Assembly: GCF_000152785.1 (NCBI RefSeq)
Contig: NZ_CH672414.1
Location: forward strand, 1,543,154-1,607,153
DNA: 64,000 nt
Direction: 5' to 3'
Source: Yoonia vestfoldensis SKA53
Lineage (GTDB): Bacteria; Pseudomonadota; Alphaproteobacteria; Rhodobacterales; Rhodobacteraceae
In this document: positions 1 through 64,000 of the stretch, in pieces
Position numbering within the stretch: the first letter of the stretch is position 1
Layout of the letters: each line of letters begins with the position of its first letter
Notes under the pieces: model-generated
Seen by the model: the letters and a program-made list of their open reading frames with translations, nothing else
Databases searched by the model: none
Told to the model about the DNA's origin: nothing
Position numbers and translations under genes: made by a program

Positions 1-26
1 TACGGCGGTATTTGCAAAGTTGCCTA

Positions 27-398
27 ACATTGTGTTTGCGACTATGTTTGAAACACTGTGTTTAACACAGCGTTTGTGGTTATGGTGAAATTGAACAGCA
101 TCGCACATTATATAGCACACCGTGATTTCGTGCCGATTAACCTTTTAATATCAATGACTTACAGCTAACACAAGTCTTGAAAATCCTCGTGTCGGTGGTT
201 CGATTCCGCCCCTGGGCACCATTTTAACAAATATATAAAATGGCTGAGCTTTCGTACAGTTTCACGAAACGTGCTGCACACTCATCGCATAGTTTTGTCG
301 CGCATTTGTGGGCCGAATTACTGCGTTGAACACAGTGTTTGTGAGTCGCGGGTTTTGACGCAATGCTTTGGATACAGATAACAAACACCCTGTTTGTG
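27..398. repeat. Four copies of a 14-base motif around a tRNA-fragment attachment site
   Basis: Four near-copies of ACACAGTGTTTGTG lie at 27-40, 65-78, 330-343 and 385-398. The copies at 65-78 and 330-343 differ at one base; the outer two are more diverged. They flank the tRNA-Phe fragment, two on each side, all in the same orientation. Position and repetition resemble integrase arm-type or excisionase sites, but replication iterons or a repressor array are possible. The repetition is seen directly; the role is inferred. Confidence 0.5.
177..221 (+). other. 3' fragment of tRNA-Phe (putative attR site)
   Basis: The stretch reads as the 3' part of tRNA-Phe. It has a seven-base anticodon loop with GAA (179-181), then the 3' anticodon stem, a variable region, a T-arm (GGTGG, TTCGATT, CCGCC), the acceptor strand CCTGGGC, discriminator A and an encoded CCA (219-221). 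The 5' half is missing: the bases before the loop do not pair with the 3' stem, and no matching acceptor GCCCAGG lies upstream. Identity that begins exactly at the anticodon loop is typical of tyrosine-integrase crossover sites in tRNA genes. On the + strand this is the distal (attR) copy, so the island should lie to the left of the window with the intact tRNA-Phe beyond it. Confidence 0.8.
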
Positions 399-1121
399 AC
401 ACGGGTCTTTAAAACAGTTTGCGGAATGGCGTCAGACGTCCAGTCGGGCAGATTACATATGCACTGCCGGCGCCCGAAAGCTCGTCGTTATCGGGCAAGC
501 CTTATACAAATCTCCACAAAATTTTGCCAGCCCCGCCGCGCGGACAATACAATTGCTAGATTTATGACGTTAACGCAGCGCATTCAGTCTGCACTTATAT
601 CCCAAGCGAAGGTTTCTTCCCTGACGCCCAATCAGTTTTTCACAATATGTCGCAAAAGAAAAATACCCCACCACGTCTCTAATGTGGTGGGGTATTCACG
701 TTTTTGAACAAGATTGGGTAACCCCAATGGATAAGCAAGGATTTATCGCAAACCGCGACGGGTCAATAAATCTAAAGATATATGCAGTGCAAGTAAAATA
801 AATAAAAGGATCAAATACGTCAGTTCTGTTGTAGGGATACAGAACATGTCAGCAAAAAATTACCGTGTTTATTAGGAAGCGCGCTTTCTGATACGGAGCA
901 CACTGAGCGTGCCACGATCAAAACTGTTTGATCTCGAATTCAATGATGCCCTAGTGACATCTCGTATCACAGCGGTGTTGTATTTGATCGACTTATATTC
1001 ATCGCCGAAAACAACATCAGTTCATTAAGGCCATCGAAGCTAAAACGCTTTTCACCAAATGATCCCGTTTGCATCAATAGAGACTACTTTTCGTTCTATT
1101 CTACACAACAGGATACTTCGC
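222..1121. other. Gene-poor stretch, no supported coding sequence
   Basis: About 900 bases without a recognisable gene. An open frame at 363-707 on the + strand has a basic composition, no ribosome-binding site and no family resemblance, and was rejected. The stretch holds two of the 14-base motif copies and one strong hairpin at 663-695. From 700 to 1121 it is AT-rich with nothing recognisable; this is the 3' side of the livF-like gene. Confidence 0.6.
663..695. terminator. Perfect 12-bp hairpin, terminator-like in both directions
   Basis: Arms ATACCCCACCAC (663-674) and GTGGTGGGGTAT (684-695) pair perfectly around a nine-base loop. On the + strand a T-run follows within ten bases. On the - strand the hairpin is followed directly by a T-rich run, the better terminator signal. 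No supported gene ends close on either side; the nearest leftward gene ends at 1122. Confidence 0.6.
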
Positions 1122-1871
1122 TTAAATCGCCAGGTATTGCGCCCGTAGATCACTGTTTTCGAGAACTTCAGCAGCAGATCCATCAAAAACGACTGACCCT
1201 GTATCAAGAATTACTGCACGATCAGCCAGCTTGAGAGCGGCGACGGCATTTTGTTCGACGATCACGGTTGTAATGCCTTGATCGCGGATGACGCCTAAAG
1301 TCTTTGCGATCTCCTGAACAATGACCGGTGCCAGTCCTTCATAAGGCTCATCCAGCAAAAGAACCTTGATATCGCGCGCGAGTGCCCGCGCGATTGCCAG
1401 CATCTGCTGCTCGCCCCCAGACAGCGTTACACCTTCCTGCTTGCGACGTTCACCAAGGCGCGGGAATAGGTCATAAATACGGTCCAGCGACCACCCTTTT
1501 GGCGGAGCGATCTGAGCGAGCTGCAAGTTCTCTTCCACGGTCAAGCCAGCGATAATACGACGATCTTCTGGAACAAGTGCAATCCCTGCTGCGGCAGCTT
1601 GGTGGCTTTTCATTTCATGCAGGGGTTTGTGATCAAGCCAAATCTCTCCATGTCGCAATTCGGGATTACCAAGCCGCGCTATTGTTCGAAGCGTGGATGT
1701 TTTACCTGCGCCATTCCGGCCAAGAAGAGCAAGAATTTCGCCTTCATGGATACTAAAACTTATGTTTTGGACGATATAACTTTCGCCGTAATACGCCTCG
1801 ACCTCCCACAAACTTAGAAAGGCTGGGCTTGTCGCGGCATTGTTAGCGTGCTTGTTGAAAGGTGCGTTCAT
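1122..1871 (-). CDS. livF: Branched-chain amino acid-type ABC transporter ATPase (LivF family)
   Basis: One of the two nucleotide-binding subunits of a HAAT-family importer; it hydrolyses ATP on the cytoplasmic face. Visible motifs are Walker A (GRNGAGKTS, about residue 50), the ABC signature LSGGEQQ and Walker B (VLLLDEPYEGLAP). The 249 residues fit LivF. GGAGG lies five bases before the ATG. It is the last gene of a leftward five-gene set (binding protein, LivH, LivM, LivG, LivF). Gene order is the same as in urtABCDE, so urea or a short amide cannot be excluded as substrate. Confidence 0.85.
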   Translation of the reverse strand: MNAPFNKHANNAATSPAFLSLWEVEAYYGESYIVQNISFSIHEGEILALLGRNGAGKTSTLRTIARLGNPELRHGEIWLDHKPLHEMKSHQAAAAGIALVPEDRRIIAGLTVEENLQLAQIAPPKGWSLDRIYDLFPRLGERRKQEGVTLSGGEQQMLAIARALARDIKVLLLDEPYEGLAPVIVQEIAKTLGVIRDQGITTVIVEQNAVAALKLADRAVILDTGSVVFDGSAAEVLENSDLRAQYLAI

Positions 1872-1910
1872 GTAATCCTCCGGAAAGGGGTTCGTCTTGT
1901 GACGTATCCC

Positions 1911-2669
1911 TTATACTTGTGCCTCACCAAGATAGGCTTCACGCACCTTCGGGTGCCCTTTGATATTGTCTGGCGTGTCCTCAACGAGGGGCGTGCCTTG
2001 TGCAAGCACTGTAATCCGCTCTGCGAGGGAGAATACGACGTTCATATCATGTTCAATAATGGCCATCGTAATACTGCGTTTTTCACGAATCTCTTTCAGC
2101 AACGCGATTGTGTTTTGAGTGTCAGCACGTGCCATTCCGGCGGTTGGTTCATCCAAGAGCAGCAAGCGGGGGTTTTGTACCAAGCACATCGCCATTTCGA
2201 GGCGTCGCTTGTCGCCGCGGGACAGGCTCGATGCAATCATGTGTCGCTTTTCTAACATGTTTACATCTGCAAGTATTTCTTCAGCCTGTTGTTGAATTGC
2301 TTTCTCGGCAAAAATACTTTCGTAGGCGTGCATCCTGAAGGCGCCATCGCGCTTCGCAAAGCAAGGGATCATCACGTTTTCAAACACGCTCAGATCGCCA
2401 AAAATCTCGGGCGTCTGAAACACGCGACTGATGCCCATCTGATTGATTTCATGCGGCTGGCGACCCAGTATTGATTGTCCGTCAAACGTGACAGAACCGC
2501 TATCTGGAATGAGCTTTCCAACCAAGACGTTCAAAAGTGTCGACTTTCCCGCACCGTTCGGACCGATGATTGCGTGGGTAGTATTTTCCGCGATGCTAAG
2601 ATTCACGTCATCTAGCGCCTTCAAGCCACCGAACCGCTTGTTTACGCCTTTGATCTCAAGGATGCCCAT
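1911..2669 (-). CDS. livG: Branched-chain amino acid-type ABC transporter ATPase (LivG family)
   Basis: Second nucleotide-binding subunit of the importer, 252 residues. Walker A is GPNGAGKST (about residue 37), the signature region reads LSRGDKRRLE and Walker B is LLLLDEPTAGM. The LSRGDKRRLE form of the signature, in place of LSGGQ, is usual for LivG/UrtD. It starts 12 bases after the stop of the LivM gene and has AAGGAAA before the ATG, so the two are co-transcribed and possibly translationally coupled. Confidence 0.85.
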   Translation of the reverse strand: MGILEIKGVNKRFGGLKALDDVNLSIAENTTHAIIGPNGAGKSTLLNVLVGKLIPDSGSVTFDGQSILGRQPHEINQMGISRVFQTPEIFGDLSVFENVMIPCFAKRDGAFRMHAYESIFAEKAIQQQAEEILADVNMLEKRHMIASSLSRGDKRRLEMAMCLVQNPRLLLLDEPTAGMARADTQNTIALLKEIREKRSITMAIIEHDMNVVFSLAERITVLAQGTPLVEDTPDNIKGHPKVREAYLGEAQV

Positions 2670-2681
2670 GTTCAGATTTCC

Positions 2682-3878
2682 TTATTCGGCCGGTTTTGTT
2701 GTGCTGTCTTTTGCGACAACATTTTTCTTGCGACGAAGCCAGCTACCAATCTTCTGTCCACCTTGGATAAGGCCTCCGGGCAAAAAGATTACGACCAACA
2801 TAAACATTATGCCCAGCGTCAGATGCCACCCCTTGCCAATAAAGGGATAGACAACCGCAACCATAAAATCCTGCAGTCCATCCGGCAAAAAGGCAAACCA
2901 ACCTTGCAGGATTGACTCGTTGATTTTGGAAATGATGTTCTCGAAGTACTTGATAAAGCCCGCGCCGAGAACTGGCCCAAGCAGCGTCCCCGCACCACCA
3001 AGTATCACCATGATTACGATTTCGCCTGATGCGGTCCAAAACATGCGTTCTGGGCCAACCTGAGTATCCATTGCCACAAGAAGGCCGCCCGCCAAACCGG
3101 CATACATGCCGGAGATTACAAACGCAGCGAGTGTATAAGGCTTTGGCGACAGACCAGCGTAATTCATGCGTTGCTGGTTCGACTTGACCGCGCGCAGCAT
3201 CATGCCGAAGGGCGACCGGAAAATCCTGATTGCGAAGTAGAAGGAAATCAACATCACGACGGCAGCCACATAATAGCCGAGGTTAAACGTGAACTGCCAC
3301 CCAGCTAATTCAAGCTGATAGCTAGAGCCCATACCATATCCAAACAGGTTTGCCCGTCCGATTTCGCCGGCCTCAAGCGCCTTATCAAGCAAAGGCGTAT
3401 CCGTTGATTTGATCTGCAAGCCAGTCTCACCACCGGTGATTGGTGTTAGTACAGAATAGGCCAGCGAATAAGACATCTGCGCGAATGCAAGAGTAAGGAT
3501 CGAAAAGTAGATTCCTGAACGGCGCAGTGAAATGTATCCAACGACAAGCGAGAACACGCCCGCCACGATGACCGCAAAAATGATCGACGGGATGATGTTC
3601 ATCGTGACCAGTTTCATCGACCAGATCGCTGCGTAAGAACCCACACCCAAGAATGCCGCATGCCCGAAGGACAAATAGCCAGTCAATCCGAAGAGGATGT
3701 TAAACCCAATCGCAAGGATGCCGAAGATAACAAATCTCTGCATCAGGTCCGGATAGCCCGCATTAAACTGCGACATGGCCGAACCTTCGGGGAAAGGGTT
3801 CAAAATGACTGGGGCAAGCAATGCAAGCGCAGCGACGAGCAAAAGTAATTTTCCATCTTTCGATTCCAGACCAAACAT
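2682..3878 (-). CDS. livM: Branched-chain amino acid-type ABC transporter permease (LivM family)
   Basis: Inner-membrane permease of about 398 residues with eight to ten hydrophobic segments. Near residues 70-80 it carries the LivM-type stretch [18 protein letters not shown] chose the ATG at 3878 because GGAGG stands about nine bases upstream. A start at 3899 is possible but would overlap the end of the LivH gene. The C-terminus is a short basic cytoplasmic tail. It should pair with LivH to form the translocation channel. Confidence 0.83.
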
Positions 3879-3882
3879 CTGA

Positions 3883-4914
3883 TTATTCCTCCATAACACC
3901 CTTGCGGCCCATCAATCCCCGTGGACGGGTCAGCAGAATGATGATGGCAACAAGGTAAATGATGATTTGGTTGATGCCTGGAAAGCTCTGAACGATCATC
4001 GGCATTGACGCAAAACTTTCTAGGATGCCGAGTAGGAATCCAGCGGCTACCGCACCAGGGAGAGAACCCATTCCCCCGACAACAACAACAACGAAGCTGA
4101 GGACAAGAAAGTCCATGCCCATGTGATAGTTGGGCGCGACGATTGGTGCGTACATTACCCCTGCGATACCAGCGACCGCGGCCGCCAATCCGAACATGAA
4201 CGTAAAGCGCTTGTCGATATCGATACCAAGAAGTCCGACTGTTTCGCGGTCGGCCATACCGGCTCTGACCACCATGCCAAAGGTCGTGAATTGCAGAAAG
4301 GCAAACACACCGGCGATAATGACCACGGAAAAGAAGAAATAAATCATGCGCCAGTACGGATACATGATCGTCACCGGATCAAACCCCAGCCAGATACCAA
4401 AATCGAGGCTGCCGTTGAACGCTGGCGGTGCTGGCGTCTGGATCGGGTTGGCTCCGAAGAAATACTTGATGATTTCCTGAAGCACGATCGCAAGGCCAAA
4501 GGTTACAAGAATCTGGTCCGCATGGGGACGTTTATAAAAATGCTTGATCAAACCACGCTCGATAATCAGCCCGATAGTGATCATGACTGGTATCGCGAAC
4601 AGAATTGACAAAGGAACCGACCACTGGATAATCGACGCCGCCAGATCAGGACCAAGCCAATCCTGGATATATGGTACCTGTACTTTGAGCGGGTTGCCCA
4701 AAAAGTCAGTGCGCGTTTCGTCAATTACTTCATGGCTGAACGACAGCAACCGAGAGAAGGTCACGGCGCAGAACGAGCCAAGCATAAACAGCGCTCCATG
4801 AGCGAAGTTTACCACGCCCAGAGTGCCGAATATCAGCGTCAGTCCAAGCGCGATAAGCGCATAGGCCGAGCCTTTGTCTAATCCGTTGAGTACTTGTACA
4901 ATGATCTGGTCCAT
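3883..4914 (-). CDS. livH: Branched-chain amino acid-type ABC transporter permease (LivH family)
   Basis: Inner-membrane permease of 343 residues. The LivH signature is near the N-terminus ([23 protein letters not shown]), and a second motif [17 protein letters not shown] lies near residue 285. The family length is usually about 300; the extra residues sit in the first periplasmic/cytoplasmic loops (around residues 55-85). It follows the binding-protein gene after a 90-base gap that contains a hairpin. Confidence 0.84.
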
Positions 4915-4964
4915 AGATCAGGTGCCTCGCATGGTGAATAGGCTGGGCTTTTCGACAAAGATCA

Positions 4965-4993
4965 GGACGCGCGCAGTCAGCCCGCACGCGTCC
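4965..4993 (-). terminator. Intercistronic hairpin between binding protein and permeases
   Basis: GGACGCGCGC (4965-4974) and GCACGCGTCC (4984-4993) pair at nine of ten positions around a nine-base loop. No strong U-run follows on the - strand, so a partial terminator or an mRNA-stabilising hairpin is more likely than a full stop. Such hairpins commonly allow more binding protein than permease to be made. Confidence 0.5.
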
Positions 4994-5004
4994 CCTTTGT
5001 TTTT

Positions 5005-6366
5005 TTAAGCGCCGTTGTTACAGTTTCCGAGCGCACCGCCCGCGAACTGTGGATGCTCCGGATCGTAGGTGACTTGGTCGACAGGTGTCACCTCGACGAT
5101 CTCGACCAGGTCGAACTCGTTTTCTGGGTTTTCCTTGCCGCGCACGACAATAACGTCCTTGAAGCACTGATGATCGGCAGACCGGTACAGTGTTGGGCCG
5201 TTGCCCATGCCGTCGAACTCAAAATCGGCAAGTGCTTCGTCGACTGCGCATGGCGCAAAGCTTCCGGCCCGTGTGACCGCATCAGCGTACAGCAGCGTCT
5301 GGACGTAGCAGGTATGGGCGGCCTGCGACGGTGGGAAGCCATATTTGGCACCAAACGATTGTACGAAAGCATTCGTACCGCTGTACTTTGATCCGAGCTG
5401 GTCTTCGAGCTTCCAATCCCAGTTCTGCGAACCCAGAATCCCGGCAATGTTTGCACCGGCACCGCGCGCCATCAGCTCTGAGTACAACGGAACAACAATC
5501 TCAAAGTTCTTGCCGTTGGCTTGTGCATCGCGCAGACCGAATTGTACGGCATTGGTCAACGAGTTGACCATGTTTCCGCCGTAATGGTTCAGAACGAGAA
5601 TATCTGCACCGGAGTTCAAAACAGGCGCGATATACGATGAAAAGTCAGTCTGCGTCAGCGGCGTCAACACCGTGTTAACAGTTTCCCAACCCATCGCTTC
5701 GGTAGAAGACCGAATTGCCTCTTCAGTCGTATAGCCCCAGTTGTAGTCGGCAGTCAGGTGATATGCCTTGCGATCTTTACCGTATTGAGCGGCTAGGATT
5801 GGTGCCAGTGCAGCACCCGACATATATGAGTTAAAGAAGTGACGGAAACCGTTGGCCTTGCGATCCTTGCCAGTCGTATCGTTCGCATGGGTCAAGCCCG
5901 CCATGAACACGATGCCAACCTCTTGGCACAGCGCCTGAACGGCAACAGCTGTCCCCGACGACGAACCGCCGGTGATCATGATTGCGCCGTCTTTCTGGAT
6001 CATCGACTGCGCAGTCGCGCGTGCAACGTCAGACTTGGTTTGGTCGTCGCCAGAAACGTATCTTACTTCCCGACCAAGTATGCCTGTTCCGTCCAGAGCT
6101 TTGGACGAAAACGTGTTGAGCATCCCGCCGTCGCCTTGGCCATTAAGATGCTCGACCGCAAGCTGAAGCGCGCGAAGCTCATCGGCTCCTTCGTCAGCAT
6201 AAGCACCCGTTAGCGGCACCGAAAAACCAAGAGTTACATGGTTTGGGCCAGGCGCATTTGTGAAACCTGCTTCCTGCGCACGCAGGTACGTCGGCAACGC
6301 GAGCCCAGCACTGGCGAGAAAACCAGTCTTGAGAACGCCACGACGCGAAAATCGCGAATTGGACAT
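5005..6366 (-). CDS. ABC transporter substrate-binding protein, Tat-exported (LivK/UrtA-like)
   Basis: Periplasmic binding protein of 453 residues, type-1 fold (Peripla_BP_6). The N-terminus has a twin-arginine signal (SRRGVLKTGF followed by a hydrophobic stretch and an LRAQ/E cleavage region), so it should be exported folded. The first lobe begins with TLGFSVPLTGAYADEGADELR, and GGSSSGTAVAVQ is the usual ligand-contacting turn. It is the first gene of the leftward transporter operon. Its substrate cannot be read from sequence; an amino acid or amide is likely. Confidence 0.85.
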   Translation of the reverse strand: MSNSRFSRRGVLKTGFLASAGLALPTYLRAQEAGFTNAPGPNHVTLGFSVPLTGAYADEGADELRALQLAVEHLNGQGDGGMLNTFSSKALDGTGILGREVRYVSGDDQTKSDVARATAQSMIQKDGAIMITGGSSSGTAVAVQALCQEVGIVFMAGLTHANDTTGKDRKANGFRHFFNSYMSGAALAPILAAQYGKDRKAYHLTADYNWGYTTEEAIRSSTEAMGWETVNTVLTPLTQTDFSSYIAPVLNSGADILVLNHYGGNMVNSLTNAVQFGLRDAQANGKNFEIVVPLYSELMARGAGANIAGILGSQNWDWKLEDQLGSKYSGTNAFVQSFGAKYGFPPSQAAHTCYVQTLLYADAVTRAGSFAPCAVDEALADFEFDGMGNGPTLYRSADHQCFKDVIVVRGKENPENEFDLVEIVEVTPVDQVTYDPEHPQFAGGALGNCNNGA

Positions 6367-6498
6367 TATTATCCTCCCTGTTGATCAACGCCGGTCGAGC
6401 CTCCTCGCTCTTGCGGCATACGCTCCTTAACGCTCGTCCAAGGTCATGATAATTACGCAATCTGGCAATAGATTAATTCACGAAAGATGATTGGTGAA

Positions 6499-6540
6499 AA
6501 AATAATTAACAAAATAAGTTTATGTCGTGTTAATTATTTT
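6499..6540. promoter_or_regulatory. AT-rich 13-bp perfect inverted repeat upstream of the ABC transporter operon
   Basis: AAAATAATTAACA (6499-6511) and TGTTAATTATTTT (6528-6540) are perfect inverted repeats 16 bases apart, about 130-175 bases upstream of the binding-protein start at 6366. The spacing puts the half-site centres about 29 bases apart, close to three helical turns. A dimeric regulator site or cruciform is plausible. It would be weak as a terminator because the stem is almost all AT. Confidence 0.45.
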
Positions 6541-6596
6541 ACAAATTTGCAGACAACCTATTGAATTATATATGAATACAATCTTTGCGTTACCTC

Positions 6597-6783
6597 CGAT
6601 TTAGCGGCCGCTATAACCAGGCAATCCGGCATGAATGGCTGGACCAATACAGCTTCGAAAGCATCGCGGTGGCTCAGGATCAAGCCACGCAATGGCTGTC
6701 GATTTACAACAGCGCCGCCCCAACATGTGCAGCGGCGGCATCATACCTGCCATGAGACTGAAAATGGCGGCGTACGCTTTACA
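6597..6783 (+). pseudogene. IS3-family transposase, frameshifted C-terminal remnant
   Basis: From 6597 one frame reads RFSGRYNQAIRHEWLDQYSF and on to SIYNSAA. The homology then continues in another frame as RPNMCSGGIIPAMRLKMAA. Together these match the end of IS3-group OrfB (family pattern: ERYNRTVRHEWLDQY ... YNNDRPNMGIGGITPAMKLKMAA). A frameshift near 6718 separates the two parts. Everything upstream, including the DDE catalytic core, is gone. No terminal inverted repeats were identified. It is a scar of an old insertion between the ABC operon and the peroxidase gene. Confidence 0.75.
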
Positions 6784-7030
6784 GGTGTACTCTTTCAAAA
6801 ATGAGGCGATTACCATCACAGTCGCACTTCAATCTCAGACATCAGCCGGTTGGCTTCTTCTTTTGGTCATGTGGCGTATTTGTGCGGCTATCAAAGGCAT
6901 CATCCCGCCCGGTACGATCTGTTGCAACACCGATCAAAGGCCCTAGATCTATGTTACGAATGGAGGGCTCGGACGCATCCCAAATGCACTGGCCCTCGCA
7001 GCCCATACCCCATGCTCAGAGGAGCATACG

Positions 7031-7609
7031 ATGCATATCAAAGCCGCAAAAAAGCTGTTTATCCTTAGCAAACGCATATGCGTGGGCATCATGGTCGCTT
7101 TTCTGGTCGTTACGGGCAGTGCCAGCATGGCACTTGACCGCGATACGCCGTTTGAATCGATCTACGGTGGCACATTAACTTTGTCGCAATGGGAGGGTCA
7201 GCCGGTGCTTGTTGTTAATACCGCGTCTTTATGCGCCTTCACCGATCAATATCGCGACCTGCAGGCGCTTTATGACCGCTATCGTGACGCAGGTCTGGTA
7301 GTTCTGGCGGTGCCATCGGACGATTTCAATCAAGAACTGGCCAGCAACGCAGAAGTGAAAGAGTTTTGTGAGCTGATCTATGGTCTGGATATGCCCATGA
7401 CCATAATTACCAGCGTCAAAGGACGCGATGCCCATCCTTTTTATCAGTCGCTGCGCAAGGAGACAGGTTTCACGCCGCGCTGGAATTTCAACAAGGTATT
7501 ACTTGATGGTGAAGGCAATGTTGTTGACACCTTCCCATCGCAAATAAATCCCTTGTCAGATGAGATTACAATGCAGATTGATCGTGTTCTGGCTGATTTA
7601 TCTGGATAA
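7031..7609 (+). CDS. Exported glutathione peroxidase-family protein
   Basis: Thiol peroxidase of the GPx family, 192 residues. The peroxidatic cysteine lies in NTASLCAFTDQY and the WNFNK motif is present near residue 157. The NQF motif of classical GPx is replaced by DDF (VPSDDFNQE), so the glutamine of the catalytic tetrad is not obvious. The first about 35 residues form a basic start plus a hydrophobic core ending SASMALD, a likely Sec signal, so the enzyme probably acts in the periplasm on hydroperoxides. AGAGGAG precedes the ATG. It stands alone. Confidence 0.82.
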   Translation: MHIKAAKKLFILSKRICVGIMVAFLVVTGSASMALDRDTPFESIYGGTLTLSQWEGQPVLVVNTASLCAFTDQYRDLQALYDRYRDAGLVVLAVPSDDFNQELASNAEVKEFCELIYGLDMPMTIITSVKGRDAHPFYQSLRKETGFTPRWNFNKVLLDGEGNVVDTFPSQINPLSDEITMQIDRVLADLSG

Positions 7610-7763
7610 AGTCAGCACCTACCGGCAGACGGAATTTTGCGGCCTTTATGGTTTTCGCGCGATGAAACGAAGCAAGCTAGCAAAACATGATGTGTTTGAT
7701 CGCATCAATGCCGCCATTAGACGACCGCAATCACTATAAAATTTGCAAGCGATATAGCTTCAT

Positions 7764-8096
7764 TCATTTCGCAGGCAGTTCGACCGTAATTTTAATTGAT
7801 GAATACCACGCTGCAAGACTGCGAATTTCTTCATCGGTCAGCGTTTCAGCAATAATGCTCATCTGCTCGTTTTCACGGCGGCCGTCACGAAAGTCCTGCA
7901 TTTGTTTAATCAAGTAAAACTCGGTTTGACCGGCAAGGTTCGGATTGTTTGGCGCTGTGCCGATGCCATTTGCGCCGTGACATACTGCGCAGCCACGAGA
8001 CAAATCACGGCCGGTTGCCGCATCAGCCACTGCCTGATCGGCCAGAGCCAGAAAAACGAGTGTGCCGCAAAGAGCTGCCGAGTAGGGAAATCGCAT
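7764..8096 (-). CDS. Small periplasmic c-type cytochrome
   Basis: 110 residues: a signal peptide (to about residue 24, ending AVADA), one CAVCH heme-binding motif and a later methionine (ENEQMS) as probable sixth ligand, giving a class I single-heme cytochrome. The C-terminal LTDEEIRSLAAWYSS helix is typical of cytochrome c553-like proteins. It lies just downstream of, and in the same direction as, the PQQ-type dehydrogenase gene and is a natural electron acceptor for it. Confidence 0.82.
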   Translation of the reverse strand: MRFPYSAALCGTLVFLALADQAVADAATGRDLSRGCAVCHGANGIGTAPNNPNLAGQTEFYLIKQMQDFRDGRRENEQMSIIAETLTDEEIRSLAAWYSSIKITVELPAK

Positions 8097-8168
8097 TTTT
8101 GTGTCCTGTTAAATTAGTGAGGTGTACGGGACACCAATGATTGGTGCCCCGTATCGTGGCAGTGCTTT

Positions 8169-9437
8169 TTAGTTGCTGGCTGCGCCGTCACCTACGTAGG
8201 CAATCCGCCAAATTGCACCGGCAAAGTCGTCCGACACCAGCATGGAACCATCGGGCAAAAAGGCGATGTCCATTGGGCGGCCTCTGTATTCACCGGTTTC
8301 TTCATTCAACCAGCCATCGGCAAAGACCTCGGTGCCCGCGGCATTGCCGTCTGCATCAAGGCGCGTGAACATGACCGTGGCACCCACCGGATCGGTGCGG
8401 TTCCACGAACCGTGCTGCGCAGAGAAAATCCCACCGTGATATGCTTCAGGGAATGAAGACCCTTTGTAGAAGCTCATTCCAAGATCCGCAGCATGAGCCT
8501 GCATTTCGACCTGCGGTTCGACAAACTCGACACCCTCTGGCCGCGCGACATTGCGGTAATCGGGGATCTCATAGCGCGCATTTGTCCAAGGGAAGCCAAA
8601 GTGCTGACCTGCTTCGGTCTGGCGGTTCAGTTCACCGGGAGGAATATCGTCCCCCAAACCGTCAACCTGGTTGTCAGTCCACCACAAGTCGCCGTTTGCA
8701 GGGTTGAAATCATGGCCAACCGAATTGCGGACGCCCCTTGTGAAAACCTCGCGGCCAGTGCCGTCGGTCTTGATCCGGATGATACCACCGATCCCGATCT
8801 CATCATACAGCGCTAACTTTTCGACAGGCTGAACATTGTGCGGCTGCCCAAGCGAGATGTAGAGCATACCATCCGGCCCAACACGGCAAACACGGGCGGT
8901 GTGGTTAAAGCTTTCCTCCTCAACCGGGATCAGTTCACCTTGTGCTACAACTGTCGACACAGCGACATCGGGACCTTCAAAGAAGAACTCGGCAGCAGGG
9001 AATTGGAGAACGCGGTTACGTTCAGCAATGTAGAGAAATCCATCAGGCGAAAAGCAAGGCCCGTTTGGAATATCAAAAGCAATTGATGGCGCAAAGTCCA
9101 TGACCTGATCTGCAACCCGGTTACGGTCACGGTCCACCACCGACCAAACCTTGTCTTTCCGGGTGCCAACAAACACCACGGTTCCTTGAGGCGCCACGGC
9201 CATGGACCGCGCGTCAGGCACAACCGCGTAAAGGCTGGCTTCAAATCCGTCGGGCACGTTCACAAAAGGAACAATTTCGTTCAAGGATGCAGCCGTCGCA
9301 CCACCCTGTTCGATCATTGTAAAGGCTGACGCGGTGCGCTGCATATTTTGCAGAGTACCCAGATTGTCTTCCTGAGCAGAAGCAGGAATAGCTATTGCAG
9401 TTGTCAGCAATAATGCAGCAAAACTTTTCGTATTCAT
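8169..9437 (-). CDS. PQQ-type sugar dehydrogenase (L-sorbosone/aldose dehydrogenase-like)
   Basis: Six-bladed beta-propeller quinoprotein family, exported. I start it at the ATG at 9437, preceded by GGGAGAGAGATCA and followed by a clear signal peptide (MNTKSFAALLLTTAIAIPAS). The start at 9497 would add an unlikely 20-residue leader. Visible family blocks are DLWWTDNQVDGLGDDIPPGE, then FGFPW, and near the end FLPDGSMLVSDDFAG. It would oxidise a sugar or alcohol in the periplasm and pass electrons to a cytochrome such as the neighbour at 7764-8096. The exact substrate is unknown. Confidence 0.75.
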   Translation of the reverse strand: MNTKSFAALLLTTAIAIPASAQEDNLGTLQNMQRTASAFTMIEQGGATAASLNEIVPFVNVPDGFEASLYAVVPDARSMAVAPQGTVVFVGTRKDKVWSVVDRDRNRVADQVMDFAPSIAFDIPNGPCFSPDGFLYIAERNRVLQFPAAEFFFEGPDVAVSTVVAQGELIPVEEESFNHTARVCRVGPDGMLYISLGQPHNVQPVEKLALYDEIGIGGIIRIKTDGTGREVFTRGVRNSVGHDFNPANGDLWWTDNQVDGLGDDIPPGELNRQTEAGQHFGFPWTNARYEIPDYRNVARPEGVEFVEPQVEMQAHAADLGMSFYKGSSFPEAYHGGIFSAQHGSWNRTDPVGATVMFTRLDADGNAAGTEVFADGWLNEETGEYRGRPMDIAFLPDGSMLVSDDFAGAIWRIAYVGDGAASN

Positions 9438-10276
9438 TGATCTCTCTCCCTTTTTTTTCGAAATACGGTGACATCGATGGGGTGCAGAAACACGCATGCT
9501 GATTGCTCACAACAGCAATGCATTTTTCATTGAAATCGATTCATGCATTGAAATTGCGTTTCATCCTGAGCATGCCGGGCCCTCCAACCCAAACATGTCC
9601 AAATGCATGTCTCTGCACCAATTAGGAGTAAGCTCTGTCAACTCTAGAATCGAACAGGCCCCCTATCGGTAATAAAACCTCACCAATTGCTCAAAGATCA
9701 ACATATATTTTGAATTTGGTCATTTTTCTTGACCAGAGCTTCGGTAACGCATCCCTGAAAAGGCTGCGGTTCCAGTGTCGCAAAACGCAACAACATGCAT
9801 CTAGATATATGATTGAACGTCATTTTTTTGCCCATCAGATAGGCAGATCAAGACACAAAATTCATTCGGATGCGGAAAAAAGAATTTGATTATCGTGATC
9901 GACAGATGGGCCATGCGATGCCCGTCATTTCCTAGATAGCTGCTTCGTTCAATCAGTGCAGCCCTGCGGCATTGCGTGTCAGGTATGTGCGTCGCGCCAT
10001 CCATGCGCGTTTCAACTGCTGAAAAACGCATCCTGCGATGGCATTATCGTACAATTGCCGCACCGGTGCTGGCTTGCCGCTCTATCGGTCACGGCGGCAC
10101 CGGCATAAGACCTGCGCTGACATACCAGTCAGGCGACACGATGTTGGCAACCTCATTGCGTAGATTATCGGTCAGCTTGCGCCTTGCGGTTGGATAACCT
10201 GCGCATTGCAAAACGTTTCTGATCTGAAATTAGCAAATATTTCGGTCGTCTCTTTCAGTTCTGGTTTTGATCTTAT
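9438..10276. other. Long intergenic stretch, no supported gene
   Basis: About 840 bases between two leftward genes. Open frames at 9801-10031 (-) and 9976-10197 (+) lack ribosome-binding sites and family resemblance. A short interrupted inverted repeat TGGTCA/TGACCA sits near 9716-9735. On the - strand around 10090-10195 one frame reads like protein (TARRKLTDNLRNEVANIVS) before a stop, possibly a gene remnant that I cannot identify. The region before 9800 probably carries the promoter of the dehydrogenase gene. Confidence 0.45.
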
Positions 10277-11512
10277 TCACTGAAAATGGCGGACGTTCTG
10301 CGTCCAATTGACAATAAGCTCTCGCGCCTCTTGCGACATCTGAACAGCATTCGGTGGCGGCATTGCATGGCTTACACCGGATTGGAGATATATCTTCTCC
10401 GCATGGCGGGCCACATCCTGAGGCGTTTCCAAAAATACGCCTTTGGGTGCCCAACGCATGTTCCCCCACACTGGCTCGCGTGCATGACACATGGAGCAAT
10501 TGCCGATAACGGCGTTGTAAGCCTCGTCAAAACCGGCGGCCGAGGCAAATCGTTCTTCTTGGGCAGACATTGGCCTTGCCTCTGCATCTTCCCAGCTTTC
10601 GTCAATTTTGTAGGTCGATAGCCACGCGATGAGAACCATCAGGATGATTGTTATTGCCCATGTCCAGTGCGGCCCTTTGCCGGTCTTGTGCATGGTGTTG
10701 AAGTAATGCCGGATTGTGACCCCAGTCAGAAAAATGAGGCTGGCGATGATCCAGGCATAATGGGTCCCAAACGCAAGCGGGTAATGGTTTGACAGCATCA
10801 GGAACACGACCGGAAGGGTCAGGTAATTGTTGTGGGTCGATCGGAGTTTCGCGATTTTTCCATACTTCGCATCCGGCACGCGGCCCGCTTTGAGGTCAGC
10901 AACCACGATCCGCTGGTTTGGCATGATCTGGAAAAACACATTGGCTGTCATGATGGTCGCGGTAAAAGCGCCAAGATGTAACAGGGCTGCACGCCCAGTG
11001 AATAACTGATTATACCCCCATGACATAAGGACAAGCAGCGCAAACAGAACGAGCATCAATGAGGTTGGTCTGTCACCCAATCTTGACTTGCACATCTGGT
11101 CGTAAGCTATCCAGCCAATTGCCAATGAACCGCCCGAAATCAGAATGCCTTGCCACAATGAAAGATTGGCCTTGGTTGGGTCGAGCAGGTACAATTCGCC
11201 ACCAACCCAATAGATGATCATCAGCAGACCTGCGCCTGATAGCCACGTCGTGTAGCTTTGCCATTTGTGCCAGGTCAAATGTGCAGGCAATTGGGACGGT
11301 GCAACCGAATATTTGATGGTGTGATAAAACCCGCCGCCGTGCACTTCCCATTCTTCGCCATACGCGCCGTCCGGCAAATCAGGACTTGGGCGGAGCATCA
11401 AATCGAGTGCGATAAAATAGAACGACGCCCCTATCCATGCCATCGCTGTGATGACGTGCAACCAGCGCACAGAAAAGCTAATCCAGTCCCACAAGATCAA
11501 AAAATCGTACAC
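10277..11512 (-). CDS. puuD: Membrane urate oxidase with fused cytochrome c domain (PuuD)
   Basis: Oxidises urate to 5-hydroxyisourate in the inner membrane. The 411 residues comprise about eight hydrophobic segments (residues 1-300), beginning with WLHVITAMAWIGASFYFIAL, and a C-terminal cytochrome c domain with CSMCH (about residue 348) and the later SHAMPPPNA methionine region. That is the PuuD layout, in which electrons leave through heme rather than reducing oxygen to peroxide as soluble uricase does. It is divergent from the LysR gene at 11612, and other urate-pathway genes follow. Confidence 0.9.
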   Translation of the reverse strand: MYDFLILWDWISFSVRWLHVITAMAWIGASFYFIALDLMLRPSPDLPDGAYGEEWEVHGGGFYHTIKYSVAPSQLPAHLTWHKWQSYTTWLSGAGLLMIIYWVGGELYLLDPTKANLSLWQGILISGGSLAIGWIAYDQMCKSRLGDRPTSLMLVLFALLVLMSWGYNQLFTGRAALLHLGAFTATIMTANVFFQIMPNQRIVVADLKAGRVPDAKYGKIAKLRSTHNNYLTLPVVFLMLSNHYPLAFGTHYAWIIASLIFLTGVTIRHYFNTMHKTGKGPHWTWAITIILMVLIAWLSTYKIDESWEDAEARPMSAQEERFASAAGFDEAYNAVIGNCSMCHAREPVWGNMRWAPKGVFLETPQDVARHAEKIYLQSGVSHAMPPPNAVQMSQEARELIVNWTQNVRHFQ

Positions 11513-11611
11513 GCTGCGTCTCCTGCAATTATAGCATGAAGCACGCTAGCCAGATCTGGTTTATTCTGGTATTCCCAGTTAATAGTAAGCAGTATCAAAA
11601 AAAACAGAACA

Positions 11612-12541
11612 ATGTCCTACCTTGATAACATCCGCACTTTTGTCCGTGTTTATGAGTTAGGCAGTATGTCCGCCGCGGGACGAGACTTGCGCTTATCCCC
11701 TGCAGTGACGTCGTCACGTATTTCCCAATTGGAAGAGCATCTTGGCGTACGCTTGTTTCAACGGACAACACGGAATCTGACGCCAACAGAGCAGGGCCAG
11801 TCGTTTTATCGCGGCGCGACCGAAATTCTGGAAGCTGTCGAAACCGCTGAGGCAAAAATTGTCAATCTTACCGAAAATCTGAAGGGCTCGCTTTATGTCG
11901 CTGCGCCTTTGGGAGTGGGCCGGCGCTTGATCGCGCCGCAGGTGCCAATTTTTCTGAAAGATTACCCCGGCGTTAGCCTGCGACTTCGCCTATCTGACCG
12001 AAAGGTTGACCTGACGACGGAAGGGCTCGATTTGGCCTTTTTCCTTGGACAGCCCGTAGACAGCAATCTGCGGATTCGCAAAATTGCTGATGTGCGGCGG
12101 ATCTTATGCGCATCGCCAGAGTATATTGCACAGCGCGGGATGCCTGAAAATGGCGACGACCTTGTCTCAGGCAGGCATGAATGTCTAAATCTGCGGTTTC
12201 CTGGCGCAAAAGAGTTTCAATGGCTATTGTCCACCCCCACCGGGCCACGGCGGTTTCGCGTGTCCGGCAGGTACGAGTCGGATGACGGTGACGTCCTGAC
12301 AGATTGGGCGATTGCCGGAAACGGGGTTGCAATGAAACCAGTCTTTGAAATTGCAGAGCATTTACAAGCCGGAACCTTAGTGGCGGTTGCCCAACAAAAT
12401 CCGCCCGAACCCACCCAGATGGCCTGTCTGTTTACACATCGCAGGATGCAGGATCCGAAAACACGCTTGTTTATGGAATTTATGATCGGCAGAATCGCGA
12501 CGTCGATCAAGGCAACAGACCAGCTATATCTGGCAACCTAA
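11612..12541 (+). CDS. LysR-family regulator, probably of the urate genes
   Basis: 309 residues: an N-terminal winged helix-turn-helix (YLDNIRTFVRVYELGSMSAA through LFQRTTRNLTPTEQG) and an effector-binding domain from about residue 90. The promoter region is shared with divergent puuD (100 bases), the standard LysR arrangement, so urate or a downstream product is a plausible effector. Its end overlaps the end of the convergent uraH gene by four bases. The ribosome-binding site is weak. Confidence 0.82.
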   Translation: MSYLDNIRTFVRVYELGSMSAAGRDLRLSPAVTSSRISQLEEHLGVRLFQRTTRNLTPTEQGQSFYRGATEILEAVETAEAKIVNLTENLKGSLYVAAPLGVGRRLIAPQVPIFLKDYPGVSLRLRLSDRKVDLTTEGLDLAFFLGQPVDSNLRIRKIADVRRILCASPEYIAQRGMPENGDDLVSGRHECLNLRFPGAKEFQWLLSTPTGPRRFRVSGRYESDDGDVLTDWAIAGNGVAMKPVFEIAEHLQAGTLVAVAQQNPPEPTQMACLFTHRRMQDPKTRLFMEFMIGRIATSIKATDQLYLAT

Positions 12542-12891
12542 CTTCCGCGATAAGTGGAATACCCATAGGGCGACAGCAAAAGTGGCACGTGGTAGTGCGA
12601 ATCTTCGGACATGCCAAAGCGGATTGGAACCGCGTCTAGGAACCGGGGCGCTTCGGGTGCAACGCCAGTGGCGTCAAGATATGCGCCCACGTGAAATACC
12701 AGTTCGTATATGCCCGTTGCAAAGTCAGGCGCCGGCAAGATTTGCGCGTCAGTGCGACCATCGTCATTTGTAAAAAGCGTATTGATCAAACTGCGTGTGT
12801 TCGCATCCAGGCGGAATAGTTCGATTTTCAAACCCCGTGCTGGGCGCCCAAGTGCGGTATCAAGGACATGGGTGCTAAGATATCCTGCCAT
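12538..12891 (-). CDS. uraH: 5-hydroxyisourate hydrolase (transthyretin-like), copy 1
   Basis: Hydrolyses 5-hydroxyisourate to OHCU, the step after PuuD. The 117 residues begin with LSTHVLDTALGRPA and end with the diagnostic YRGS tetrapeptide; the SHYHVPLLLSPYGYSTYRGS block contains the catalytic histidine and arginine region. AAGGAGAC precedes the ATG. It is divergent from the puuE-uraD fusion gene, with a palindrome between them, and a diverged second copy is at 62672-63016. Confidence 0.92.
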   Translation of the reverse strand: MAGYLSTHVLDTALGRPARGLKIELFRLDANTRSLINTLFTNDDGRTDAQILPAPDFATGIYELVFHVGAYLDATGVAPEAPRFLDAVPIRFGMSEDSHYHVPLLLSPYGYSTYRGS

Positions 12892-12987
12892 CTGGCTGTC
12901 TCCTTTGGCGGCTGCTGATAATTTGTATGCTGATTAGCGTCACGAACGCAAAGCGCATCAGCAAGACAGTCCTTTTTGCTTTTTTTG

Positions 12988-13005
12988 AAAATAAAATTTT
13001 ATTTT
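12988..13005. promoter_or_regulatory. Perfect 18-bp AT palindrome between divergent uraH and puuE
   Basis: AAAATAAAATTTTATTTT is fully self-complementary and sits 37 bases before the puuE ATG and 97 bases from the uraH start. It could be an operator for the nearby LysR protein or part of an A/T-rich promoter element. The palindrome is certain; its function is inferred. Confidence 0.45.
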
Positions 13006-13041
13006 ATGACTTAGGAATAAGGCATCGATAAGGATTATCCG

Positions 13042-14454
13042 ATGACCCGCTATCCAAGAGACTTGACTGGCTACGGCAACGATTTACCCACCGCGCACTG
13101 GCCCGGAGGCGCAAAGATTGCGGTGCAGGTTGTGCTGAACTATGAAGAAGGTAGCGAAAACAATATCTTACATGGTGATGACGCATCCGAAGCATTTCTA
13201 TCAGAGATGACGGGCGCCACACCGTGGCCACGGCAACGCCACTGGAACATGGAATCAATCTATGAATATGGCAGCCGCGCAGGTTTCTGGCGCGTCCATA
13301 GCTTGCTCAGGCACCTGCCAATCACGGTTTACGGCGTCGCAACAGCGCTCGCGCGCGCGCCGCAACAGCTCGCTGCGATGCAACAGGCTGGTTGGGAAAT
13401 CGCAAGCCACGGATTGAAATGGGTTGAGCACAAAGACATGAGTGTCGATGACGAGCGCCTGCAAATCCGCGAAGCGATCCGCCTGCACACCGAAGTAACA
13501 GGTCAGCCGCCGCGCGGATGGTACACAGGCCGATGTTCCATGAACACCGTCGCGCTTGCCGCTGAGGAAGGGGATTTCCTCTATATCGCGGATAGTTATG
13601 CTGATGATCTGCCGTACTGGATTTCGACAGGCGGAAAAGACCAGCTGATTGTGCCTTATACGATGGATTGCAACGATATGCGTTTCGCAATTCAAGCGGG
13701 TTTCACAAATGGAGATCAGTTTGAAAGCTACCTAAAAGACAGTTTCGACATGCTATATGCCGAAGGGCAGACAGGTCAGGCAAAGATGATGTCCATTGGC
13801 CTGCATTGTCGGATCATCGGCAGGCCAGGTCGGGCGATGGCTTTGAAGCGGGCGCTTGACTACTTCAAACAACATGACGGCGTTTGGTTCGCCACGCGTG
13901 CGCAAATTGCTGATCACTGGATAAAACACCATCCTCCCAAGCGGCACCTGCAACCATCGGCAATGGACAGACAGGTCTTTGTAACAGCTTTTGGCGATGT
14001 TTTTGAACATAGTCCGTGGATTGCAGACAAGGCCTATGATCTTGAACTCGGGCCGACGCATGACAACGCTTTGGGCGTTCACAGCGCACTTGCGCGGGTT
14101 TTTCGGTCTGCCGGCGAAAAGCAACGTCTTGATGTGTTGATGGCGCACCCTGATCTGGCCGGAAAACTGGCAGCAGCGGGGTCTCTGACCCCTGATAGCA
14201 CGGCTGAACAGGCTGGGGCCGGGCTTGACATGCTGACCGATGCAGAACGGGCGACTTTCACCACATTAAACGAAACCTATATGTCAAAGTTCGGCTTTCC
14301 TTTCATCATTGCCGTGCGTGATAATTCCAAGGCTTCAATCATGGCAGCCTTCCAGCGTCGGATCGACAATGACCGCGCCACTGAATTTCAAGAAGCCTGC
14401 CGTCAGGTTGAACGCATCGCCCTTCTGCGCTTGCAACAAAAGTTCGCTCAATGA
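13042..14454 (+). CDS. puuE: Allantoinase PuuE fused to OHCU decarboxylase UraD
   Basis: A bifunctional 470-residue protein. Residues 1 to about 310 are a polysaccharide-deacetylase-type allantoinase (RYPRDLTGYGNDLPTAHWPG at the start, WEIASHGLKW, GWYTGR); this opens allantoin to allantoate. Residues from about 315 on match UraD (FVTAFGDVFEHSPWIADKAY, then FPFIIAVRDNSKASIMAAFQRR), which decarboxylates OHCU to S-allantoin. Catalysis is therefore fused in reverse pathway order. Its stop overlaps the AllA start (ATGA), so the two are translationally coupled. Confidence 0.9.
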   Translation: MTRYPRDLTGYGNDLPTAHWPGGAKIAVQVVLNYEEGSENNILHGDDASEAFLSEMTGATPWPRQRHWNMESIYEYGSRAGFWRVHSLLRHLPITVYGVATALARAPQQLAAMQQAGWEIASHGLKWVEHKDMSVDDERLQIREAIRLHTEVTGQPPRGWYTGRCSMNTVALAAEEGDFLYIADSYADDLPYWISTGGKDQLIVPYTMDCNDMRFAIQAGFTNGDQFESYLKDSFDMLYAEGQTGQAKMMSIGLHCRIIGRPGRAMALKRALDYFKQHDGVWFATRAQIADHWIKHHPPKRHLQPSAMDRQVFVTAFGDVFEHSPWIADKAYDLELGPTHDNALGVHSALARVFRSAGEKQRLDVLMAHPDLAGKLAAAGSLTPDSTAEQAGAGLDMLTDAERATFTTLNETYMSKFGFPFIIAVRDNSKASIMAAFQRRIDNDRATEFQEACRQVERIALLRLQQKFAQ

Positions 14455-14936
14455 CGGACATCATTTACATTCAACCGTTAACGGCCGCTTCTTTCGCCCC
14501 GTTTGGCGATGTCATTGAGGCAAGTGGCCATCCTGACAGAATGATCAATGCCGGGATGTGCAGACGCTTTGATGATTGCGCACAGCTTTCCTTTGCCGAT
14601 GGCAGGGCGGGTATCAGCGTTTTTGATGCCAAGGTGCGCAAATTGCCCATGACGCTAGACTTGATGGAACGGCATCCAGATGGAAGCCAGGCTTTCTTGC
14701 CTATGACCCAGAACCCTTTTCTCGTGGTCGTGGCGCCTGATGAGGATGGCATACCCGGTCGACCAGTCGCATTCGAGACGCAACCCGGACAAGGGGTAAA
14801 CTATCACCGGAATGTCTGGCACGGGGTGCTTGCGCCGTTGTACGAGCCTGGGCTTTTCGCTGTCGTCGACCGTGTCGGAGCAGGCGCCAACCTCGAGGAA
14901 CATAGGTTCGCGCATGATATCACAATCATGAAGTGA
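14451..14936 (+). CDS. allA: Ureidoglycolate lyase
   Basis: Cleaves ureidoglycolate to glyoxylate and urea, in the cytoplasm. The 161 residues carry the AllA blocks ERHPDGSQAF and NYHRNVWHGVLAPL, the latter with the metal/substrate-binding histidines. It overlaps the puuE-uraD fusion gene by four bases and is followed after 58 bases by the permease gene, so the three form one transcription unit. Confidence 0.9.
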   Translation: MTDIIYIQPLTAASFAPFGDVIEASGHPDRMINAGMCRRFDDCAQLSFADGRAGISVFDAKVRKLPMTLDLMERHPDGSQAFLPMTQNPFLVVVAPDEDGIPGRPVAFETQPGQGVNYHRNVWHGVLAPLYEPGLFAVVDRVGAGANLEEHRFAHDITIMK

Positions 14937-14994
14937 TGATGAAAACGTCGGCGGAGGAGCCGACAGATTGAATTTAGGGGAGGAAACTAAAACA

Positions 14995-16410
14995 ATGTCA
15001 AATTCATCCATTGGAACGCCAGAGCAGCTGCGCGATCCGAATTACATGCCACCGCTCACCAAAGCGATCCCGCTTGGCATCCAACATGTCTTGGCGATGT
15101 TTGTCGCCAATGTCACACCCGCCATTATCGTCTGCGGTGCTGCTGGGTTCGGCTTTGGGTCCAACAGCCCAGATTTTCCGCAAATGATCTACATGATCCA
15201 GATGTGCATGTTCGTTGCGGGCGTGGCCACTTTGTTTCAGACAATTGGCATAGGCCCCGTCGGTGCGCGGTTGCCCATTGTACAAGGGACGTCTTTTGCC
15301 TTCATCCCGATCATGGTTCCGCTCGTCGCAGGAAAAGGCGTTGACGCAATCGCCGTTCTGATGGGCGGTATTCTTGTTGGCGGATTGTTTCATGCAGTGC
15401 TTGGTCTGTTCATTGGCAGGTTAAGGTTTGCCTTGCCACCGTTGGTCACTGGCCTGGTTGTGACCATGATTGGTCTCGCGCTGGTCAGAGTTGGGATCCA
15501 ATATGCGGCAGGTGGCGTTCCGGCAATCGGTACGCCTGCTTATGGATCCGGCATTAGCTGGCTGATGGCGGCGACGGTCATCTTCGTGACGTTGGGACTT
15601 AAGTTCTTTGCCCGTGGCATGCTATCGGTCTCTGCGGTCTTGCTCGGCCTCTTGGCCGGATATGCATTGGCCTTCGCATTGGGCCAGGTAAACCTTGGCA
15701 ATATCGGGCGTGCAGCCAATTTTGCCTTCCCAAATCCTTTGCATTTCGGTCTGGAATTTACGTTCGCATCAATCATCGGTTTCTGTGCAATGGCATTCGT
15801 GTCGGCGGTTGAAACAGTGGGCGATGTTTCAGGAATTACAAAGGGCGGCGCAGGCCGTGAAGCGACGGATAAAGAGATCCAAGGCGCAACCTATGCAGAC
15901 GGGCTTGGGACCGCCGTGTCAGGATTGTTTGGCGCTCTCCCCAACACCTCGTTCAGCCAGAATGTCGGCTTGATCGCTATGACAGGCGTGATGAGCCGCG
16001 GCGTTGTCACAATCGGTGCGATCTTTTTGATTGCATGCGGGTTGTTGCCAAAAGTTGGTGCGGTCATCTCGTCGATCCCAATTCAGGTTCTGGGCGGTGG
16101 CGTGATTGTCATGTTCGGGATGGTGACCGCCGCTGGCATATCGATGCTTTCGGATGTGCATTGGAACCGGCGCAATATGGTTATCTTTGCAGTCGCGATT
16201 TCATTGGGCCTTGGCTTGCAGCTAGAGCCGGGCGCTTTGCAACATCTGCCTGAGACGGTATTGGTCCTTGCGACCTCGGGCATTCTGCCTGCTGCAGTGA
16301 TCGCCATTTTCCTGAACCTTGTGCTGCCACAAACACTCGCAAACGAAGCGACCGAAGAAGTCTCTGGTGGTATGGCCGGCAAAGGCACGGGATCGCTCAA
16401 GCAGGAGTGA
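14995..16410 (+). CDS. NCS2-family purine permease, probably for urate/xanthine
   Basis: Inner-membrane proton symporter of the nucleobase-ascorbate family, about 471 residues with 12-14 membrane segments. The start at 14995 is chosen because GGGGAGGAAA stands just before it; a start at 14968 would place this site inside the gene. Family motifs: QGTSFAFIP, a glutamate in VETVGDVSGI, and NTSFSQNVGLI. The FSQNVGL form is typical of urate/xanthine members rather than uracil ones, which suits the neighbouring urate pathway. Confidence 0.85.
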   Translation: MSNSSIGTPEQLRDPNYMPPLTKAIPLGIQHVLAMFVANVTPAIIVCGAAGFGFGSNSPDFPQMIYMIQMCMFVAGVATLFQTIGIGPVGARLPIVQGTSFAFIPIMVPLVAGKGVDAIAVLMGGILVGGLFHAVLGLFIGRLRFALPPLVTGLVVTMIGLALVRVGIQYAAGGVPAIGTPAYGSGISWLMAATVIFVTLGLKFFARGMLSVSAVLLGLLAGYALAFALGQVNLGNIGRAANFAFPNPLHFGLEFTFASIIGFCAMAFVSAVETVGDVSGITKGGAGREATDKEIQGATYADGLGTAVSGLFGALPNTSFSQNVGLIAMTGVMSRGVVTIGAIFLIACGLLPKVGAVISSIPIQVLGGGVIVMFGMVTAAGISMLSDVHWNRRNMVIFAVAISLGLGLQLEPGALQHLPETVLVLATSGILPAAVIAIFLNLVLPQTLANEATEEVSGGMAGKGTGSLKQE

Positions 16411-16450
16411 TCCGGCACCTTTCGCAAAAACGGCGTCAGCCAAGATAAGC

Positions 16451-16480
16451 AAAAGCGGCGTGTCCAAACACGCCGCTTTT
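16451..16480. terminator. Strong terminator after the purine permease gene
   Basis: AAAAGCGGCGTGT and ACACGCCGCTTTT pair perfectly over 13 bases around a CCAA loop, with the U-run built into the 3' arm. It follows the permease stop by 41 bases and closes the puuE-allA-permease unit. By symmetry it can also work for leftward transcription, including the ureidoglycine aminohydrolase gene that ends at 16614. Confidence 0.88.
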
Positions 16481-16613
16481 CTATTCCAAGGCTGCATTTG
16501 ACGCGCATCACAACAAGCCAACATCAAACGCAACACCACAATCCGAAAAAATCTCGCTATCACCTAAATCGTCGCGTCCCAACTCTGTCTTCCGACAAAA
16601 TCGCCGCCGAACG

Positions 16614-17429
16614 TCACAAAGTCATATGGCGGTTCACATCCTTGTAAAGCAGATAGCGGAACTGACCCGGCCCACCTGCATAACAGGCCTGAGGACAGAA
16701 CGCGCGCAACCACATGTAATCGCCTGCCTCGACCTCGACCCAGTCACTGTTCAAACGATACACCGCCTTGCCCTCCAAGACATAAAGCCCGTGCTCCATG
16801 ACATGTGTCTCAAGGAAAGGAATGACAGCGCCCGGTTCAAATGTCACGATCGTGACGTGCATATCGTGGCGCATGTCCGACGGGTCAACAAACCGCGTTG
16901 TCGCCCATTTTCCATCTGTCCCGGCCATTGGCGTTGGCACAATGTCGTTCTCGTTCAATATCAGCACATCTGGCGCATCAAGGCCGCTGACCGCCTCGTA
17001 GGCTTTTCTGATCCAATGGAACCGAAGGGTTTGCGGGTGCTGATTGTGCAGACGCCATTTGCGGCCAGCAGGTAGATACGCATAGCCACCGGGCGTTAAT
17101 TCGTAGATTGCGCCATTTACCTCGAGCGTCGCAGTCCCCTCGACCACGAACAGCACAGTTTCGGCGCGCGGGTCAGTCTCTGGGTTATCTGAACCGCCTC
17201 CGTGTTGCACTTCCATGATGTACTGAGAAAACGTTTCCGCGAACCCGCTAAGGGGTCTTGAAAGCACCCACAGACGGGTTTGCGACCAGAATGGCAGAAA
17301 GCTCGTTACGATGTCGCGCATCGTCCCCTTGGGGATCACAGCATAGGCGTTTGTGAAAACGGCGCGATCTGTCAGCAGTTGATCCTGCCCAGGTTGACCA
17401 CCTTGGGGCGCGTAGTATGTTGAAGTCAT
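16614..17429 (-). CDS. allE: (S)-ureidoglycine aminohydrolase (AllE/YlbA)
   Basis: Releases ammonia from ureidoglycine, giving ureidoglycolate, the AllA substrate. About 271 residues with two cupin domains. The second carries the Mn-binding set: glutamate and histidines in FLETHVMEHGLYVLEGKAVY. I chose the ATG at 17429 (MTSTYYAPQGG), which has AGGA six bases upstream; the frame is open to 17660 but the extra part has no family match. It converges on the AllA/permease unit. Confidence 0.88.
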   Translation of the reverse strand: MTSTYYAPQGGQPGQDQLLTDRAVFTNAYAVIPKGTMRDIVTSFLPFWSQTRLWVLSRPLSGFAETFSQYIMEVQHGGGSDNPETDPRAETVLFVVEGTATLEVNGAIYELTPGGYAYLPAGRKWRLHNQHPQTLRFHWIRKAYEAVSGLDAPDVLILNENDIVPTPMAGTDGKWATTRFVDPSDMRHDMHVTIVTFEPGAVIPFLETHVMEHGLYVLEGKAVYRLNSDWVEVEAGDYMWLRAFCPQACYAGGPGQFRYLLYKDVNRHMTL

Positions 17430-17772
17430 AATTTTTCCTGAAGGTAAGCGGATAGTGCTGAAATTATGCGCCCCGCCACCATCGTAGACCATATACAAAG
17501 ACGGGACAGGACTGTTCGTACTGATTTGAAAATGCAACAATATACTTCCTAAATCGCAGGGCTTGCGTCGTTGAATCCGTGGGATATTGCGACGCTGATC
17601 GGTTATTCGATGCCGGTTTTCTGTCCCTGCCAGACTTGTGACACGACAACGACCAAACACGGACCGAGCAATTCGACGCCTTGTTCAAATTCAGTCAACA
17701 ACCGATCAAATGGTGTAGACGCGATCGAGAGATAACAAAGTCTGGAAAGTATGACCAAAGAAGGGCCACCAC

Positions 17773-19005
17773 ATGGTTGAACGGGTCGAGATCGCAGTGA
17801 TCGGCGCAGGCATTATCGGGCTTGGTTGTGCATTCAGACTTGCCCAGGCCGGGCATGAGGTGGCCCTTGTGGACCCGCAAGACCCCGGATCGGGTGCCTC
17901 TTACGGCAATGCAGGCACAATCGCCGATTACGCCGTGATGCCGGTAGGAAGCCCTGCTGTCCTGCGTGACCTGCCGCGCCTGCTGTTTGATCGCAGCTCG
18001 CCACTGGCGATCAGACACGCGGCCATCCTTTCATTGGCGCCTTGGCTGTTGCGGTTCGTCCGGCAAAGTCTGCCTGCCGCGACCGCAAGAAACGCAGCAG
18101 CGATCGCACAGCTTGTCATGGATGCCGCAGCTATGTGGCAAGACCTGGCCACCGAGATTGGCGCAGTGGATATTTTGCAGAAACGCGGCGCACTTTATGT
18201 CTACGACACCCCAAACGCATTTCGTGCCGCCACACAGGATATGATCCAACGCCGCGCCCTGGGTGTCAGCGTCGATCTTGTCGCGGCCCATGAGATGGCC
18301 AGCCTTGAACCCGGCCTGCCGGCCATGCATGGCGGCGCGTTCTTTCCCAAAGCCGTGTTCCTGTCTGATCCGAGCGCCATGGTCCGTCAACTGGCCCGCG
18401 CTGTAACCGCACTCGGCGTTGTGCATCAGCGCAGCAGCATCGCGCGGCTGGAGCCACAATCCGACGGAATAAGGCTGACCGGAACCGGCCCTGCCCTTCT
18501 CGCCTCGCGCGTGGTGATTGCAGCAGGCGCACATTCCAAAAATTTGGCGCGGATGGCCGGAGACACTGTCCCACTTGAAACGGAACGCGGCTATCACCTT
18601 GAATGGGACATGTCCGCACCACGATTGTCTCGGCCCTGCTGTCCAACGGCACGCGGGTTCTACCTCTGCCCGATGGCAGGGCGTCTGCGGGTCGCAGGGA
18701 CTGTCGAACTGGGCGGACTGACCGCGCCACCCTCGCCCCACCGCATTAAGCTGTTGGAACAGGGCGCACAGGCGATCTTTCCGGATTTGGGCGCACCCAA
18801 TCGCAGCTGGATGGGGTTTCGCCCGTCGATCCCGGATTCAGTGCCCGTGATCGGAACGGGGCGCGATAGTCGGGTAATCCATGCCTATGGTCATGGCCAT
18901 ATCGGTCTGACGCTTGCGCCTATCACCGCCCAGATGGTCACGGCCTTGGTTCAGGGCGCCCCCCCAGACGCCCGCATTGCGCCCTGCCGACCGGACCGTT
19001 TTTAG
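17773..19005 (+). CDS. FAD-dependent D-amino-acid dehydrogenase-like oxidoreductase
   Basis: 410 residues of the DAO family. The N-terminal dinucleotide-binding motif is AVIGAGIIGLGCAFRLAQAG, followed by a DadA-like GSGASYGNAGTIAD. Near the C-terminus, SWMGFRPSIPDSVPVIGTGR and HAYGHGHIGLTLAPITAQMV are the DadA-type FAD-binding end. It probably oxidises a D-amino acid or related amine and feeds electrons to the respiratory chain. There is no operon partner. Glycine-oxidase-like or hydroxyproline-type specificity is equally possible. Confidence 0.75.
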   Translation: MVERVEIAVIGAGIIGLGCAFRLAQAGHEVALVDPQDPGSGASYGNAGTIADYAVMPVGSPAVLRDLPRLLFDRSSPLAIRHAAILSLAPWLLRFVRQSLPAATARNAAAIAQLVMDAAAMWQDLATEIGAVDILQKRGALYVYDTPNAFRAATQDMIQRRALGVSVDLVAAHEMASLEPGLPAMHGGAFFPKAVFLSDPSAMVRQLARAVTALGVVHQRSSIARLEPQSDGIRLTGTGPALLASRVVIAAGAHSKNLARMAGDTVPLETERGYHLEWDMSAPRLSRPCCPTARGFYLCPMAGRLRVAGTVELGGLTAPPSPHRIKLLEQGAQAIFPDLGAPNRSWMGFRPSIPDSVPVIGTGRDSRVIHAYGHGHIGLTLAPITAQMVTALVQGAPPDARIAPCRPDRF

Positions 19006-19306
19006 GCTGTGCATTATCCAATGTGCTGGTCTGAGGTGAAACGCTGATTTGGTTCAGTGCCACCAAACATCTTTTACAAGCGATCTTCGACAAAATGTCC
19101 AATTCAGATTGCACGCGCATGCGATCACTCTCATGCGTCACCAAAACTACCGTTTCGCAAGGCGCTGAGAAATACGACAAATGCGTTTTGGTCTGTTTTG
19201 GTTATTCTGATTGGCAGATGTGCTTTGCTTTCGGATTTTATGCCGACATGCTAATCACTAAGCCAACAAAGATATTCACGGATAGAAAGCAGATGGAGAC
19301 CTGCGA
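19006..19306. other. Intergenic stretch without recognised features
   Basis: About 300 bases separating the flavoprotein gene from a secreted-protein gene. It becomes AT-rich toward the right and probably holds the promoter of the gene at 19307. No repeat, RNA or coding remnant was recognised. Confidence 0.4.
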
Positions 19307-19726
19307 ATGATTTTAAAAACCACGGCCTTGGCATTCTTGTTGTTAACCCCGGTCATGGCGAACGCTGAACCTGACTTGGACTGCCGGATCAGACTTGAGT
19401 TTTCTTCCAATGACACAGGCGCAGTTGCCGATTATATCCTGACATTGCAAATCAAGAATACGCTTGGCCGCGCGATAAGTGGTGTGTCAGTAAACTACTT
19501 CGACACTGCGCTAAATCAGCTCGGCAACACTGCATTGGCCTGCCCTGGCGTTTTCGGTGAGGGCATACCGCCAAGCAGCCACGGTGAATGTTGGGCGCAG
19601 CTGCAAAAAGTAGACGGCAATCTGCTTGAGAAGTTTGGCACGGAAATGTGGACAGCCATCGTCAACACGCAATTGACCCAGCTGGAAAGCATCCGGAAAT
19701 GCAAAGTACTGGGCTTCGCCTACTAA
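19307..19726 (+). CDS. Small secreted protein of unknown function
   Basis: Not recognised. 139 residues with a clear signal peptide (MILKTTALAFLLLTPVMANA) and GGAGA nine bases before the ATG. The mature part has four cysteines (in LDCRIR, ALACPG, GECWAQ and RKCKVL), suggesting two disulfides in the periplasm. Alternating hydrophobic residues (DYILTLQIKNTLGRAISGVS) suggest a beta-sandwich. Composition matches the neighbours, so I consider it real. Confidence 0.65.
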   Translation: MILKTTALAFLLLTPVMANAEPDLDCRIRLEFSSNDTGAVADYILTLQIKNTLGRAISGVSVNYFDTALNQLGNTALACPGVFGEGIPPSSHGECWAQLQKVDGNLLEKFGTEMWTAIVNTQLTQLESIRKCKVLGFAY

Positions 19727-20350
19727 CGCCGCGATGCTCAAAGCAGCCCCACAGCCTCACTGAGGTGATCCTATTTTTCAATGATCTCTCGTTTTGCAGT
19801 CAAACTGCGCGGATGCACCGCTGGCGGGCGTTGTGGGTTATCGCCGCACTGAATATACGTTTGTCCTTTAGTTATTCATTTCGGTTCGCAACCATGATGG
19901 CCGTGATGTATAATCTAAGTGGCACAATTGATATTTTGTTTTTTCCAGATAAGAATGTTGGCGCGCTGACCCTCTGTATCCATTGGTATTGCTTTATGCC
20001 AACATGATCATAATCGGTGTTTTGGGGGCGATGCGTTTCCTTCATTAGCCAAGGAAAGCGCGTTTAATTCAGGTCAGGACACTGCCACCCCTACCTTCGC
20101 ATGATACGTCGAAGACCCGTTATTGCGGAAGGCATCAACCGGATCACTCCGCCACAACAGAATGAAAAATCATGGTCTGGGTCGATCAGTATCACAACCA
20201 CTAGCCATTCAGGCACAGCTGATTGATCCCGACCAAAGACGCAAAAACAAAATCACATTCTCGGATTGCGTCTGACAGCGGGCCTTTGGCGGCGTCACAA
20301 TCATATTGGGGGCCCCCGAAAGGGCCCCGCAAAGCAGCGCGAAGAGACAC
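19727..20350. other. Intergenic stretch with a diverged repeat copy
   Basis: About 620 bases with no supported gene. It contains one copy of a roughly 30-base repeat (19738-19770) that recurs at 22638-22670, a GC-rich hairpin at 20309-20328, and otherwise nothing recognised. The frame that crosses the repeat (SKQPHSLTEVI) has no start signal and looks like a fragment. Confidence 0.45.
20309..20328 (-). terminator. GC-rich hairpin after the phytase-like gene
   Basis: GGGGCCC (20309-20315) and GGGCCCC (20322-20328) form a perfect seven-base stem, 22 bases beyond the stop of the leftward gene at 20351. No U-run follows, so it is a weak intrinsic terminator or an mRNA end-protecting hairpin. Confidence 0.5.
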
Positions 20351-22504
20351 TCAGTTTAAGTCGACCGACCAGAAGAACGTTTCGCCAGAACTATCATCGA
20401 CGCCATCGTTATCGGTTGATACCCAAGCGGTGCCGTCTGCAAAGATTGCCAATCCTTCGACCTTGTCCACGATGTAGCCATTGTAGGTCGCCAGATCAGG
20501 GATCAGGTCGCGGACCACCTCTTTGGTAACGACGGGCAGCGTGCCACCCAAGGCGGCGGGAACCAACTCGTTCACAGCAACGCGGGTGATCTGTTTGACT
20601 GCCGCCTGCGCACCAATCTGGTTGTCGCGTTCGATCAGGTAGACATAATCACCGTGCGCGGTGATTTCAGACAGCCCGATCCAGCCGTTTTCGGTATCAT
20701 CTACCGGATAGGTGACCGCGCCCCATTCTTCGGTTTCAAGGTTGTAAGACACCAGTTTTGCGTCGTTACCCATATCATCCTTCCAATTACGCTGAAGCGC
20801 GATCCACAGCGTGTTGCCGACTTGTGTAATACCTTCGGCACCAAAACGTGTTTCAACGGCCAAAAGTTCGGCAGGAAATGCAATTTCCTTCTCGATCTCA
20901 CCATCAGCGTTCACATGATAAAGCCCATGCGGGATCATCCGGTCCGTGCGCCCTTCTGAGGCCAGCCAAAACCCACCTTCGCCATCAGTTGTGATGCCTT
21001 CGATGTCCAGTTTCTGTGCCGGGACACCACCGCGTGTAATATCCAGTGCTGCGGTGATCCGTGCCGGTACCTGCGTCGTGTCGATTGTGAAAATCTGTGG
21101 CTGAAAGCCATAAAAGCTGTCGTTCACCGCATAAACGATGCCATTTTCGCCAGCGACCATACCCGAAATCGCACCCCAGCCGATCAGTTCATCCGCACCG
21201 GCAGACGTCAGCGTCGGATAGGCAGCTGGTGCCGCCTGATATTCGAAAATCATGACATGCGACCGCGCGCCACCGTCTTCGACCAAATCGAGTTCATTCG
21301 CTGTGACCAGCAAATTACGCGCATGTATCGCAACCGCCCCTTCAGGCGAGATCCCCGAAGGCAGCAATTGTGTCAACACCGGGTTTGCGGGGTCGGTCAT
21401 GTCATAAACACCGACAAGTGACGCGCGCTCTGCTAGCAGGAACATAAAAGGTGTGTCGCCGAATGTCGCGATTTCCATGCCTTCAGGCTCGACACCTTTT
21501 GCGTCCGACCTTTTGTCGGGATAGTGGCCAGCCGCGACCGCAGCATATTCGAACGATATGCCACTGTCGTAAACCAGCGTGCCATCTTTGTGGAACACTG
21601 TGAAACCGCGTGTGCCGCCGTCCATGTCGCCTTCGTTGGCGATGGCGATGTGGTTGTCATCGATCCACTGCACAGCATCGGGTTCGCGCGGCACATCTTG
21701 CACGCTTTGTGTAAATATCAGGGCAGCGCGTTCGTCAGTCGCGTCGATCCCTTCAAGATCAACTGTGCCTGCGCTGAAATGGTTCAGCAGCGTGCCATCA
21801 GCGGCGACGATGGCGATATGGTTGTTTTCCTGCAAGGTTACAGCAACCTCGCCAAGAGCGTTGATATCGGTGAATTCCGGTTCTGGATCGGCCGCGCCGA
21901 TCTCGGCCAGGCCGGTCAGGTCGGTCCGGCGCAAAGTTGCGCAATCCAGCGTGCCATCGACCACATCAATCATGGTCAGAAAGCCCGCTGGCATCTGGCC
22001 AACGCGGCCATCGCCGGCGTCTTCGTCACGTTCATTTTCGATCGCAACCGCGATAAAGCTGCCGTCCTTGGCTGCGGCTGTGCTGTCAGGCTGGCCACCC
22101 AGATCGCATTCAGCGATAATCGCACCGGTCGCAAGATCCACGGCCTTGAGCACGCCAGACGGCGCAGTATAGCTTTCCGAGGTGTTCACGCCAACATAGG
22201 CTGTATTGCCAATAACCGACACCGCCGTCGGCTCGCCGCCCATGTCGATATTGCCTTTGGGCTGGGGATTGGCGGGGTCGGCAATGTCGATCAAGCCGAT
22301 CACGCCTAATGGGCTATCAGAATAGACAATAGTCATGCCATCGTCAGAGGCCGAAATAATCTCGGACGAACTTTCCGCCATGTTGTCGGCATTGTTCAGC
22401 ATCGTCGCAAAAGAAGCGATACGATTGAACGCCATATCTTGTGCGCTTGCTGTGCCAGCAGCCAATGCAAGGGCAGATGTGATCAATGAAAGCCTTCTAG
22501 ACAT
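20351..22504 (-). CDS. Large secreted protein with a phytase-like esterase domain
   Basis: 717 residues starting at the ATG at 22504 (AGGAAAA upstream; signal peptide MSRRLSLITSALALAAGTAS). Residues about 20-430 are beta-propeller-like repeats (PLGVIGLIDIADPANPQ, DLATGAIIAECDLGGQPDS). The C-terminal part from about 440 resembles the esterase-like-activity-of-phytase domain (DIEGITTDGEGGFWLASEGR, RFGAEGITQVGNTLWIALQ). Many aspartates suggest calcium binding. The likely role is periplasmic or extracellular phosphoester hydrolysis; the substrate is unknown. It stands alone. Confidence 0.65.
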   Translation of the reverse strand: MSRRLSLITSALALAAGTASAQDMAFNRIASFATMLNNADNMAESSSEIISASDDGMTIVYSDSPLGVIGLIDIADPANPQPKGNIDMGGEPTAVSVIGNTAYVGVNTSESYTAPSGVLKAVDLATGAIIAECDLGGQPDSTAAAKDGSFIAVAIENERDEDAGDGRVGQMPAGFLTMIDVVDGTLDCATLRRTDLTGLAEIGAADPEPEFTDINALGEVAVTLQENNHIAIVAADGTLLNHFSAGTVDLEGIDATDERAALIFTQSVQDVPREPDAVQWIDDNHIAIANEGDMDGGTRGFTVFHKDGTLVYDSGISFEYAAVAAGHYPDKRSDAKGVEPEGMEIATFGDTPFMFLLAERASLVGVYDMTDPANPVLTQLLPSGISPEGAVAIHARNLLVTANELDLVEDGGARSHVMIFEYQAAPAAYPTLTSAGADELIGWGAISGMVAGENGIVYAVNDSFYGFQPQIFTIDTTQVPARITAALDITRGGVPAQKLDIEGITTDGEGGFWLASEGRTDRMIPHGLYHVNADGEIEKEIAFPAELLAVETRFGAEGITQVGNTLWIALQRNWKDDMGNDAKLVSYNLETEEWGAVTYPVDDTENGWIGLSEITAHGDYVYLIERDNQIGAQAAVKQITRVAVNELVPAALGGTLPVVTKEVVRDLIPDLATYNGYIVDKVEGLAIFADGTAWVSTDNDGVDDSSGETFFWSVDLN

Positions 22505-22949
22505 CTTTATTTTCCTACCTAACAAGTAAATACCACTCAAATTACCTGATTTATGTGAACCCACCGCAACAGGCGGATCACCAATTTATGACGCAGACCA
22601 TTTCGGCGCGGCGTCTGCGGCAAAAGACTGCTGGCCGTCAAAGCAGTCTTACAGCCTGACCGAGGTGATCAAGCGTCATGGTGGCACGCCGCCCAGTGAA
22701 GATGATTGATATGGATCCGGTGTTGAACAATTGCCTGGTGGATTGCACAATCCAATCCTTGCCAGGCTGATTGAAGGTCCGCATCACGCAACGATGTGCA
22801 AACACGGTTTGTGCTGGGGTTTCGTTTGCGAATACACTCTGGTGTCTTCACGATTGTTGCGCGCAAACAAATGTTGCGGCAATCACCGCACTTTTCCGTC
22901 ACGCGGCTCAACGCGATGATGTCAGATCAAACGGATCAAAACAGCCGCG
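22505..22949. other. Intergenic stretch upstream of the phytase-like gene
   Basis: About 445 bases. It holds the second copy of the SLTEVI repeat, a hairpin at 22624-22650, and the promoter region for the leftward gene at 22504. No supported gene. Confidence 0.45.
22624..22650 (-). terminator. Hairpin downstream of the acyl-CoA ligase operon
   Basis: AAGACTGCT (22624-22632) and AGCAGTCTT (22642-22650) pair perfectly over nine bases. On the - strand the hairpin ends in TTTTG, a short U-run. It lies 300 bases beyond the ligase stop, so it may end leftward transcription before the phytase-like gene. Confidence 0.45.
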
Positions 22950-24608
22950 TCAGCAGCTTTTCGTTTCATTGTTCTGTTCTGCAAGGGTCTTTGCGTGTTC
23001 GCGCAGCATGTATTTTTGTATCTTGCCGGTAGATGTGCGGGGAATTTCCATGAAAACAACCATGCTTGGCACCTTGTAGGGCGCAAGCCAATCCTTGCAC
23101 CAGGCCCGCAATGTGGCGGCATCCACGTCGGCCCCTGTCGATAGCTCTACAAAGGCGCAGGGCGTTTCACCCCATTTTTCATGCGGCATCGCAACCACGG
23201 CGGCGGTCTTGACCGCAGGATGGCGATAAAGAGCTTCTTCCACCTCGATCGAAGAAATGTTTTCACCGCCTGAAATGATGATGTCCTTGGAGCGGTCCTT
23301 GAGCTGGATATAGCCATCGGGATACCGCACACCAAGATCACCGGAGTGAAACCAGCCGCCTGCAAAGGCTTGCTGCGTGGCTTTCGGATTGCGGAAATAT
23401 CCCTTCATCACAACATTGCCGCGAAACATCACCTCACCCATAGTCTCGCCATCCCGAGGGACAGGCAGCATCGTCTCAGGGTCCAGCACGTCAAGACCTT
23501 CGAGCGGCAGATAGCGCACCCCTTGGCGCGACTTTAGCGTGGCTTGTTCCGCAAGCGGCAGATCGGACCATTCATGGTGCCAGTCGTTCACCACGGCTGG
23601 CCCATAGGTTTCTGTCAGCCCATACAGATGCGTCACATCAAAGCCCGCAGTTTTCATATCCGCCAACAGCTTTTCTGGCGGAGGCGCCGCCGCGGTAAAG
23701 AACTGCACCTGATGGTCAAATGTCCGTTTTTCCGCCTGATGGGCAGAAATAATCAAAGACATGACAATGGGGGCGCCACACAGATGTGTGACCCCCTCGT
23801 CGGCAAGCGCTGCCCAGATCGGTTCCGGCCGGACTTGACGCAGACAAACATGGGTGCCGACGATCGCTGACAGGGTCCACGGAAAGCACCACCCGTTGCA
23901 GTGGAACATAGGCAGGGTCCATAGATAGACCGCATGTTTCGCCATTGACGTGGTCAACGCATTGCCCTGCGCCAGCAAATACGCGCCACGGTGATGCGAC
24001 ACGACGCCCTTGGGATCGCCCGTTGTGCCTGATGTATAGTTGATGGCAATCGCGTCCCATTCATCAAGCGGCATCAGCCAATCGAAATCGGGGTCACCAG
24101 TCGATAGGAAGGCGTTGTAATCCTGCGCCTCTGTCGCTGTCGCTGGTCCCGGAAATTCAGGGTCGTCGTATTGGATCACGCGTGGTGTCACATTGGCCAG
24201 CGCCAAGGCTTTTTCAATCAACGGCATAAACTCGCGATCGACGATCACCACCTTGGACATGGCATGGTCAAGCTGGAACGCGATCACTGACGCATCAAGG
24301 CGTGTGTTAACAGAATGTAGAACTCCGCCCGACATCGGCACGCCGTAATGGCATTCGAGCATCGCCGGTGTGTTGGCCAGCATTGCAGACACGGTATCGC
24401 CACGCCCGATTCCATTTTGCGCCAAAGCGGATGCCAACTGACGCGACCGCATGTAAAATTCTGCATAATTGCGCCGCAAAGCGCCATGCACGATCGCAAT
24501 GTGGTTAGGGAAGACGGACGCAGCCCGGTCTAAAAATGTCAGCGGCGTAAGCGGAATATGGTTCGCCGGATTACGGTCCAGATCAATGTTGTAAGGGTTT
24601 GTGGTCAT
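22950..24608 (-). CDS. Acyl-CoA ligase, DmdB-like (AMP-forming)
   Basis: Activates a carboxylic acid with ATP and CoA; 552 residues. Visible motifs: P-loop NYTSGTTGDPKG (about residue 190), HLYGLTETYG, DRSKDIIISGGENISSIEVE, and the C-terminal catalytic lysine in RTSTGKIQKYML. It is close in type to the 3-methylmercaptopropionyl-CoA ligases (DmdB) and to medium-chain ligases of roseobacters. It is the last gene of the set crotonase-ligase, three bases after the crotonase stop. DMSP-pathway function is inferred from the DmdA-like neighbour. Confidence 0.75.
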   Translation of the reverse strand: MTTNPYNIDLDRNPANHIPLTPLTFLDRAASVFPNHIAIVHGALRRNYAEFYMRSRQLASALAQNGIGRGDTVSAMLANTPAMLECHYGVPMSGGVLHSVNTRLDASVIAFQLDHAMSKVVIVDREFMPLIEKALALANVTPRVIQYDDPEFPGPATATEAQDYNAFLSTGDPDFDWLMPLDEWDAIAINYTSGTTGDPKGVVSHHRGAYLLAQGNALTTSMAKHAVYLWTLPMFHCNGWCFPWTLSAIVGTHVCLRQVRPEPIWAALADEGVTHLCGAPIVMSLIISAHQAEKRTFDHQVQFFTAAAPPPEKLLADMKTAGFDVTHLYGLTETYGPAVVNDWHHEWSDLPLAEQATLKSRQGVRYLPLEGLDVLDPETMLPVPRDGETMGEVMFRGNVVMKGYFRNPKATQQAFAGGWFHSGDLGVRYPDGYIQLKDRSKDIIISGGENISSIEVEEALYRHPAVKTAAVVAMPHEKWGETPCAFVELSTGADVDAATLRAWCKDWLAPYKVPSMVVFMEIPRTSTGKIQKYMLREHAKTLAEQNNETKSC

Positions 24609-24611
24609 AAA

Positions 24612-25421
24612 TCAGGCGTCCTGCCATTCAGGCTTACGTTTTTCGATAAAGGCGCTGATGCCTTCATGTGCATCTTGGGCCAGCATGTTCTCAACCATCA
24701 CACCAGACGCGTAATCATACGCATCGCCCAGCGTCATTTCACGCTGTGCATAATAGGCGCGCTTGCCGGTTGCGAGCGTCATGCTCGACTTTGACGCAAT
24801 TTTGAGTGCGATTTGCATCGTCGCATCATGCAATGCATCGGGTACCACCACGCGATTGACAAGGCCGATTTCCGCCGCCCGCGTGGCTGACACCATATCA
24901 CCCGTCAACAACATCTCCATCGCATGTTTGCTGGCAACAGACCGCGACAGGGCGACCATCGGGGTCGAACAAAACAGACCAATATGCACCCCCGGCGTGC
25001 TGAATTGCGCCGTGTCTGCAGCGATGGCCAAATCACAACTTGCCACCAGCTGGCATCCTGCCGCCGTGGCCACGCCTCTCACTTCGGCAATCACGGGTTT
25101 GGAACAGGTCACAATGCCTTGCATGACGCTGGCACACAGGGACATGACATGTGCAAAATAGGTTTTGCCACCGTCATCGCTTGCACGACCGGCTGTCATT
25201 TCTTTCAGATCATGGCCGGCACAAAACGCAGGGCCTGTGGCGGCCAGCACAATGACACGAACCGCTGGGTCAGCACTGGCTTGTTCGAACGCCACGCGTA
25301 ATGTGGTCAACATCGCCTCGGACAAAGCATTTCGACGGCCCTGATCGTTCAAGGTCAGACGCAAAATACCATGCGCGTCTAAATCGGCCAGCAGGATATC
25401 AGATGTTAACATGACGCTCAT
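24612..25421 (-). CDS. Crotonase-family protein without the usual catalytic glutamates (ECHDC3-like)
   Basis: 269 residues with the crotonase oxyanion-hole blocks FCAGHDLKEM and GVATAAGCQLVASCDLAIAA. In classical enoyl-CoA hydratases the second block ends GGGCE and is followed by a QPEI glutamate. Here these are AAGCQ and TPGV, so both acid/base glutamates are absent, as in the ECHDC3 subgroup. It is therefore unlikely to be an ordinary hydratase, and not obviously DmdD, despite lying between the OsmC and ligase genes. A thioesterase, isomerase or accessory role is open. Confidence 0.8.
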   Translation of the reverse strand: MSVMLTSDILLADLDAHGILRLTLNDQGRRNALSEAMLTTLRVAFEQASADPAVRVIVLAATGPAFCAGHDLKEMTAGRASDDGGKTYFAHVMSLCASVMQGIVTCSKPVIAEVRGVATAAGCQLVASCDLAIAADTAQFSTPGVHIGLFCSTPMVALSRSVASKHAMEMLLTGDMVSATRAAEIGLVNRVVVPDALHDATMQIALKIASKSSMTLATGKRAYYAQREMTLGDAYDYASGVMVENMLAQDAHEGISAFIEKRKPEWQDA

Positions 25422-25433
25422 CCTTTTGGGATT

Positions 25434-25883
25434 TCAATGAATGTTGATTTCGACACTGTCAGCCAATGTATTGGCGATAAAACAGTAGCGATGCGCCCGG
25501 CCTTGCATCTGGGCCAAGTCCTCTGCGCTGACGGTAAAGCCGGTGTCAAACCGCACCACAGGGTTGAGGTCGATCCGCACCACGGACATCTGCCCTTTGG
25601 CGTTCTTGCCAAGATGTGCTTCGGCGTAATCGTGATAGCTTGCGACAGGCCAGTCTAGTTTTGCCGCCAGCGCCAAAAACGTCATCATGTGACAACTTGA
25701 CAGCGCCGAGGCGAGGGCTTGTTCAGGGTTGGTATTTGCGGGATCGCCGCCCCAATCAGGGGCCGCGTCCACCGGAAGATCAAAGCGGCTGTTATATTGA
25801 ACCGTGTGTTCGTTCGAATACACACCGGTGCGCAATACGGGACCCGCGCGGTGCCAATGCAACGTTATCGCAAGATGTGACAT
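25434..25883 (-). CDS. OsmC/Ohr-family peroxide-reducing protein
   Basis: 149 residues of the OsmC fold. One cysteine in ALSSCHMMTFLALAAK matches the catalytic cysteine helix. The second, C-terminal-half cysteine of the family is expected in the AHRYCFIAN stretch and is present. It would reduce organic hydroperoxides using small thiols or lipoyl groups. It is co-directional and tightly spaced with dmdA-like (upstream) and crotonase (downstream). Its link to sulfur metabolism is only by position. Confidence 0.8.
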   Translation of the reverse strand: MSHLAITLHWHRAGPVLRTGVYSNEHTVQYNSRFDLPVDAAPDWGGDPANTNPEQALASALSSCHMMTFLALAAKLDWPVASYHDYAEAHLGKNAKGQMSVVRIDLNPVVRFDTGFTVSAEDLAQMQGRAHRYCFIANTLADSVEINIH

Positions 25884-25907
25884 TTCGATGTTCTTTCTGA
25901 CGATGCC

Positions 25908-27047
25908 TTATGCTGCTGCGATCTGTTTTTTGGGGTCGTAGAATGGACGCTCGCAGATCGTTGCAATGGTAGGCCCGGAATGAGTGACGACTTCGACCAC
26001 CGCCCCAATATTTGCGTGTTCCGCTGACACCATCGCCAAAGCGATATTCTGCTTCAGACGTGGGGAATAAACGGCCGATGTAACCTTGCCGATAGTGTCG
26101 CCCCCAAGGTTGATTGCCCAAAAAGTCGTATTGGGGCCGGCAAGGGGATCACCATCAATAATCAGGCCAATCTGTTTGCGGCTGACGCCTTCGTCCTTGA
26201 TGCGCCGCAGAGCAGCTTTGCCGATGAAGTCAGCCTCCATGTCAAGATTGACCAGCCGATCAAAGCCCAGCTCGAACGGATTGGTCGTCATGTCAGCGTC
26301 AGCGTGATACGACAGCATTCCACCTTCGATCCGACGAATGGACGACGTGTGGCCGGGCTTAAGCCCGAATTCCATACCTGCGGCCATGATGGTTTCCCAC
26401 AAAAGATCGCCCTTGGCGCCATCACGCAGGTAGATTTCATAACCCAACTCGCTCGACCAACCGGTCCGGGAAACGACCAGTGGAATACCGTTCAATTCAA
26501 CCTCGCGCAGCCAATAATAGCGCAGGTCCAGAATGTCTTCGCCGAACAAGGCTTTCATGATTTCACCCGACTTTGGGCCTTGCAGTTGAAGCGGCGAAAC
26601 GTCTGGTTCGCGGATGGTAACATTCAGCCCAGAGTGAATGGCAACCCCTTGTGCCCACAATAGGATGTCGCTGTCAGCGAGTGAAATCCAGAAATGGTTT
26701 TCCGCAAGGCGCAGCAGGATCGGGTCATTCAGGATGCCGCCGTCAGCGTTTGTGATCAGGATGTATTTACACTGGCCCACCGCCATCTTGGACAAGTCAC
26801 GACAAGTCAGCATCTGGGTGAATTGCGCCGCATCCGGACCGGTGATTTCGACCTGACGCTCGACAGCGACATCACACAGAATTGCGTCGTTCACGAGGTT
26901 CCAAAAATTCTGCTCCGCGTCCCCGAAATCGCGGGGGATATACATGTGGTTATAGACCGAAAAGCCTTTGGCGCCCCAACGCAACGTTGCATCGAAATAG
27001 GGTGACTTGCGGATCTGTGTGCCGAAACCGAAATCGTCTGCTTGCAT
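25908..27047 (-). CDS. GcvT-family methyltransferase, DMSP demethylase-like (DmdA-like)
   Basis: Tetrahydrofolate-dependent methyl transfer enzyme of about 379 residues. The N-terminal half (RKSPYFDATLRWGAKGFSVY, ERQVEITGPDAAQF, NDPILLRLAENHFWISLADS, EPDVSPLQLQGPKS) follows the DmdA pattern rather than glycine-cleavage T protein. The ATG at 27047 has GGGAGG nine bases upstream; 27056 is an alternative. With a DmdB-like ligase in the same gene set, DMSP demethylation to MMPA is plausible. However, roseobacters carry several DmdA-related paralogues, so the substrate is not certain. Confidence 0.72.
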   Translation of the reverse strand: MQADDFGFGTQIRKSPYFDATLRWGAKGFSVYNHMYIPRDFGDAEQNFWNLVNDAILCDVAVERQVEITGPDAAQFTQMLTCRDLSKMAVGQCKYILITNADGGILNDPILLRLAENHFWISLADSDILLWAQGVAIHSGLNVTIREPDVSPLQLQGPKSGEIMKALFGEDILDLRYYWLREVELNGIPLVVSRTGWSSELGYEIYLRDGAKGDLLWETIMAAGMEFGLKPGHTSSIRRIEGGMLSYHADADMTTNPFELGFDRLVNLDMEADFIGKAALRRIKDEGVSRKQIGLIIDGDPLAGPNTTFWAINLGGDTIGKVTSAVYSPRLKQNIALAMVSAEHANIGAVVEVVTHSGPTIATICERPFYDPKKQIAAA

Positions 27048-27211
27048 GTGGAACATCCTCCCTTTTTGTTCATGATCCCCCGACCACAAACGACCAAAAT
27101 TCTGACGTGATCTTGTCTGAGACGCCCAATAAAAGTGGTCTGAAAACTTCGAATGCGCAGTCTGGGCGGGCCGTTTTTACATGCCAAACAGGTCCGATCG
27201 GACCGAAACGC

Positions 27212-27703
27212 CTATTTGATGTTCCCAGCGGCCAGTTTTGCAATGTTTGGCATACCGGATTTCACCTGCCGCGTCGCAAAATAGGTCATGTAGCGGTCAA
27301 TGCCGAGATCTTCGGCAAGAAACTCTTCCATAAGACTTTGAAATGCCGACAGACTTGGGCTGATTACTTCCATGATGTAATCGACACCGCCGCCCGTGGC
27401 GATGCAATCAATTATCTCATCGCGACTGTTTATGAACGCCTCAAAGCGGTCAAAGTCGGCTTTCCTGTGGCGACTGAGCGAAACAGTGACGATCACCTTT
27501 GCGAAATCAGCCAGCTGTCCCAGCGCAATGTCGGCATGATAGCCGCGGATGTATCCCGCCGCCTTCAACCGACTTAGCCGCGCCAAGCAGGGCGTCGCCG
27601 AAAGGCAGCAAATCTCGGCCAACCGAGCCTTGCTCAATTGTCCGTGTTTTTGAAGCGCACCGAGAATGCGGATGTCTGCTGCATCAAGTGCAAGTCGTTT
27701 CAT
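27212..27703 (-). CDS. Lrp/AsnC-family transcriptional regulator
   Basis: 163 residues: an N-terminal helix-turn-helix (LDAADIRILGALQKHGQLSK, EICCLSATPCLARLSRLKAAG) and a C-terminal RAM ligand-binding domain (FAKVIVTVSLSRH, GGVDYIMEVISPSLSAFQSL). It lies directly upstream of, and in the same direction as, the dmdA-like gene with a 165-base gap, so it may autoregulate and control that operon in response to an amino acid or sulfur metabolite. Confidence 0.85.
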   Translation of the reverse strand: MKRLALDAADIRILGALQKHGQLSKARLAEICCLSATPCLARLSRLKAAGYIRGYHADIALGQLADFAKVIVTVSLSRHRKADFDRFEAFINSRDEIIDCIATGGGVDYIMEVISPSLSAFQSLMEEFLAEDLGIDRYMTYFATRQVKSGMPNIAKLAAGNIK

Positions 27704-27921
27704 TTCAGGTGTCCATACGTTCTCGGGAAAGGGCGGATTGCGTCTCTTGCGCTATCGTAACCTTGACCATGTGGATAAAAGGCCCGCTTTACGACAAATA
27801 TCAACGCTTTAACGCCCAACAGCCCAGCGTCACTGAAAAATCAATATGATCCGCCGGATCCTGGGGGCAAACGCGCGCATGCGCAGCGCGCCCCTTGATG
27901 CTCTGCGAAAGGGCGATGGTA

Positions 27922-28479
27922 TTATTGCGCGCTCAGACCATCGTGATAACTTGTATCGAGAAACTCATCGATGATTACACTCATGAGTTCCGTCTTGGAT
28001 CCGACCCCGATCTTGCGGAAAATAGATGTCGACTGTGCCTTGATGGTCCCTTGTGCGGTATTCCGAGCGGCAGCAATGTCGGCGACGCTAAGACCGCGAA
28101 TGATCAGCAAAGTGACATCACGTTCCGCCGCAGTCAGGCTCCATTCTTTGAATTTGTCGCGCAACACTTCGTCGAAGTTACCACGCAGCATGTGGATCGT
28201 TTCCTTGCTGGATTCTGCCTCTACTTGCAGAAGGCGCAAATACTGCCGGAGCGTGATCACCGCATATCCCAGCCCAAGTACCGCCACGGTTTCAAATATC
28301 AGGTGAACCAATTCTGCCGATGCATAAGACATGCCCGCCTGAAGATGCATGGCAACATCGGCAACCACATCAAACCCAAAGAAGGCCATGCAGGACAGAA
28401 GAACTGCCATTCCCAGAAAAACCGCCCGCCGTCTTGCAGCGCGGCGGCCTGATATCGGCGATCTGGGCAACGTGTCCAC
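27922..28479 (-). CDS. Membrane-anchored LuxR-type regulator
   Basis: 185 residues, GTG start. Residues about 20-85 hold two membrane segments (VFLGMAVLLSCMAFFGFDVV and LIFETVAVLGLGYAVITL). Residues 85-115 form a charged helical linker, and about 115-180 are a LuxR/GerE DNA-binding domain (LTAAERDVTLLIIRGLSVAD, GTIKAQSTSIFRKIGV). It has no phosphoacceptor domain, so sensing must occur through the membrane or periplasmic loop. It is divergent, 188 bases apart, from a secreted PepSY-like acidic protein, its probable partner or target. Confidence 0.8.
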   Translation of the reverse strand: MDTLPRSPISGRRAARRRAVFLGMAVLLSCMAFFGFDVVADVAMHLQAGMSYASAELVHLIFETVAVLGLGYAVITLRQYLRLLQVEAESSKETIHMLRGNFDEVLRDKFKEWSLTAAERDVTLLIIRGLSVADIAAARNTAQGTIKAQSTSIFRKIGVGSKTELMSVIIDEFLDTSYHDGLSAQ

Positions 28480-28666
28480 TTTTTGGCCTTTTCTGCTTTG
28501 TATGACTTTAGTTTATGTTGGCAAAACAGCCCCAATGCAAGCCTGCGTCCAATAGGAACTTACCCGGTCTTCGATCACCTTAGCTCCATCGCCAAGCCCG
28601 GGTCGGCAGATAGCAGACGGCTCGGAGCGGACAATGAAGCCAACATCCGACGTAAAGGGATCGAAA

Positions 28667-29242
28667 ATGACAAAACTGAAAATGACCTCCGCCCTGTTCT
28701 CATTCGCAATGATGGCAAGCCCAGCGCTTGCACAAGACTTTGTGGATGCCAAAATCCAAGAATTGTTTGCCCAAGGCTATACACATTTCGAGGTGTCGCG
28801 CGGCTTTCTACGCACTGAAATTGAAGCCTATGGACCGAGTTTCAGCAAGCTGGAAGTCAGGCTGTCCAACGCTGACGGTTCTGTTGTCAGCCAACGATCT
28901 GAAACTGAAAGCCAGGCCGAATATGAAGACAATATTCGCGAGATTGCCCGGCAGAACAGCAATGTCAGGGAAGATCGCGACGACAACGATGATAATAATC
29001 GTGATGATGACCGCGGCGACGACCAGAATGACGACCGCTATGATGGCCGCGATGACGATCGGAATGACGGCGGGAATGATGATCGTGACGATGATCGGAA
29101 TGACGGTTATGATAATGATCGGAATGACGATCATGATGATGACCGGAATGACGATCATGACGATGACCGGAATGACGATCATGACGATGACCGGAATGAC
29201 GATCATGACGATGATCGGAATGACGATCGTGACGATGATTGA
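28667..29242 (+). CDS. Secreted PepSY-like protein with an Asp/Arg/Asn repeat tail
   Basis: Start at the ATG at 28667 (GGGA six bases upstream; 28634 is less likely), giving 191 residues. A signal peptide (MTKLKMTSALFSFAMMASPALAQ) is followed by a PepSY-like module of about 75 residues (QELFAQGYTHFEVSRGFLRT). From about residue 100 to the end it is almost only D, R, N, H and G, built on the eight-residue unit RNDDHDDD, four identical copies near the end. The tail is strongly acidic and may bind Ca2+ or other cations. Repeat DNA may vary in copy number. Confidence 0.78.
   Translation: MTKLKMTSALFSFAMMASPALAQDFVDAKIQELFAQGYTHFEVSRGFLRTEIEAYGPSFSKLEVRLSNADGSVVSQRSETESQAEYEDNIREIARQNSNVREDRDDNDDNNRDDDRGDDQNDDRYDGRDDDRNDGGNDDRDDDRNDGYDNDRNDDHDDDRNDDHDDDRNDDHDDDRNDDHDDDRNDDRDDD
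29020..29242. repeat. Tandem 24-base repeats encoding RNDDHDDD
   Basis: Units of about 24 bases (CGGAATGACGATCATGACGA and TGAC) repeat nearly perfectly from about 29120 to 29235; less regular copies extend left to about 29020. The purine-rich order leaves other frames on both strands open through the array, which creates false open frames. Slippage could change the length of the acidic tail in steps of eight residues without a frameshift. Confidence 0.85.
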
Positions 29243-29606
29243 TTTCTAAACGACCAACGCTTTCCGGTAGCCAAAAACCTTACGGAAGGTGATCGTGGCG
29301 AACCGATCCGCGCGGTCATCGCTGCCTGAATGGCTTGCTTCGTATTTGTCAGAGACCATCACATCAATGAAAAACGTTGGTCTCTGACAGAATACAAATT
29401 CCCAAATCACCCGTCACCTGCGATCCGTGCGTAACATGCACGGGGTTTTCACACATCAGGCCGATTGTGAAACGCAGGCGGCAGGCGCGATCATGGCCAT
29501 CGCGACAGCCACGCTTAATCCGGATGTAACGGCCCGTTCGATAAAATCGGGCTGCTTCAGATCAGTGGCCAAGACAATGACCGCACCTGTGAAAATACCG
29601 GACGTC
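29243..29606. other. Intergenic stretch between convergent genes
   Basis: About 360 bases after the acidic-repeat gene and before the 3' end of the leftward dehydratase gene. The only structure seen is a long inverted repeat at 29342-29395. No coding remnant was recognised. Confidence 0.5.
29342..29395. repeat. 17/18-bp inverted repeat with a 19-base spacer
   Basis: GTATTTGTCAGAGACCA (29342-29358) and TGGTCTCTGACAGAATAC (29378-29395) are inverted copies with a single-base bulge. It lies between convergent genes, so a bidirectional terminator is the simplest reading, but the T-runs are missing and GC is moderate. Two facing transposon ends or a small MITE-like scar are alternatives. Confidence 0.55.
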
Positions 29607-31490
29607 TCAGGTCCGAAACTTGTTATGTGGGGCAAAGCCGGATGGCGTGGCGTCACGGGGATTGCGGACCCAAACAGTGCGATGCGGGTGCAAACCCGCC
29701 CCGTTGATCGCGGGGACCGCCATATGCCTTGCGCGTTGCAACAAGCGTGTGTCAGCGGCAGGCAAACTGGGGTGAAACCCGCCATTGCTTGCGACGGCAT
29801 CATCCCAAGCGCGCTTGCGCGCAGCGAGAATGTCCGGGTCATTCAATGGCGTGCAGTTGATCTGATTAATATTGAGATCAACCAGAATTTCATCGCCATT
29901 CTCGACAAAAGCAATCGGTCCGCCGAGCGCGGCTTCAGGCCCCACATGGCCGATCACCAGACCAATCGAACCGCCAGAAAACCGTGCATCCGTCATCAGT
30001 GCGACAACAATACCGCGCTCGCGGCACAATGTTGTAATGCGTGCAGTCGGATCCAGCATTTCAGGCATCCCCGGTGCGCCGCTTGGGCCTTCATATCGGA
30101 CAATGATCATGTCGTTGTCCTGCAACACCTCGGGGGTCTGGTCCAACAGATCCAACAGGGATTGCTGACCGTCAAACACACGAGCCTTGCCGCGGAACAG
30201 GTTGTTTTCCAGTCCACCTTCGACGCCAGCCAGCTTCAGGATAGCTGAAAAGTCAGGTGACAGGTTACCGCCAAGCATCCGTAGACCACCTGTCGGCTTG
30301 AAAGGTGCTTTTACGGAATAAATAACATCGCCATCGGCCTGTTTTGCGCCAAGACGGGCGACCTGTTCAGCCAATGTTTCGCCTGTACAGGTCATTGTTT
30401 CGCCGTTCAGCAGACCCGCTTCTAGCAATTCGCGCACGATAACCTGCACACCGCCGACCTGATCAATATCGACCATGGAATATTTGCCATAAGGCCGTGC
30501 ATTGGTCAGGACCGGAACAACATGTTGCGACAGGTGATTAAACTCCTCCGGCGTCATGATGTCTTTCCAAAATTCGGCAAAGCCTGCGGCGCGGGCAATC
30601 TCTGGCGCGTGCAACAGCGCGTTCGTTGACCCGCCGATCGCCATCGCGACAATCGTTGCATTGCGCAAGGAATCTCGTCCAACGATATCGCGGGGCCTCA
30701 GATCCGTTTCGATCATCTTGGCAAGCAATGTGACCAGTTCATCAGGGAACTCTGTCAACCGGCGTGCATCATCGGACGGTGGTGCCACCATGTGCAAAGG
30801 CTGCATCCCAAGCACACCAATAAACGTTTGCATGGTGTTGTATGTGAACATACCGCCACAGCTGCCAAAGCCTGGGCACGCATGACAGGCGATGTGATGG
30901 CGATATTCAGGGTCTGGATGCCCTGCTGCCTGGAAAGCGGTAACGATATCCAGCTTTTCACCGGTTTTGGGATCAACACCGGGATGAATTGGACCATCAG
31001 ACATGATGATCGACGGCAGGTTATGTTCAAGCATCGCTGCAAGCGTGCCGACAGGTGGTTTATCGCATGCAACAACCGCAATGGTGCCTGCCAGTCCGGT
31101 CGCGCTGAAATGTTCGCACAAAGCGTCTTGGGTGACTTCACGTCCGATCAGCGAGTAGCGCATTTCCGGTGTGCCATTGCGCATGCCATCTGATGTCGCG
31201 ATGGTGAATTCTGGCTGAACCAACCTGAACCGGAGCTGATCTGGCCCCGTTCCGATCCGTGACCGAAAGGCTTCGTGGATCGCCTCGACCTTGGCCGCAA
31301 CCCCCAGATAGCATTGGCTATCGCCTTTGGTCCCAACGACGCCTACCGAAGGCTCATGAATAAGAGCCGGATCAGTGCCGATCTCTTTGGCAAGGCCAAG
31401 TGTTTGGGTGGATCGCCCGGGGTGACGATCAATCAGAACTGCGTTTGGGTTGGTCAATGCGGCCTCTTTCCAGTTTTTTTGCTGAGGCAT
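29607..31490 (-). CDS. IlvD/Edd-family dehydratase
   Basis: 627 residues; an Fe-S-dependent dehydratase of dihydroxy-acids or sugar acids. Cluster cysteines are visible in VVACDKPPVGT and ACHACPGFGSCGG, and the catalytic-serine region is DARFSGGSIGLVIGHVGPEA. Length and an N-terminus with RHPGRSTQTLGLAKEIG differ from standard biosynthetic IlvD (about 560-575 residues) and fit the sugar-acid or uncharacterised branch better. There is no operon partner, so the substrate is undetermined. Confidence 0.8.
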   Translation of the reverse strand: MPQQKNWKEAALTNPNAVLIDRHPGRSTQTLGLAKEIGTDPALIHEPSVGVVGTKGDSQCYLGVAAKVEAIHEAFRSRIGTGPDQLRFRLVQPEFTIATSDGMRNGTPEMRYSLIGREVTQDALCEHFSATGLAGTIAVVACDKPPVGTLAAMLEHNLPSIIMSDGPIHPGVDPKTGEKLDIVTAFQAAGHPDPEYRHHIACHACPGFGSCGGMFTYNTMQTFIGVLGMQPLHMVAPPSDDARRLTEFPDELVTLLAKMIETDLRPRDIVGRDSLRNATIVAMAIGGSTNALLHAPEIARAAGFAEFWKDIMTPEEFNHLSQHVVPVLTNARPYGKYSMVDIDQVGGVQVIVRELLEAGLLNGETMTCTGETLAEQVARLGAKQADGDVIYSVKAPFKPTGGLRMLGGNLSPDFSAILKLAGVEGGLENNLFRGKARVFDGQQSLLDLLDQTPEVLQDNDMIIVRYEGPSGAPGMPEMLDPTARITTLCRERGIVVALMTDARFSGGSIGLVIGHVGPEAALGGPIAFVENGDEILVDLNINQINCTPLNDPDILAARKRAWDDAVASNGGFHPSLPAADTRLLQRARHMAVPAINGAGLHPHRTVWVRNPRDATPSGFAPHNKFRT

Positions 31491-31790
31491 TCAACCGTCA
31501 GCGCACAATAAGTGAATCAAAGTATAATTTATTTAAACGTAAAGCTTGAAACTGACCACCACCATCAAGTTCTGCTGCGGCATGATGCCCGCTGGCTTTG
31601 CACGGCGGTCGGCATTGATGCTGCTGCTTGCTCATTGAATGCTCCGAACCTGAGATTGCCAAAGGCGTGTCGAACGGCGACCAATACCCCTGTGCTGCCA
31701 AAGTCTTTTCAATCGCTTGACCTTTGCGATGCAAAGCCGCCGATCCAGCGGCCTTGGGAAACATGCCGCATGTTCCGTTGCGCATCGGCT
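31491..31790. other. Intergenic stretch without a supported gene
   Basis: Exactly 300 bases between two leftward genes. A - strand open frame at 31498-31827 overlaps the end of the SbtA-like gene and has no recognisable content. The GC content appears to rise from this point rightward. Confidence 0.4.
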
Positions 31791-32849
31791 TCATCCTGAA
31801 ATCACCAGCTCTGCCAATGCAATCCAAAGTGGGATCAACAGGATCGCGGTGGGTGTGCCCAGTGCGGTCGATGTGCCGACATAAGCAGAGGAATTTGCTT
31901 CTGGTAGGGCTGCACGCAGTGTTGGTGGCCCCGATATATCAGAGCTTGATGACGCCATGACGGCAAGAAGCACAACACCACCTGCAGAAAACCCTGTTAG
32001 ATGATGAGCGGCCATCCCGACCCCAAAACCGATGAACCCATGGATCAAAGGTGCGGTCAGACCGTAAAAAACATAAACATGGGCAACCTTGCGCAACGCG
32101 GACAGGCGGCTCCATGCCTCCATTCCCATGATCATCATCAGGATCGACAACAGCCCCCGGAACAGGGGTTCGTAGAAACTGTGATAGACCACATCAGGCC
32201 GCGCCAGAAACCCGATGGCCAGCCCCGCAAGCATTGCCGAAATCGCAGGGCTGCGGCAGGTATCCACAAGGATGTGACGTACCAGCGACCCCTGCTCTAC
32301 GGCCACCCCGCCTTGGCCCGCGTGCAGCGCCAATGCGCCACCGCCCTGCACCGCCAGACCGCTGTTGCGCGCTGCTGCCAGACGCGCCAGCAGGATCGCC
32401 GTCACCAGTGCCGCTATGTCCATGAACGGGTAAAGCGCGCCGATATACGCCTCATATTCCTGGCCGCTGTCATCCAGCATCACCATGCCCGCCGCAAGCG
32501 TCGATGCCGATACCGCCCCGAACAACCCCGCCGTTGCAAGACCGTCAACCTGCGACACCCCACGCAACCGCGCCAGTGTCAAACCGCCCAGCCAGACGAT
32601 CAGCACCCCGACAACGACCGCCCCCAAAGCAGGCACGATCAGCGTCATCGGTTCGGCCTCGCGGATCGCGATCCCCGCGCCCAGCCCAACCTTCAACAAA
32701 AGCAGGATCACGATGAACTGATACACGGGCGCGGGTATTTCAAACTTGCTGCCAAGCGCTGCCAGCACCATCCCTGCGATCAGAAAGGACAGGGTCGGTT
32801 TTTGTAATTGTTCCAGAAAGCTGCTGATGATCGTCCAGATAACATCCAT
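31791..32849 (-). CDS. SbtA-like sodium-dependent bicarbonate transporter family permease
   Basis: 352 residues with about ten membrane segments arranged as two related halves. KPTLSFLIAGMVLAALGSKF at the N-terminus and GLFGAVSASTLAAGMVMLDD and FLLAVMASSSSDISGPPTLR-like blocks match the SbtA family, which in cyanobacteria takes up bicarbonate with sodium. No separate SbtB (PII-like) gene is adjacent. It is divergent from a LysR regulator. In a heterotroph it may support anaplerotic CO2 fixation; the substrate is inferred from family only. Confidence 0.75.
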   Translation of the reverse strand: MDVIWTIISSFLEQLQKPTLSFLIAGMVLAALGSKFEIPAPVYQFIVILLLLKVGLGAGIAIREAEPMTLIVPALGAVVVGVLIVWLGGLTLARLRGVSQVDGLATAGLFGAVSASTLAAGMVMLDDSGQEYEAYIGALYPFMDIAALVTAILLARLAAARNSGLAVQGGGALALHAGQGGVAVEQGSLVRHILVDTCRSPAISAMLAGLAIGFLARPDVVYHSFYEPLFRGLLSILMMIMGMEAWSRLSALRKVAHVYVFYGLTAPLIHGFIGFGVGMAAHHLTGFSAGGVVLLAVMASSSSDISGPPTLRAALPEANSSAYVGTSTALGTPTAILLIPLWIALAELVISG

Positions 32850-32944
32850 GGCGGAATCTCCTTTGTGGCGCTTGGGGCAGAGCTAAAGCCAGAGGATTTG
32901 AAATAAAAATATATCTTTGCTATGTATTCATTCTATAATACAGA

Positions 32945-33826
32945 ATGATAAACCGCCTGAACTATCACCACCTGCGCTATTTTCACGAGGTCGCCCGCGA
33001 AGGTCACCTCGGGCAGGCTGCCGACCGTCTGAATATCGCGCAATCCGCGCTTTCGGTGCAGATCAAGCAACTTGAGGAACGGCTGGGCTTTGACCTGTTC
33101 GATAGGGTCGGCCGCAAACTGGTGCTGACAGAGGCCGGGCGCATCGCACTTGACCATGCCGAACGGATTTTCTCGACCGGCGATGAATTGCTGGCCGCCC
33201 TCGCGCAAAGTGGCCCCAGTGATCCACCGTTGCGGATCGGTGCGCTCTCGACCTTGTCGCGCAATTTCCAGCTGCAATTCCTTGCCCCTTTGCTAAAGCC
33301 AGGTGCCTGCGCATTTTCGCTCAAATCGGGCAGCTTGCGGCCTTTGCTGGCCGATTTGGAAAACCTTGCGCTTGATGTCGTACTGACAACGCAGGTTCCG
33401 CCCACGGGCGAAGGTCTGGTGCTGGCCGCGCAAAAGATTGCTGAACAACCTGTTCGCCTGCATGGTCGGCCAGATCACCTGCACCATGCCAGCCTTGCCG
33501 ATCTTCTGGCCCAAGAACCGCTAATCCTGCCGACAGAGGATGTGATCCGCACAGGATTTGAAAATCTGGTCACAGCCCTTGGTGTGCAGCCGCGCATCGT
33601 TGCCCATGTCGATGATATGGCGATGGTGCGGCTGCTGGCCCGCGCAGGTTTGGGTCTTGCTATCGCCCCCACCGTGGTCGTGGCTGATGAGCTGGCCAGC
33701 GGGATGTTGGCCACCGCCCCATTTGATCTTGGCATAACAGAGCCATTTTTCGCCGTCACATTGCCGCGCAAGTTTCCGCACCCCGCGCTGGCCGGACTGT
33801 TGCGTGGCCTGGCTGGCGTGGCCTAG
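32945..33826 (+). CDS. LysR-family regulator divergent from the SbtA-like gene
   Basis: 293 residues with an N-terminal helix-turn-helix (INRLNYHHLRYFHEVAREGH, LNIAQSALSVQIKQLEERLG) resembling the NhaR/CynR side of the family, then an effector domain. The short (95-base) AT-rich divergent spacer to the SbtA-like gene makes it the likely regulator of that transporter. GC content is clearly higher than for the LysR gene at 11612. Confidence 0.83.
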   Translation: MINRLNYHHLRYFHEVAREGHLGQAADRLNIAQSALSVQIKQLEERLGFDLFDRVGRKLVLTEAGRIALDHAERIFSTGDELLAALAQSGPSDPPLRIGALSTLSRNFQLQFLAPLLKPGACAFSLKSGSLRPLLADLENLALDVVLTTQVPPTGEGLVLAAQKIAEQPVRLHGRPDHLHHASLADLLAQEPLILPTEDVIRTGFENLVTALGVQPRIVAHVDDMAMVRLLARAGLGLAIAPTVVVADELASGMLATAPFDLGITEPFFAVTLPRKFPHPALAGLLRGLAGVA

Positions 33827-33969
33827 GCGTGATGGCTGGCACCGCTGTCAGCGACGCGTGATGCTGACGTGGCTGCTGGTCGTGACGACACTCATCCGCG
33901 TTTCGCGAATGCCATCACCAATCGCACTTCCGACTGGACGCATGTGAAACGACATCCTAAGCGTAATGC

Positions 33970-34917
33970 ATGACCGACACTTCCTTATCAACGCCATCCA
34001 CGGACCGCATCCTTGCCGGTGTCGCCCTCATGTTGGGGTTTTGCGTGACGGCGCCATTATTGGATGTCGCGGCAAAGCTGGCAGCAGATAGCGTCCCGGT
34101 CGGACAAATCACCGCTGCGCGCTTTATCGGGCAATGCGCGCTGATGGCGCCGTTTGTCTGGATCATGGGGCTATCGTTGCGGGTTGCACACGGCCTATGG
34201 CTTGCGCTGGTGTTTCGCGCGGTGCTTTTGCTGGTCTCGACCTTTTGCTTCATCGCTGCCATCAGCGTGATGCCGCTGGCCGATGCGCTGGCGATCGTGT
34301 TCGTGGCACCTTTCATCGTACTGCTGGTTGGGAAATATTATTTTGGCGAAGACGTCGGGCCGCGCCGTGTCTGGGCCGCATTGGTCGGATTTATCGGCGT
34401 CTTGCTGGTCATTCAGCCAAGCTTTGCGGCATTTGGAGCGGTGGCCTTGTTTCCCCTCGGCACGGCCGTGGGATTTGCGTTCTATATCCTTGTGACGCGC
34501 GGACTGTCACGCCGGATGCATCCTGTGACGTTGCAATTCCACACTGGCCTGATCGCCAGCCTGATGTGCCTGCCGGTGATGGTGCTGGCCCAAGGAACAG
34601 GATCGTCACTGCTTGATCCGGTCTGGCCCGAAGGGATTGCATGGCTTTGGCTATTCGGGGTCGGATTCTTTGCGACGATCAGCCATATCATGATGACCTA
34701 TGCGCTGTCATTGGCACCGTCGGCCACGCTCGCCCCTTTACAATATCTGGAACTGCCGGTCGCCACTTTGCTGGGCTATCTGGTGTTCAGCGATTTCCCC
34801 AATGCTCTGACGCTGACCGGCATCACGATCATCATCGGCGCGGGCCTCTATATGATCCATCGTGAAAGGGTCACCGCCAGCCAATTGGTAAGCGCCCGCG
34901 CAGCACCACCAATCTGA
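33970..34917 (+). CDS. DMT-superfamily (EamA) transporter
   Basis: 315 residues with ten membrane segments in two EamA repeats (residues about 17-145 and 155-298). The first repeat includes VPVGQITAARFIGQCALMAP and the second ends LGYLVFSDFPNALTLTGITI. It is probably an exporter of a metabolite or amino acid. It is a single gene with no informative neighbours. Confidence 0.83.
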   Translation: MTDTSLSTPSTDRILAGVALMLGFCVTAPLLDVAAKLAADSVPVGQITAARFIGQCALMAPFVWIMGLSLRVAHGLWLALVFRAVLLLVSTFCFIAAISVMPLADALAIVFVAPFIVLLVGKYYFGEDVGPRRVWAALVGFIGVLLVIQPSFAAFGAVALFPLGTAVGFAFYILVTRGLSRRMHPVTLQFHTGLIASLMCLPVMVLAQGTGSSLLDPVWPEGIAWLWLFGVGFFATISHIMMTYALSLAPSATLAPLQYLELPVATLLGYLVFSDFPNALTLTGITIIIGAGLYMIHRERVTASQLVSARAAPPI

Positions 34918-35049
34918 CAAGGCACTGGTCTATTTGGGGCAAGGCAGGTTGTGGCGATGGGTGATGGGCGCTGTGCATGCTGAACAGCCACATCAACAGG
35001 CAGGCGCCAATCCGTTGACCCTGCGGAAATATCACGACCTACGCGCCGG

Positions 35050-35595
35050 TCAAACGGAACTGGTCTGGTGATGGTGTTGCAAGTAGTCCAACATCGTTTC
35101 TGCCGACGACACTGACATCGGCACGCCGGGTGGATTGTCACGCAGCCCCGGCTCGGCGAATAGTTTTTTGATGTCACCATTTTCGACCAGCATAGAATAG
35201 CGCCAGCTGCGCATGCCCATGCCTTGCGCAGACCGATCCACCAGCATGCCCATCTTGCGTGTGAACTCTCCATTGCCATCGGGCAGCATGAACACGCGCT
35301 GGATATTCTGCGATTTGGCCCATTGGAACATGACGAAAGCATCGTTGACGGCCATGCAGACGACGCTGTCCACGCCTTGTGCCACGAATGCATCATAGAG
35401 CCGCTCATACCCTGGCAGGTGGCTTTCCGAACAGGCTGGCGTAAAGGCACCGGGCAAGGCAAAGACCACAACACGTTTTCCTGCGAACACATCGCTGGTC
35501 GAAAGCTGTTTCCATTCAAACGGATTGTCGCCCGCAAGATCGGGGTTGCGCACACGCGTATGAAATACGGCATCTGGCACTGATTGTGGGGTCAT
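35050..35595 (-). CDS. Peroxiredoxin (Prx5/AhpE-like redoxin)
   Basis: 181 residues. The peroxidatic cysteine lies in PGAFTPACSESHLPGYE, the Prx5 signature. No clear resolving cysteine is visible further on, which suggests a one-cysteine mechanism with glutathione/glutaredoxin as reductant. GGAG precedes the ATG. It acts on hydrogen and organic peroxides in the cytoplasm. Confidence 0.88.
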   Translation of the reverse strand: MTPQSVPDAVFHTRVRNPDLAGDNPFEWKQLSTSDVFAGKRVVVFALPGAFTPACSESHLPGYERLYDAFVAQGVDSVVCMAVNDAFVMFQWAKSQNIQRVFMLPDGNGEFTRKMGMLVDRSAQGMGMRSWRYSMLVENGDIKKLFAEPGLRDNPPGVPMSVSSAETMLDYLQHHHQTSSV

Positions 35596-35785
35596 TTTGT
35601 ATTGCTCCGCATCACGTCATTTGCGCTGATTGATACCGTTGTTAAACAAATAGACAACCCCGCCGCTGCGCCATCTTCGGCCAAGACCGGGTTTGGCCCT
35701 GCGCGGTTCGGCCAGCTTTTTTTATCGCGCAAGACGCGGCCAAGAAAATGGCCCTTGGCGACTGGACGGATCGTGTGCCTCAGGA

Positions 35786-36766
35786 TCACAGCGTCAAAAC
35801 AGAGCTTCCGGTTGTTGTGCGCGCCTCCATCTCGCGATGCGCCTGCGCGACGTTTTCAAATGCGAAATCTTGCCCGATGTGGATTTTGACTTTGCCGCTC
35901 TCGACCATGTCGAACAGATGCGATGCCATCGACTGACATTTCTCACGTTCCGCGATATGCACGAAAATCGTCGGCCGGGTCAGTTGCAGACAGCCCTTGG
36001 CCCCCAGAATACCCAGGTCGAACGGCGGCACCTTGCCCGAGGCATTGCCATAGCTGATCATCATGCCAACCGGCCGCAGACAATCCAACGATCCCTCAAA
36101 GGTCGACTTGCCGATTGAATCCATGACAGCGTCAACGCCGCGCCCGTCGGTGATGTCGCGCACACGGGCAACGAAATCCTCTGTCTCGTAATTGATGACA
36201 TCTGATGCGCCATATTCGCGGGCCAGTGCGCATTTTTCATCGCTGCCAGCGGTGCCGATCAGCCTGATCCCAAGCGCGCGCGCCCATTGGCAGGCGATCA
36301 GGCCGACACCCCCTGCCGCGGCGTGAAACAGGACAGTATCGCCCGCCTTCAGCGGCACGGTGCGGTGGAACAAATATTCAACCGTCAGCCCTTGTAACAT
36401 CATCGCCGCGCCGGTGCGAAAATCGATACTGTCGGGCAAACGGCACACTTGTGCGGCTTTCATCACCCGCACATCGCAATAGGCACCCGGCGGGGCCGCA
36501 GCATAGGCCACGCGATCGCCCGTTGCCAGATGCGTGACGTCAGCGCCAACAGCCTCGACCACGCCGGCCCCTTCCATCCCAAGGGCGTGCGGCAGCGCAA
36601 GTGGATACACACCGGACCGCTGGTAGATATCGATAAAGTTCAAACCGCAGGCATGATGCCTGATGCGCACCTCGCCTGGTCCCGGATCGCCCACCGGACG
36701 TTCGACGATCTTCATCACCTCGGGGCCGCCGGGTGCATCAAAGATGACGGTTCTTGTGGTATTCAT
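35786..36766 (-). CDS. NADPH:quinone oxidoreductase (zinc-free MDR family)
   Basis: 326 residues of the quinone-oxidoreductase branch of the medium-chain dehydrogenases. The N-terminal catalytic domain has RHHACGLNFIDIYQRSGVYP, and the Rossmann motif is HAAAGGVGLIACQWARALG. Cysteine zinc ligands of true alcohol dehydrogenases are missing. Its ATG overlaps the stop of the malonyl-CoA synthetase gene, so it is the last gene of the malonate operon although its role there is not obvious. Confidence 0.82.
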   Translation of the reverse strand: MNTTRTVIFDAPGGPEVMKIVERPVGDPGPGEVRIRHHACGLNFIDIYQRSGVYPLALPHALGMEGAGVVEAVGADVTHLATGDRVAYAAAPPGAYCDVRVMKAAQVCRLPDSIDFRTGAAMMLQGLTVEYLFHRTVPLKAGDTVLFHAAAGGVGLIACQWARALGIRLIGTAGSDEKCALAREYGASDVINYETEDFVARVRDITDGRGVDAVMDSIGKSTFEGSLDCLRPVGMMISYGNASGKVPPFDLGILGAKGCLQLTRPTIFVHIAEREKCQSMASHLFDMVESGKVKIHIGQDFAFENVAQAHREMEARTTTGSSVLTL

Positions 36767-38283
36767 AACGCAGCCTCTTTGAATTTGGTTTCATATTGTT
36801 TGCGCAGCGCAGCCTTCTGGACCTTGCCCATGTTGTTGCGCGGAAGTTCAGCCACGACGATATAGGCTTTGGGTTGCTTGTATCGCGCCAATTTATTTTG
36901 CAGCGCGTTTTCGATCTCAGCAATGTCAGGTGCCTGACCGGTGGCAACGAGCACCGCAACAACCGCTTCGCCGAAATCCGCATGCGGCAGGCCGATCACG
37001 GCGCTTTCCAGCACCTGGGGCATGTCGTCCAGCACCAGCTCGACTTCTTTGGGATAAATGTTGTAGCCGCCCGAAATGATCAAGTCCTTGGCGCGCCCGA
37101 CGATGTTGACATAGCCCTTGTCGTCGATCAGCCCAAGATCGCCTGTCATGAAGAACCCGTCAGACCGGAATTCGGCGGCGGTTTTTTCGGGCATCTGCCA
37201 ATACCCCTGAAAGACATTGGGGCCGCGGACTTCGATCATGCCAGTCTCGCCCTGTGGCAAGGCTGCGCCCGTTTCGGGATCGGCAATGCGCAATTCCACC
37301 CCCGCAAGGGGCAGGCCCACGGTCCCTGCCCGCCGTTCGCCATCATAGGGGTTCGAGGTCAGCATGTTCGTTTCGGTCATGCCATACCGTTCAAGAATAC
37401 GGTGGCCCGTCCGCTTTTCGAATTGCACGTGGGTTTCTGCCAAAAGCGGGGCAGAGCCAGAGATGAACAGCCGCATATGCGCGGTCAGACTGGCCGTGAA
37501 ACGCGGATCATCCAGCAGCCGCGTATAGAATGTCGGCACGCCCATCATTGTCGTGGCCTGCGGCATCAGCCGGATCATGTCATCCATATTCAGGCCGGGC
37601 AGAAAGATCATCGCCCCCCCCGACATCAGCGACACATTGGTGGCCACAAACAATCCATGGGTATGAAAGATCGGCAAGGCATGCAGCAGCACATCCTTGT
37701 CGGTAAACTGCCATTCACGGGTCAGCACCTGTGCATTCGACAAAAGATTGCCATGGGTCAGCATCGCGCCCTTGGATCGCCCCGTGGTGCCAGAGGTATA
37801 TAAAAACGCCGCCAGATCATCGACACCGCGTGCAACAGGTGTGAAATCGGCACTTTGCGCCGCGACCAGATCGGCAAAGCTGCCGGACCCATCAGCGTTC
37901 AGAACCATCAGTTGTGCATCATGGGCCTGCGCCACAGGTGTCAACGCCCCGGCACGGCGGCCATCGGCCACCAACATCTTGGGCATCGCATTGCCGACGA
38001 AATAGTCGATCTCGGCCGGTGGATACGCCGTGTTCAGGGGCAGAAAAACCACCCCCGCCGCGACCGCCCCGCCATAGATCGCCAGCGCCATAGGCGATTT
38101 TTCGATCTGGACAGCAATACGGTCTCCGGGCTGCAATCCGCAGGCCACCAATGCATTGGCAACGCGGTGGACCATATACAAGAATTCACCGCCGCTGATC
38201 TGTGCGCCATCAGGCAAGATCAAGAAGGGGCGCGAGCGCCCGGCCTGTGAGGCAAAGAATACGTCATATAGCAGGTTGCTCAT
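36763..38283 (-). CDS. matB: Malonyl-CoA synthetase (MatB-type AMP ligase)
   Basis: Makes malonyl-CoA from malonate, CoA and ATP in the cytoplasm. The 506 residues have P-loop YTSGTTGRSKGAMLTHGN, ERYGMTETNML, GRAKDLIISGGYNIYPKEVE and the C-terminal lysine region NNMGKVQKAALR. Its neighbour encodes malonyl-CoA decarboxylase, the classic matA-matB pair, which supports malonate as the acid. Confidence 0.86.
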   Translation of the reverse strand: MSNLLYDVFFASQAGRSRPFLILPDGAQISGGEFLYMVHRVANALVACGLQPGDRIAVQIEKSPMALAIYGGAVAAGVVFLPLNTAYPPAEIDYFVGNAMPKMLVADGRRAGALTPVAQAHDAQLMVLNADGSGSFADLVAAQSADFTPVARGVDDLAAFLYTSGTTGRSKGAMLTHGNLLSNAQVLTREWQFTDKDVLLHALPIFHTHGLFVATNVSLMSGGAMIFLPGLNMDDMIRLMPQATTMMGVPTFYTRLLDDPRFTASLTAHMRLFISGSAPLLAETHVQFEKRTGHRILERYGMTETNMLTSNPYDGERRAGTVGLPLAGVELRIADPETGAALPQGETGMIEVRGPNVFQGYWQMPEKTAAEFRSDGFFMTGDLGLIDDKGYVNIVGRAKDLIISGGYNIYPKEVELVLDDMPQVLESAVIGLPHADFGEAVVAVLVATGQAPDIAEIENALQNKLARYKQPKAYIVVAELPRNNMGKVQKAALRKQYETKFKEAAL

Positions 38284-38299
38284 CGGTCTTTTCGTCCTT

Positions 38300-39577
38300 T
38301 TACTTCTGGTCCTTTGCCGCGACGGCCAGCGCTTTTACACCGCGTGCCGCTGCGATGGTGTTCTTGCTCGCGAATGCCTCGTGGTTTCGTTCGACATTTG
38401 CGGGATCGTAAAGGTAATTCACCATGGCACCGCAGGATTGGTTTTGACCCTTGCTGGACAGATCGGCAGCGGCATGGATTTCATGCAATTCCGCCCCGTT
38501 GCCCAGATGAAACCGCGCCACGGGATCAAGCGGCTGTCCATCGGCGGCCTTTGCTTGCAACAAATAGCGCGCCGCGACACGCCGCAGCGCCTCGGCATCG
38601 GAGGCTACGTCTGGCAAAAGCTGCACGCTATCATGTTGGGTATCCATCCAGCGGCACAGGCCGGGGATCGGTGACAGGGTGACAAAGGTTTTCAGGCCCG
38701 GTTCTTCGCGGCCAAGCACATCCACCACCTGTTTGATCAGTGAATTGCCAAATGAAATCCCCCGCAGTCCCGCCTGACAATTTGAAATAGAATAGAACAC
38801 GGCGGTATTGACGTCGGACGGGGTCAAGGCGTCGCGGTCTTCGGCCAGCAAGGGGCCGATGGCGCCCGGTATCCCTTGGGTCAGCGCCACTTCGACAAAG
38901 ATCAGCGGATCATCCGGCATGGACGGATGGAAAAAGGCAAAACAGCGCCGGTCCGGTGGCTCCAGCCTGCGGCGCAGATCGTCCCAGCTGTGGATCTCGT
39001 GGACAGCTTCATAGGCGATGATCTTTTCAAGGATATTCGCCGGGCTTTCCCAGCCGATCCTGCGCAGCACCAGAAAACCACGGTTGAACCATGACGCAAA
39101 CAGGTGCTGGAAATCCAGATCGACACGCGCCAGATCCGGCTGTGCCTTGATCGCCTCCATCAGATCGACCCGCATTGCCACCAGATCGGCTGTGCCGCGT
39201 GGTGCCTGGTTGAGCCTGCGCAACAACTCCTGGCGCGGCGGTTCGGCCACATCCAGCAAGGCGGCCATGGTACCGGCGTCGCCCTTGTCGGCATAGGCTT
39301 GGGCCGCAGCGATCACGGCAGCAGGGTCAAGGTCCATATCATCCGCCAGAAACCGGAAGAATGCAGCCTTTTCTTCCATGCTGGCCTGACGGTAGCGCAT
39401 CAGCACCTCGACCGCGCATTTCATCCCCGATACTTCACCCTGCCCCGACAGCAGCGCCCAACACAATGTGGTCAGTGGTTTGCCACTGGCCGTCACATCA
39501 GCCGCCGCCCGCCGTTCGAACAGGGTGCCCAGCAGATCCCCCAATGCCCAGCTGCCAAGACCCCAAGAGCGTGCCAT
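38300..39577 (-). CDS. matA: Malonyl-CoA decarboxylase (MatA)
   Basis: Converts malonyl-CoA to acetyl-CoA and CO2. The 425 residues have an N-terminal four-helix region and a C-terminal catalytic domain; AVFYSISNCQAGLRGISFGN, KTFVTLSPIPGLCRWM and AVHEIHSWDDLRRRL are recognisable family blocks. Its ATG overlaps the DctM-type stop, and matB follows after 17 bases, so uptake and breakdown are translated from one mRNA. Confidence 0.9.
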   Translation of the reverse strand: MARSWGLGSWALGDLLGTLFERRAAADVTASGKPLTTLCWALLSGQGEVSGMKCAVEVLMRYRQASMEEKAAFFRFLADDMDLDPAAVIAAAQAYADKGDAGTMAALLDVAEPPRQELLRRLNQAPRGTADLVAMRVDLMEAIKAQPDLARVDLDFQHLFASWFNRGFLVLRRIGWESPANILEKIIAYEAVHEIHSWDDLRRRLEPPDRRCFAFFHPSMPDDPLIFVEVALTQGIPGAIGPLLAEDRDALTPSDVNTAVFYSISNCQAGLRGISFGNSLIKQVVDVLGREEPGLKTFVTLSPIPGLCRWMDTQHDSVQLLPDVASDAEALRRVAARYLLQAKAADGQPLDPVARFHLGNGAELHEIHAAADLSSKGQNQSCGAMVNYLYDPANVERNHEAFASKNTIAAARGVKALAVAAKDQK

Positions 39578-40890
39578 CAGACCGGCCCCATCACCAGGTC
39601 AGGCAGCCAGGTCACAATTCCCGGGAAAAAGCACAAGATCACAATCGCCAGCACCATGCACCCGACATAGGGCAGCGATCCCATCAGGATTTTCTTCAAT
39701 GGAATATCCGGCGCAATCGAATTGATAACATAAAGGTTCAGACCCACCGGCGGTGATATCAGCCCGATCTCCATGTTGATGGTCAGGATCACGGCGAACC
39801 AATAAGGATCGAAATCAGCGGCAAGGATGATCGGCAGCAAAATGGGTGCCGCCATCAAGATCACGGCAACCGGCGGCAAAAAGAAACCGGCAACCAACAA
39901 GAACAGGTTCACGATCCCCATCAAAACCCAACGGTTTACATCCAGATCGGAAATCCATGCTGCGATAGACTGGGTGATATAAAGCGATGACAACATATAG
40001 CTGAACACACCCGCGGCCCCGATGATGAACAGGATCATCACGGATTCCCGCGTGCTGTCGCTCAGGATGGTCCACAGCTTCTTGGGCGACCACAGCTTGT
40101 AGATGACCATCGCAATCACCAGACAAAGCAGCGCGCCAACCGCCGCCGTTTCAGACGGTGTCGCGATCCCACCATACATCGCATAAAGCACGCCGATGAT
40201 GATGATGATAAACGGAATGACGCGCGGCAGGATCTCCAGCTTTTGCTTGAGCGTATAGCTGCGCTGCGCCAGCACCTCGGGAGAGCCAAAGCGCCATGTG
40301 TGGAAAATTGACCACGCCATGAACAGCGCGACCAGCATCAGCCCCGGCACCACACCGGCAAGAAAAAGTCGCCCGATGGATGTTTCAGTTGCGATGCCAT
40401 AGACGATCATCGTCACGGATGGCGGGATCAAGATACCCAGCGTTCCGCCTGCCGCGATTGACCCGGCCGCCACCTCGTCGGGGTAGCCGCGCTTGCGCAT
40501 CTCGGGGATGCCCATTTTTCCGATCGCCGCGCAGGTCGCGGGGCTGGACCCGGACATCGCCGAGAACAAAGCACAAGCACCCAGGTTCGACATCACCAAC
40601 CCGCCCGGCACGCGCGTCAGCCAGCGTTCAAGCGCCTCGTAAAGATCGGCACCTGCACGGGTCGACGAAATTGCAGCGCCCATGATGATGAACATCGGAA
40701 TAGACAAAAGCGCAAAGGAGTTCAGCTTGCCGAAAAATATCTCGGGCATCAATTCCAGCGATCGCATCCCGTCAAAGACAAGCAGGAACCCCGCCGACAC
40801 GATCAACAGCCCCGAGGCGACAGACACGCCCGAGAACAACACGACAATCGTCATGACAGCGACCAAAAGGCCTAGCGACAGCGGGTCCAT
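39577..40890 (-). CDS. TRAP transporter large permease, malonate-type (DctM)
   Basis: 437 residues with about 12 membrane segments, the ion-coupled translocation subunit of a TRAP transporter. Family blocks: SIPMFIIMGAAISSTRAGAD, GSSPATCAAIGKMGIPEMRK, PPSVTMIVYGIATETSIGRL and NMEIGLISPPVGLNLYVINS. Being inside the matA-matB unit, it most probably imports malonate with sodium, in the role of MatM. Confidence 0.87.
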   Translation of the reverse strand: MDPLSLGLLVAVMTIVVLFSGVSVASGLLIVSAGFLLVFDGMRSLELMPEIFFGKLNSFALLSIPMFIIMGAAISSTRAGADLYEALERWLTRVPGGLVMSNLGACALFSAMSGSSPATCAAIGKMGIPEMRKRGYPDEVAAGSIAAGGTLGILIPPSVTMIVYGIATETSIGRLFLAGVVPGLMLVALFMAWSIFHTWRFGSPEVLAQRSYTLKQKLEILPRVIPFIIIIIGVLYAMYGGIATPSETAAVGALLCLVIAMVIYKLWSPKKLWTILSDSTRESVMILFIIGAAGVFSYMLSSLYITQSIAAWISDLDVNRWVLMGIVNLFLLVAGFFLPPVAVILMAAPILLPIILAADFDPYWFAVILTINMEIGLISPPVGLNLYVINSIAPDIPLKKILMGSLPYVGCMVLAIVILCFFPGIVTWLPDLVMGPV

Positions 40891-41438
40891 TAATTGTCCT
40901 CCAGACCAAAGGGGCGATCAACACCCAGCACAAGTGCTGCGAAATCCGCCAGCAATTGCAAAAGATAAATGCCAAAGCCCAGCGGCAGCGCGAGATAGGG
41001 TATCCAAAGCGGCGGTGCCCAGACAGTTTCAGACCGCCACCCGCGTTCCCAGGCAAAATGCCAGTTTTCTATCGAGAAAAACAAAATGACACCGACCACG
41101 GACATGGTCATCAACAAGACGAAACCCGCCAGATATTTGCGCGCCCGGCCCTTGACCAAGATCGGTATCAGGTCAACGTTGACGTGTCCGCGCAGGCTCT
41201 GGACATAGGGCAGCCCCAAAAGGGTAGCACCGACCATCAGATAGATCACAGCTTCGGTCTGCCAGATCGTGGAGCTTTCCAACACGAAACGGATAAAGAT
41301 CATCTGACAGGTGATCAGGACAGAGGCGAGGATCATCAGCGCCGAAATCCAGCCGCAGACCGTCGATAATTTGTGGATCAGGCGCAAAATTGTATAGTCA
41401 CCCGTGTTAATGGCACGGGTATTGGGCATGGTTGCCAT
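40890..41438 (-). CDS. TRAP transporter small permease, malonate-type (DctQ)
   Basis: 182 residues with four membrane segments (LSTVCGWISALMILASVLIT, EAVIYLMVGATLLGLPYVQS, FVLLMTMSVVGVILFFSIEN and PYLALPLGFGIYLLQLLADF). Its stop overlaps the start of the large permease gene. A gap of 90 bases with a hairpin separates it from the binding-protein gene upstream. Confidence 0.85.
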   Translation of the reverse strand: MATMPNTRAINTGDYTILRLIHKLSTVCGWISALMILASVLITCQMIFIRFVLESSTIWQTEAVIYLMVGATLLGLPYVQSLRGHVNVDLIPILVKGRARKYLAGFVLLMTMSVVGVILFFSIENWHFAWERGWRSETVWAPPLWIPYLALPLGFGIYLLQLLADFAALVLGVDRPFGLEDN

Positions 41439-41473
41439 GGCACAGGCTCCGGTGCTTGGGGTTTGAAGGGTGT

Positions 41474-41507
41474 GGGTAGGCCGACCGGCATTGCGGTTGG
41501 CCCACCC
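41474..41507 (-). terminator. Hairpin between TRAP binding-protein and permease genes
   Basis: GGGTAGGCCGACCG (41474-41487) and CGGTTGGCCCACCC (41494-41507) pair at 12 of 14 positions, plus one G-U on the - strand transcript, around a six-base loop. There is no U-run. Placed 22 bases after the DctP stop, it probably stabilises or attenuates the message so that more binding protein than permease is made. Confidence 0.6.
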
Positions 41508-41528
41508 GTTAGCCTTGGGGTTGCGAGA

Positions 41529-42518
41529 TCACTCGACCGCCAGCGCCATATCAAGCAGCGCCTGCCCGTTTGGCACATTGTCGACGAAGGACTTGTAAGA
41601 ACTGGTTTTAGCCAGTTCCAGCCAGGCGTTGAAATCATCCTGTGTCATTTGCGCAATCTCGACACCGGCAGCTTCGAATACGGCGACGGATGCCGCATCT
41701 TCGGCCTTGGCTTCGGCAAGATAGAATGCCTCGGCCCGCGCCGCCGCTTCTGTCAGCGCTGCTTTTTGCGCGTCATTCAACCCGTCAAAGGTCGACTTGT
41801 TCATCAGGACAGGCTGGTACATGAACCACAACGCGACATCGCCGGCGGGGGTATAACAGCTGACCTGCTCTTGCAGACGGAACGATGCAAAAGACGACGA
41901 CGACGTATTCACAGCCTGCAGAACGCCTGTCTGCATCGCATTGTAAATCTCGGACGATGCCATCGACGAAATCGACGCGCCCGCGGCAGCCAGCATCTCC
42001 TCGAATGACTTGCCCGCAGCGCGGGTGCTGAGGCCGTTGACATGTTCGGGGCGGGTAATGCATGCGCCGGTACTGGCAAAGCCACCAGCAAGATAGCCAT
42101 GCACCAGAACCATGATGTCATCTTCGGCAAGCAGGTTTTCAATCTCTGCCATAAAGGGGCTTTCGTTCAGCCGCGCCGCATGGTCGTGATTTTTTACCAT
42201 GCCCGGCATCAGGGTCAGGTTGTATTCGCCACGCTGGCCGCCGGAATATGACAGCGGATAAACGATCATGTCCACCTGACCGCGCGACAGAGGGTTGTAC
42301 TGCTCGCGCGCTTTCAACAACGATTCGGACGGAAAAATCCTGATGTCCAGATCAACGCCGGCAGCGGCGACATCGGTCGCAATCATTTCAGCTACTTTGT
42401 GGCGTACATCGCCAACGGACCATTGATGCGACAGGCGTAGTTCCACGGCGCTAGCTGCAGAAATGCCCATCCCGAAAACGGCGATTGCCGCAGCAGCGGC
42501 ATACGTTCGAATTGTCAT
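41529..42518 (-). CDS. TRAP transporter substrate-binding protein, malonate-type (DctP)
   Basis: 329 residues, periplasmic, with a signal peptide (to about residue 24, ISAASAVE). DctP-family blocks include LRLSHQWSVGDVRHKVAEMI and GLSTRAAGKSFEEML. The usual substrate-carboxylate arginine lies in the STRAAG region. It is the first gene of the malonate operon and is divergent from the GntR regulator. Confidence 0.86.
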   Translation of the reverse strand: MTIRTYAAAAAIAVFGMGISAASAVELRLSHQWSVGDVRHKVAEMIATDVAAAGVDLDIRIFPSESLLKAREQYNPLSRGQVDMIVYPLSYSGGQRGEYNLTLMPGMVKNHDHAARLNESPFMAEIENLLAEDDIMVLVHGYLAGGFASTGACITRPEHVNGLSTRAAGKSFEEMLAAAGASISSMASSEIYNAMQTGVLQAVNTSSSSFASFRLQEQVSCYTPAGDVALWFMYQPVLMNKSTFDGLNDAQKAALTEAAARAEAFYLAEAKAEDAASVAVFEAAGVEIAQMTQDDFNAWLELAKTSSYKSFVDNVPNGQALLDMALAVE

Positions 42519-42601
42519 TATATCCTCCCAGATAACTGCGCTGCGGGCTTTTTAACCGCAACAGCCACAATGCTGCGCGGCTATGCATTCAATGTCAAAC
42601 G

Positions 42602-42615
42602 TTTTGTATACAAAA
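42602..42615. promoter_or_regulatory. Palindromic GntR-type operator in the malonate promoter region
   Basis: TTTTGTATACAAAA is a perfect 14-base palindrome between the divergent dctP-type and gntR genes, 84 bases from the first and 42 from the second. A TTGTATACAA core is typical of FadR/VanR-subfamily GntR sites. It probably serves autoregulation of the regulator and control of the malonate operon. Confidence 0.75.
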
Positions 42616-42656
42616 ACTCATTGCCCAGACTCTGATCTAAGGATACCTATGGCGGC

Positions 42657-43346
42657 ATGAACACCCGATTGGCCGACCACGTCCGCGAAGCGCTGGAACA
42701 GATGATCGTGACAGGCGATTTCGCCGATGGCGAACGCCTTGATGAAATCCGTCTGGCAGAACGATTTAACGTGTCGCGCACCCCGCTGCGCGAAGCGTTC
42801 CAGGCGCTGGCCGCGTCAGGGCTGGTGCAATTATTACCGCGCCGCGGCGCTTTTGTGCGCCACCCTGCCTTTCACGAAATCATCGAGATGTTCGAAGTGA
42901 TGGCAGAATTGGAAGCCGTCTGTGGACGCCTCGCCGCGCGCCGCGTCACGCCACAGACGCTCGAACAGATCAAGGCCACCGTGATCGCCTGCGAATGCGC
43001 CGCCCATGCAGGTGACAGCGACGGATACTACCGCGAGAATGAACATTTTCATCAGTTGGTTTACATCGCCTCGGGCAACGATTTCCTGGCGAACGAAGCG
43101 CAGCGTCTGCACAAGCGCCTGCAACCCTTCCGGCGGATGCAATTGCGGGTGCGCGGCCGCATGATACAGTCGCTTTCCGAACACCGCCTGATTTTGACAG
43201 CATTGGAAACCGGCGACAGCACAACCGCAGAAGCAGGGCTTCGCGAACATGTCGCCGTGCAGGGCAGCAAGTTCAATGACCTGATGGCAAGCTATAAACG
43301 ATCAAACTTGCGCGCGCATTCTCAGCTTGTCAGCATGCGAGAGTAG
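42657..43346 (+). CDS. GntR-family regulator (FCD/FadR type), MatR-like
   Basis: 229 residues: winged helix-turn-helix (RLDEIRLAERFNVSRTPLRE, ASGLVQLLPRRGAFV) and an FCD effector domain with metal-binding histidines (HFHQLVYIASGND, SLSEHRLILTALE). It is divergent from the malonate TRAP operon with a palindromic operator between, so it is probably a malonate- or malonyl-CoA-responsive repressor. Confidence 0.85.
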   Translation: MNTRLADHVREALEQMIVTGDFADGERLDEIRLAERFNVSRTPLREAFQALAASGLVQLLPRRGAFVRHPAFHEIIEMFEVMAELEAVCGRLAARRVTPQTLEQIKATVIACECAAHAGDSDGYYRENEHFHQLVYIASGNDFLANEAQRLHKRLQPFRRMQLRVRGRMIQSLSEHRLILTALETGDSTTAEAGLREHVAVQGSKFNDLMASYKRSNLRAHSQLVSMRE

Positions 43347-43518
43347 TTGCCCGATCATTCCTGCCATCTGCGCAAAAACTGACTGACCGACGGCTCGTCC
43401 GTCGTGAATGATGTCTTGTCCAGCCTGATCATTGACTTACTGCTAAAGAATGTACCCCGCCGGCCGTTTCTAGCTGAACAACCAAGTCGTTCAGTTTTGT
43501 TCGCGCGTGAGGTCCAAC

Positions 43519-44436
43519 ATGCTACCCGTACAACTGCGACTGCTGCAGATACTTGAAAAGACCAAAGACGGCGATCGCCTCAGCAGGCAATGTGACATGC
43601 TGATCGTGACAATGGTCATTTTGAATATCTCGGCTGTGATCCTCGAAAGCTTTTCGGCGCTGTATGAGGCGTACAGCGCCTGGTTTCATGGATTTGAAAT
43701 ATTCAGCATTGCGTTCTTCAGTATTGAATATCTACTCCGCCTTTGGGCCAACGGGGCGCGGTATCCTGACAGCCCCTCACGCGGGCGGCGCGAATATGCA
43801 TTCAGCTTTTATGGGCTGGTTGATCTGCTCGCGATCCTGCCGTTTTACCTGCAACTATTGATGCCCGGGCTAGACCTGCGCATCTTGCGGGTCCTGCGTC
43901 TTTTGCGGCTCTTGAAACTATCGCATTATTCCTCTGCGGTAGAGGATCTGATGCAGGCCATCTATGACGAACGACGCGCCTTCGGGGCGGTCGGATACAT
44001 TCTGGCCATCGTCATCATCGCGAGCTCGGCGCTCATGTATTATGCGGAAGGGGATGCACAGCCTGATAAGCTGTCATCCATTCCTGCCGCGATGTACTGG
44101 TCCGTGATTTCATTGACCACCGTCGGCTATGGCGATGTGTCGCCTGTAACCGCTGCGGGCAAGGTCATTTCGATGCTGACCGCATTCATGGGTGTCGCCA
44201 CCGTCGCGCTTTTTACCGGGATTATGGCAAGCTCGTTCAACAAGCAGCTGGTGCGCAGGAAAGTCATCTTTGAACAAGAACTGCGCAAAGCTTTTGCAGA
44301 TGGCGTGGTTACGGAACACGAGGAAGTGCTGCTGCAAGCGCTCAAAACGCGGTTTGATTTGACGGATGAACTCACCTCATCCCTGCGCGAACGGATCAAA
44401 TCCGAAACAGACCGCACAAAGGCCAACATCGACTGA
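43519..44436 (+). CDS. Voltage-gated potassium channel-like ion channel
   Basis: 305 residues starting at the ATG at 43519 (AGG six bases before; a GTG at 43507 is possible). Six membrane segments: S1-S3 to about residue 115, an S4-like helix with spaced arginines (LDLRILRVLRLLRLLKL), then S5, the selectivity filter TTVGYGDVS and S6. A short charged C-terminal region follows. It conducts K+ across the inner membrane. It is convergent with the S8 protease gene, with 18 bases between the stops. Confidence 0.87.
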   Translation: MLPVQLRLLQILEKTKDGDRLSRQCDMLIVTMVILNISAVILESFSALYEAYSAWFHGFEIFSIAFFSIEYLLRLWANGARYPDSPSRGRREYAFSFYGLVDLLAILPFYLQLLMPGLDLRILRVLRLLRLLKLSHYSSAVEDLMQAIYDERRAFGAVGYILAIVIIASSALMYYAEGDAQPDKLSSIPAAMYWSVISLTTVGYGDVSPVTAAGKVISMLTAFMGVATVALFTGIMASSFNKQLVRRKVIFEQELRKAFADGVVTEHEEVLLQALKTRFDLTDELTSSLRERIKSETDRTKANID

Positions 44437-44454
44437 GCCGGGTTTGGGCAGGTC

Positions 44455-46680
44455 TTAGACACCGAATTGCAGACCGATAAAACCCGACAGCACATCCTGG
44501 CCCGTGATGTTGCCATCATTCCGGCTGTACATCATGCCAAGGCTCAGATCGCCAGACCTGAACACAGGAACGCGGTATTCAAAGCCAAGGTCGCGTTGAC
44601 GCGCAGCCGGCGCAAGACCGATGTCATAGCTCGCAAAGCCAATCTCGTTGCCCGACATCTGGACCGGCAGATCCAGCCTTGCCGAACCGTGGGTGATCGC
44701 GATCGGCTGACGGACGAAAACAGACAGCACGTCGCCCTTGGCACCGACATCGGCCCGCGCGACCGACATGCCAACACGGTCATAGACAAGCGTGCTGATA
44801 GCGCCCAAGACCCCAGCCCCTTGCCCCGCAGCCACCCCGATTTCGGCACTAAGCCGCAGCGCGGTATCCACCGCAAGCGGGGTAGCGACATCCAGATGCA
44901 GCGCATGTGTGACAGATCTGATGTTGCCCACGCCAGGCGGCGCGCCGATGCCCAGGATCGACCCGTCGGCCTGCATTATCATGACACCGACCTGGGCCTG
45001 CGCCTGTCCCAAATCAAAGCTCTGATGCAGCGCAACTCCAGCCATCGCGTCCCCGATCAGGACCGCAGCGCCAAAATCACCACCGGGTGCTGTCAACGCC
45101 ACGGCGTCGCCCCCCAACAGATCGACGCCGCTTGCGTCTTGCCAGCCGGTCCCGTCGCGCGCCCATGTGTCCCCGCCCCGGATCGCCGCGTGCATTTTCA
45201 GGCGGCCCGCACCCATGTCGCTGCGCAATCCCGCCATCAATGCCGACGCGGCAGGGTCTGCACGGATCGCAGCCGCCGCAAGAACCGAGCCAGCAACCAT
45301 GAAGCTGCCGTGCATCTGGTCTGTCGTCAGGATGTTCACAGCCGCCAGCGATTGCGCCAGACTGTCGCCGACAGCAGAACCCGCCATGATCGCAGCACTG
45401 CCGAGATCAATGCTGCCGCCATCCACCAGCGGCACCACCGCCTGCCCGATCGGCAACAAGGCCGCCCTAAGGTCAAGAAACCCATGCCCGAATTCCGCGT
45501 TATATCCATGCGTGATACCGGGCGCAAAAGTGACCACGCCATCATGGGCAAAGAACCCGTTGTCAGCGGTGACCAGCAGCCGGTCGCGCAATTGCGCGGC
45601 GGTCAGGTCGGGGAACGCCTCGGCCAACAGCGCGATAGATCCGGCGACCTGTGGCGCGGCAAAGGACGCACCCACACCGATGGCATAGCCGCTATCGTGC
45701 CATTGCGTGGCAACCTTGATCTGGCCGTTCGCCGCCATGCAGAACCGCGCTGTTTCAAGACAGGCCGTCGAGATGCGCACAGCACTGGTAACGCCATCGT
45801 CGTTGAAGCTGGGGATTGCATTGATGACACTGATCCAGCTGCTTTCAAGATCAGCCGCGCCCAGCGGAAGGGCCGCCATCAGGCTTGCGCTATCAGCATG
45901 GTAATCGTTTTGCAGCGCAAAGACGATGACACCGTCAGCCGCAAATGTCCGCAGGCCGCTGATATAGGTTTGCGTGTTGCGCACGAATGCTCCGACATCG
46001 GTGTTTTGGACGGTTGCGTCTCTGATGCCCCATGAATTATTCGAGGCAATCGCACCGATACTGGCTGCATCACGCATATGGTTGCCAAGCGCGTGCCAGT
46101 TCAGGGGGGCGTTGTAATTCAGATGCCCCTGGTGCAGATCCGCCCCCGGCGCGAACCCAATCATGCCACCGTTCTGCCCGTTGCCCACCAGGACAGAGGC
46201 GACCGCCGTACCATGGAATTCACCCCCAGTCGGGGGCTGGCCTGAACTATAGATCGTCTTTGCTTCAAATTGATCATGCGACAACCGCACGCCGCTGTCG
46301 ATCAGCGACACAATCTGCCCTGCTCCGGTCAGCCCAGTGGACAGCGCATAGTCAAGCCGCGCCGCAGCAAGCGGGGTCGCTGTGACCAGTGCACCGAACC
46401 CACCATAGACAGGGTGATCCCTGACGCTGAGGTTGAAACGGAACGTATTCGCAACGTAGCCCGGCAGCGCACGGATGGCGCCCAGCGCGGCTTGATCGAA
46501 CTCTGTCACGAAATAGCGGTTCCACGGAAACGGATCCCCGCCCACCGTCGGGCCGATATCATCGAACGGGCGACTGACAGGCGGGGTGATCGTGACCCCC
46601 AGATGATTGTCGGCTGACCTGTCTTCTGGATTGCAGGCCGCAAAGACCAGCAGCGACACAACGCAAAGCGCCTTTTTCAT
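44455..46680 (-). CDS. Subtilisin-like (S8) serine protease with a possible autotransporter barrel
   Basis: 741 residues from the ATG at 46680. The N-terminus looks like a lipoprotein signal (MKKALCVVSLLVFAAC). The catalytic triad is visible: Asp in SLIDSGVRLSHDQF, His in EFHGTAVASVLVG, Ser in GVGASFAAPQVAGSIALLAE. The last about 270 residues are rich in alternating strands (RLSAEIGVAAGQ, RRDLGFEYRVPV-like) and end in LQFGV, suggesting an outer-membrane beta barrel that exposes the protease. The lipobox and the barrel end are unusual together. Confidence 0.8.
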   Translation of the reverse strand: MKKALCVVSLLVFAACNPEDRSADNHLGVTITPPVSRPFDDIGPTVGGDPFPWNRYFVTEFDQAALGAIRALPGYVANTFRFNLSVRDHPVYGGFGALVTATPLAAARLDYALSTGLTGAGQIVSLIDSGVRLSHDQFEAKTIYSSGQPPTGGEFHGTAVASVLVGNGQNGGMIGFAPGADLHQGHLNYNAPLNWHALGNHMRDAASIGAIASNNSWGIRDATVQNTDVGAFVRNTQTYISGLRTFAADGVIVFALQNDYHADSASLMAALPLGAADLESSWISVINAIPSFNDDGVTSAVRISTACLETARFCMAANGQIKVATQWHDSGYAIGVGASFAAPQVAGSIALLAEAFPDLTAAQLRDRLLVTADNGFFAHDGVVTFAPGITHGYNAEFGHGFLDLRAALLPIGQAVVPLVDGGSIDLGSAAIMAGSAVGDSLAQSLAAVNILTTDQMHGSFMVAGSVLAAAAIRADPAASALMAGLRSDMGAGRLKMHAAIRGGDTWARDGTGWQDASGVDLLGGDAVALTAPGGDFGAAVLIGDAMAGVALHQSFDLGQAQAQVGVMIMQADGSILGIGAPPGVGNIRSVTHALHLDVATPLAVDTALRLSAEIGVAAGQGAGVLGAISTLVYDRVGMSVARADVGAKGDVLSVFVRQPIAITHGSARLDLPVQMSGNEIGFASYDIGLAPAARQRDLGFEYRVPVFRSGDLSLGMMYSRNDGNITGQDVLSGFIGLQFGV

Positions 46681-46914
46681 GTTCCTGAACCCCCGTTCCA
46701 CCACGCGAAGATCAAAGGGCCAGAATGTTAAGTTTCGCCTTCGCGCGTTTAACTTTTCGTTTAAAATTGTTAATTAATAATGGCTTAAGATTTCATCAGG
46801 GCGAGCCTTGCCTTGATGGATAACGCAGACGATGCCCCGCCAGCCCGCGAATGACGCATGCATCCAAAGCCCGCAGGCCAGCCAAGGCGCATGTGAATTG
46901 GGTGTTAAAAACAG

Positions 46915-46936
46915 TTGCGAACGCTTCTCATTTGCA
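46915..46936. promoter_or_regulatory. Possible Fur-family box before the metal ABC transporter
   Basis: TTGCGAACGCTTCTCATTTGCA lies 41 bases before the binding-protein ATG. It is an imperfect dyad resembling Fur-family operators (GAA...TTCTCATTTGCA half-site). Mur or Zur would be the expected binder for a Mn/Zn importer. The match is by eye only. Confidence 0.4.
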
Positions 46937-46976
46937 TATAAATATTCTTATCAAGGGACGAATCAAAGGCAACCCA

Positions 46977-47960
46977 ATGTCCACCCAAAGCGTGAAAGCA
47001 CGGATTTGCGGCGCTGCTGCTGCAATGGCGATCATGACGCCGGCCTTTGCGCAGGACGCACCGCTGAACGTCCTGACCACCGTGACCATGATCGCGGATG
47101 TCGCGGCGAATGTGGCGGGCGATTGTGCCACGGTCACATCGCTATTGGGTGCCGGCAGTGACCCGCATCTGTACCGCCCGACGGCGGCGGATGTGCAAAA
47201 GCTGTCTGGTGCCGACCTGATCCTTTATGTCGATCCCGCGCTCGAAGCGCGGCTGGCCGAGGTCTTGGCAGGTTTCACCAACCGCACACCGACCATCGGC
47301 CTTGCACGCGCGAGCTTTGACGACAGCACCTTGCTAGGCGGTGCCGAGGATGCCACACAGATCGACCCGCATCTGTGGATGGATGTCAGCCTTTGGGCGC
47401 AAATCGCCCCCGTGATTGCAGATGCCATCGCTGCCCAGCGCCCTGATTGCGCGGATGATCTGACCGCCAATGTCGCCAATTACACGGCCCAGCTGGACGC
47501 GCTGCACATGTGGGTAACACAGGCGATCACCTCGATCCCCCAGGATCAGCGCCTGTTGGTCACCGCGCATGACGCCTTTGAATATTTCGCCTCCGGCTAT
47601 GGCATCACGGCGTCCGAGGCCATCGAAGGCATCAGCACCGAATCCGAGGCCAGCATCGGCGATATCCGCGATGTCGCGGCCTTTGTCGCGGCCAGCGGCG
47701 TGCCCGCGGTCTTTGTCGAAACGACGATCAGCCCCCGCACCATCGAGGCGCTGGTGGCAGAGGTTCAAAGCCAGGGGCATGATGTGGTCATCGGTGGCGC
47801 GTTGTTTTCGGATGCCATGGGTGATGACGCAACCCCCGAAGGCACCTATATCGGCATGATCCGCGCCAATACGGTGACCGTGACCGAAGCGCTCGGTGGC
47901 ACATTACCGGATTGGCCAGAGGCGTTGGACGGCTGGGCGCGCGACTGGAGTATCGAGTGA
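46977..47960 (+). CDS. Zinc/manganese ABC transporter substrate-binding protein (TroA-like)
   Basis: 327 residues from the ATG at 46977, just before a signal peptide (AAAAMAIMTPAFAQ). Cluster A-I binding protein with likely metal ligands in SDPHLYRPT (His), DPHLWMD (His), TAHDAFEYF (His) and GALFSDAMG (Asp), the His3-Asp set of TroA. The long His-rich loop of ZnuA is missing. It delivers Zn2+ or Mn2+ to the permease genes just downstream. Confidence 0.85.
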   Translation: MSTQSVKARICGAAAAMAIMTPAFAQDAPLNVLTTVTMIADVAANVAGDCATVTSLLGAGSDPHLYRPTAADVQKLSGADLILYVDPALEARLAEVLAGFTNRTPTIGLARASFDDSTLLGGAEDATQIDPHLWMDVSLWAQIAPVIADAIAAQRPDCADDLTANVANYTAQLDALHMWVTQAITSIPQDQRLLVTAHDAFEYFASGYGITASEAIEGISTESEASIGDIRDVAAFVAASGVPAVFVETTISPRTIEALVAEVQSQGHDVVIGGALFSDAMGDDATPEGTYIGMIRANTVTVTEALGGTLPDWPEALDGWARDWSIE

Positions 47961-47993
47961 GCGCGCCACAGCGCCACCCACAGAAAAGAGGCG

Positions 47994-48770
47994 ATGATGC
48001 GTGACGATACCCTGCACGAGCCTGAACAGGCGCTGCATGTCGAGGATCTGACGGTCACCTACGGCGCGAACCCGGTGTTGTGGGATATCGACCTTGATAT
48101 CCCCCCCGGGGTAATGTGCGCCATCGTCGGCCCGAACGGCGCGGGCAAATCCACGCTGATCAAGACAGCCTTGGGCCTTGTGCGCCCCGTCGCGGGGCAT
48201 GTGCGGTTTCTGGGACGGCCCATCGGGCAGATGCGCGGGCAGATCGGCTATGTCCCGCAGCGCCACAGCGTCGATTGGGATTTCCCGACAACCGCGCGCG
48301 ATGTGGTGGAAATGGGCCTTTACCGCGATCTGGGCTGGCTGCGCCGACCGGGCAAGGCTGAACATGCCCGCGCCTTGGCCGCCTTGGCCGAGGTCGGGAT
48401 GCAGGATTACGCCGATCGTCAGATCAGCCAATTGTCGGGCGGCCAGCAACAACGCGTCTTTATCGCCCGCGCCTTGGTACAGGACGCCCCCATCCTGATC
48501 CTTGACGAACCAATGGCAGGGGTCGATGCCAGCACCGAGGCCATCATCATCGCCTTGCTGAAAAAGCTGCGCGATGCAGGCCGCACGGTGATTGTGGTGC
48601 ATCACGACCTGACGACGGTGCAAAGCTATTTTGACTGGTTGGTCATGTTGAACGTGCGCATCATCGCGCAGGGCCCCGTCGCGCAGACCTATTCGGCCGA
48701 CAACCTGCGCGCGGCCTATGGCCGCCATCTGGCAATGATCGCTGTTCCAGCCGCAGAGGCCGCATCTTGA
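47994..48770 (+). CDS. Zinc/manganese ABC transporter ATPase (TroB-like)
   Basis: 258 residues. Walker A GPNGAGKST (about residue 47), Q-loop GYVPQRHSVDWDFP, signature QLSGGQQQRVFIARAL and Walker B ILILDEPMAGVD. The PQRHSVDWDFP form is typical of Mn/Zn/Fe ABC ATPases. A second ATG at 47997 fits the AGAGG site equally well. Its stop overlaps the TTG start of the first permease. Confidence 0.88.
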   Translation: MMRDDTLHEPEQALHVEDLTVTYGANPVLWDIDLDIPPGVMCAIVGPNGAGKSTLIKTALGLVRPVAGHVRFLGRPIGQMRGQIGYVPQRHSVDWDFPTTARDVVEMGLYRDLGWLRRPGKAEHARALAALAEVGMQDYADRQISQLSGGQQQRVFIARALVQDAPILILDEPMAGVDASTEAIIIALLKKLRDAGRTVIVVHHDLTTVQSYFDWLVMLNVRIIAQGPVAQTYSADNLRAAYGRHLAMIAVPAAEAAS

Positions 48771-49915
48771 CGGCCATCATCGACCTTTTGTCCAGCGATA
48801 TTGTCCAGACCGTGCTGATCGGCGCGGCGCTGCTGGGCGCGATTTCGGGGATGCTGGGGGCCTTTGCCGTGCTGCGCCGCCAAAGCCTGCTGGGTGACGC
48901 GCTCAGCCATGCTGCCCTGCCGGGGGTCTGCCTTGGCTTTTTGATCGCAGGAGGGCGTGATCTGGGCAGCGTCATGGCGGGGGCATTTGGCACAGGGGCG
49001 CTCGCTGCACTGATCATGATGCTGATCGTGCGGCGCACGACGTTGAAAACCGACGCCGCGCTTGGCATCGTGCTGAGCGTGTTTTTCGCTGTGGGCATCG
49101 TGCTGTTGACCGTGATCCAGACGCAGGGCGGATCGGGCAGCCTGGGTCTGATGACCTTTCTGTTCGGGCAGGCAGCGGCGATCTTGCGCAGCGATCTGTG
49201 GGTCATGGGCGGGATCGGTCTGGCCGCAATATTGCTGGTGCTGGCCTTCTGGAAGGAATTCAAGCTGGTCAGTTTCGATACAGCCTTTGCCCGCGCCCAA
49301 GGCTTTCCGGTGACCGCGTTAGAGGCAGTGCTGACCGTCATGGTCGCCCTTGCCATCGTGGTGGGCTTGCAGCTGGTCGGGGTGGTACTGATGGTGGCCT
49401 TGCTGATCGCACCAGCGGCGGCGGCGCGGCAATGGACCAAGTCGCTGGGCGGGATGGTTGTGGTTTCGGCGGCTATCGGGGCCGCATCAGGTGCGGGCGG
49501 CGCGCTGGTCAGTGCCACGACACGCGGGCTGGCCACCGGACCTGTCGTCGTGCTGATCGCCACAGGGATCGTGATGGTGTCATTACTGATCGCCCCCGGA
49601 CGCGGGCTGATCTGGCAGGCCGCTGCCACCCAGCGCGCGCGTGCGCGGATCAGCGACGGGCGGGTGCTGGCCACCTTGCAAGGCTTTGCGCAGATGCATG
49701 ACGATGCGGGCTATCCATCCGAGCGCGGCATGTTGCAGATCGCCTTGGGTGCGAAACCGCCCGCCGCAACGCTGGCATCGCTGGAAAGCCGCGGGTTGAT
49801 CCGGTCGGTCATGCATCCGCCCGAAACCACGCCACATTGGGAATTGACCAAAGCAGGCCATACCGAGGCGGCCGCCTTATCGGGCGAGCCTGAAACAAGG
49901 CAGCATACCAAATGA
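48767..49915 (+). CDS. Zinc/manganese ABC transporter permease with C-terminal extension (TroC-like)
   Basis: 382 residues, TTG start overlapping the ATPase stop. Residues 1 to about 285 are an ABC-3 permease (MLGAFAVLRRQSLLGDALSH, FWKEFKLVSFDTAFARAQGF). A further about 95 residues (QRARARISDGRVLATLQGFA through PHWELTKAGHTEAAAL) resemble a winged-helix module like that of DtxR/MntR-fused permeases. The extension may regulate transport or bind metal; this is inferred. Confidence 0.84.
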   Translation: MTAIIDLLSSDIVQTVLIGAALLGAISGMLGAFAVLRRQSLLGDALSHAALPGVCLGFLIAGGRDLGSVMAGAFGTGALAALIMMLIVRRTTLKTDAALGIVLSVFFAVGIVLLTVIQTQGGSGSLGLMTFLFGQAAAILRSDLWVMGGIGLAAILLVLAFWKEFKLVSFDTAFARAQGFPVTALEAVLTVMVALAIVVGLQLVGVVLMVALLIAPAAAARQWTKSLGGMVVVSAAIGAASGAGGALVSATTRGLATGPVVVLIATGIVMVSLLIAPGRGLIWQAAATQRARARISDGRVLATLQGFAQMHDDAGYPSERGMLQIALGAKPPAATLASLESRGLIRSVMHPPETTPHWELTKAGHTEAAALSGEPETRQHTK

Positions 49916-51042
49916 TCACCGCCTTTTTTCAGTCTATCCCGCTGATGATCGTGCTGACAGGCGTGCTGACGGGCATTTCGGCGGCACTGTTGGGGTCGTT
50001 CCTGATCCTGCGCGGCAATGCGATGCTAACCGATGCGATCAGCCATTCTATCGTTTTCGGGATCATCGTCGTGTGGTTGCTGACAGGGCATACATCGGGG
50101 CCGGTGCAGGTGCTGGGGGCGGCGATTACCGGTGTCCTGACGGTGGTGCTATCGGAACTTTTGGCGCGATCAAGGCTGGTCAAAATGGACGCAGCCATCG
50201 GGCTGGTGTTTCCCGCGCTCTTTGCCGCCGGTGTGATCCTGATCTCGATCAACGCGCGCAACGTGCATTTGGATGTGGACAGCGTGCTGTTGGGCGAGAT
50301 CGGGTTTGTCTGGCTGAACACCGTGGCCCTGTTCGGGGTCGATGTGCCGGTCGCGGTGGCGACGCTGGGCGCTGTGCTGGTGGTCAACCTCGTCTTCGTG
50401 CTGGTGTTGTGGAAGGAACTCAAGCTCGCGACCTTCGACGCAGGGTTGGCCGCCGCCTTGGGGTTTCTGCCGGGCGTGCTGCATTACGCGATCCTGACCC
50501 TGACCAGCGTGACGGCGGTCGCGGCCTTCGACGCGGTCGGCGCGATCCTGTTCATCGCCTTCGTCGTGGTCCCGCCTGCAACAGCCTATCTGCTGACCCG
50601 CAGGCTGTGGTTGATGGTCGTGCTGGCGGTGGGCTTTTCGGTGGCAGCCTGTATCAGCGGGTATTTTCTGGCGTTGCACTGGAATGTATCCATCGGCGGG
50701 ATGATGGCCAGCATGACGGGCGTCTGGTTTACGCTGGCGCTGCTGTTCGCACCGGCGCAGGGGCTGGTCGCGCAGGCGCTGCGCGCAAGGACCGACCGGC
50801 TGGACCATGATTGCCGCGCCTTGGTGGCGCATCTATTCACCCACCAAGATACCCCCGCCATGGCCGAGGAAAACACCCTGCGTGCGCTGGTCAGTCACCT
50901 GCGCTGGACCGCGCCGCGCGCCCGCGCCGCTGTGCTGCGCGCGCATGACCGCGACCTGATCGAACGCCGCGATGGCCTGTTGTGCCTGCGCCCCAAAGGC
51001 ACAGCCGAGGTCGAGGCGATCTTTGGGCGCAGCAACGCCTAA
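49912..51042 (+). CDS. Zinc/manganese ABC transporter permease with C-terminal extension (TroD-like)
   Basis: 376 residues, start overlapping the previous stop (ATGA). An ABC-3 permease core (LLGSFLILRGNAMLTDAISH, LWKELKLATFDAGLAAALGF) is followed by about 90 cytoplasmic residues (LDHDCRALVAHLFTHQDTPA, RARAAVLRAHDRDLIERRDG) that look like a degenerate winged helix. Both permeases of this transporter carry such tails, so they may work as a pair at the membrane face. Confidence 0.84.
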   Translation: MITAFFQSIPLMIVLTGVLTGISAALLGSFLILRGNAMLTDAISHSIVFGIIVVWLLTGHTSGPVQVLGAAITGVLTVVLSELLARSRLVKMDAAIGLVFPALFAAGVILISINARNVHLDVDSVLLGEIGFVWLNTVALFGVDVPVAVATLGAVLVVNLVFVLVLWKELKLATFDAGLAAALGFLPGVLHYAILTLTSVTAVAAFDAVGAILFIAFVVVPPATAYLLTRRLWLMVVLAVGFSVAACISGYFLALHWNVSIGGMMASMTGVWFTLALLFAPAQGLVAQALRARTDRLDHDCRALVAHLFTHQDTPAMAEENTLRALVSHLRWTAPRARAAVLRAHDRDLIERRDGLLCLRPKGTAEVEAIFGRSNA

Positions 51043-51896
51043 CCCTGATTGACGACCCTTTGGGTCTGCACGCCCAGCCCGTCGATACCAAGACGCATGG
51101 TTTCACCACCCGCCAGATAGCGTTGTGGCTTTTGCCCCATACCCACCCCCGGCGGTGTGCCTGTCGAGATGATGTCGCCCGGTTGCAGGCTCATGAACTG
51201 CGAACAATAGGCCACCAGATGCGGCACCTTGAAAACCATCGTCGCGGTGCTGCCGTCCTGATAGCGGTTGCCATCCACCTCTAACCAGAGGCGCAAGTTA
51301 TCATGATCAGCAATCTCGTCACGCGTCACCAGCCATGGGCCAATTGGGCCGAAAGTGTCACAGCCTTTGCCCTTGTCCCACGTGCCTGCGCGTTCAATCT
51401 GGTATGCGCGTTCCGACACGTCATTGATCACGCAGAACCCCGCGACATGGGCCATGGCATCGGATTCTTCGATATAGGCGCCACCCTGCCCGATCACGAT
51501 GCCCAGTTCGACTTCCCAATCGGTCTTGACCGATCCGCGCGGGATCAGGATATCGTCGTCAGGACCAATGATGGCCGACGTCCATTTGTTGAAAATCACC
51601 GGTTCTGGTGGCACGGCAAGGCCGCTTTCAGCAGCATGATCGGCATAATTCAGCCCGATACACACGAATTTGCCGACCTGCCCGACACAGGGGCCAAGCC
51701 GCAGGTCATGCTGCGGGGTGCCTTCGACAATCGGCAGGCTGTCGATATCAAGCGCCTGCAACCGCGCGATATTGTCGGGCAGCAAACCAGCTGCAGCAAT
51801 GTCAGCCACATGGGCGGACAGGTCGCGCACCCGGCCTTGCGCATCCAGACATCCGGGTTTTTCCTGACCGCGCTGGCCGTAACGCAATAATTTCAT
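51039..51896 (-). CDS. Fumarylacetoacetate hydrolase-family protein
   Basis: 285 residues of the FAH fold. Metal/substrate blocks: CIGLNYADHAAESGL, DWEVELGIVIG (acidic metal ligands), NDVSERAYQIERAGTWDKGK and DIISTGTPPGVGMG. Members act as acylpyruvases, 2-keto-3-deoxy-fuconate/rhamnonate hydrolases or OHED decarboxylases; databases often call them ureidoglycolate lyase, which AllA already covers here. It converges with the metal-transporter operon and stands alone. Confidence 0.82.
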   Translation of the reverse strand: MKLLRYGQRGQEKPGCLDAQGRVRDLSAHVADIAAAGLLPDNIARLQALDIDSLPIVEGTPQHDLRLGPCVGQVGKFVCIGLNYADHAAESGLAVPPEPVIFNKWTSAIIGPDDDILIPRGSVKTDWEVELGIVIGQGGAYIEESDAMAHVAGFCVINDVSERAYQIERAGTWDKGKGCDTFGPIGPWLVTRDEIADHDNLRLWLEVDGNRYQDGSTATMVFKVPHLVAYCSQFMSLQPGDIISTGTPPGVGMGQKPQRYLAGGETMRLGIDGLGVQTQRVVNQG

Positions 51897-52113
51897 CTGT
51901 TTGTCTTCTTTCCCGGTCTATGGGGCGCAGCCACGATCTGCGCTGAAAGTTGCACAATGACCGGCCCCGAGTTTGCGGGTCATGTGATATGCGACTGGGC
52001 ATGAAAGTAAATGGCTGCGGCGCTCATCCCAGAAATCTGGATCGTGCGGCATTGTATTGTGCGGCCTGCCGTTGTGGGCCAAACCGGTGTCCAATGCTGC
52101 GGTGATGAACACA

Positions 52114-54336
52114 TCAGCTATTTTTAGCAACAGGTTGCCGCTCGGTAAGCCGCAGATCACCGGCGAGTTCGCGCACGGCAACCTGCGCAGCACCGGTGCT
52201 TTGCTTGATCAATGCGACCAGATCGACAAGCGCCGCAGGATCGCTTGTTTTGTGCAAGCGCAACGTTTCGCAGTGGTTTCCCGCATGCTGCAACCCCAGC
52301 GTCATGGCCGCCCCATTGAGCATATGCAGCGCCTCGTCCAGACGATTGGGGGCAGGACGGTCGGCACCCGCTTTGACCATCCGGGCAACCGCCTCGGCAT
52401 CCTTGCAAAGCTGGTCCAGCAAATCGCACAACAGATCAGGGCCCAGTTCATCCAGCACCAAGTGCAATTGTGCCATGTCCAACATCGTATCGGACATGGG
52501 GGCTGTCGGTTTTTCGATGACCGGTTTGGGCAAGGTCATGCAGCCACGCAGCATAGATCCCAATTTGTCGCGGGTCACGGGCTTGGCCACGAAATCGGTC
52601 ATGCCGGCGTCCAGACAGCGCTGCCGGTCCTCGGCATAGGCATTAGCGGTCAGGCCGATGATCGGCAGATCAATGCCAAGGGCGCGGATCGCGCGGGTCG
52701 CTGCCAGACCGTCCATCACCGGCATCTGCAAATCCATCAACACGATGTCAAAGGCAGCCAGCTGCACAAGATCAAGCGCGATGCTGCCGTCATTGGCAGT
52801 AACGACCCGCGCGCCGAAACTTTGAAGCAACGCCGCGGCCACCTCGCGGTTGATGGCGTTATCCTCGACCAGCAGCACCCGGATATCGCGGGGCACATCC
52901 GGCTGGACCGGGATGGCGCGCACTGCCACAGGCGCCGCCGGTCCCAGGACCGTGACCGGCAGTTCAACCCAGAACACGCTGCCCCGGCCTATCGCGCTTT
53001 CGACGCCGATCCGCCCCCCCATACCGGTGACGACCCGCCGACAGATCGCAAGCCCCAGCCCAGTCCCGCCAAACGGGCGCGATTCCGATCCTTCAATCTG
53101 GCTGAAATCGCGGAACAGCTTGCTGTGATCTTCGGACGCAATGCCGATACCGCTGTCTTGTACCTCAATGCGCAAACCGTCCTGCGCCAAAAGCATCCCA
53201 CGCACGCTAACGCTACCCGCGGGCGTGAACTTGATCGCATTGGACACAAGGTTCAAAAGGATCTGCCGCAGGCGGATTTCATCGGTCATGATTGTTATGG
53301 CGGGCAGATCAATATCGAACGAAAGACCGGCATCCGCAATGCGCGCTTGAAACACATCATGGACAAGACCAGCCACATCAGGCAGCGAGACAGGCGCATT
53401 ATTGAAGGTGACGCCGTTGGCATCAAGATTCGAATAATCAAGAATATCGTTGATGATATCGAGCAAAACATGACCTGACCGCCAGATTGTGAGAACGCGG
53501 CGCGATTGCGCAGGGTCCAGATCTTCCGTCCGCAAAAGATCGGCTGCCCCGATGATGCCGTTCAGCGGGGTGCGGATTTCATGGCTCATCGTGGCCAAAA
53601 ACATCGATTTGGCCGCACTTGCAGCCTCGGCGGCGGCGGCACTGCGCGAATTTCGGACCGAAAGCTCGCGCAATTGTTTCTGGGTCTGGGAAATAATGCG
53701 CAGATCAAGAAATTGCAGCAGGATTGTGCAGATGAAAACCAGCGCTGCAACCCCCGCTGCCACGGCAAGCCGCTGGTACAAGGCAAATGCCTGCTGCCTG
53801 CTTGCAACACGGGCCTCGTTCAGCGTCGCATTGGTCGCGATAACAAGATCGTTGCTGGTCGTATTGACCTTTTGAGCCTCGGCAAGGATGAGCGGCAAGG
53901 CGTCTTCGACTGCCGTCCGGTCACCAGCAATCGTATCAATCATCTGCGCCAGTTCATATATTTCCTGACTGACGGCGGCCTCTATGATCCGCAATTCGCT
54001 GGAGGATTGAAAAGAATCCGAAAAAACACCCCGATCAAGCAAGGCTATCCGGCTATACAACAGGTCAAAGCCGAGCAAGACCGCGTCAATCGCATCGGGC
54101 GTCGGGTTGTTCTGCGCCTCCAGCACGAGCTGGGTCAGCCGCGACGCTTGGCGGTTAGTCTGGAAAACCGCCCACATCGCATCTTCGCGCACGCTTTGCA
54201 GCATGACCTGCCGGCGATCCTGTAAACTGGCGAAAAGATAGGCTGTCGCTGCGATCATTGCCAGACCCAGCACCATCAATGCGAAAGTAACCCAGCGAAC
54301 GGACACGGTCCAACCCAATATCTTGGGATAGACCAC
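52114..54336 (-). CDS. Hybrid sensor histidine kinase (HisKA-HATPase-REC-HPt)
   Basis: 740 residues if it begins at the GTG at 54336, one base after the stop of the upstream gene; an ATG at 54420 would overlap that gene by 83 bases. Two membrane segments ([20 protein letters not shown] and [20 protein letters not shown]) enclose an about 150-residue, mainly helical periplasmic domain. Then come HisKA ([18 protein letters not shown]), HATPase ([12 protein letters not shown]), REC ([12 protein letters not shown]) and an HPt-like end with [12 protein letters not shown]. It is the third gene of a signalling operon. Confidence 0.87.
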
Positions 54337-54337
54337 C

Positions 54338-54835
54338 TTAGTCCCCGACGTCAATCTTTGCGATCTGCCAGACAGATCGGCCAAAATAAACCTCGTCGAA
54401 CAGGTCGGGGTTGTCATCAAAAGGGTAAATCAAAAATAACGGGCCTTTGTCACGCACCGACATCAAATGCCCATCCAGATGGGTTGCAAGCACGACATTC
54501 AGATCGCGCAGGTCGCTGGCCGGAACGGTGGCGGCGTAATCGTTCAGCGCGACGACGCGCAATGTCGCACCCTGCGCGCCCACCGCATCCAAAAGTGCGG
54601 CACCCAGCGGGCCACTGAAATCATGGGTACCCTCGAACCAAGGGGTCGCGGTTGTAATGCTGCCCTGCTGCAAATCTTGTAGCATCGCACGGTCAAATCG
54701 CGCCACGCCATTCCCGTTGGTATGGGCGATATTTCCCGAAACCGTCAGGATCACGTCACCTTGCGGGGCCGGCAATTCAGCCGCCTGTAACAAAGAGGCG
54801 GACATGGACAGGACAAAAAACAGCAGATATTTCAT
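54338..54835 (-). CDS. Exported SUOX/molybdopterin-fold protein lacking the cofactor cysteine
   Basis: 165 residues with a signal peptide ([20 protein letters not shown]). The mature part resembles the oxidoreductase molybdopterin-binding fold ([45 protein letters not shown]). There is no cysteine anywhere, so it cannot ligate molybdenum as sulfite oxidases do. Its position between an HD-GYP protein and a kinase with a periplasmic domain suggests a periplasmic sensory partner rather than an enzyme. Confidence 0.72.
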
Positions 54836-54859
54836 CTCGTTCCCCTGTTTTGTAGCATT

Positions 54860-55906
54860 TCAAGCAACGTGGGTGGTGACAGCAGGGTCTGTATAATACT
54901 TTTTTATTTCGGTTAAGCCCGCAGTGAAGGCGAGCACGCAGCGCGGATCAAAGTGACGCCCTGACTGGCGAAGGATTTCGGCGTAGGCTTTCTCGAAAGA
55001 CCAAGCTTCCTTATAAGGCCGTTCTGAAAAAAGTGCATCAAAAACATCTGCAACTGCCGTAATTCGGGCAGGCAGCGGAATATCCGTGCCGGCAAGACCC
55101 TTTCCATAGCCGCTGCCATCCCATTTTTCGTGATGATACAGCGCGATGTCATAGGCCATGCGGATCAGGTCGCTGTCACCGTCTTTGAGGATTTCCGCCC
55201 CGATTTCGATGTGACGTTGGATTTCCAGCCGTTCGTCATCGGTCAGGGCTGCGGGCTTGTTCAACACAGCGTCGCTGATGCCGATCTTGCCGGTATCATG
55301 CAGCGGTGCCGCCAGATAGATCGTCCTGCAAAAGGCCTTACTTTGCCCCAATGTGCGGGCGATGATTTCGGCCACAGCCGCCACGCGAGAGATATGTTGC
55401 TGGGTCGTTCCGTCACGCAATTCGATGGCGCGCGCCAGTCGCCAGATCAGTTCTTCCTCGCGTTCGGCCAGTTTGCGGGTGGCCTGCCGCACCTCGGCAT
55501 CAAGGTGCAAGGCCCGATCCATCAGCGCCAACTGAGCCTTGCGCAATGACAAAAGGTTTTGGGCGCGCACGCGCAATTCATCAGGGTCAAAGGGTTTATT
55601 CAGAAAATCCGTCGCCCCCGAACGCACAGCCGACAGGCGCAATTCGCGGTCATGATCAGCCGTCAGCATGATGACGGGAATGAACTGGTAATCGGCCAGG
55701 GCGCGCAGATGCGTGATACAGGTGATCCCGTCCATGTCTGGCATGCGATAATCGACAAGCACCAGATCGAACATCACGTCACGGCACCGCGCCAGTGCCG
55801 ATATCGCGTCAGAGAAACATTCGACCTCGTATTCCTCGGAACGGGACAGAACGGCGCGGATCACACTCCGGCTGATCGGTTCGTCGTCGACAATACATAC
55901 ACGCAT
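54860..55906 (-). CDS. Response regulator with HD-GYP phosphodiesterase domain
   Basis: 348 residues: REC (phospho-Asp in LVLVDYRMPDMDG, lysine in FLNKPFDPDEL), a coiled linker (about 130-160), and an HD-GYP domain (HISRVAAVAEIIARTLG, APLHDTGKIGI, YHHEKWDGSGYGKGLAGTDI, RITAVADVFDAL). The GYP triad reads GYG. The metal-binding HD and HH residues remain, so c-di-GMP hydrolysis is likely but not certain. It is the first gene of the operon and probably receives phosphate from the downstream hybrid kinase. Confidence 0.86.
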   Translation of the reverse strand: MRVCIVDDEPISRSVIRAVLSRSEEYEVECFSDAISALARCRDVMFDLVLVDYRMPDMDGITCITHLRALADYQFIPVIMLTADHDRELRLSAVRSGATDFLNKPFDPDELRVRAQNLLSLRKAQLALMDRALHLDAEVRQATRKLAEREEELIWRLARAIELRDGTTQQHISRVAAVAEIIARTLGQSKAFCRTIYLAAPLHDTGKIGISDAVLNKPAALTDDERLEIQRHIEIGAEILKDGDSDLIRMAYDIALYHHEKWDGSGYGKGLAGTDIPLPARITAVADVFDALFSERPYKEAWSFEKAYAEILRQSGRHFDPRCVLAFTAGLTEIKKYYTDPAVTTHVA

Positions 55907-56134
55907 TGTTTTGATGGCCCCTCACTTTTCACTGCGTTTCCTGCCGGGTCCCCGCAAGAGACAAGGATAGCGGTCGAATATTCGTCACCAGTTCTTAATT
56001 ATACGTAAACTCATGTTTCAGGTCCGTCGAAAAGACGACGGGCCGCCGCACAACACCATATCGTTCATTCTTGCGGCGCGCGCAAAATTTCCCATATGGA
56101 CATGATGCCATGGAATAATCCGGCAAGGTGCAAA

Positions 56135-57043
56135 ATGGGCTATTTAAAAACAGCGATATTGATGGCGGCGATGACCGCGCTTTTCATGGGGATCGGCTAT
56201 CTGCTGGGCGGTGCCGGCGGCGCTGTGATCGCGCTGTTCGTCGCGGCGGCGATGAATGTCGTGACCTGGTGGAACTCCGACAAGCTGGTCTTGCGGATGC
56301 ATGGCGCCGAACCCGTCACGCGCGGCGACCCGATGGGCCTGCATGCGATGACCGCCGAACTGGCGCGCAATGCGGGCCTGCCAGAACCCAAGCTTTACCT
56401 GATCGACACTCCACAGCCGAATGCCTTTGCAACAGGGCGCAATCCGGCCAATGCGGCCGTGGCGGTGACGACCGGTCTTTTGCGTGACCTGACCCGCGAG
56501 GAATTGGCAGGGGTGATCGCGCATGAGCTGGCGCATATCCGCAACCACGACACCGCGATCATGACCGTGACCGCCACCTTTGCCGGTGCAATCTCGATGC
56601 TGGCGAATTTCGCGCTGTTCTTTGGCGGATCGCGCGAACGGATGGGGCTGATCGGCACGCTGGCGCTGATGTTTCTCGCACCCTTTGCCGCCACCATTGT
56701 GCAGATGGCGATCAGCCGGACCCGCGAATATGCCGCCGACAAGGCCGGGGCCGAGATTTGCGGCAACCCGCTGTGGTTAGCCGCGGCGCTGGAAAAGATC
56801 GCTGTCGGGGCGGCACGGATCGACAATCATGCCGCAGAGCGAAACCCTGCCACCGCGCATCTGTTCATCATCAACCCGCTGCATGCCCACAAGCATGACA
56901 ATCTGTTCGCAACCCACCCCGCAACGCAGAACCGCATCGCCGCCCTGCGCGCCATGGCGCGTCAAGACCGGCCAGCACCAGCAGCACAGCCCGTCCGCAG
57001 GGGTGTTCCCTCAACACGCAGGCGCAGCGGGCCTTGGGGCTGA
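56135..57043 (+). CDS. htpX: Membrane metalloprotease HtpX
   Basis: M48 peptidase for quality control of membrane proteins; about 302 residues from the ATG at 56135 (AAGG six bases upstream; 56096 is a longer alternative). Two N-terminal membrane segments, zinc site [10 protein letters not shown] (about residue 130), two more membrane segments, then the third zinc-ligand glutamate in [12 protein letters not shown]. The C-terminus is basic and disordered. Confidence 0.92.
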
Positions 57044-57826
57044 TCAGGCCATCGTCGTGCCCTGCTGGCCTGCGACCGTGACAGCGGTGTGCCAGCCACG
57101 ACAGGCATCTGCCAGTCTGGGGGGCAGCGGCGCATCGGTATAAAACCCGTCCATCTGCGCCAGCGAGCCGATCCTTGCAGGCGCACGGCGCGCAAATTTG
57201 GAATGATCGGCCACAAGAAAGCTGCGCCGTGCCTGCCGCAGGATCGCTTGGCTAACCCCGACTTCCTGAATGTCATAATCGAGCATGTCGCCATCTTCAT
57301 CCAGCGCCGAACAGCTGATGATCGCCAGATCGAACTTGAACTGCCCAATCGCCTGCGTTGTCACAGTACCGACCAGCCCCGCATCGGTGCGCCGCAACAG
57401 GCCACCGACCACGATGATTTCGCAATGGGGATTGTCGATCAGGATATTGGCGACGTTCAGATTATTGGTCAGCACCATGATATCGCGGTGTTTCAGCAAG
57501 GCCCGCGCCACAGCCTCGGTGGTGGTGCCGATGTTCAGAAACAGCGAACAGCCATTGGGAATATCGCGCGCGCAGGCCAGGGCAATCGCAGCCTTGCCCA
57601 CCTCGTTCAAATCGCGGCGGTCCTGATAGCCGATATTGGCTACGGTGGACGGCAGGATCGCGCCGCCATGCACGCGCTGCAACTTGCCCTGATCGGCCAG
57701 ATCGGCCAGATCGCGCCGGATCGTTTGCATCGTAACCGCAAAATGCGCGGCCAGATCTTCAACCACGACACGTCCGTCACGGCGGGCCATGACCTGAATA
57801 TCGCGTAAACGTTCGGCCTGTGACAT
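57044..57826 (-). CDS. glpR: DeoR-family repressor, GlpR-like
   Basis: 260 residues from the ATG at 57826 (MSQAERLRDIQ). N-terminal DeoR helix-turn-helix (DLAAHFAVTMQTIRRDLADL) and a C-terminal sugar-phosphate-sensing domain (LFLNIGTTTEAVARALLKH, VVGGLLRRTDAGLVGTVT). It is divergent from glpD with inverted TTCGTTTT-type repeats between, so it most likely represses the glycerol genes and responds to glycerol-3-phosphate. Its end abuts the convergent htpX stop. Confidence 0.88.
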   Translation of the reverse strand: MSQAERLRDIQVMARRDGRVVVEDLAAHFAVTMQTIRRDLADLADQGKLQRVHGGAILPSTVANIGYQDRRDLNEVGKAAIALACARDIPNGCSLFLNIGTTTEAVARALLKHRDIMVLTNNLNVANILIDNPHCEIIVVGGLLRRTDAGLVGTVTTQAIGQFKFDLAIISCSALDEDGDMLDYDIQEVGVSQAILRQARRSFLVADHSKFARRAPARIGSLAQMDGFYTDAPLPPRLADACRGWHTAVTVAGQQGTTMA

Positions 57827-57894
57827 GAAACGGACCTTTCCGGGGTTGGGTGTATCAATCTGCGCGGGCGGATCGAATCGCACGCCTTGCAGCC

Positions 57895-58020
57895 CATGTT
57901 CGTTTTAGCCGGCTTTCTGCACCACCGCGAACAGGAAATAGGGAACAAATGCGGAATTTAGGTGCTAAAAATGTTCGTTTTTAGAAAAACGAGCATTTTT
58001 TATCTTTAAAACGAAAGAAC
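57895..58020. promoter_or_regulatory. GlpR operator region: long palindrome plus two half-sites
   Basis: AAAATGTTCGTTTTT (57968-57982) and AAAAACGAGCATTTT (57985-57999) form a 15-base inverted repeat with one mismatch and a two-base centre. Further TTCGTTTT-like half-sites lie at about 57897-57906 and, inverted, at 58006-58016 (TTAAAACGAAA). TTCG-rich A/T palindromes are the known type of GlpR/DeoR sites. The cluster sits between glpR (57826) and glpD (58091). Confidence 0.75.
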
Positions 58021-58090
58021 TTGCGCATCGGCTTTGGCGGCGTTTAGGTTTGCGACAGCTGTATACACGCCGCATGCCAAAGGGGGTCGC

Positions 58091-59689
58091 ATGGCACAAT
58101 CCGCGCAAAAATCCGCCACGATCCATGATCTTCTGGTGATCGGCGGCGGCATTAACGGCTGCGGCATCGCGCGCGACGCGGCCGGGCGCAGCCTGTCTGT
58201 CGTGCTGGCCGAAAAAGGCGATCTGGCGGGGGCTACATCTTCCGCCTCGACCAAGCTGTTTCATGGCGGGCTGCGCTATCTGGAATATTTCGAATTCCGG
58301 CTGGTCCGCGAGGCGCTGATCGAACGCGAAACGCTGCTGCGCGCGATGCCGCATATTTCATGGCCGATGCGGTTCGTGCTGCCCTATCACAAGGACATGC
58401 GCTTCGACAGCGACACGCCGACATCGCGGCTGTTGGGCCTGATACTGCCATGGATGAAAGGGCGCAGACCCGCTTGGCTGATCCGGCTGGGGCTGTTTTT
58501 GTATGACAATCTTGGCGGCCGCAAGATCCTGCCCGGCACGACGACGATCAGCCTGACAGACACGCCCGAGGGCGCGCCGCTGGATGACCGTTTCGCCAAG
58601 GCCTATGAATATTCCGACGCATGGGTCGAGGATTCGCGCCTTGTCGTGCTGAACGCCCGTGATGCCGCCGCGCGCGGTGCCACGATCATGACCCACGCCG
58701 AGGTGGTTTCCGCCCAAGCGACCAACGGCATCTGGCAGGTCACGGTCAGGACGGCGCAGGGTGACCAGGTCATCGCCGCGCGGATGCTGGTCAATGCCTC
58801 TGGTCCTTGGGCGGGCGATGTGATCCATGGCACGCTGCGGCTGAACAGCCGCGAAAACGTGCGTCTTGTGCGCGGTAGCCATATCGTGACGCGCAAGCTC
58901 TTCGATCATGACAAATGCTATTTCTTTCAAGGCACCGACGGGCGGATCATCTTTGCGATCCCCTATGAGCAGGATTTCACCCTGATCGGCACCACGGACG
59001 CTGACCATGACGATTCGGCACGCGCGCCTGTTTGTACCGACGCAGAACGCGATTACCTGTGCGATTTCGCCAGCCAGTATTTCAAACGCCCCGTGACCAA
59101 GGACGATATTGTCTGGACCTATTCGGGCGTCCGCCCGCTTTATGATGACGGGGCCAGTTCGGCCACCGCCGCGACCCGCGATTACACGCTCAAGGTTGAC
59201 ACATCAGCAGGTGCGCCGGTGCTGAACATCTTTGGCGGCAAGATCACGACCTACCGGCGGCTGGCGGAATCCGCGCTGGACAAGATCGGCGCAACCCTGC
59301 CCTTGTCGCGGGGCAACTGGACGGCGGGCGTACCCTTGCCAGGCGGTGATTTTCCATATGACGGGGTCGAGGCGCTGATCGCAGACCTGCGGCGCGGCTA
59401 TCCGTTCCTGACCGATGGCTGGGCGCGCCGGCTGGTGCGCGCCTATGGCACCGAAGCGCGCGACGTGCTGGGCAAGGCTGCGAATACGACTGATCTGGGC
59501 CGCGATTTCGGCGCGACCCTGACCGAGGCCGAGGTTCGCTGGCTGATAACGCAAGAATATGCCCAGAGCGCCGAAGATGTGCTGTGGCGCCGGTCGAAAC
59601 TGGGCCTGCGGTTAAATCAAAATCAGGTGGCGGTTCTGGAAGAGTGGATCGCCAGCCATTCAATTGAAATGATGCGCGCTGCAGAATAA
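58091..59689 (+). CDS. glpD: Aerobic glycerol-3-phosphate dehydrogenase
   Basis: Membrane-associated flavoprotein passing electrons from glycerol-3-phosphate to quinone; about 532 residues. The ATG at 58091 has a GGGGG site and is followed by the FAD motif LLVIGGGINGCGIARDAAGR; the frame is open from 58034 but that part has no family match. Other blocks: SSASTKLFHGGLRYLEYFEF and VWTYSGVRPLYDDG. It is followed by a glpS remnant and glpK. Confidence 0.92.
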   Translation: MAQSAQKSATIHDLLVIGGGINGCGIARDAAGRSLSVVLAEKGDLAGATSSASTKLFHGGLRYLEYFEFRLVREALIERETLLRAMPHISWPMRFVLPYHKDMRFDSDTPTSRLLGLILPWMKGRRPAWLIRLGLFLYDNLGGRKILPGTTTISLTDTPEGAPLDDRFAKAYEYSDAWVEDSRLVVLNARDAAARGATIMTHAEVVSAQATNGIWQVTVRTAQGDQVIAARMLVNASGPWAGDVIHGTLRLNSRENVRLVRGSHIVTRKLFDHDKCYFFQGTDGRIIFAIPYEQDFTLIGTTDADHDDSARAPVCTDAERDYLCDFASQYFKRPVTKDDIVWTYSGVRPLYDDGASSATAATRDYTLKVDTSAGAPVLNIFGGKITTYRRLAESALDKIGATLPLSRGNWTAGVPLPGGDFPYDGVEALIADLRRGYPFLTDGWARRLVRAYGTEARDVLGKAANTTDLGRDFGATLTEAEVRWLITQEYAQSAEDVLWRRSKLGLRLNQNQVAVLEEWIASHSIEMMRAAE

Positions 59690-59716
59690 CGCCGGCGCAT
59701 TCTGGGTGGAAATAAC

Positions 59717-59992
59717 ATGTCGCTAGTCTTGGACAGCGTCAGCAAGGTCGTTGATGGGCAGAACCATATCTACCCGACAGACCTGAGACTGCAACGCGGC
59801 ACGCTGATGCGCCTGATGGCGGGGCTTGATGTGCCAGCAACAGGGCGCGTCATCTGGGAAGGCCGTGATCTGACAGGCATGCGAGTGCAGGACCGCAAGC
59901 CGCTGGACGGAATACGCCAAATGCCGGGGCGCGCTTTACGCCCCCGCTCCCCGTGGCAAAGCGGCCCACTGGCTGCTTTGCCACAATCATGA
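59717..59992 (+). pseudogene. glpS: Collapsed glycerol ABC transporter ATPase (glpS remnant)
   Basis: 91 residues with an intact start (GGTGGAAATAAC before ATG). It matches the N-terminus of GlpS (MSLVLDSVSKVVDGQNHIYP) and later LMRLMAGLDVPATGRVIWEG and GMRVQDRK. Between LQRGT and LMRLMAGLD the Walker A segment of the family is deleted in frame. After VQDRK the homology stops and unrelated residues run to a stop. It cannot bind ATP. In related glp loci, glpS is followed by further ABC genes (glpT, P, Q, V) before glpK; here all are missing, and glpK begins 31 bases on. Confidence 0.85.
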
Positions 59993-60023
59993 CAAGCTGC
60001 CAAGCAAGCAGAGGACCGACTCA

Positions 60024-61510
<1,487 letters not shown>

Positions 61511-61511
<1 letters not shown>

Positions 61512-62629
61512 TGATCGCGCCTTTCGGCTTTGCCACCGCTGGCACGATCCGGTTCGGCCGTGGGGTGCTGGCCGAGGCTGCGCCCTTTGCCGCCACCTTT
61601 GCGCGCGTGCTGCTGGTGCGGTCTGCCTCGGTCATGGCAGCGGACGGGCTGGCGCGTGACCTGCGCCAGACCTGTGCCGTGCTGGACCTGATCGTCAAAG
61701 GCGAACCCGACCTGCCCGCAATCACCGCACATCTGGCGACCACCCGTCCGTTCGCGCCTGATCTGATCATCGCCATCGGCGGCGGTGCGGTGATCGACTA
61801 TGGCAAGGCGCTGGCCGCGCTGATCCCCGCCTCGCACGGCGCGCTGCGCTATCTGGAGGTGGTGGGCGACGGCAAACCGCTGGATGCCGCCCCCCTGCCC
61901 CTGATCGCAATCCCAACGACCGCTGGCACCGGCACCGAAGTCACCCGCAACACGGTGATCGGCGTGCCAGAGGCCGGGCGCAAGGTATCCTTGCGCGATC
62001 CACGGCTTTATCCGACGCTGGCGCTGGTCGATCCCGACCTGTGCCTGTCCTGCCCCAAGGGTGTCGTGCTGGCATCAGGTCTGGATGCGATCACGCAGGT
62101 CATCGAACCCTTCATCAGCGCGCGCGCCAATCCGGTCACCGATGCTGTGTGCCGTGACGCAATCCCGCGCGGGTTGGCGGCGTTGCACCGGATCATGGAT
62201 CATGATGACGCCCGCGCATGGGATGCTATGGCGCTGACCAGCCTATGCGGCGGGATCGCGCTGGCCAATGCGGGGCTGGGGGCGGTGCATGGCTTTGCCG
62301 GTGTGATCGGCGGGCGGACGGGTGCGGCGCATGGCGCGATCTGTGGCACATTGCTGGTGCCGGTGCTGCAGGCCAATCTGGCCGCAACGCAGGCCGATGC
62401 GGCGGCGCGGATCACATGGGTCATCGACCGGATCACGGATGAATTCGGCAGCCTGTCCGATTTCGATCACTGGACCCGCGACCACGGCCTGCCACGGCTG
62501 GCCGCACTTGGTCTGCCCCCCGAAACCCACGCGGCAGTGGCGCGCGAGGCGAAAGACGCATCCTCCTACAAGGCCAATCCGGTTGATCTGGACATGGCGG
62601 CCTTGCTGGACATCCTTGCACGCGGATAG
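61511..62629 (+). CDS. Iron-type (group III) alcohol dehydrogenase
   Basis: 372 residues of the Fe-ADH family. Coenzyme motif IAIGGGAVIDYGKALAAL, IPTTAGTGTEVT, and metal-ligand blocks LASGLDAITQVIEPF and VHGFAGVIGGRTGAAHGAIC (Asp and His ligands). Start ATG at 61511 overlaps the glpK stop, so a role in glycerol or dihydroxyacetone/propanediol metabolism is suggested by position. Maleylacetate-reductase-like specificity is another possibility. Confidence 0.83.
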
Positions 62630-62671
62630 GCCTGGCGCGGCAGGGTCGCCGTTGGGCCGATGATCCCGCGC

Positions 62672-63016
62672 TTAACTGCCGCGATAGGTTGAAAAGCCGA
62701 AAGGCGAAACCAGCAGCGGGACATGGTAATGCGATGCAGGATCATTGATGCCGAACCGAATCGGGATGTCGTCCAAAAACCGCGGATCATCGCTGCGGCC
62801 AAAATAATCGCCCGCTTGAAACACGAGTTCATACCGCCCGACGGCAAAATCCGCGGCGGGCAGGATCGGGCTGTCGGTGCGCCCATCGCCATTGGTAACC
62901 ATCGTTGCCAGATGCACCCGCGCATCGCCGTCCAGACGGTACAGATCAACCTTGATCCCCGCTGCAGGCACGCCGCCTGCGGTATCCAGCACATGGGTTG
63001 TCAGAAATCCGGCCAT
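62672..63016 (-). CDS. uraH: 5-hydroxyisourate hydrolase (transthyretin-like), copy 2
   Basis: 114 residues from the ATG at 63016 (GAGGAAAAC upstream). The family start (FLTTHVLDTAGGVPAAG), the catalytic block SHYHVPLLVSPFGFSTYRGS and the terminal YRGS are intact. It is about 50 kb from the urate cluster and not a recent copy: the central part differs (GDYFGRSDDPRFLDDIPIRF against GAYLDATGVAPEAPRFLDAV) and the GC content is higher. Neighbours do not suggest purine metabolism. Confidence 0.9.
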   Translation of the reverse strand: MAGFLTTHVLDTAGGVPAAGIKVDLYRLDGDARVHLATMVTNGDGRTDSPILPAADFAVGRYELVFQAGDYFGRSDDPRFLDDIPIRFGINDPASHYHVPLLVSPFGFSTYRGS

Positions 63017-63183
63017 AGTTTTCCTCGGCTTACCTAAAGTTGCGCACAAATAGGGGCAGTCATGCCATTCGTTACGCCATAAGATCAATTATCCAGCCGG
63101 TCCGCGCCTTGCTGTCGCACCCTGCTGACATAACCCAATACCTTGCTATATGAGGTGCACATCCAGCTTAAAGGTGAAATCAA

Positions 63184-64000
63184 ATGATGGAAACACTCCT
63201 TTTATCCCGCATCCAGTTTGCGGCGAATATATCGTTCCATATCCTGTTTCCCACGATCACCATCGCGCTGGGCTGGGTGCTGCTGTTCTTCAAGATCCGT
63301 TATAGCCAGACTGGCCAAGAACGTTGGATGGAAGCGTATCGTTTCTGGGTCAAGATTTTTGCGCTGTCCTTTGCCATGGGCGTTGTGTCGGGCATCACCA
63401 TGTCGTTCCAGTTCGGGACCAACTGGCCCGGCTTTATGGAAAAGGTCGGCAATATCGCGGGACCATTGCTGGCATACGAGATCATGACGGCCTTTTTCCT
63501 CGAGGCTGTTTTCCTTGGAATCATGCTGTTCGGCTTTCGCCGTGTGCCAAACTGGGTTCATACAGGGGCCACATTTCTGGTGGCCTTCGGGACGCTGATG
63601 TCCACCTTCTGGATCATCGTGCTGAATTCGTGGATGCATACGCCTCAAGGGTTCGAGATGCGCGACGGTGTCGCCCATGCCACGGACTGGTTTGCGATCA
63701 TCTTCAACCCCTCGATGCCTTACCGCTTTGCCCATATGGTGCTGGCCAGCTTCCTGACCGTCAGCTTTCTGATCGCCGGTGTCAGTGCTTTTCGCTGGTT
63801 GATCGGCGGGCGCACCGAAGGCGTGCGCGTGGCCTTGAAAACCGCCGTATTCACTGCCGCGCTACTGATGCCGGTGCAGATCTTTGTCGGCGACATGCAC
63901 GGGCTGAACACCAAGGAATTCCAGCCTGCCAAGGTTGCCGCGATGGAAGGGCATTGGGAAACCAGCGGCAACGTGCCCCTGATCCTGTTCGCCCTGCCCG
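63184..64000 (+). CDS. cydA: Cytochrome bd-type quinol oxidase subunit I (CioA/CydA), truncated by window end
   Basis: Open from the ATG at 63184 (AAAGGTGA upstream) to the window edge, 272 residues without a stop. SRIQFAANISFHILFPTITI puts the heme b595-ligand histidine at residue 19, as in the family. AYEIMTAFFLEAVFLGIMLF contains the two conserved glutamates, and YRFAHMVLASFLTVSFLIAG the heme b558 histidine. The FNPSMPYRFAHMVLA form resembles cyanide-insensitive (Cio) oxidases. The Q-loop, which would show the long or short type, lies beyond the window. Confidence 0.92.
   Translation, partial: MMETLLLSRIQFAANISFHILFPTITIALGWVLLFFKIRYSQTGQERWMEAYRFWVKIFALSFAMGVVSGITMSFQFGTNWPGFMEKVGNIAGPLLAYEIMTAFFLEAVFLGIMLFGFRRVPNWVHTGATFLVAFGTLMSTFWIIVLNSWMHTPQGFEMRDGVAHATDWFAIIFNPSMPYRFAHMVLASFLTVSFLIAGVSAFRWLIGGRTEGVRVALKTAVFTAALLMPVQIFVGDMHGLNTKEFQPAKVAAMEGHWETSGNVPLILFALP

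Follow-up and report, generated by a model that had tools for sequence, protein, structure and literature searches.

A predicted membrane-anchored LuxR-type regulator and an adjacent exported PepSY-like protein: a recurrent gene pair and candidate kinase-free envelope-sensing module of Rhodobacteraceae

The window, a stretch of 64,000 nucleotides from Yoonia vestfoldensis SKA53 (contig NZ_CH672414.1), contains two divergent open reading frames (ORFs) separated by 154 bases as listed. The ORF list agreed with the original prediction, made from the sequence of this stretch, on the limits of both genes and on their head-to-head arrangement. The pair is flanked by a gene for an Lrp/AsnC regulator on one side and by one for a dihydroxy-acid dehydratase on the other. 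The features of the locus are the following (positions are those of the window):

27922-28479, minus strand: LuxR-TM, predicted membrane-anchored LuxR/NarL-type regulator of 185 aa with a GTG start (ORF call, GerE match and AlphaFold2 model)
27979-28140, minus strand: DNA-binding helix-turn-helix (HTH, GerE) of LuxR-TM, residues 114-167 (Pfam)
28240-28320, minus strand: predicted membrane helix 2 of LuxR-TM, about residues 54-80, continuing as a single helix to residue 112; limits set by eye
28342-28425, minus strand: predicted membrane helix 1 of LuxR-TM, about residues 19-46, preceded by an Arg-rich N-terminus (hydropathy and AlphaFold2, limits set by eye)
28500-28516, minus strand: candidate operator ATAAACTAAAGTCATAC between the two divergent genes, with the core TAAACTAAAGT at 28505-28515
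28634-29242, plus strand: PepSY-like protein whose tail is rich in Asp; 202 aa in the ORF list, 191 aa from the likely start at 28667
28667-28732, plus strand: putative signal peptide MTKLKMTSALFSFAMMASPALA, read from the sequence, cleavage site set by eye
28739-28906, plus strand: PepSY-like fold of a helix and four strands, residues 25-80 of the model, numbered from the start at 28667
28979-29239, plus strand: Asp-rich tail (49 of its 87 residues are Asp), containing a 24-bp tandem array

In a Pfam scan, LuxR-TM matched the GerE family (PF00196) with 34.3 bits against a cut-off of 23.5 over residues 114-167; all other Pfam families stayed below their cut-offs. Neither a receiver nor an autoinducer-binding domain was found with Pfam up to E = 1, and a kinase domain was not found by Pfam either. 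Hydropathy revealed two hydrophobic stretches (19-residue windows starting at residues 16-28 and 50-60), and in the AlphaFold2 model (mean pLDDT 92.9) helices 9-48 and 54-112 precede the HTH, with a short stretch of about 5-10 residues between them. This predicted membrane architecture fits the original description of a LuxR-type regulator with just membrane segments as its input. The GTG start is supported by a related locus from a Yoonia sp. MAG (L069), because the N-terminus encoded there aligns with it. The top Foldseek matches of the model were StyR, FixJ, VraR and NarL, at E 0.006 and weaker, and nothing was found at E ≤ 0.001 for this model or for that of the PepSY-like protein. The best NCBIfam match was NF047608, the LIC13292 family transcriptional regulator (residues 73-174), with 54.4 bits, far below the 200-bit cut-off of that family.

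The acidic gene on the plus strand probably starts at 28667, because AAAGGGA stands before this position and the sequence further upstream is not kept in the related locus L070, from an alphaproteobacterial MAG. For the mature protein, a pI of 4.05 and a charge of about -42 were computed, and part of the Asp tail is encoded by the tandem array (7.0 copies, 29073-29239). When the gene was compared with that of L069, 16 of 19 base changes in the domain and 10 of 16 in the tail fell on third codon positions. In domain and tail alike, most changes are at this position, as they should be in a translated frame.

The window protein matched no Pfam family at its cut-off, PF13670 (PepSY_2) included. 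When PF13670 was searched in five Asp-tailed homologues, it scored 22.1, 24.2 and 25.1 bits in three (cut-off 24.3) and gave no match in the other two; in the PepSY proteins of two operons with cytochrome b561 it reached 63.1 and 50.1 bits. The model of the window protein (mean pLDDT 85.2) shows one helix and four strands and then a further helix, and model and composition together point to a single PepSY-like domain followed by helix and tail. Fold comparison gave Z scores of 4.8-6.1 to YpmB (2gu3), 4k61 (DUF2874) and 4exr, amid unrelated structures of similar Z. A sequence-profile search of solved structures had ribosomal protein S3 as its best match (E = 1e-4), with no stretch passing alone, and was discarded as not credible. 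Therefore, of the exported PepSY-like protein with an Asp tail that had originally been proposed, the tail stands as described, whereas the domain would be PepSY-like only by family, through its homologues, and not by its own Pfam score.

In the genome to which the window belongs, all three LuxR-TM regulators and all four PepSY matches were paired, at three places, and both of its PF13670 matches lay inside LuxR-TM operons. The second of these operons (L049) is located behind trpB and has the regulator as its last gene (positions are those of the locus):

6578-7045: first PepSY/Asp gene
7078-7569: second PepSY/Asp gene
7566-8093: LuxR-TM regulator gene

The third operon (L050, at about 1301.7-1303.3 kb of contig C1) consists of a PepSY_2 gene, a second small gene and a LuxR-TM gene; the counterpart of the small gene in locus L066 encodes a cytochrome b561.

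The same pairing was followed in a set of 60 genomes of the genus, where 51 of 60 PepSY matches lay at most 2.5 kb from a regulator match. A PepSY neighbour within 2.5 kb was detected for 32 of the 35 strong regulator matches (E ≤ 1e-15) and for one of the 14 weaker ones. For two of the three strong unpaired regulators, those of the assemblies G010 and G020, an unpaired PepSY match lay near the end of another contig. The PepSY alignment used in this search was made from 80 of 92 stretches of regulator-found loci plus the window, so it may miss other kinds of PepSY protein.

The window's own copy of the pair is rare. Among the best 80 of at least 529 relatives, LuxR-TM was 92% identical to the regulator of L069, 74% to that of L070 and at most 50% to the next, and no regulator match above 46% identity was found in 35 other genomes of the genus. 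The window type of pair was thus seen in three loci, the window, L069 and L070. In L070 the pair, its orientation and the motif described below are kept between different flanking genes, which indicates that the two genes are retained together.

To look beyond the genus, 84,980 species genomes were scanned with the regulator alignment, and the best 80 of the at least 529 relatives were taken as named loci. A PepSY-like ORF was present within 1.2 kb in 67 of these 80, always 5' of the regulator, and both divergent and co-directional layouts occurred. The seeds of the PepSY profile were genes that lie next to regulators, the loci themselves having been found by the regulator alone. In the Rhodobacteraceae, 258 of 295 genomes matched the regulator at E ≤ 1e-3, a count that includes generic LuxR proteins, and about 168 of the 295, nearly each of another genus, had a strong match (E about 1e-30 or better). 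Across the class, 115 genomes gave five regulator matches at 1e-20: the window's own, one from the same family (L203), which had no PepSY neighbour within its 3.5 kb, and three from other families (L200-L202), whose loci each contain a PF13670 gene (42.9-53.0 bits), in two cases together with a cytochrome b561 gene. The original prediction had named rare co-occurrence of the two genes as one way in which it could fail, and it was not refuted on this point, given the 67 of 80 loci (best 80 of at least 529) and the 32 of 35 strong genus matches.

A lack of any functional link, with the genes being neighbours by chance or through inherited gene order, is already disfavoured, and we regard it as highly improbable. 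The genus operon frequently follows trpB, and therefore gene order has been inherited there, as such an explanation would have it. On the other hand, the complete pairing at three places of one genome, its presence in other families, the existence of divergent and co-directional layouts and the different flanks of the L070 pair all speak against it. Therefore, the pairing of LuxR-TM with PepSY genes is recurrent, strongly linked and beyond chance.

The intergenic region common to the window, L069 and L070 keeps ATAAACYAAAGTCATAC at 28500-28516, with one C/T position that varies. This candidate operator is located 20 bases before the LuxR-TM start and 150 before the likely start of the PepSY gene. 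A search of the window and 100 loci (903,210 bases) gave its 11-bp core, TAAACYAAAGT, 24 times, in many cases before a PepSY or cytochrome gene and in L072 just behind the regulator gene; the core was exact in seven of the ten loci of the window's regulator clade (see below). The core was present in operons of three types that have LuxR-TM as their common element. In the window's genome the exact 17-mer was unique, and four more sites were found at three mismatches, against six for the reversed control; one of them (C1:1301841) is located some 150 bp upstream of the PepSY gene in the third operon. A second copy of the core in this genome (C1:2421165) had no PepSY gene nearby, and it was set aside, two sites standing against six in the reversed control. 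In the region 28400-29500, promoter-like sites (1 against 1.1 expected) and terminator-like sites (2 against 1.1) were counted, and nothing in the window was found in Rfam at gathering scores.

Upstream of the PepSY operons of other loci, a palindrome was detected whose full form is CATAAAC-N4-GTTTATG. In 35 of 59 loci the exact form TAAACN4GTTTA stood ahead of the PepSY genes, compared to 2 of 607 control windows from the same loci, the motif having been found and tested post hoc, largely on the same, related loci. The 59 were those of 61 loci with a PepSY domain (E ≤ 1e-6) that have it on the plus strand; the count took in neither the window nor L069 and L070 (both on the minus strand). The single occurrence of this form in the window's genome separates trpB from the paralogous PepSY gene; the reversed control matched twice. 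A stricter form, TAAACYAAAGTTTA, was present once each in 23 of 56 genus genomes, with five reversed-control matches. All 15 sites that could be compared with the PepSY search were at 147-231 bp from the PepSY domain; 11 of these 15 genomes had been used when choosing the pattern, and G006, G009, G011 and G018 were new to it. Three further sites were inspected, two of which adjoin a PepSY gene and one (L218) does not. Besides this last site, two observations count against reading the motif as an operator: the exact palindrome is absent in 24 of the 59 loci, and the window motif is asymmetric, with one good half-site and a second half that deviates from the palindrome. A different palindrome, ATAAACCATAGTTTAT, was seen in five genus genomes (L184, L186-L189) near genes without a LuxR-TM link and was set aside as a module motif, being located at an unrelated place.

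We infer that the TAAAC-N4-GTTTA-type candidate operator is a binding site of LuxR-TM, and this shared element would tie the regulator to the PepSY gene. That the palindrome belongs instead to another regulator, for instance of the CRP/FNR type, with LuxR-TM just co-transcribed, is in our opinion unlikely. Sites of the CRP/FNR type have a 5-4-5 layout, and the FNR site, TTGAT-N4-ATCAA, is similar in layout to the palindrome; the 24 of 59 loci without an exact site could also be taken in this sense. However, the site of a global regulator would recur in a genome, whereas the palindrome is found once in that of the window and its stricter form once each in 23 of 56 genus genomes, and the same core stands in three operon types that share LuxR-TM.

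The loci varied in their acidic tails and in their partners. Among the best 80 of at least 529 relatives, at least one PepSY protein carried an acidic tail in 48 of 67 PepSY-linked loci under a loose criterion (at least 12 Asp/Glu in the last 40 residues, which includes short PepSY proteins without a real tail, such as those of L105 and L148) and in 34 of 67 under a strict one (at least 20 such residues in a protein of 105 aa or more), which leaves 19 and 33 loci, respectively, without it. In the same set, 11 of the 13 PepSY-less loci were flagged for a cytochrome b561 or a c-type cytochrome, the flags being automatic and the c-type one a mere CxxCH motif in a nearby ORF. As 19 of 67 PepSY loci are tail-less and some regulator relatives are cytochrome-linked, a simple model in which the tail senses cations is disfavoured. 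A PepSY gene was also present in 12 of 19 b561-linked rows, and therefore PepSY is the commonest shared partner.

Operons with the order PepSY_2, cytochrome b561 and LuxR-TM were located at L050:3727-5327, L066:3600-4986, L201:601-2010 and L202:1474-3017, also outside the family, and the palindrome also precedes some operons of this type (with one mismatch in L066 and L078). In L067, L071, L081 and L084, the LuxR-TM gene adjoins exported-looking c-type cytochrome genes, and TAAACYAAAGT is present in L067, L071 and L084. In L052, a gene for a 2OG-Fe(II) oxygenase (PF13759; 4878-5498) stands between two PepSY/Asp genes, and L116 and L139 have close relatives of it; that this enzyme modifies the Asp-rich tail is a guess. 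A second LuxR-TM gene, convergent with the first, was observed at L052:6550-7617 and L053:6406-6957 (both on the minus strand), preceded in L052 by a secreted-looking protein without an Asp tail.

In a quickly built tree of 89 regulators (SH-aLRT support, midpoint root), the window, L069 and L070 grouped together (support 99) inside a ten-member clade (97). Of the seven regulators of this clade outside the window trio, six were flagged for a nearby c-type cytochrome, which counts against the reading of the pair as a module. Most b561-type regulators and a large PepSY/Asp clade fell outside the clade of the window. As the tree sets the window trio among cytochrome-linked regulators, the PepSY/Asp pairing would have arisen twice or been lost in the cytochrome group. 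A loop motif of the regulator (P..W..E..E) and a PepSY-B motif (LGR) were concordant in 79 of 89 rows, an association that is not independent of relatedness. The window lacks the loop motif that accompanies the main PepSY clade, which counts against the module. Co-evolution of the two motifs was not used as evidence, since just two independent pairs fell on supported branches.

On balance, though with little more than even confidence, we read the pair as a kinase-free, self-regulated envelope-sensing module in which LuxR-TM would control the PepSY gene and the PepSY product would feed back. LuxR-TM would sit in the inner membrane by its two-helix hairpin, probably as a dimer, with the HTH in the cytoplasm binding the TAAAC-N4-GTTTA-type operator before the PepSY gene. 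It would in this way set the level of the PepSY protein, by activation or by repression, the PepSY gene being a dedicated and perhaps its sole target. The PepSY/Asp protein would be exported and most likely act back on the membrane hairpin, directly or by altering the ions or the surface that the regulator senses, on the model of the PepSY protein DbfQ acting on the kinase DbfS. What comparison of genomes brings out is the pairing, together with a conserved motif and where it lies; feedback on LuxR-TM would be the most likely next step, at about even odds, and is favoured because PepSY is closely linked in two operon types and DbfQ acts on DbfS. A role of the Asp tail with cations is plausible from its charge and by analogy with the metal-binding proteins LanP and UipA. 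The original interpretation is supported in part: the linkage of the two genes and the shared candidate operator speak for it, and signalling of PepSY to the regulator and sensing or buffering of cations by the tail are proposals. The short stretch between the helices would be a small target for a PepSY partner, and this counts against the module.

The same wiring could also work without feedback, LuxR-TM sensing a membrane or redox condition and switching on the PepSY/Asp protein as a mere effector, such as a cation buffer, a metal binder or an envelope protein. We consider this possible but doubtful. It is consistent with the automatic cytochrome flags of 11 of the 13 PepSY-less loci, since relatives linked to b561 or c-type cytochrome genes indicate that LuxR-TM can work with other partners, and also with two nearly conserved residues of the membrane part and the shortness of the periplasmic loop. 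In an alignment of 54 rows (the window's LuxR-TM and 53 of the 80 named regulators), the Glu63 column holds Glu in 50 rows, and that of Cys30, which had been Cys in 14 of 14 rows at first, holds it in 46; redox sensing via an invariant Cys30 was dropped as a general mechanism at this count. Against it stand the PepSY genes in 12 of 19 b561-linked rows and the DbfQ precedent, in which, according to the available text, a PepSY protein is able to act on a membrane sensor (PMC12714742).

Beyond the self-regulated module, we put forward only tentatively a Rhodobacterales-centred family in which one type of LuxR-TM would be set on interchangeable periplasmic partners (PepSY/poly-Asp, PepSY plus cytochrome b561, or c-type cytochrome) that report the state of the envelope. 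The Asp-tailed type would report cations and the cytochrome types redox to the membrane helices, and the regulator would answer via a dedicated TAAAC-N4-GTTTA-type operator before the same partner. As about 168 of 295 Rhodobacteraceae genomes have a strong match, the module may be a common, unstudied envelope response of a large group, and the candidate operator makes it directly testable.

The literature searched fits the original claim that the module is undescribed, as this LuxR/PepSY pair was not found there. The terms PepSY, LuxR and Rhodobacter were not found together, nor was PepSY with cytochrome b561 or the PepSY domain with aspartate-rich. PepSY and LuxR did appear together in work on iron limitation in Pseudomonas, in so far as the available records tell, and the records listed on PepSY and Rhodobacter-named taxa were, by title or the start of the abstract, not about such a pair.

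Among known regulators, DadR, CadR and HcdR of Coriobacteriia are described in the accessible part of the source as membrane LuxR regulators that respond to small-molecule inducers (PMC9734109). They resemble LuxR-TM in having a C-terminal LuxR HTH on a membrane protein encoded near its targets; however, most have 10-12 helices, compared to the two predicted in LuxR-TM, which also has an exported PepSY neighbour. On the side of the partner, LanP (lanpepsy) and UipA are, from the available text, metal-binding PepSY proteins outside the cytoplasm with acidic metal sites, and the two-component genes uipRS stand upstream of uipA (PMC11845868, PMC8963506). Each has two PepSY domains, and a long Asp tail is not mentioned in those portions, whereas the window protein has one domain and a tail, and its neighbour is LuxR-TM instead of a two-component system.

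The closest likeness is to DbfQRS of Vibrio cholerae, recently reported, as far as the available text goes, as a case of a periplasmic regulator, in which the PepSY protein DbfQ, encoded beside a sensor kinase, binds the membrane sensor DbfS and changes its output (PMC12714742). In both systems the gene for a small exported PepSY protein adjoins that for a membrane sensor, and the dbfQRS-like modules described elsewhere in that text, with two PepSY genes upstream or with genes on opposite strands, have layouts that are also present here. Asp-rich tails occur here and are not mentioned for DbfQRS in the same portions of the source. As described there, DbfQRS includes a histidine kinase and a response regulator, whereas here a single membrane LuxR protein would take both places. 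The module would therefore work like DbfQRS and is not a member of it, as kinase and response regulator are missing; the finding suggests the DbfQRS principle without a phosphorelay, with one membrane protein acting as both sensor and transcription factor.
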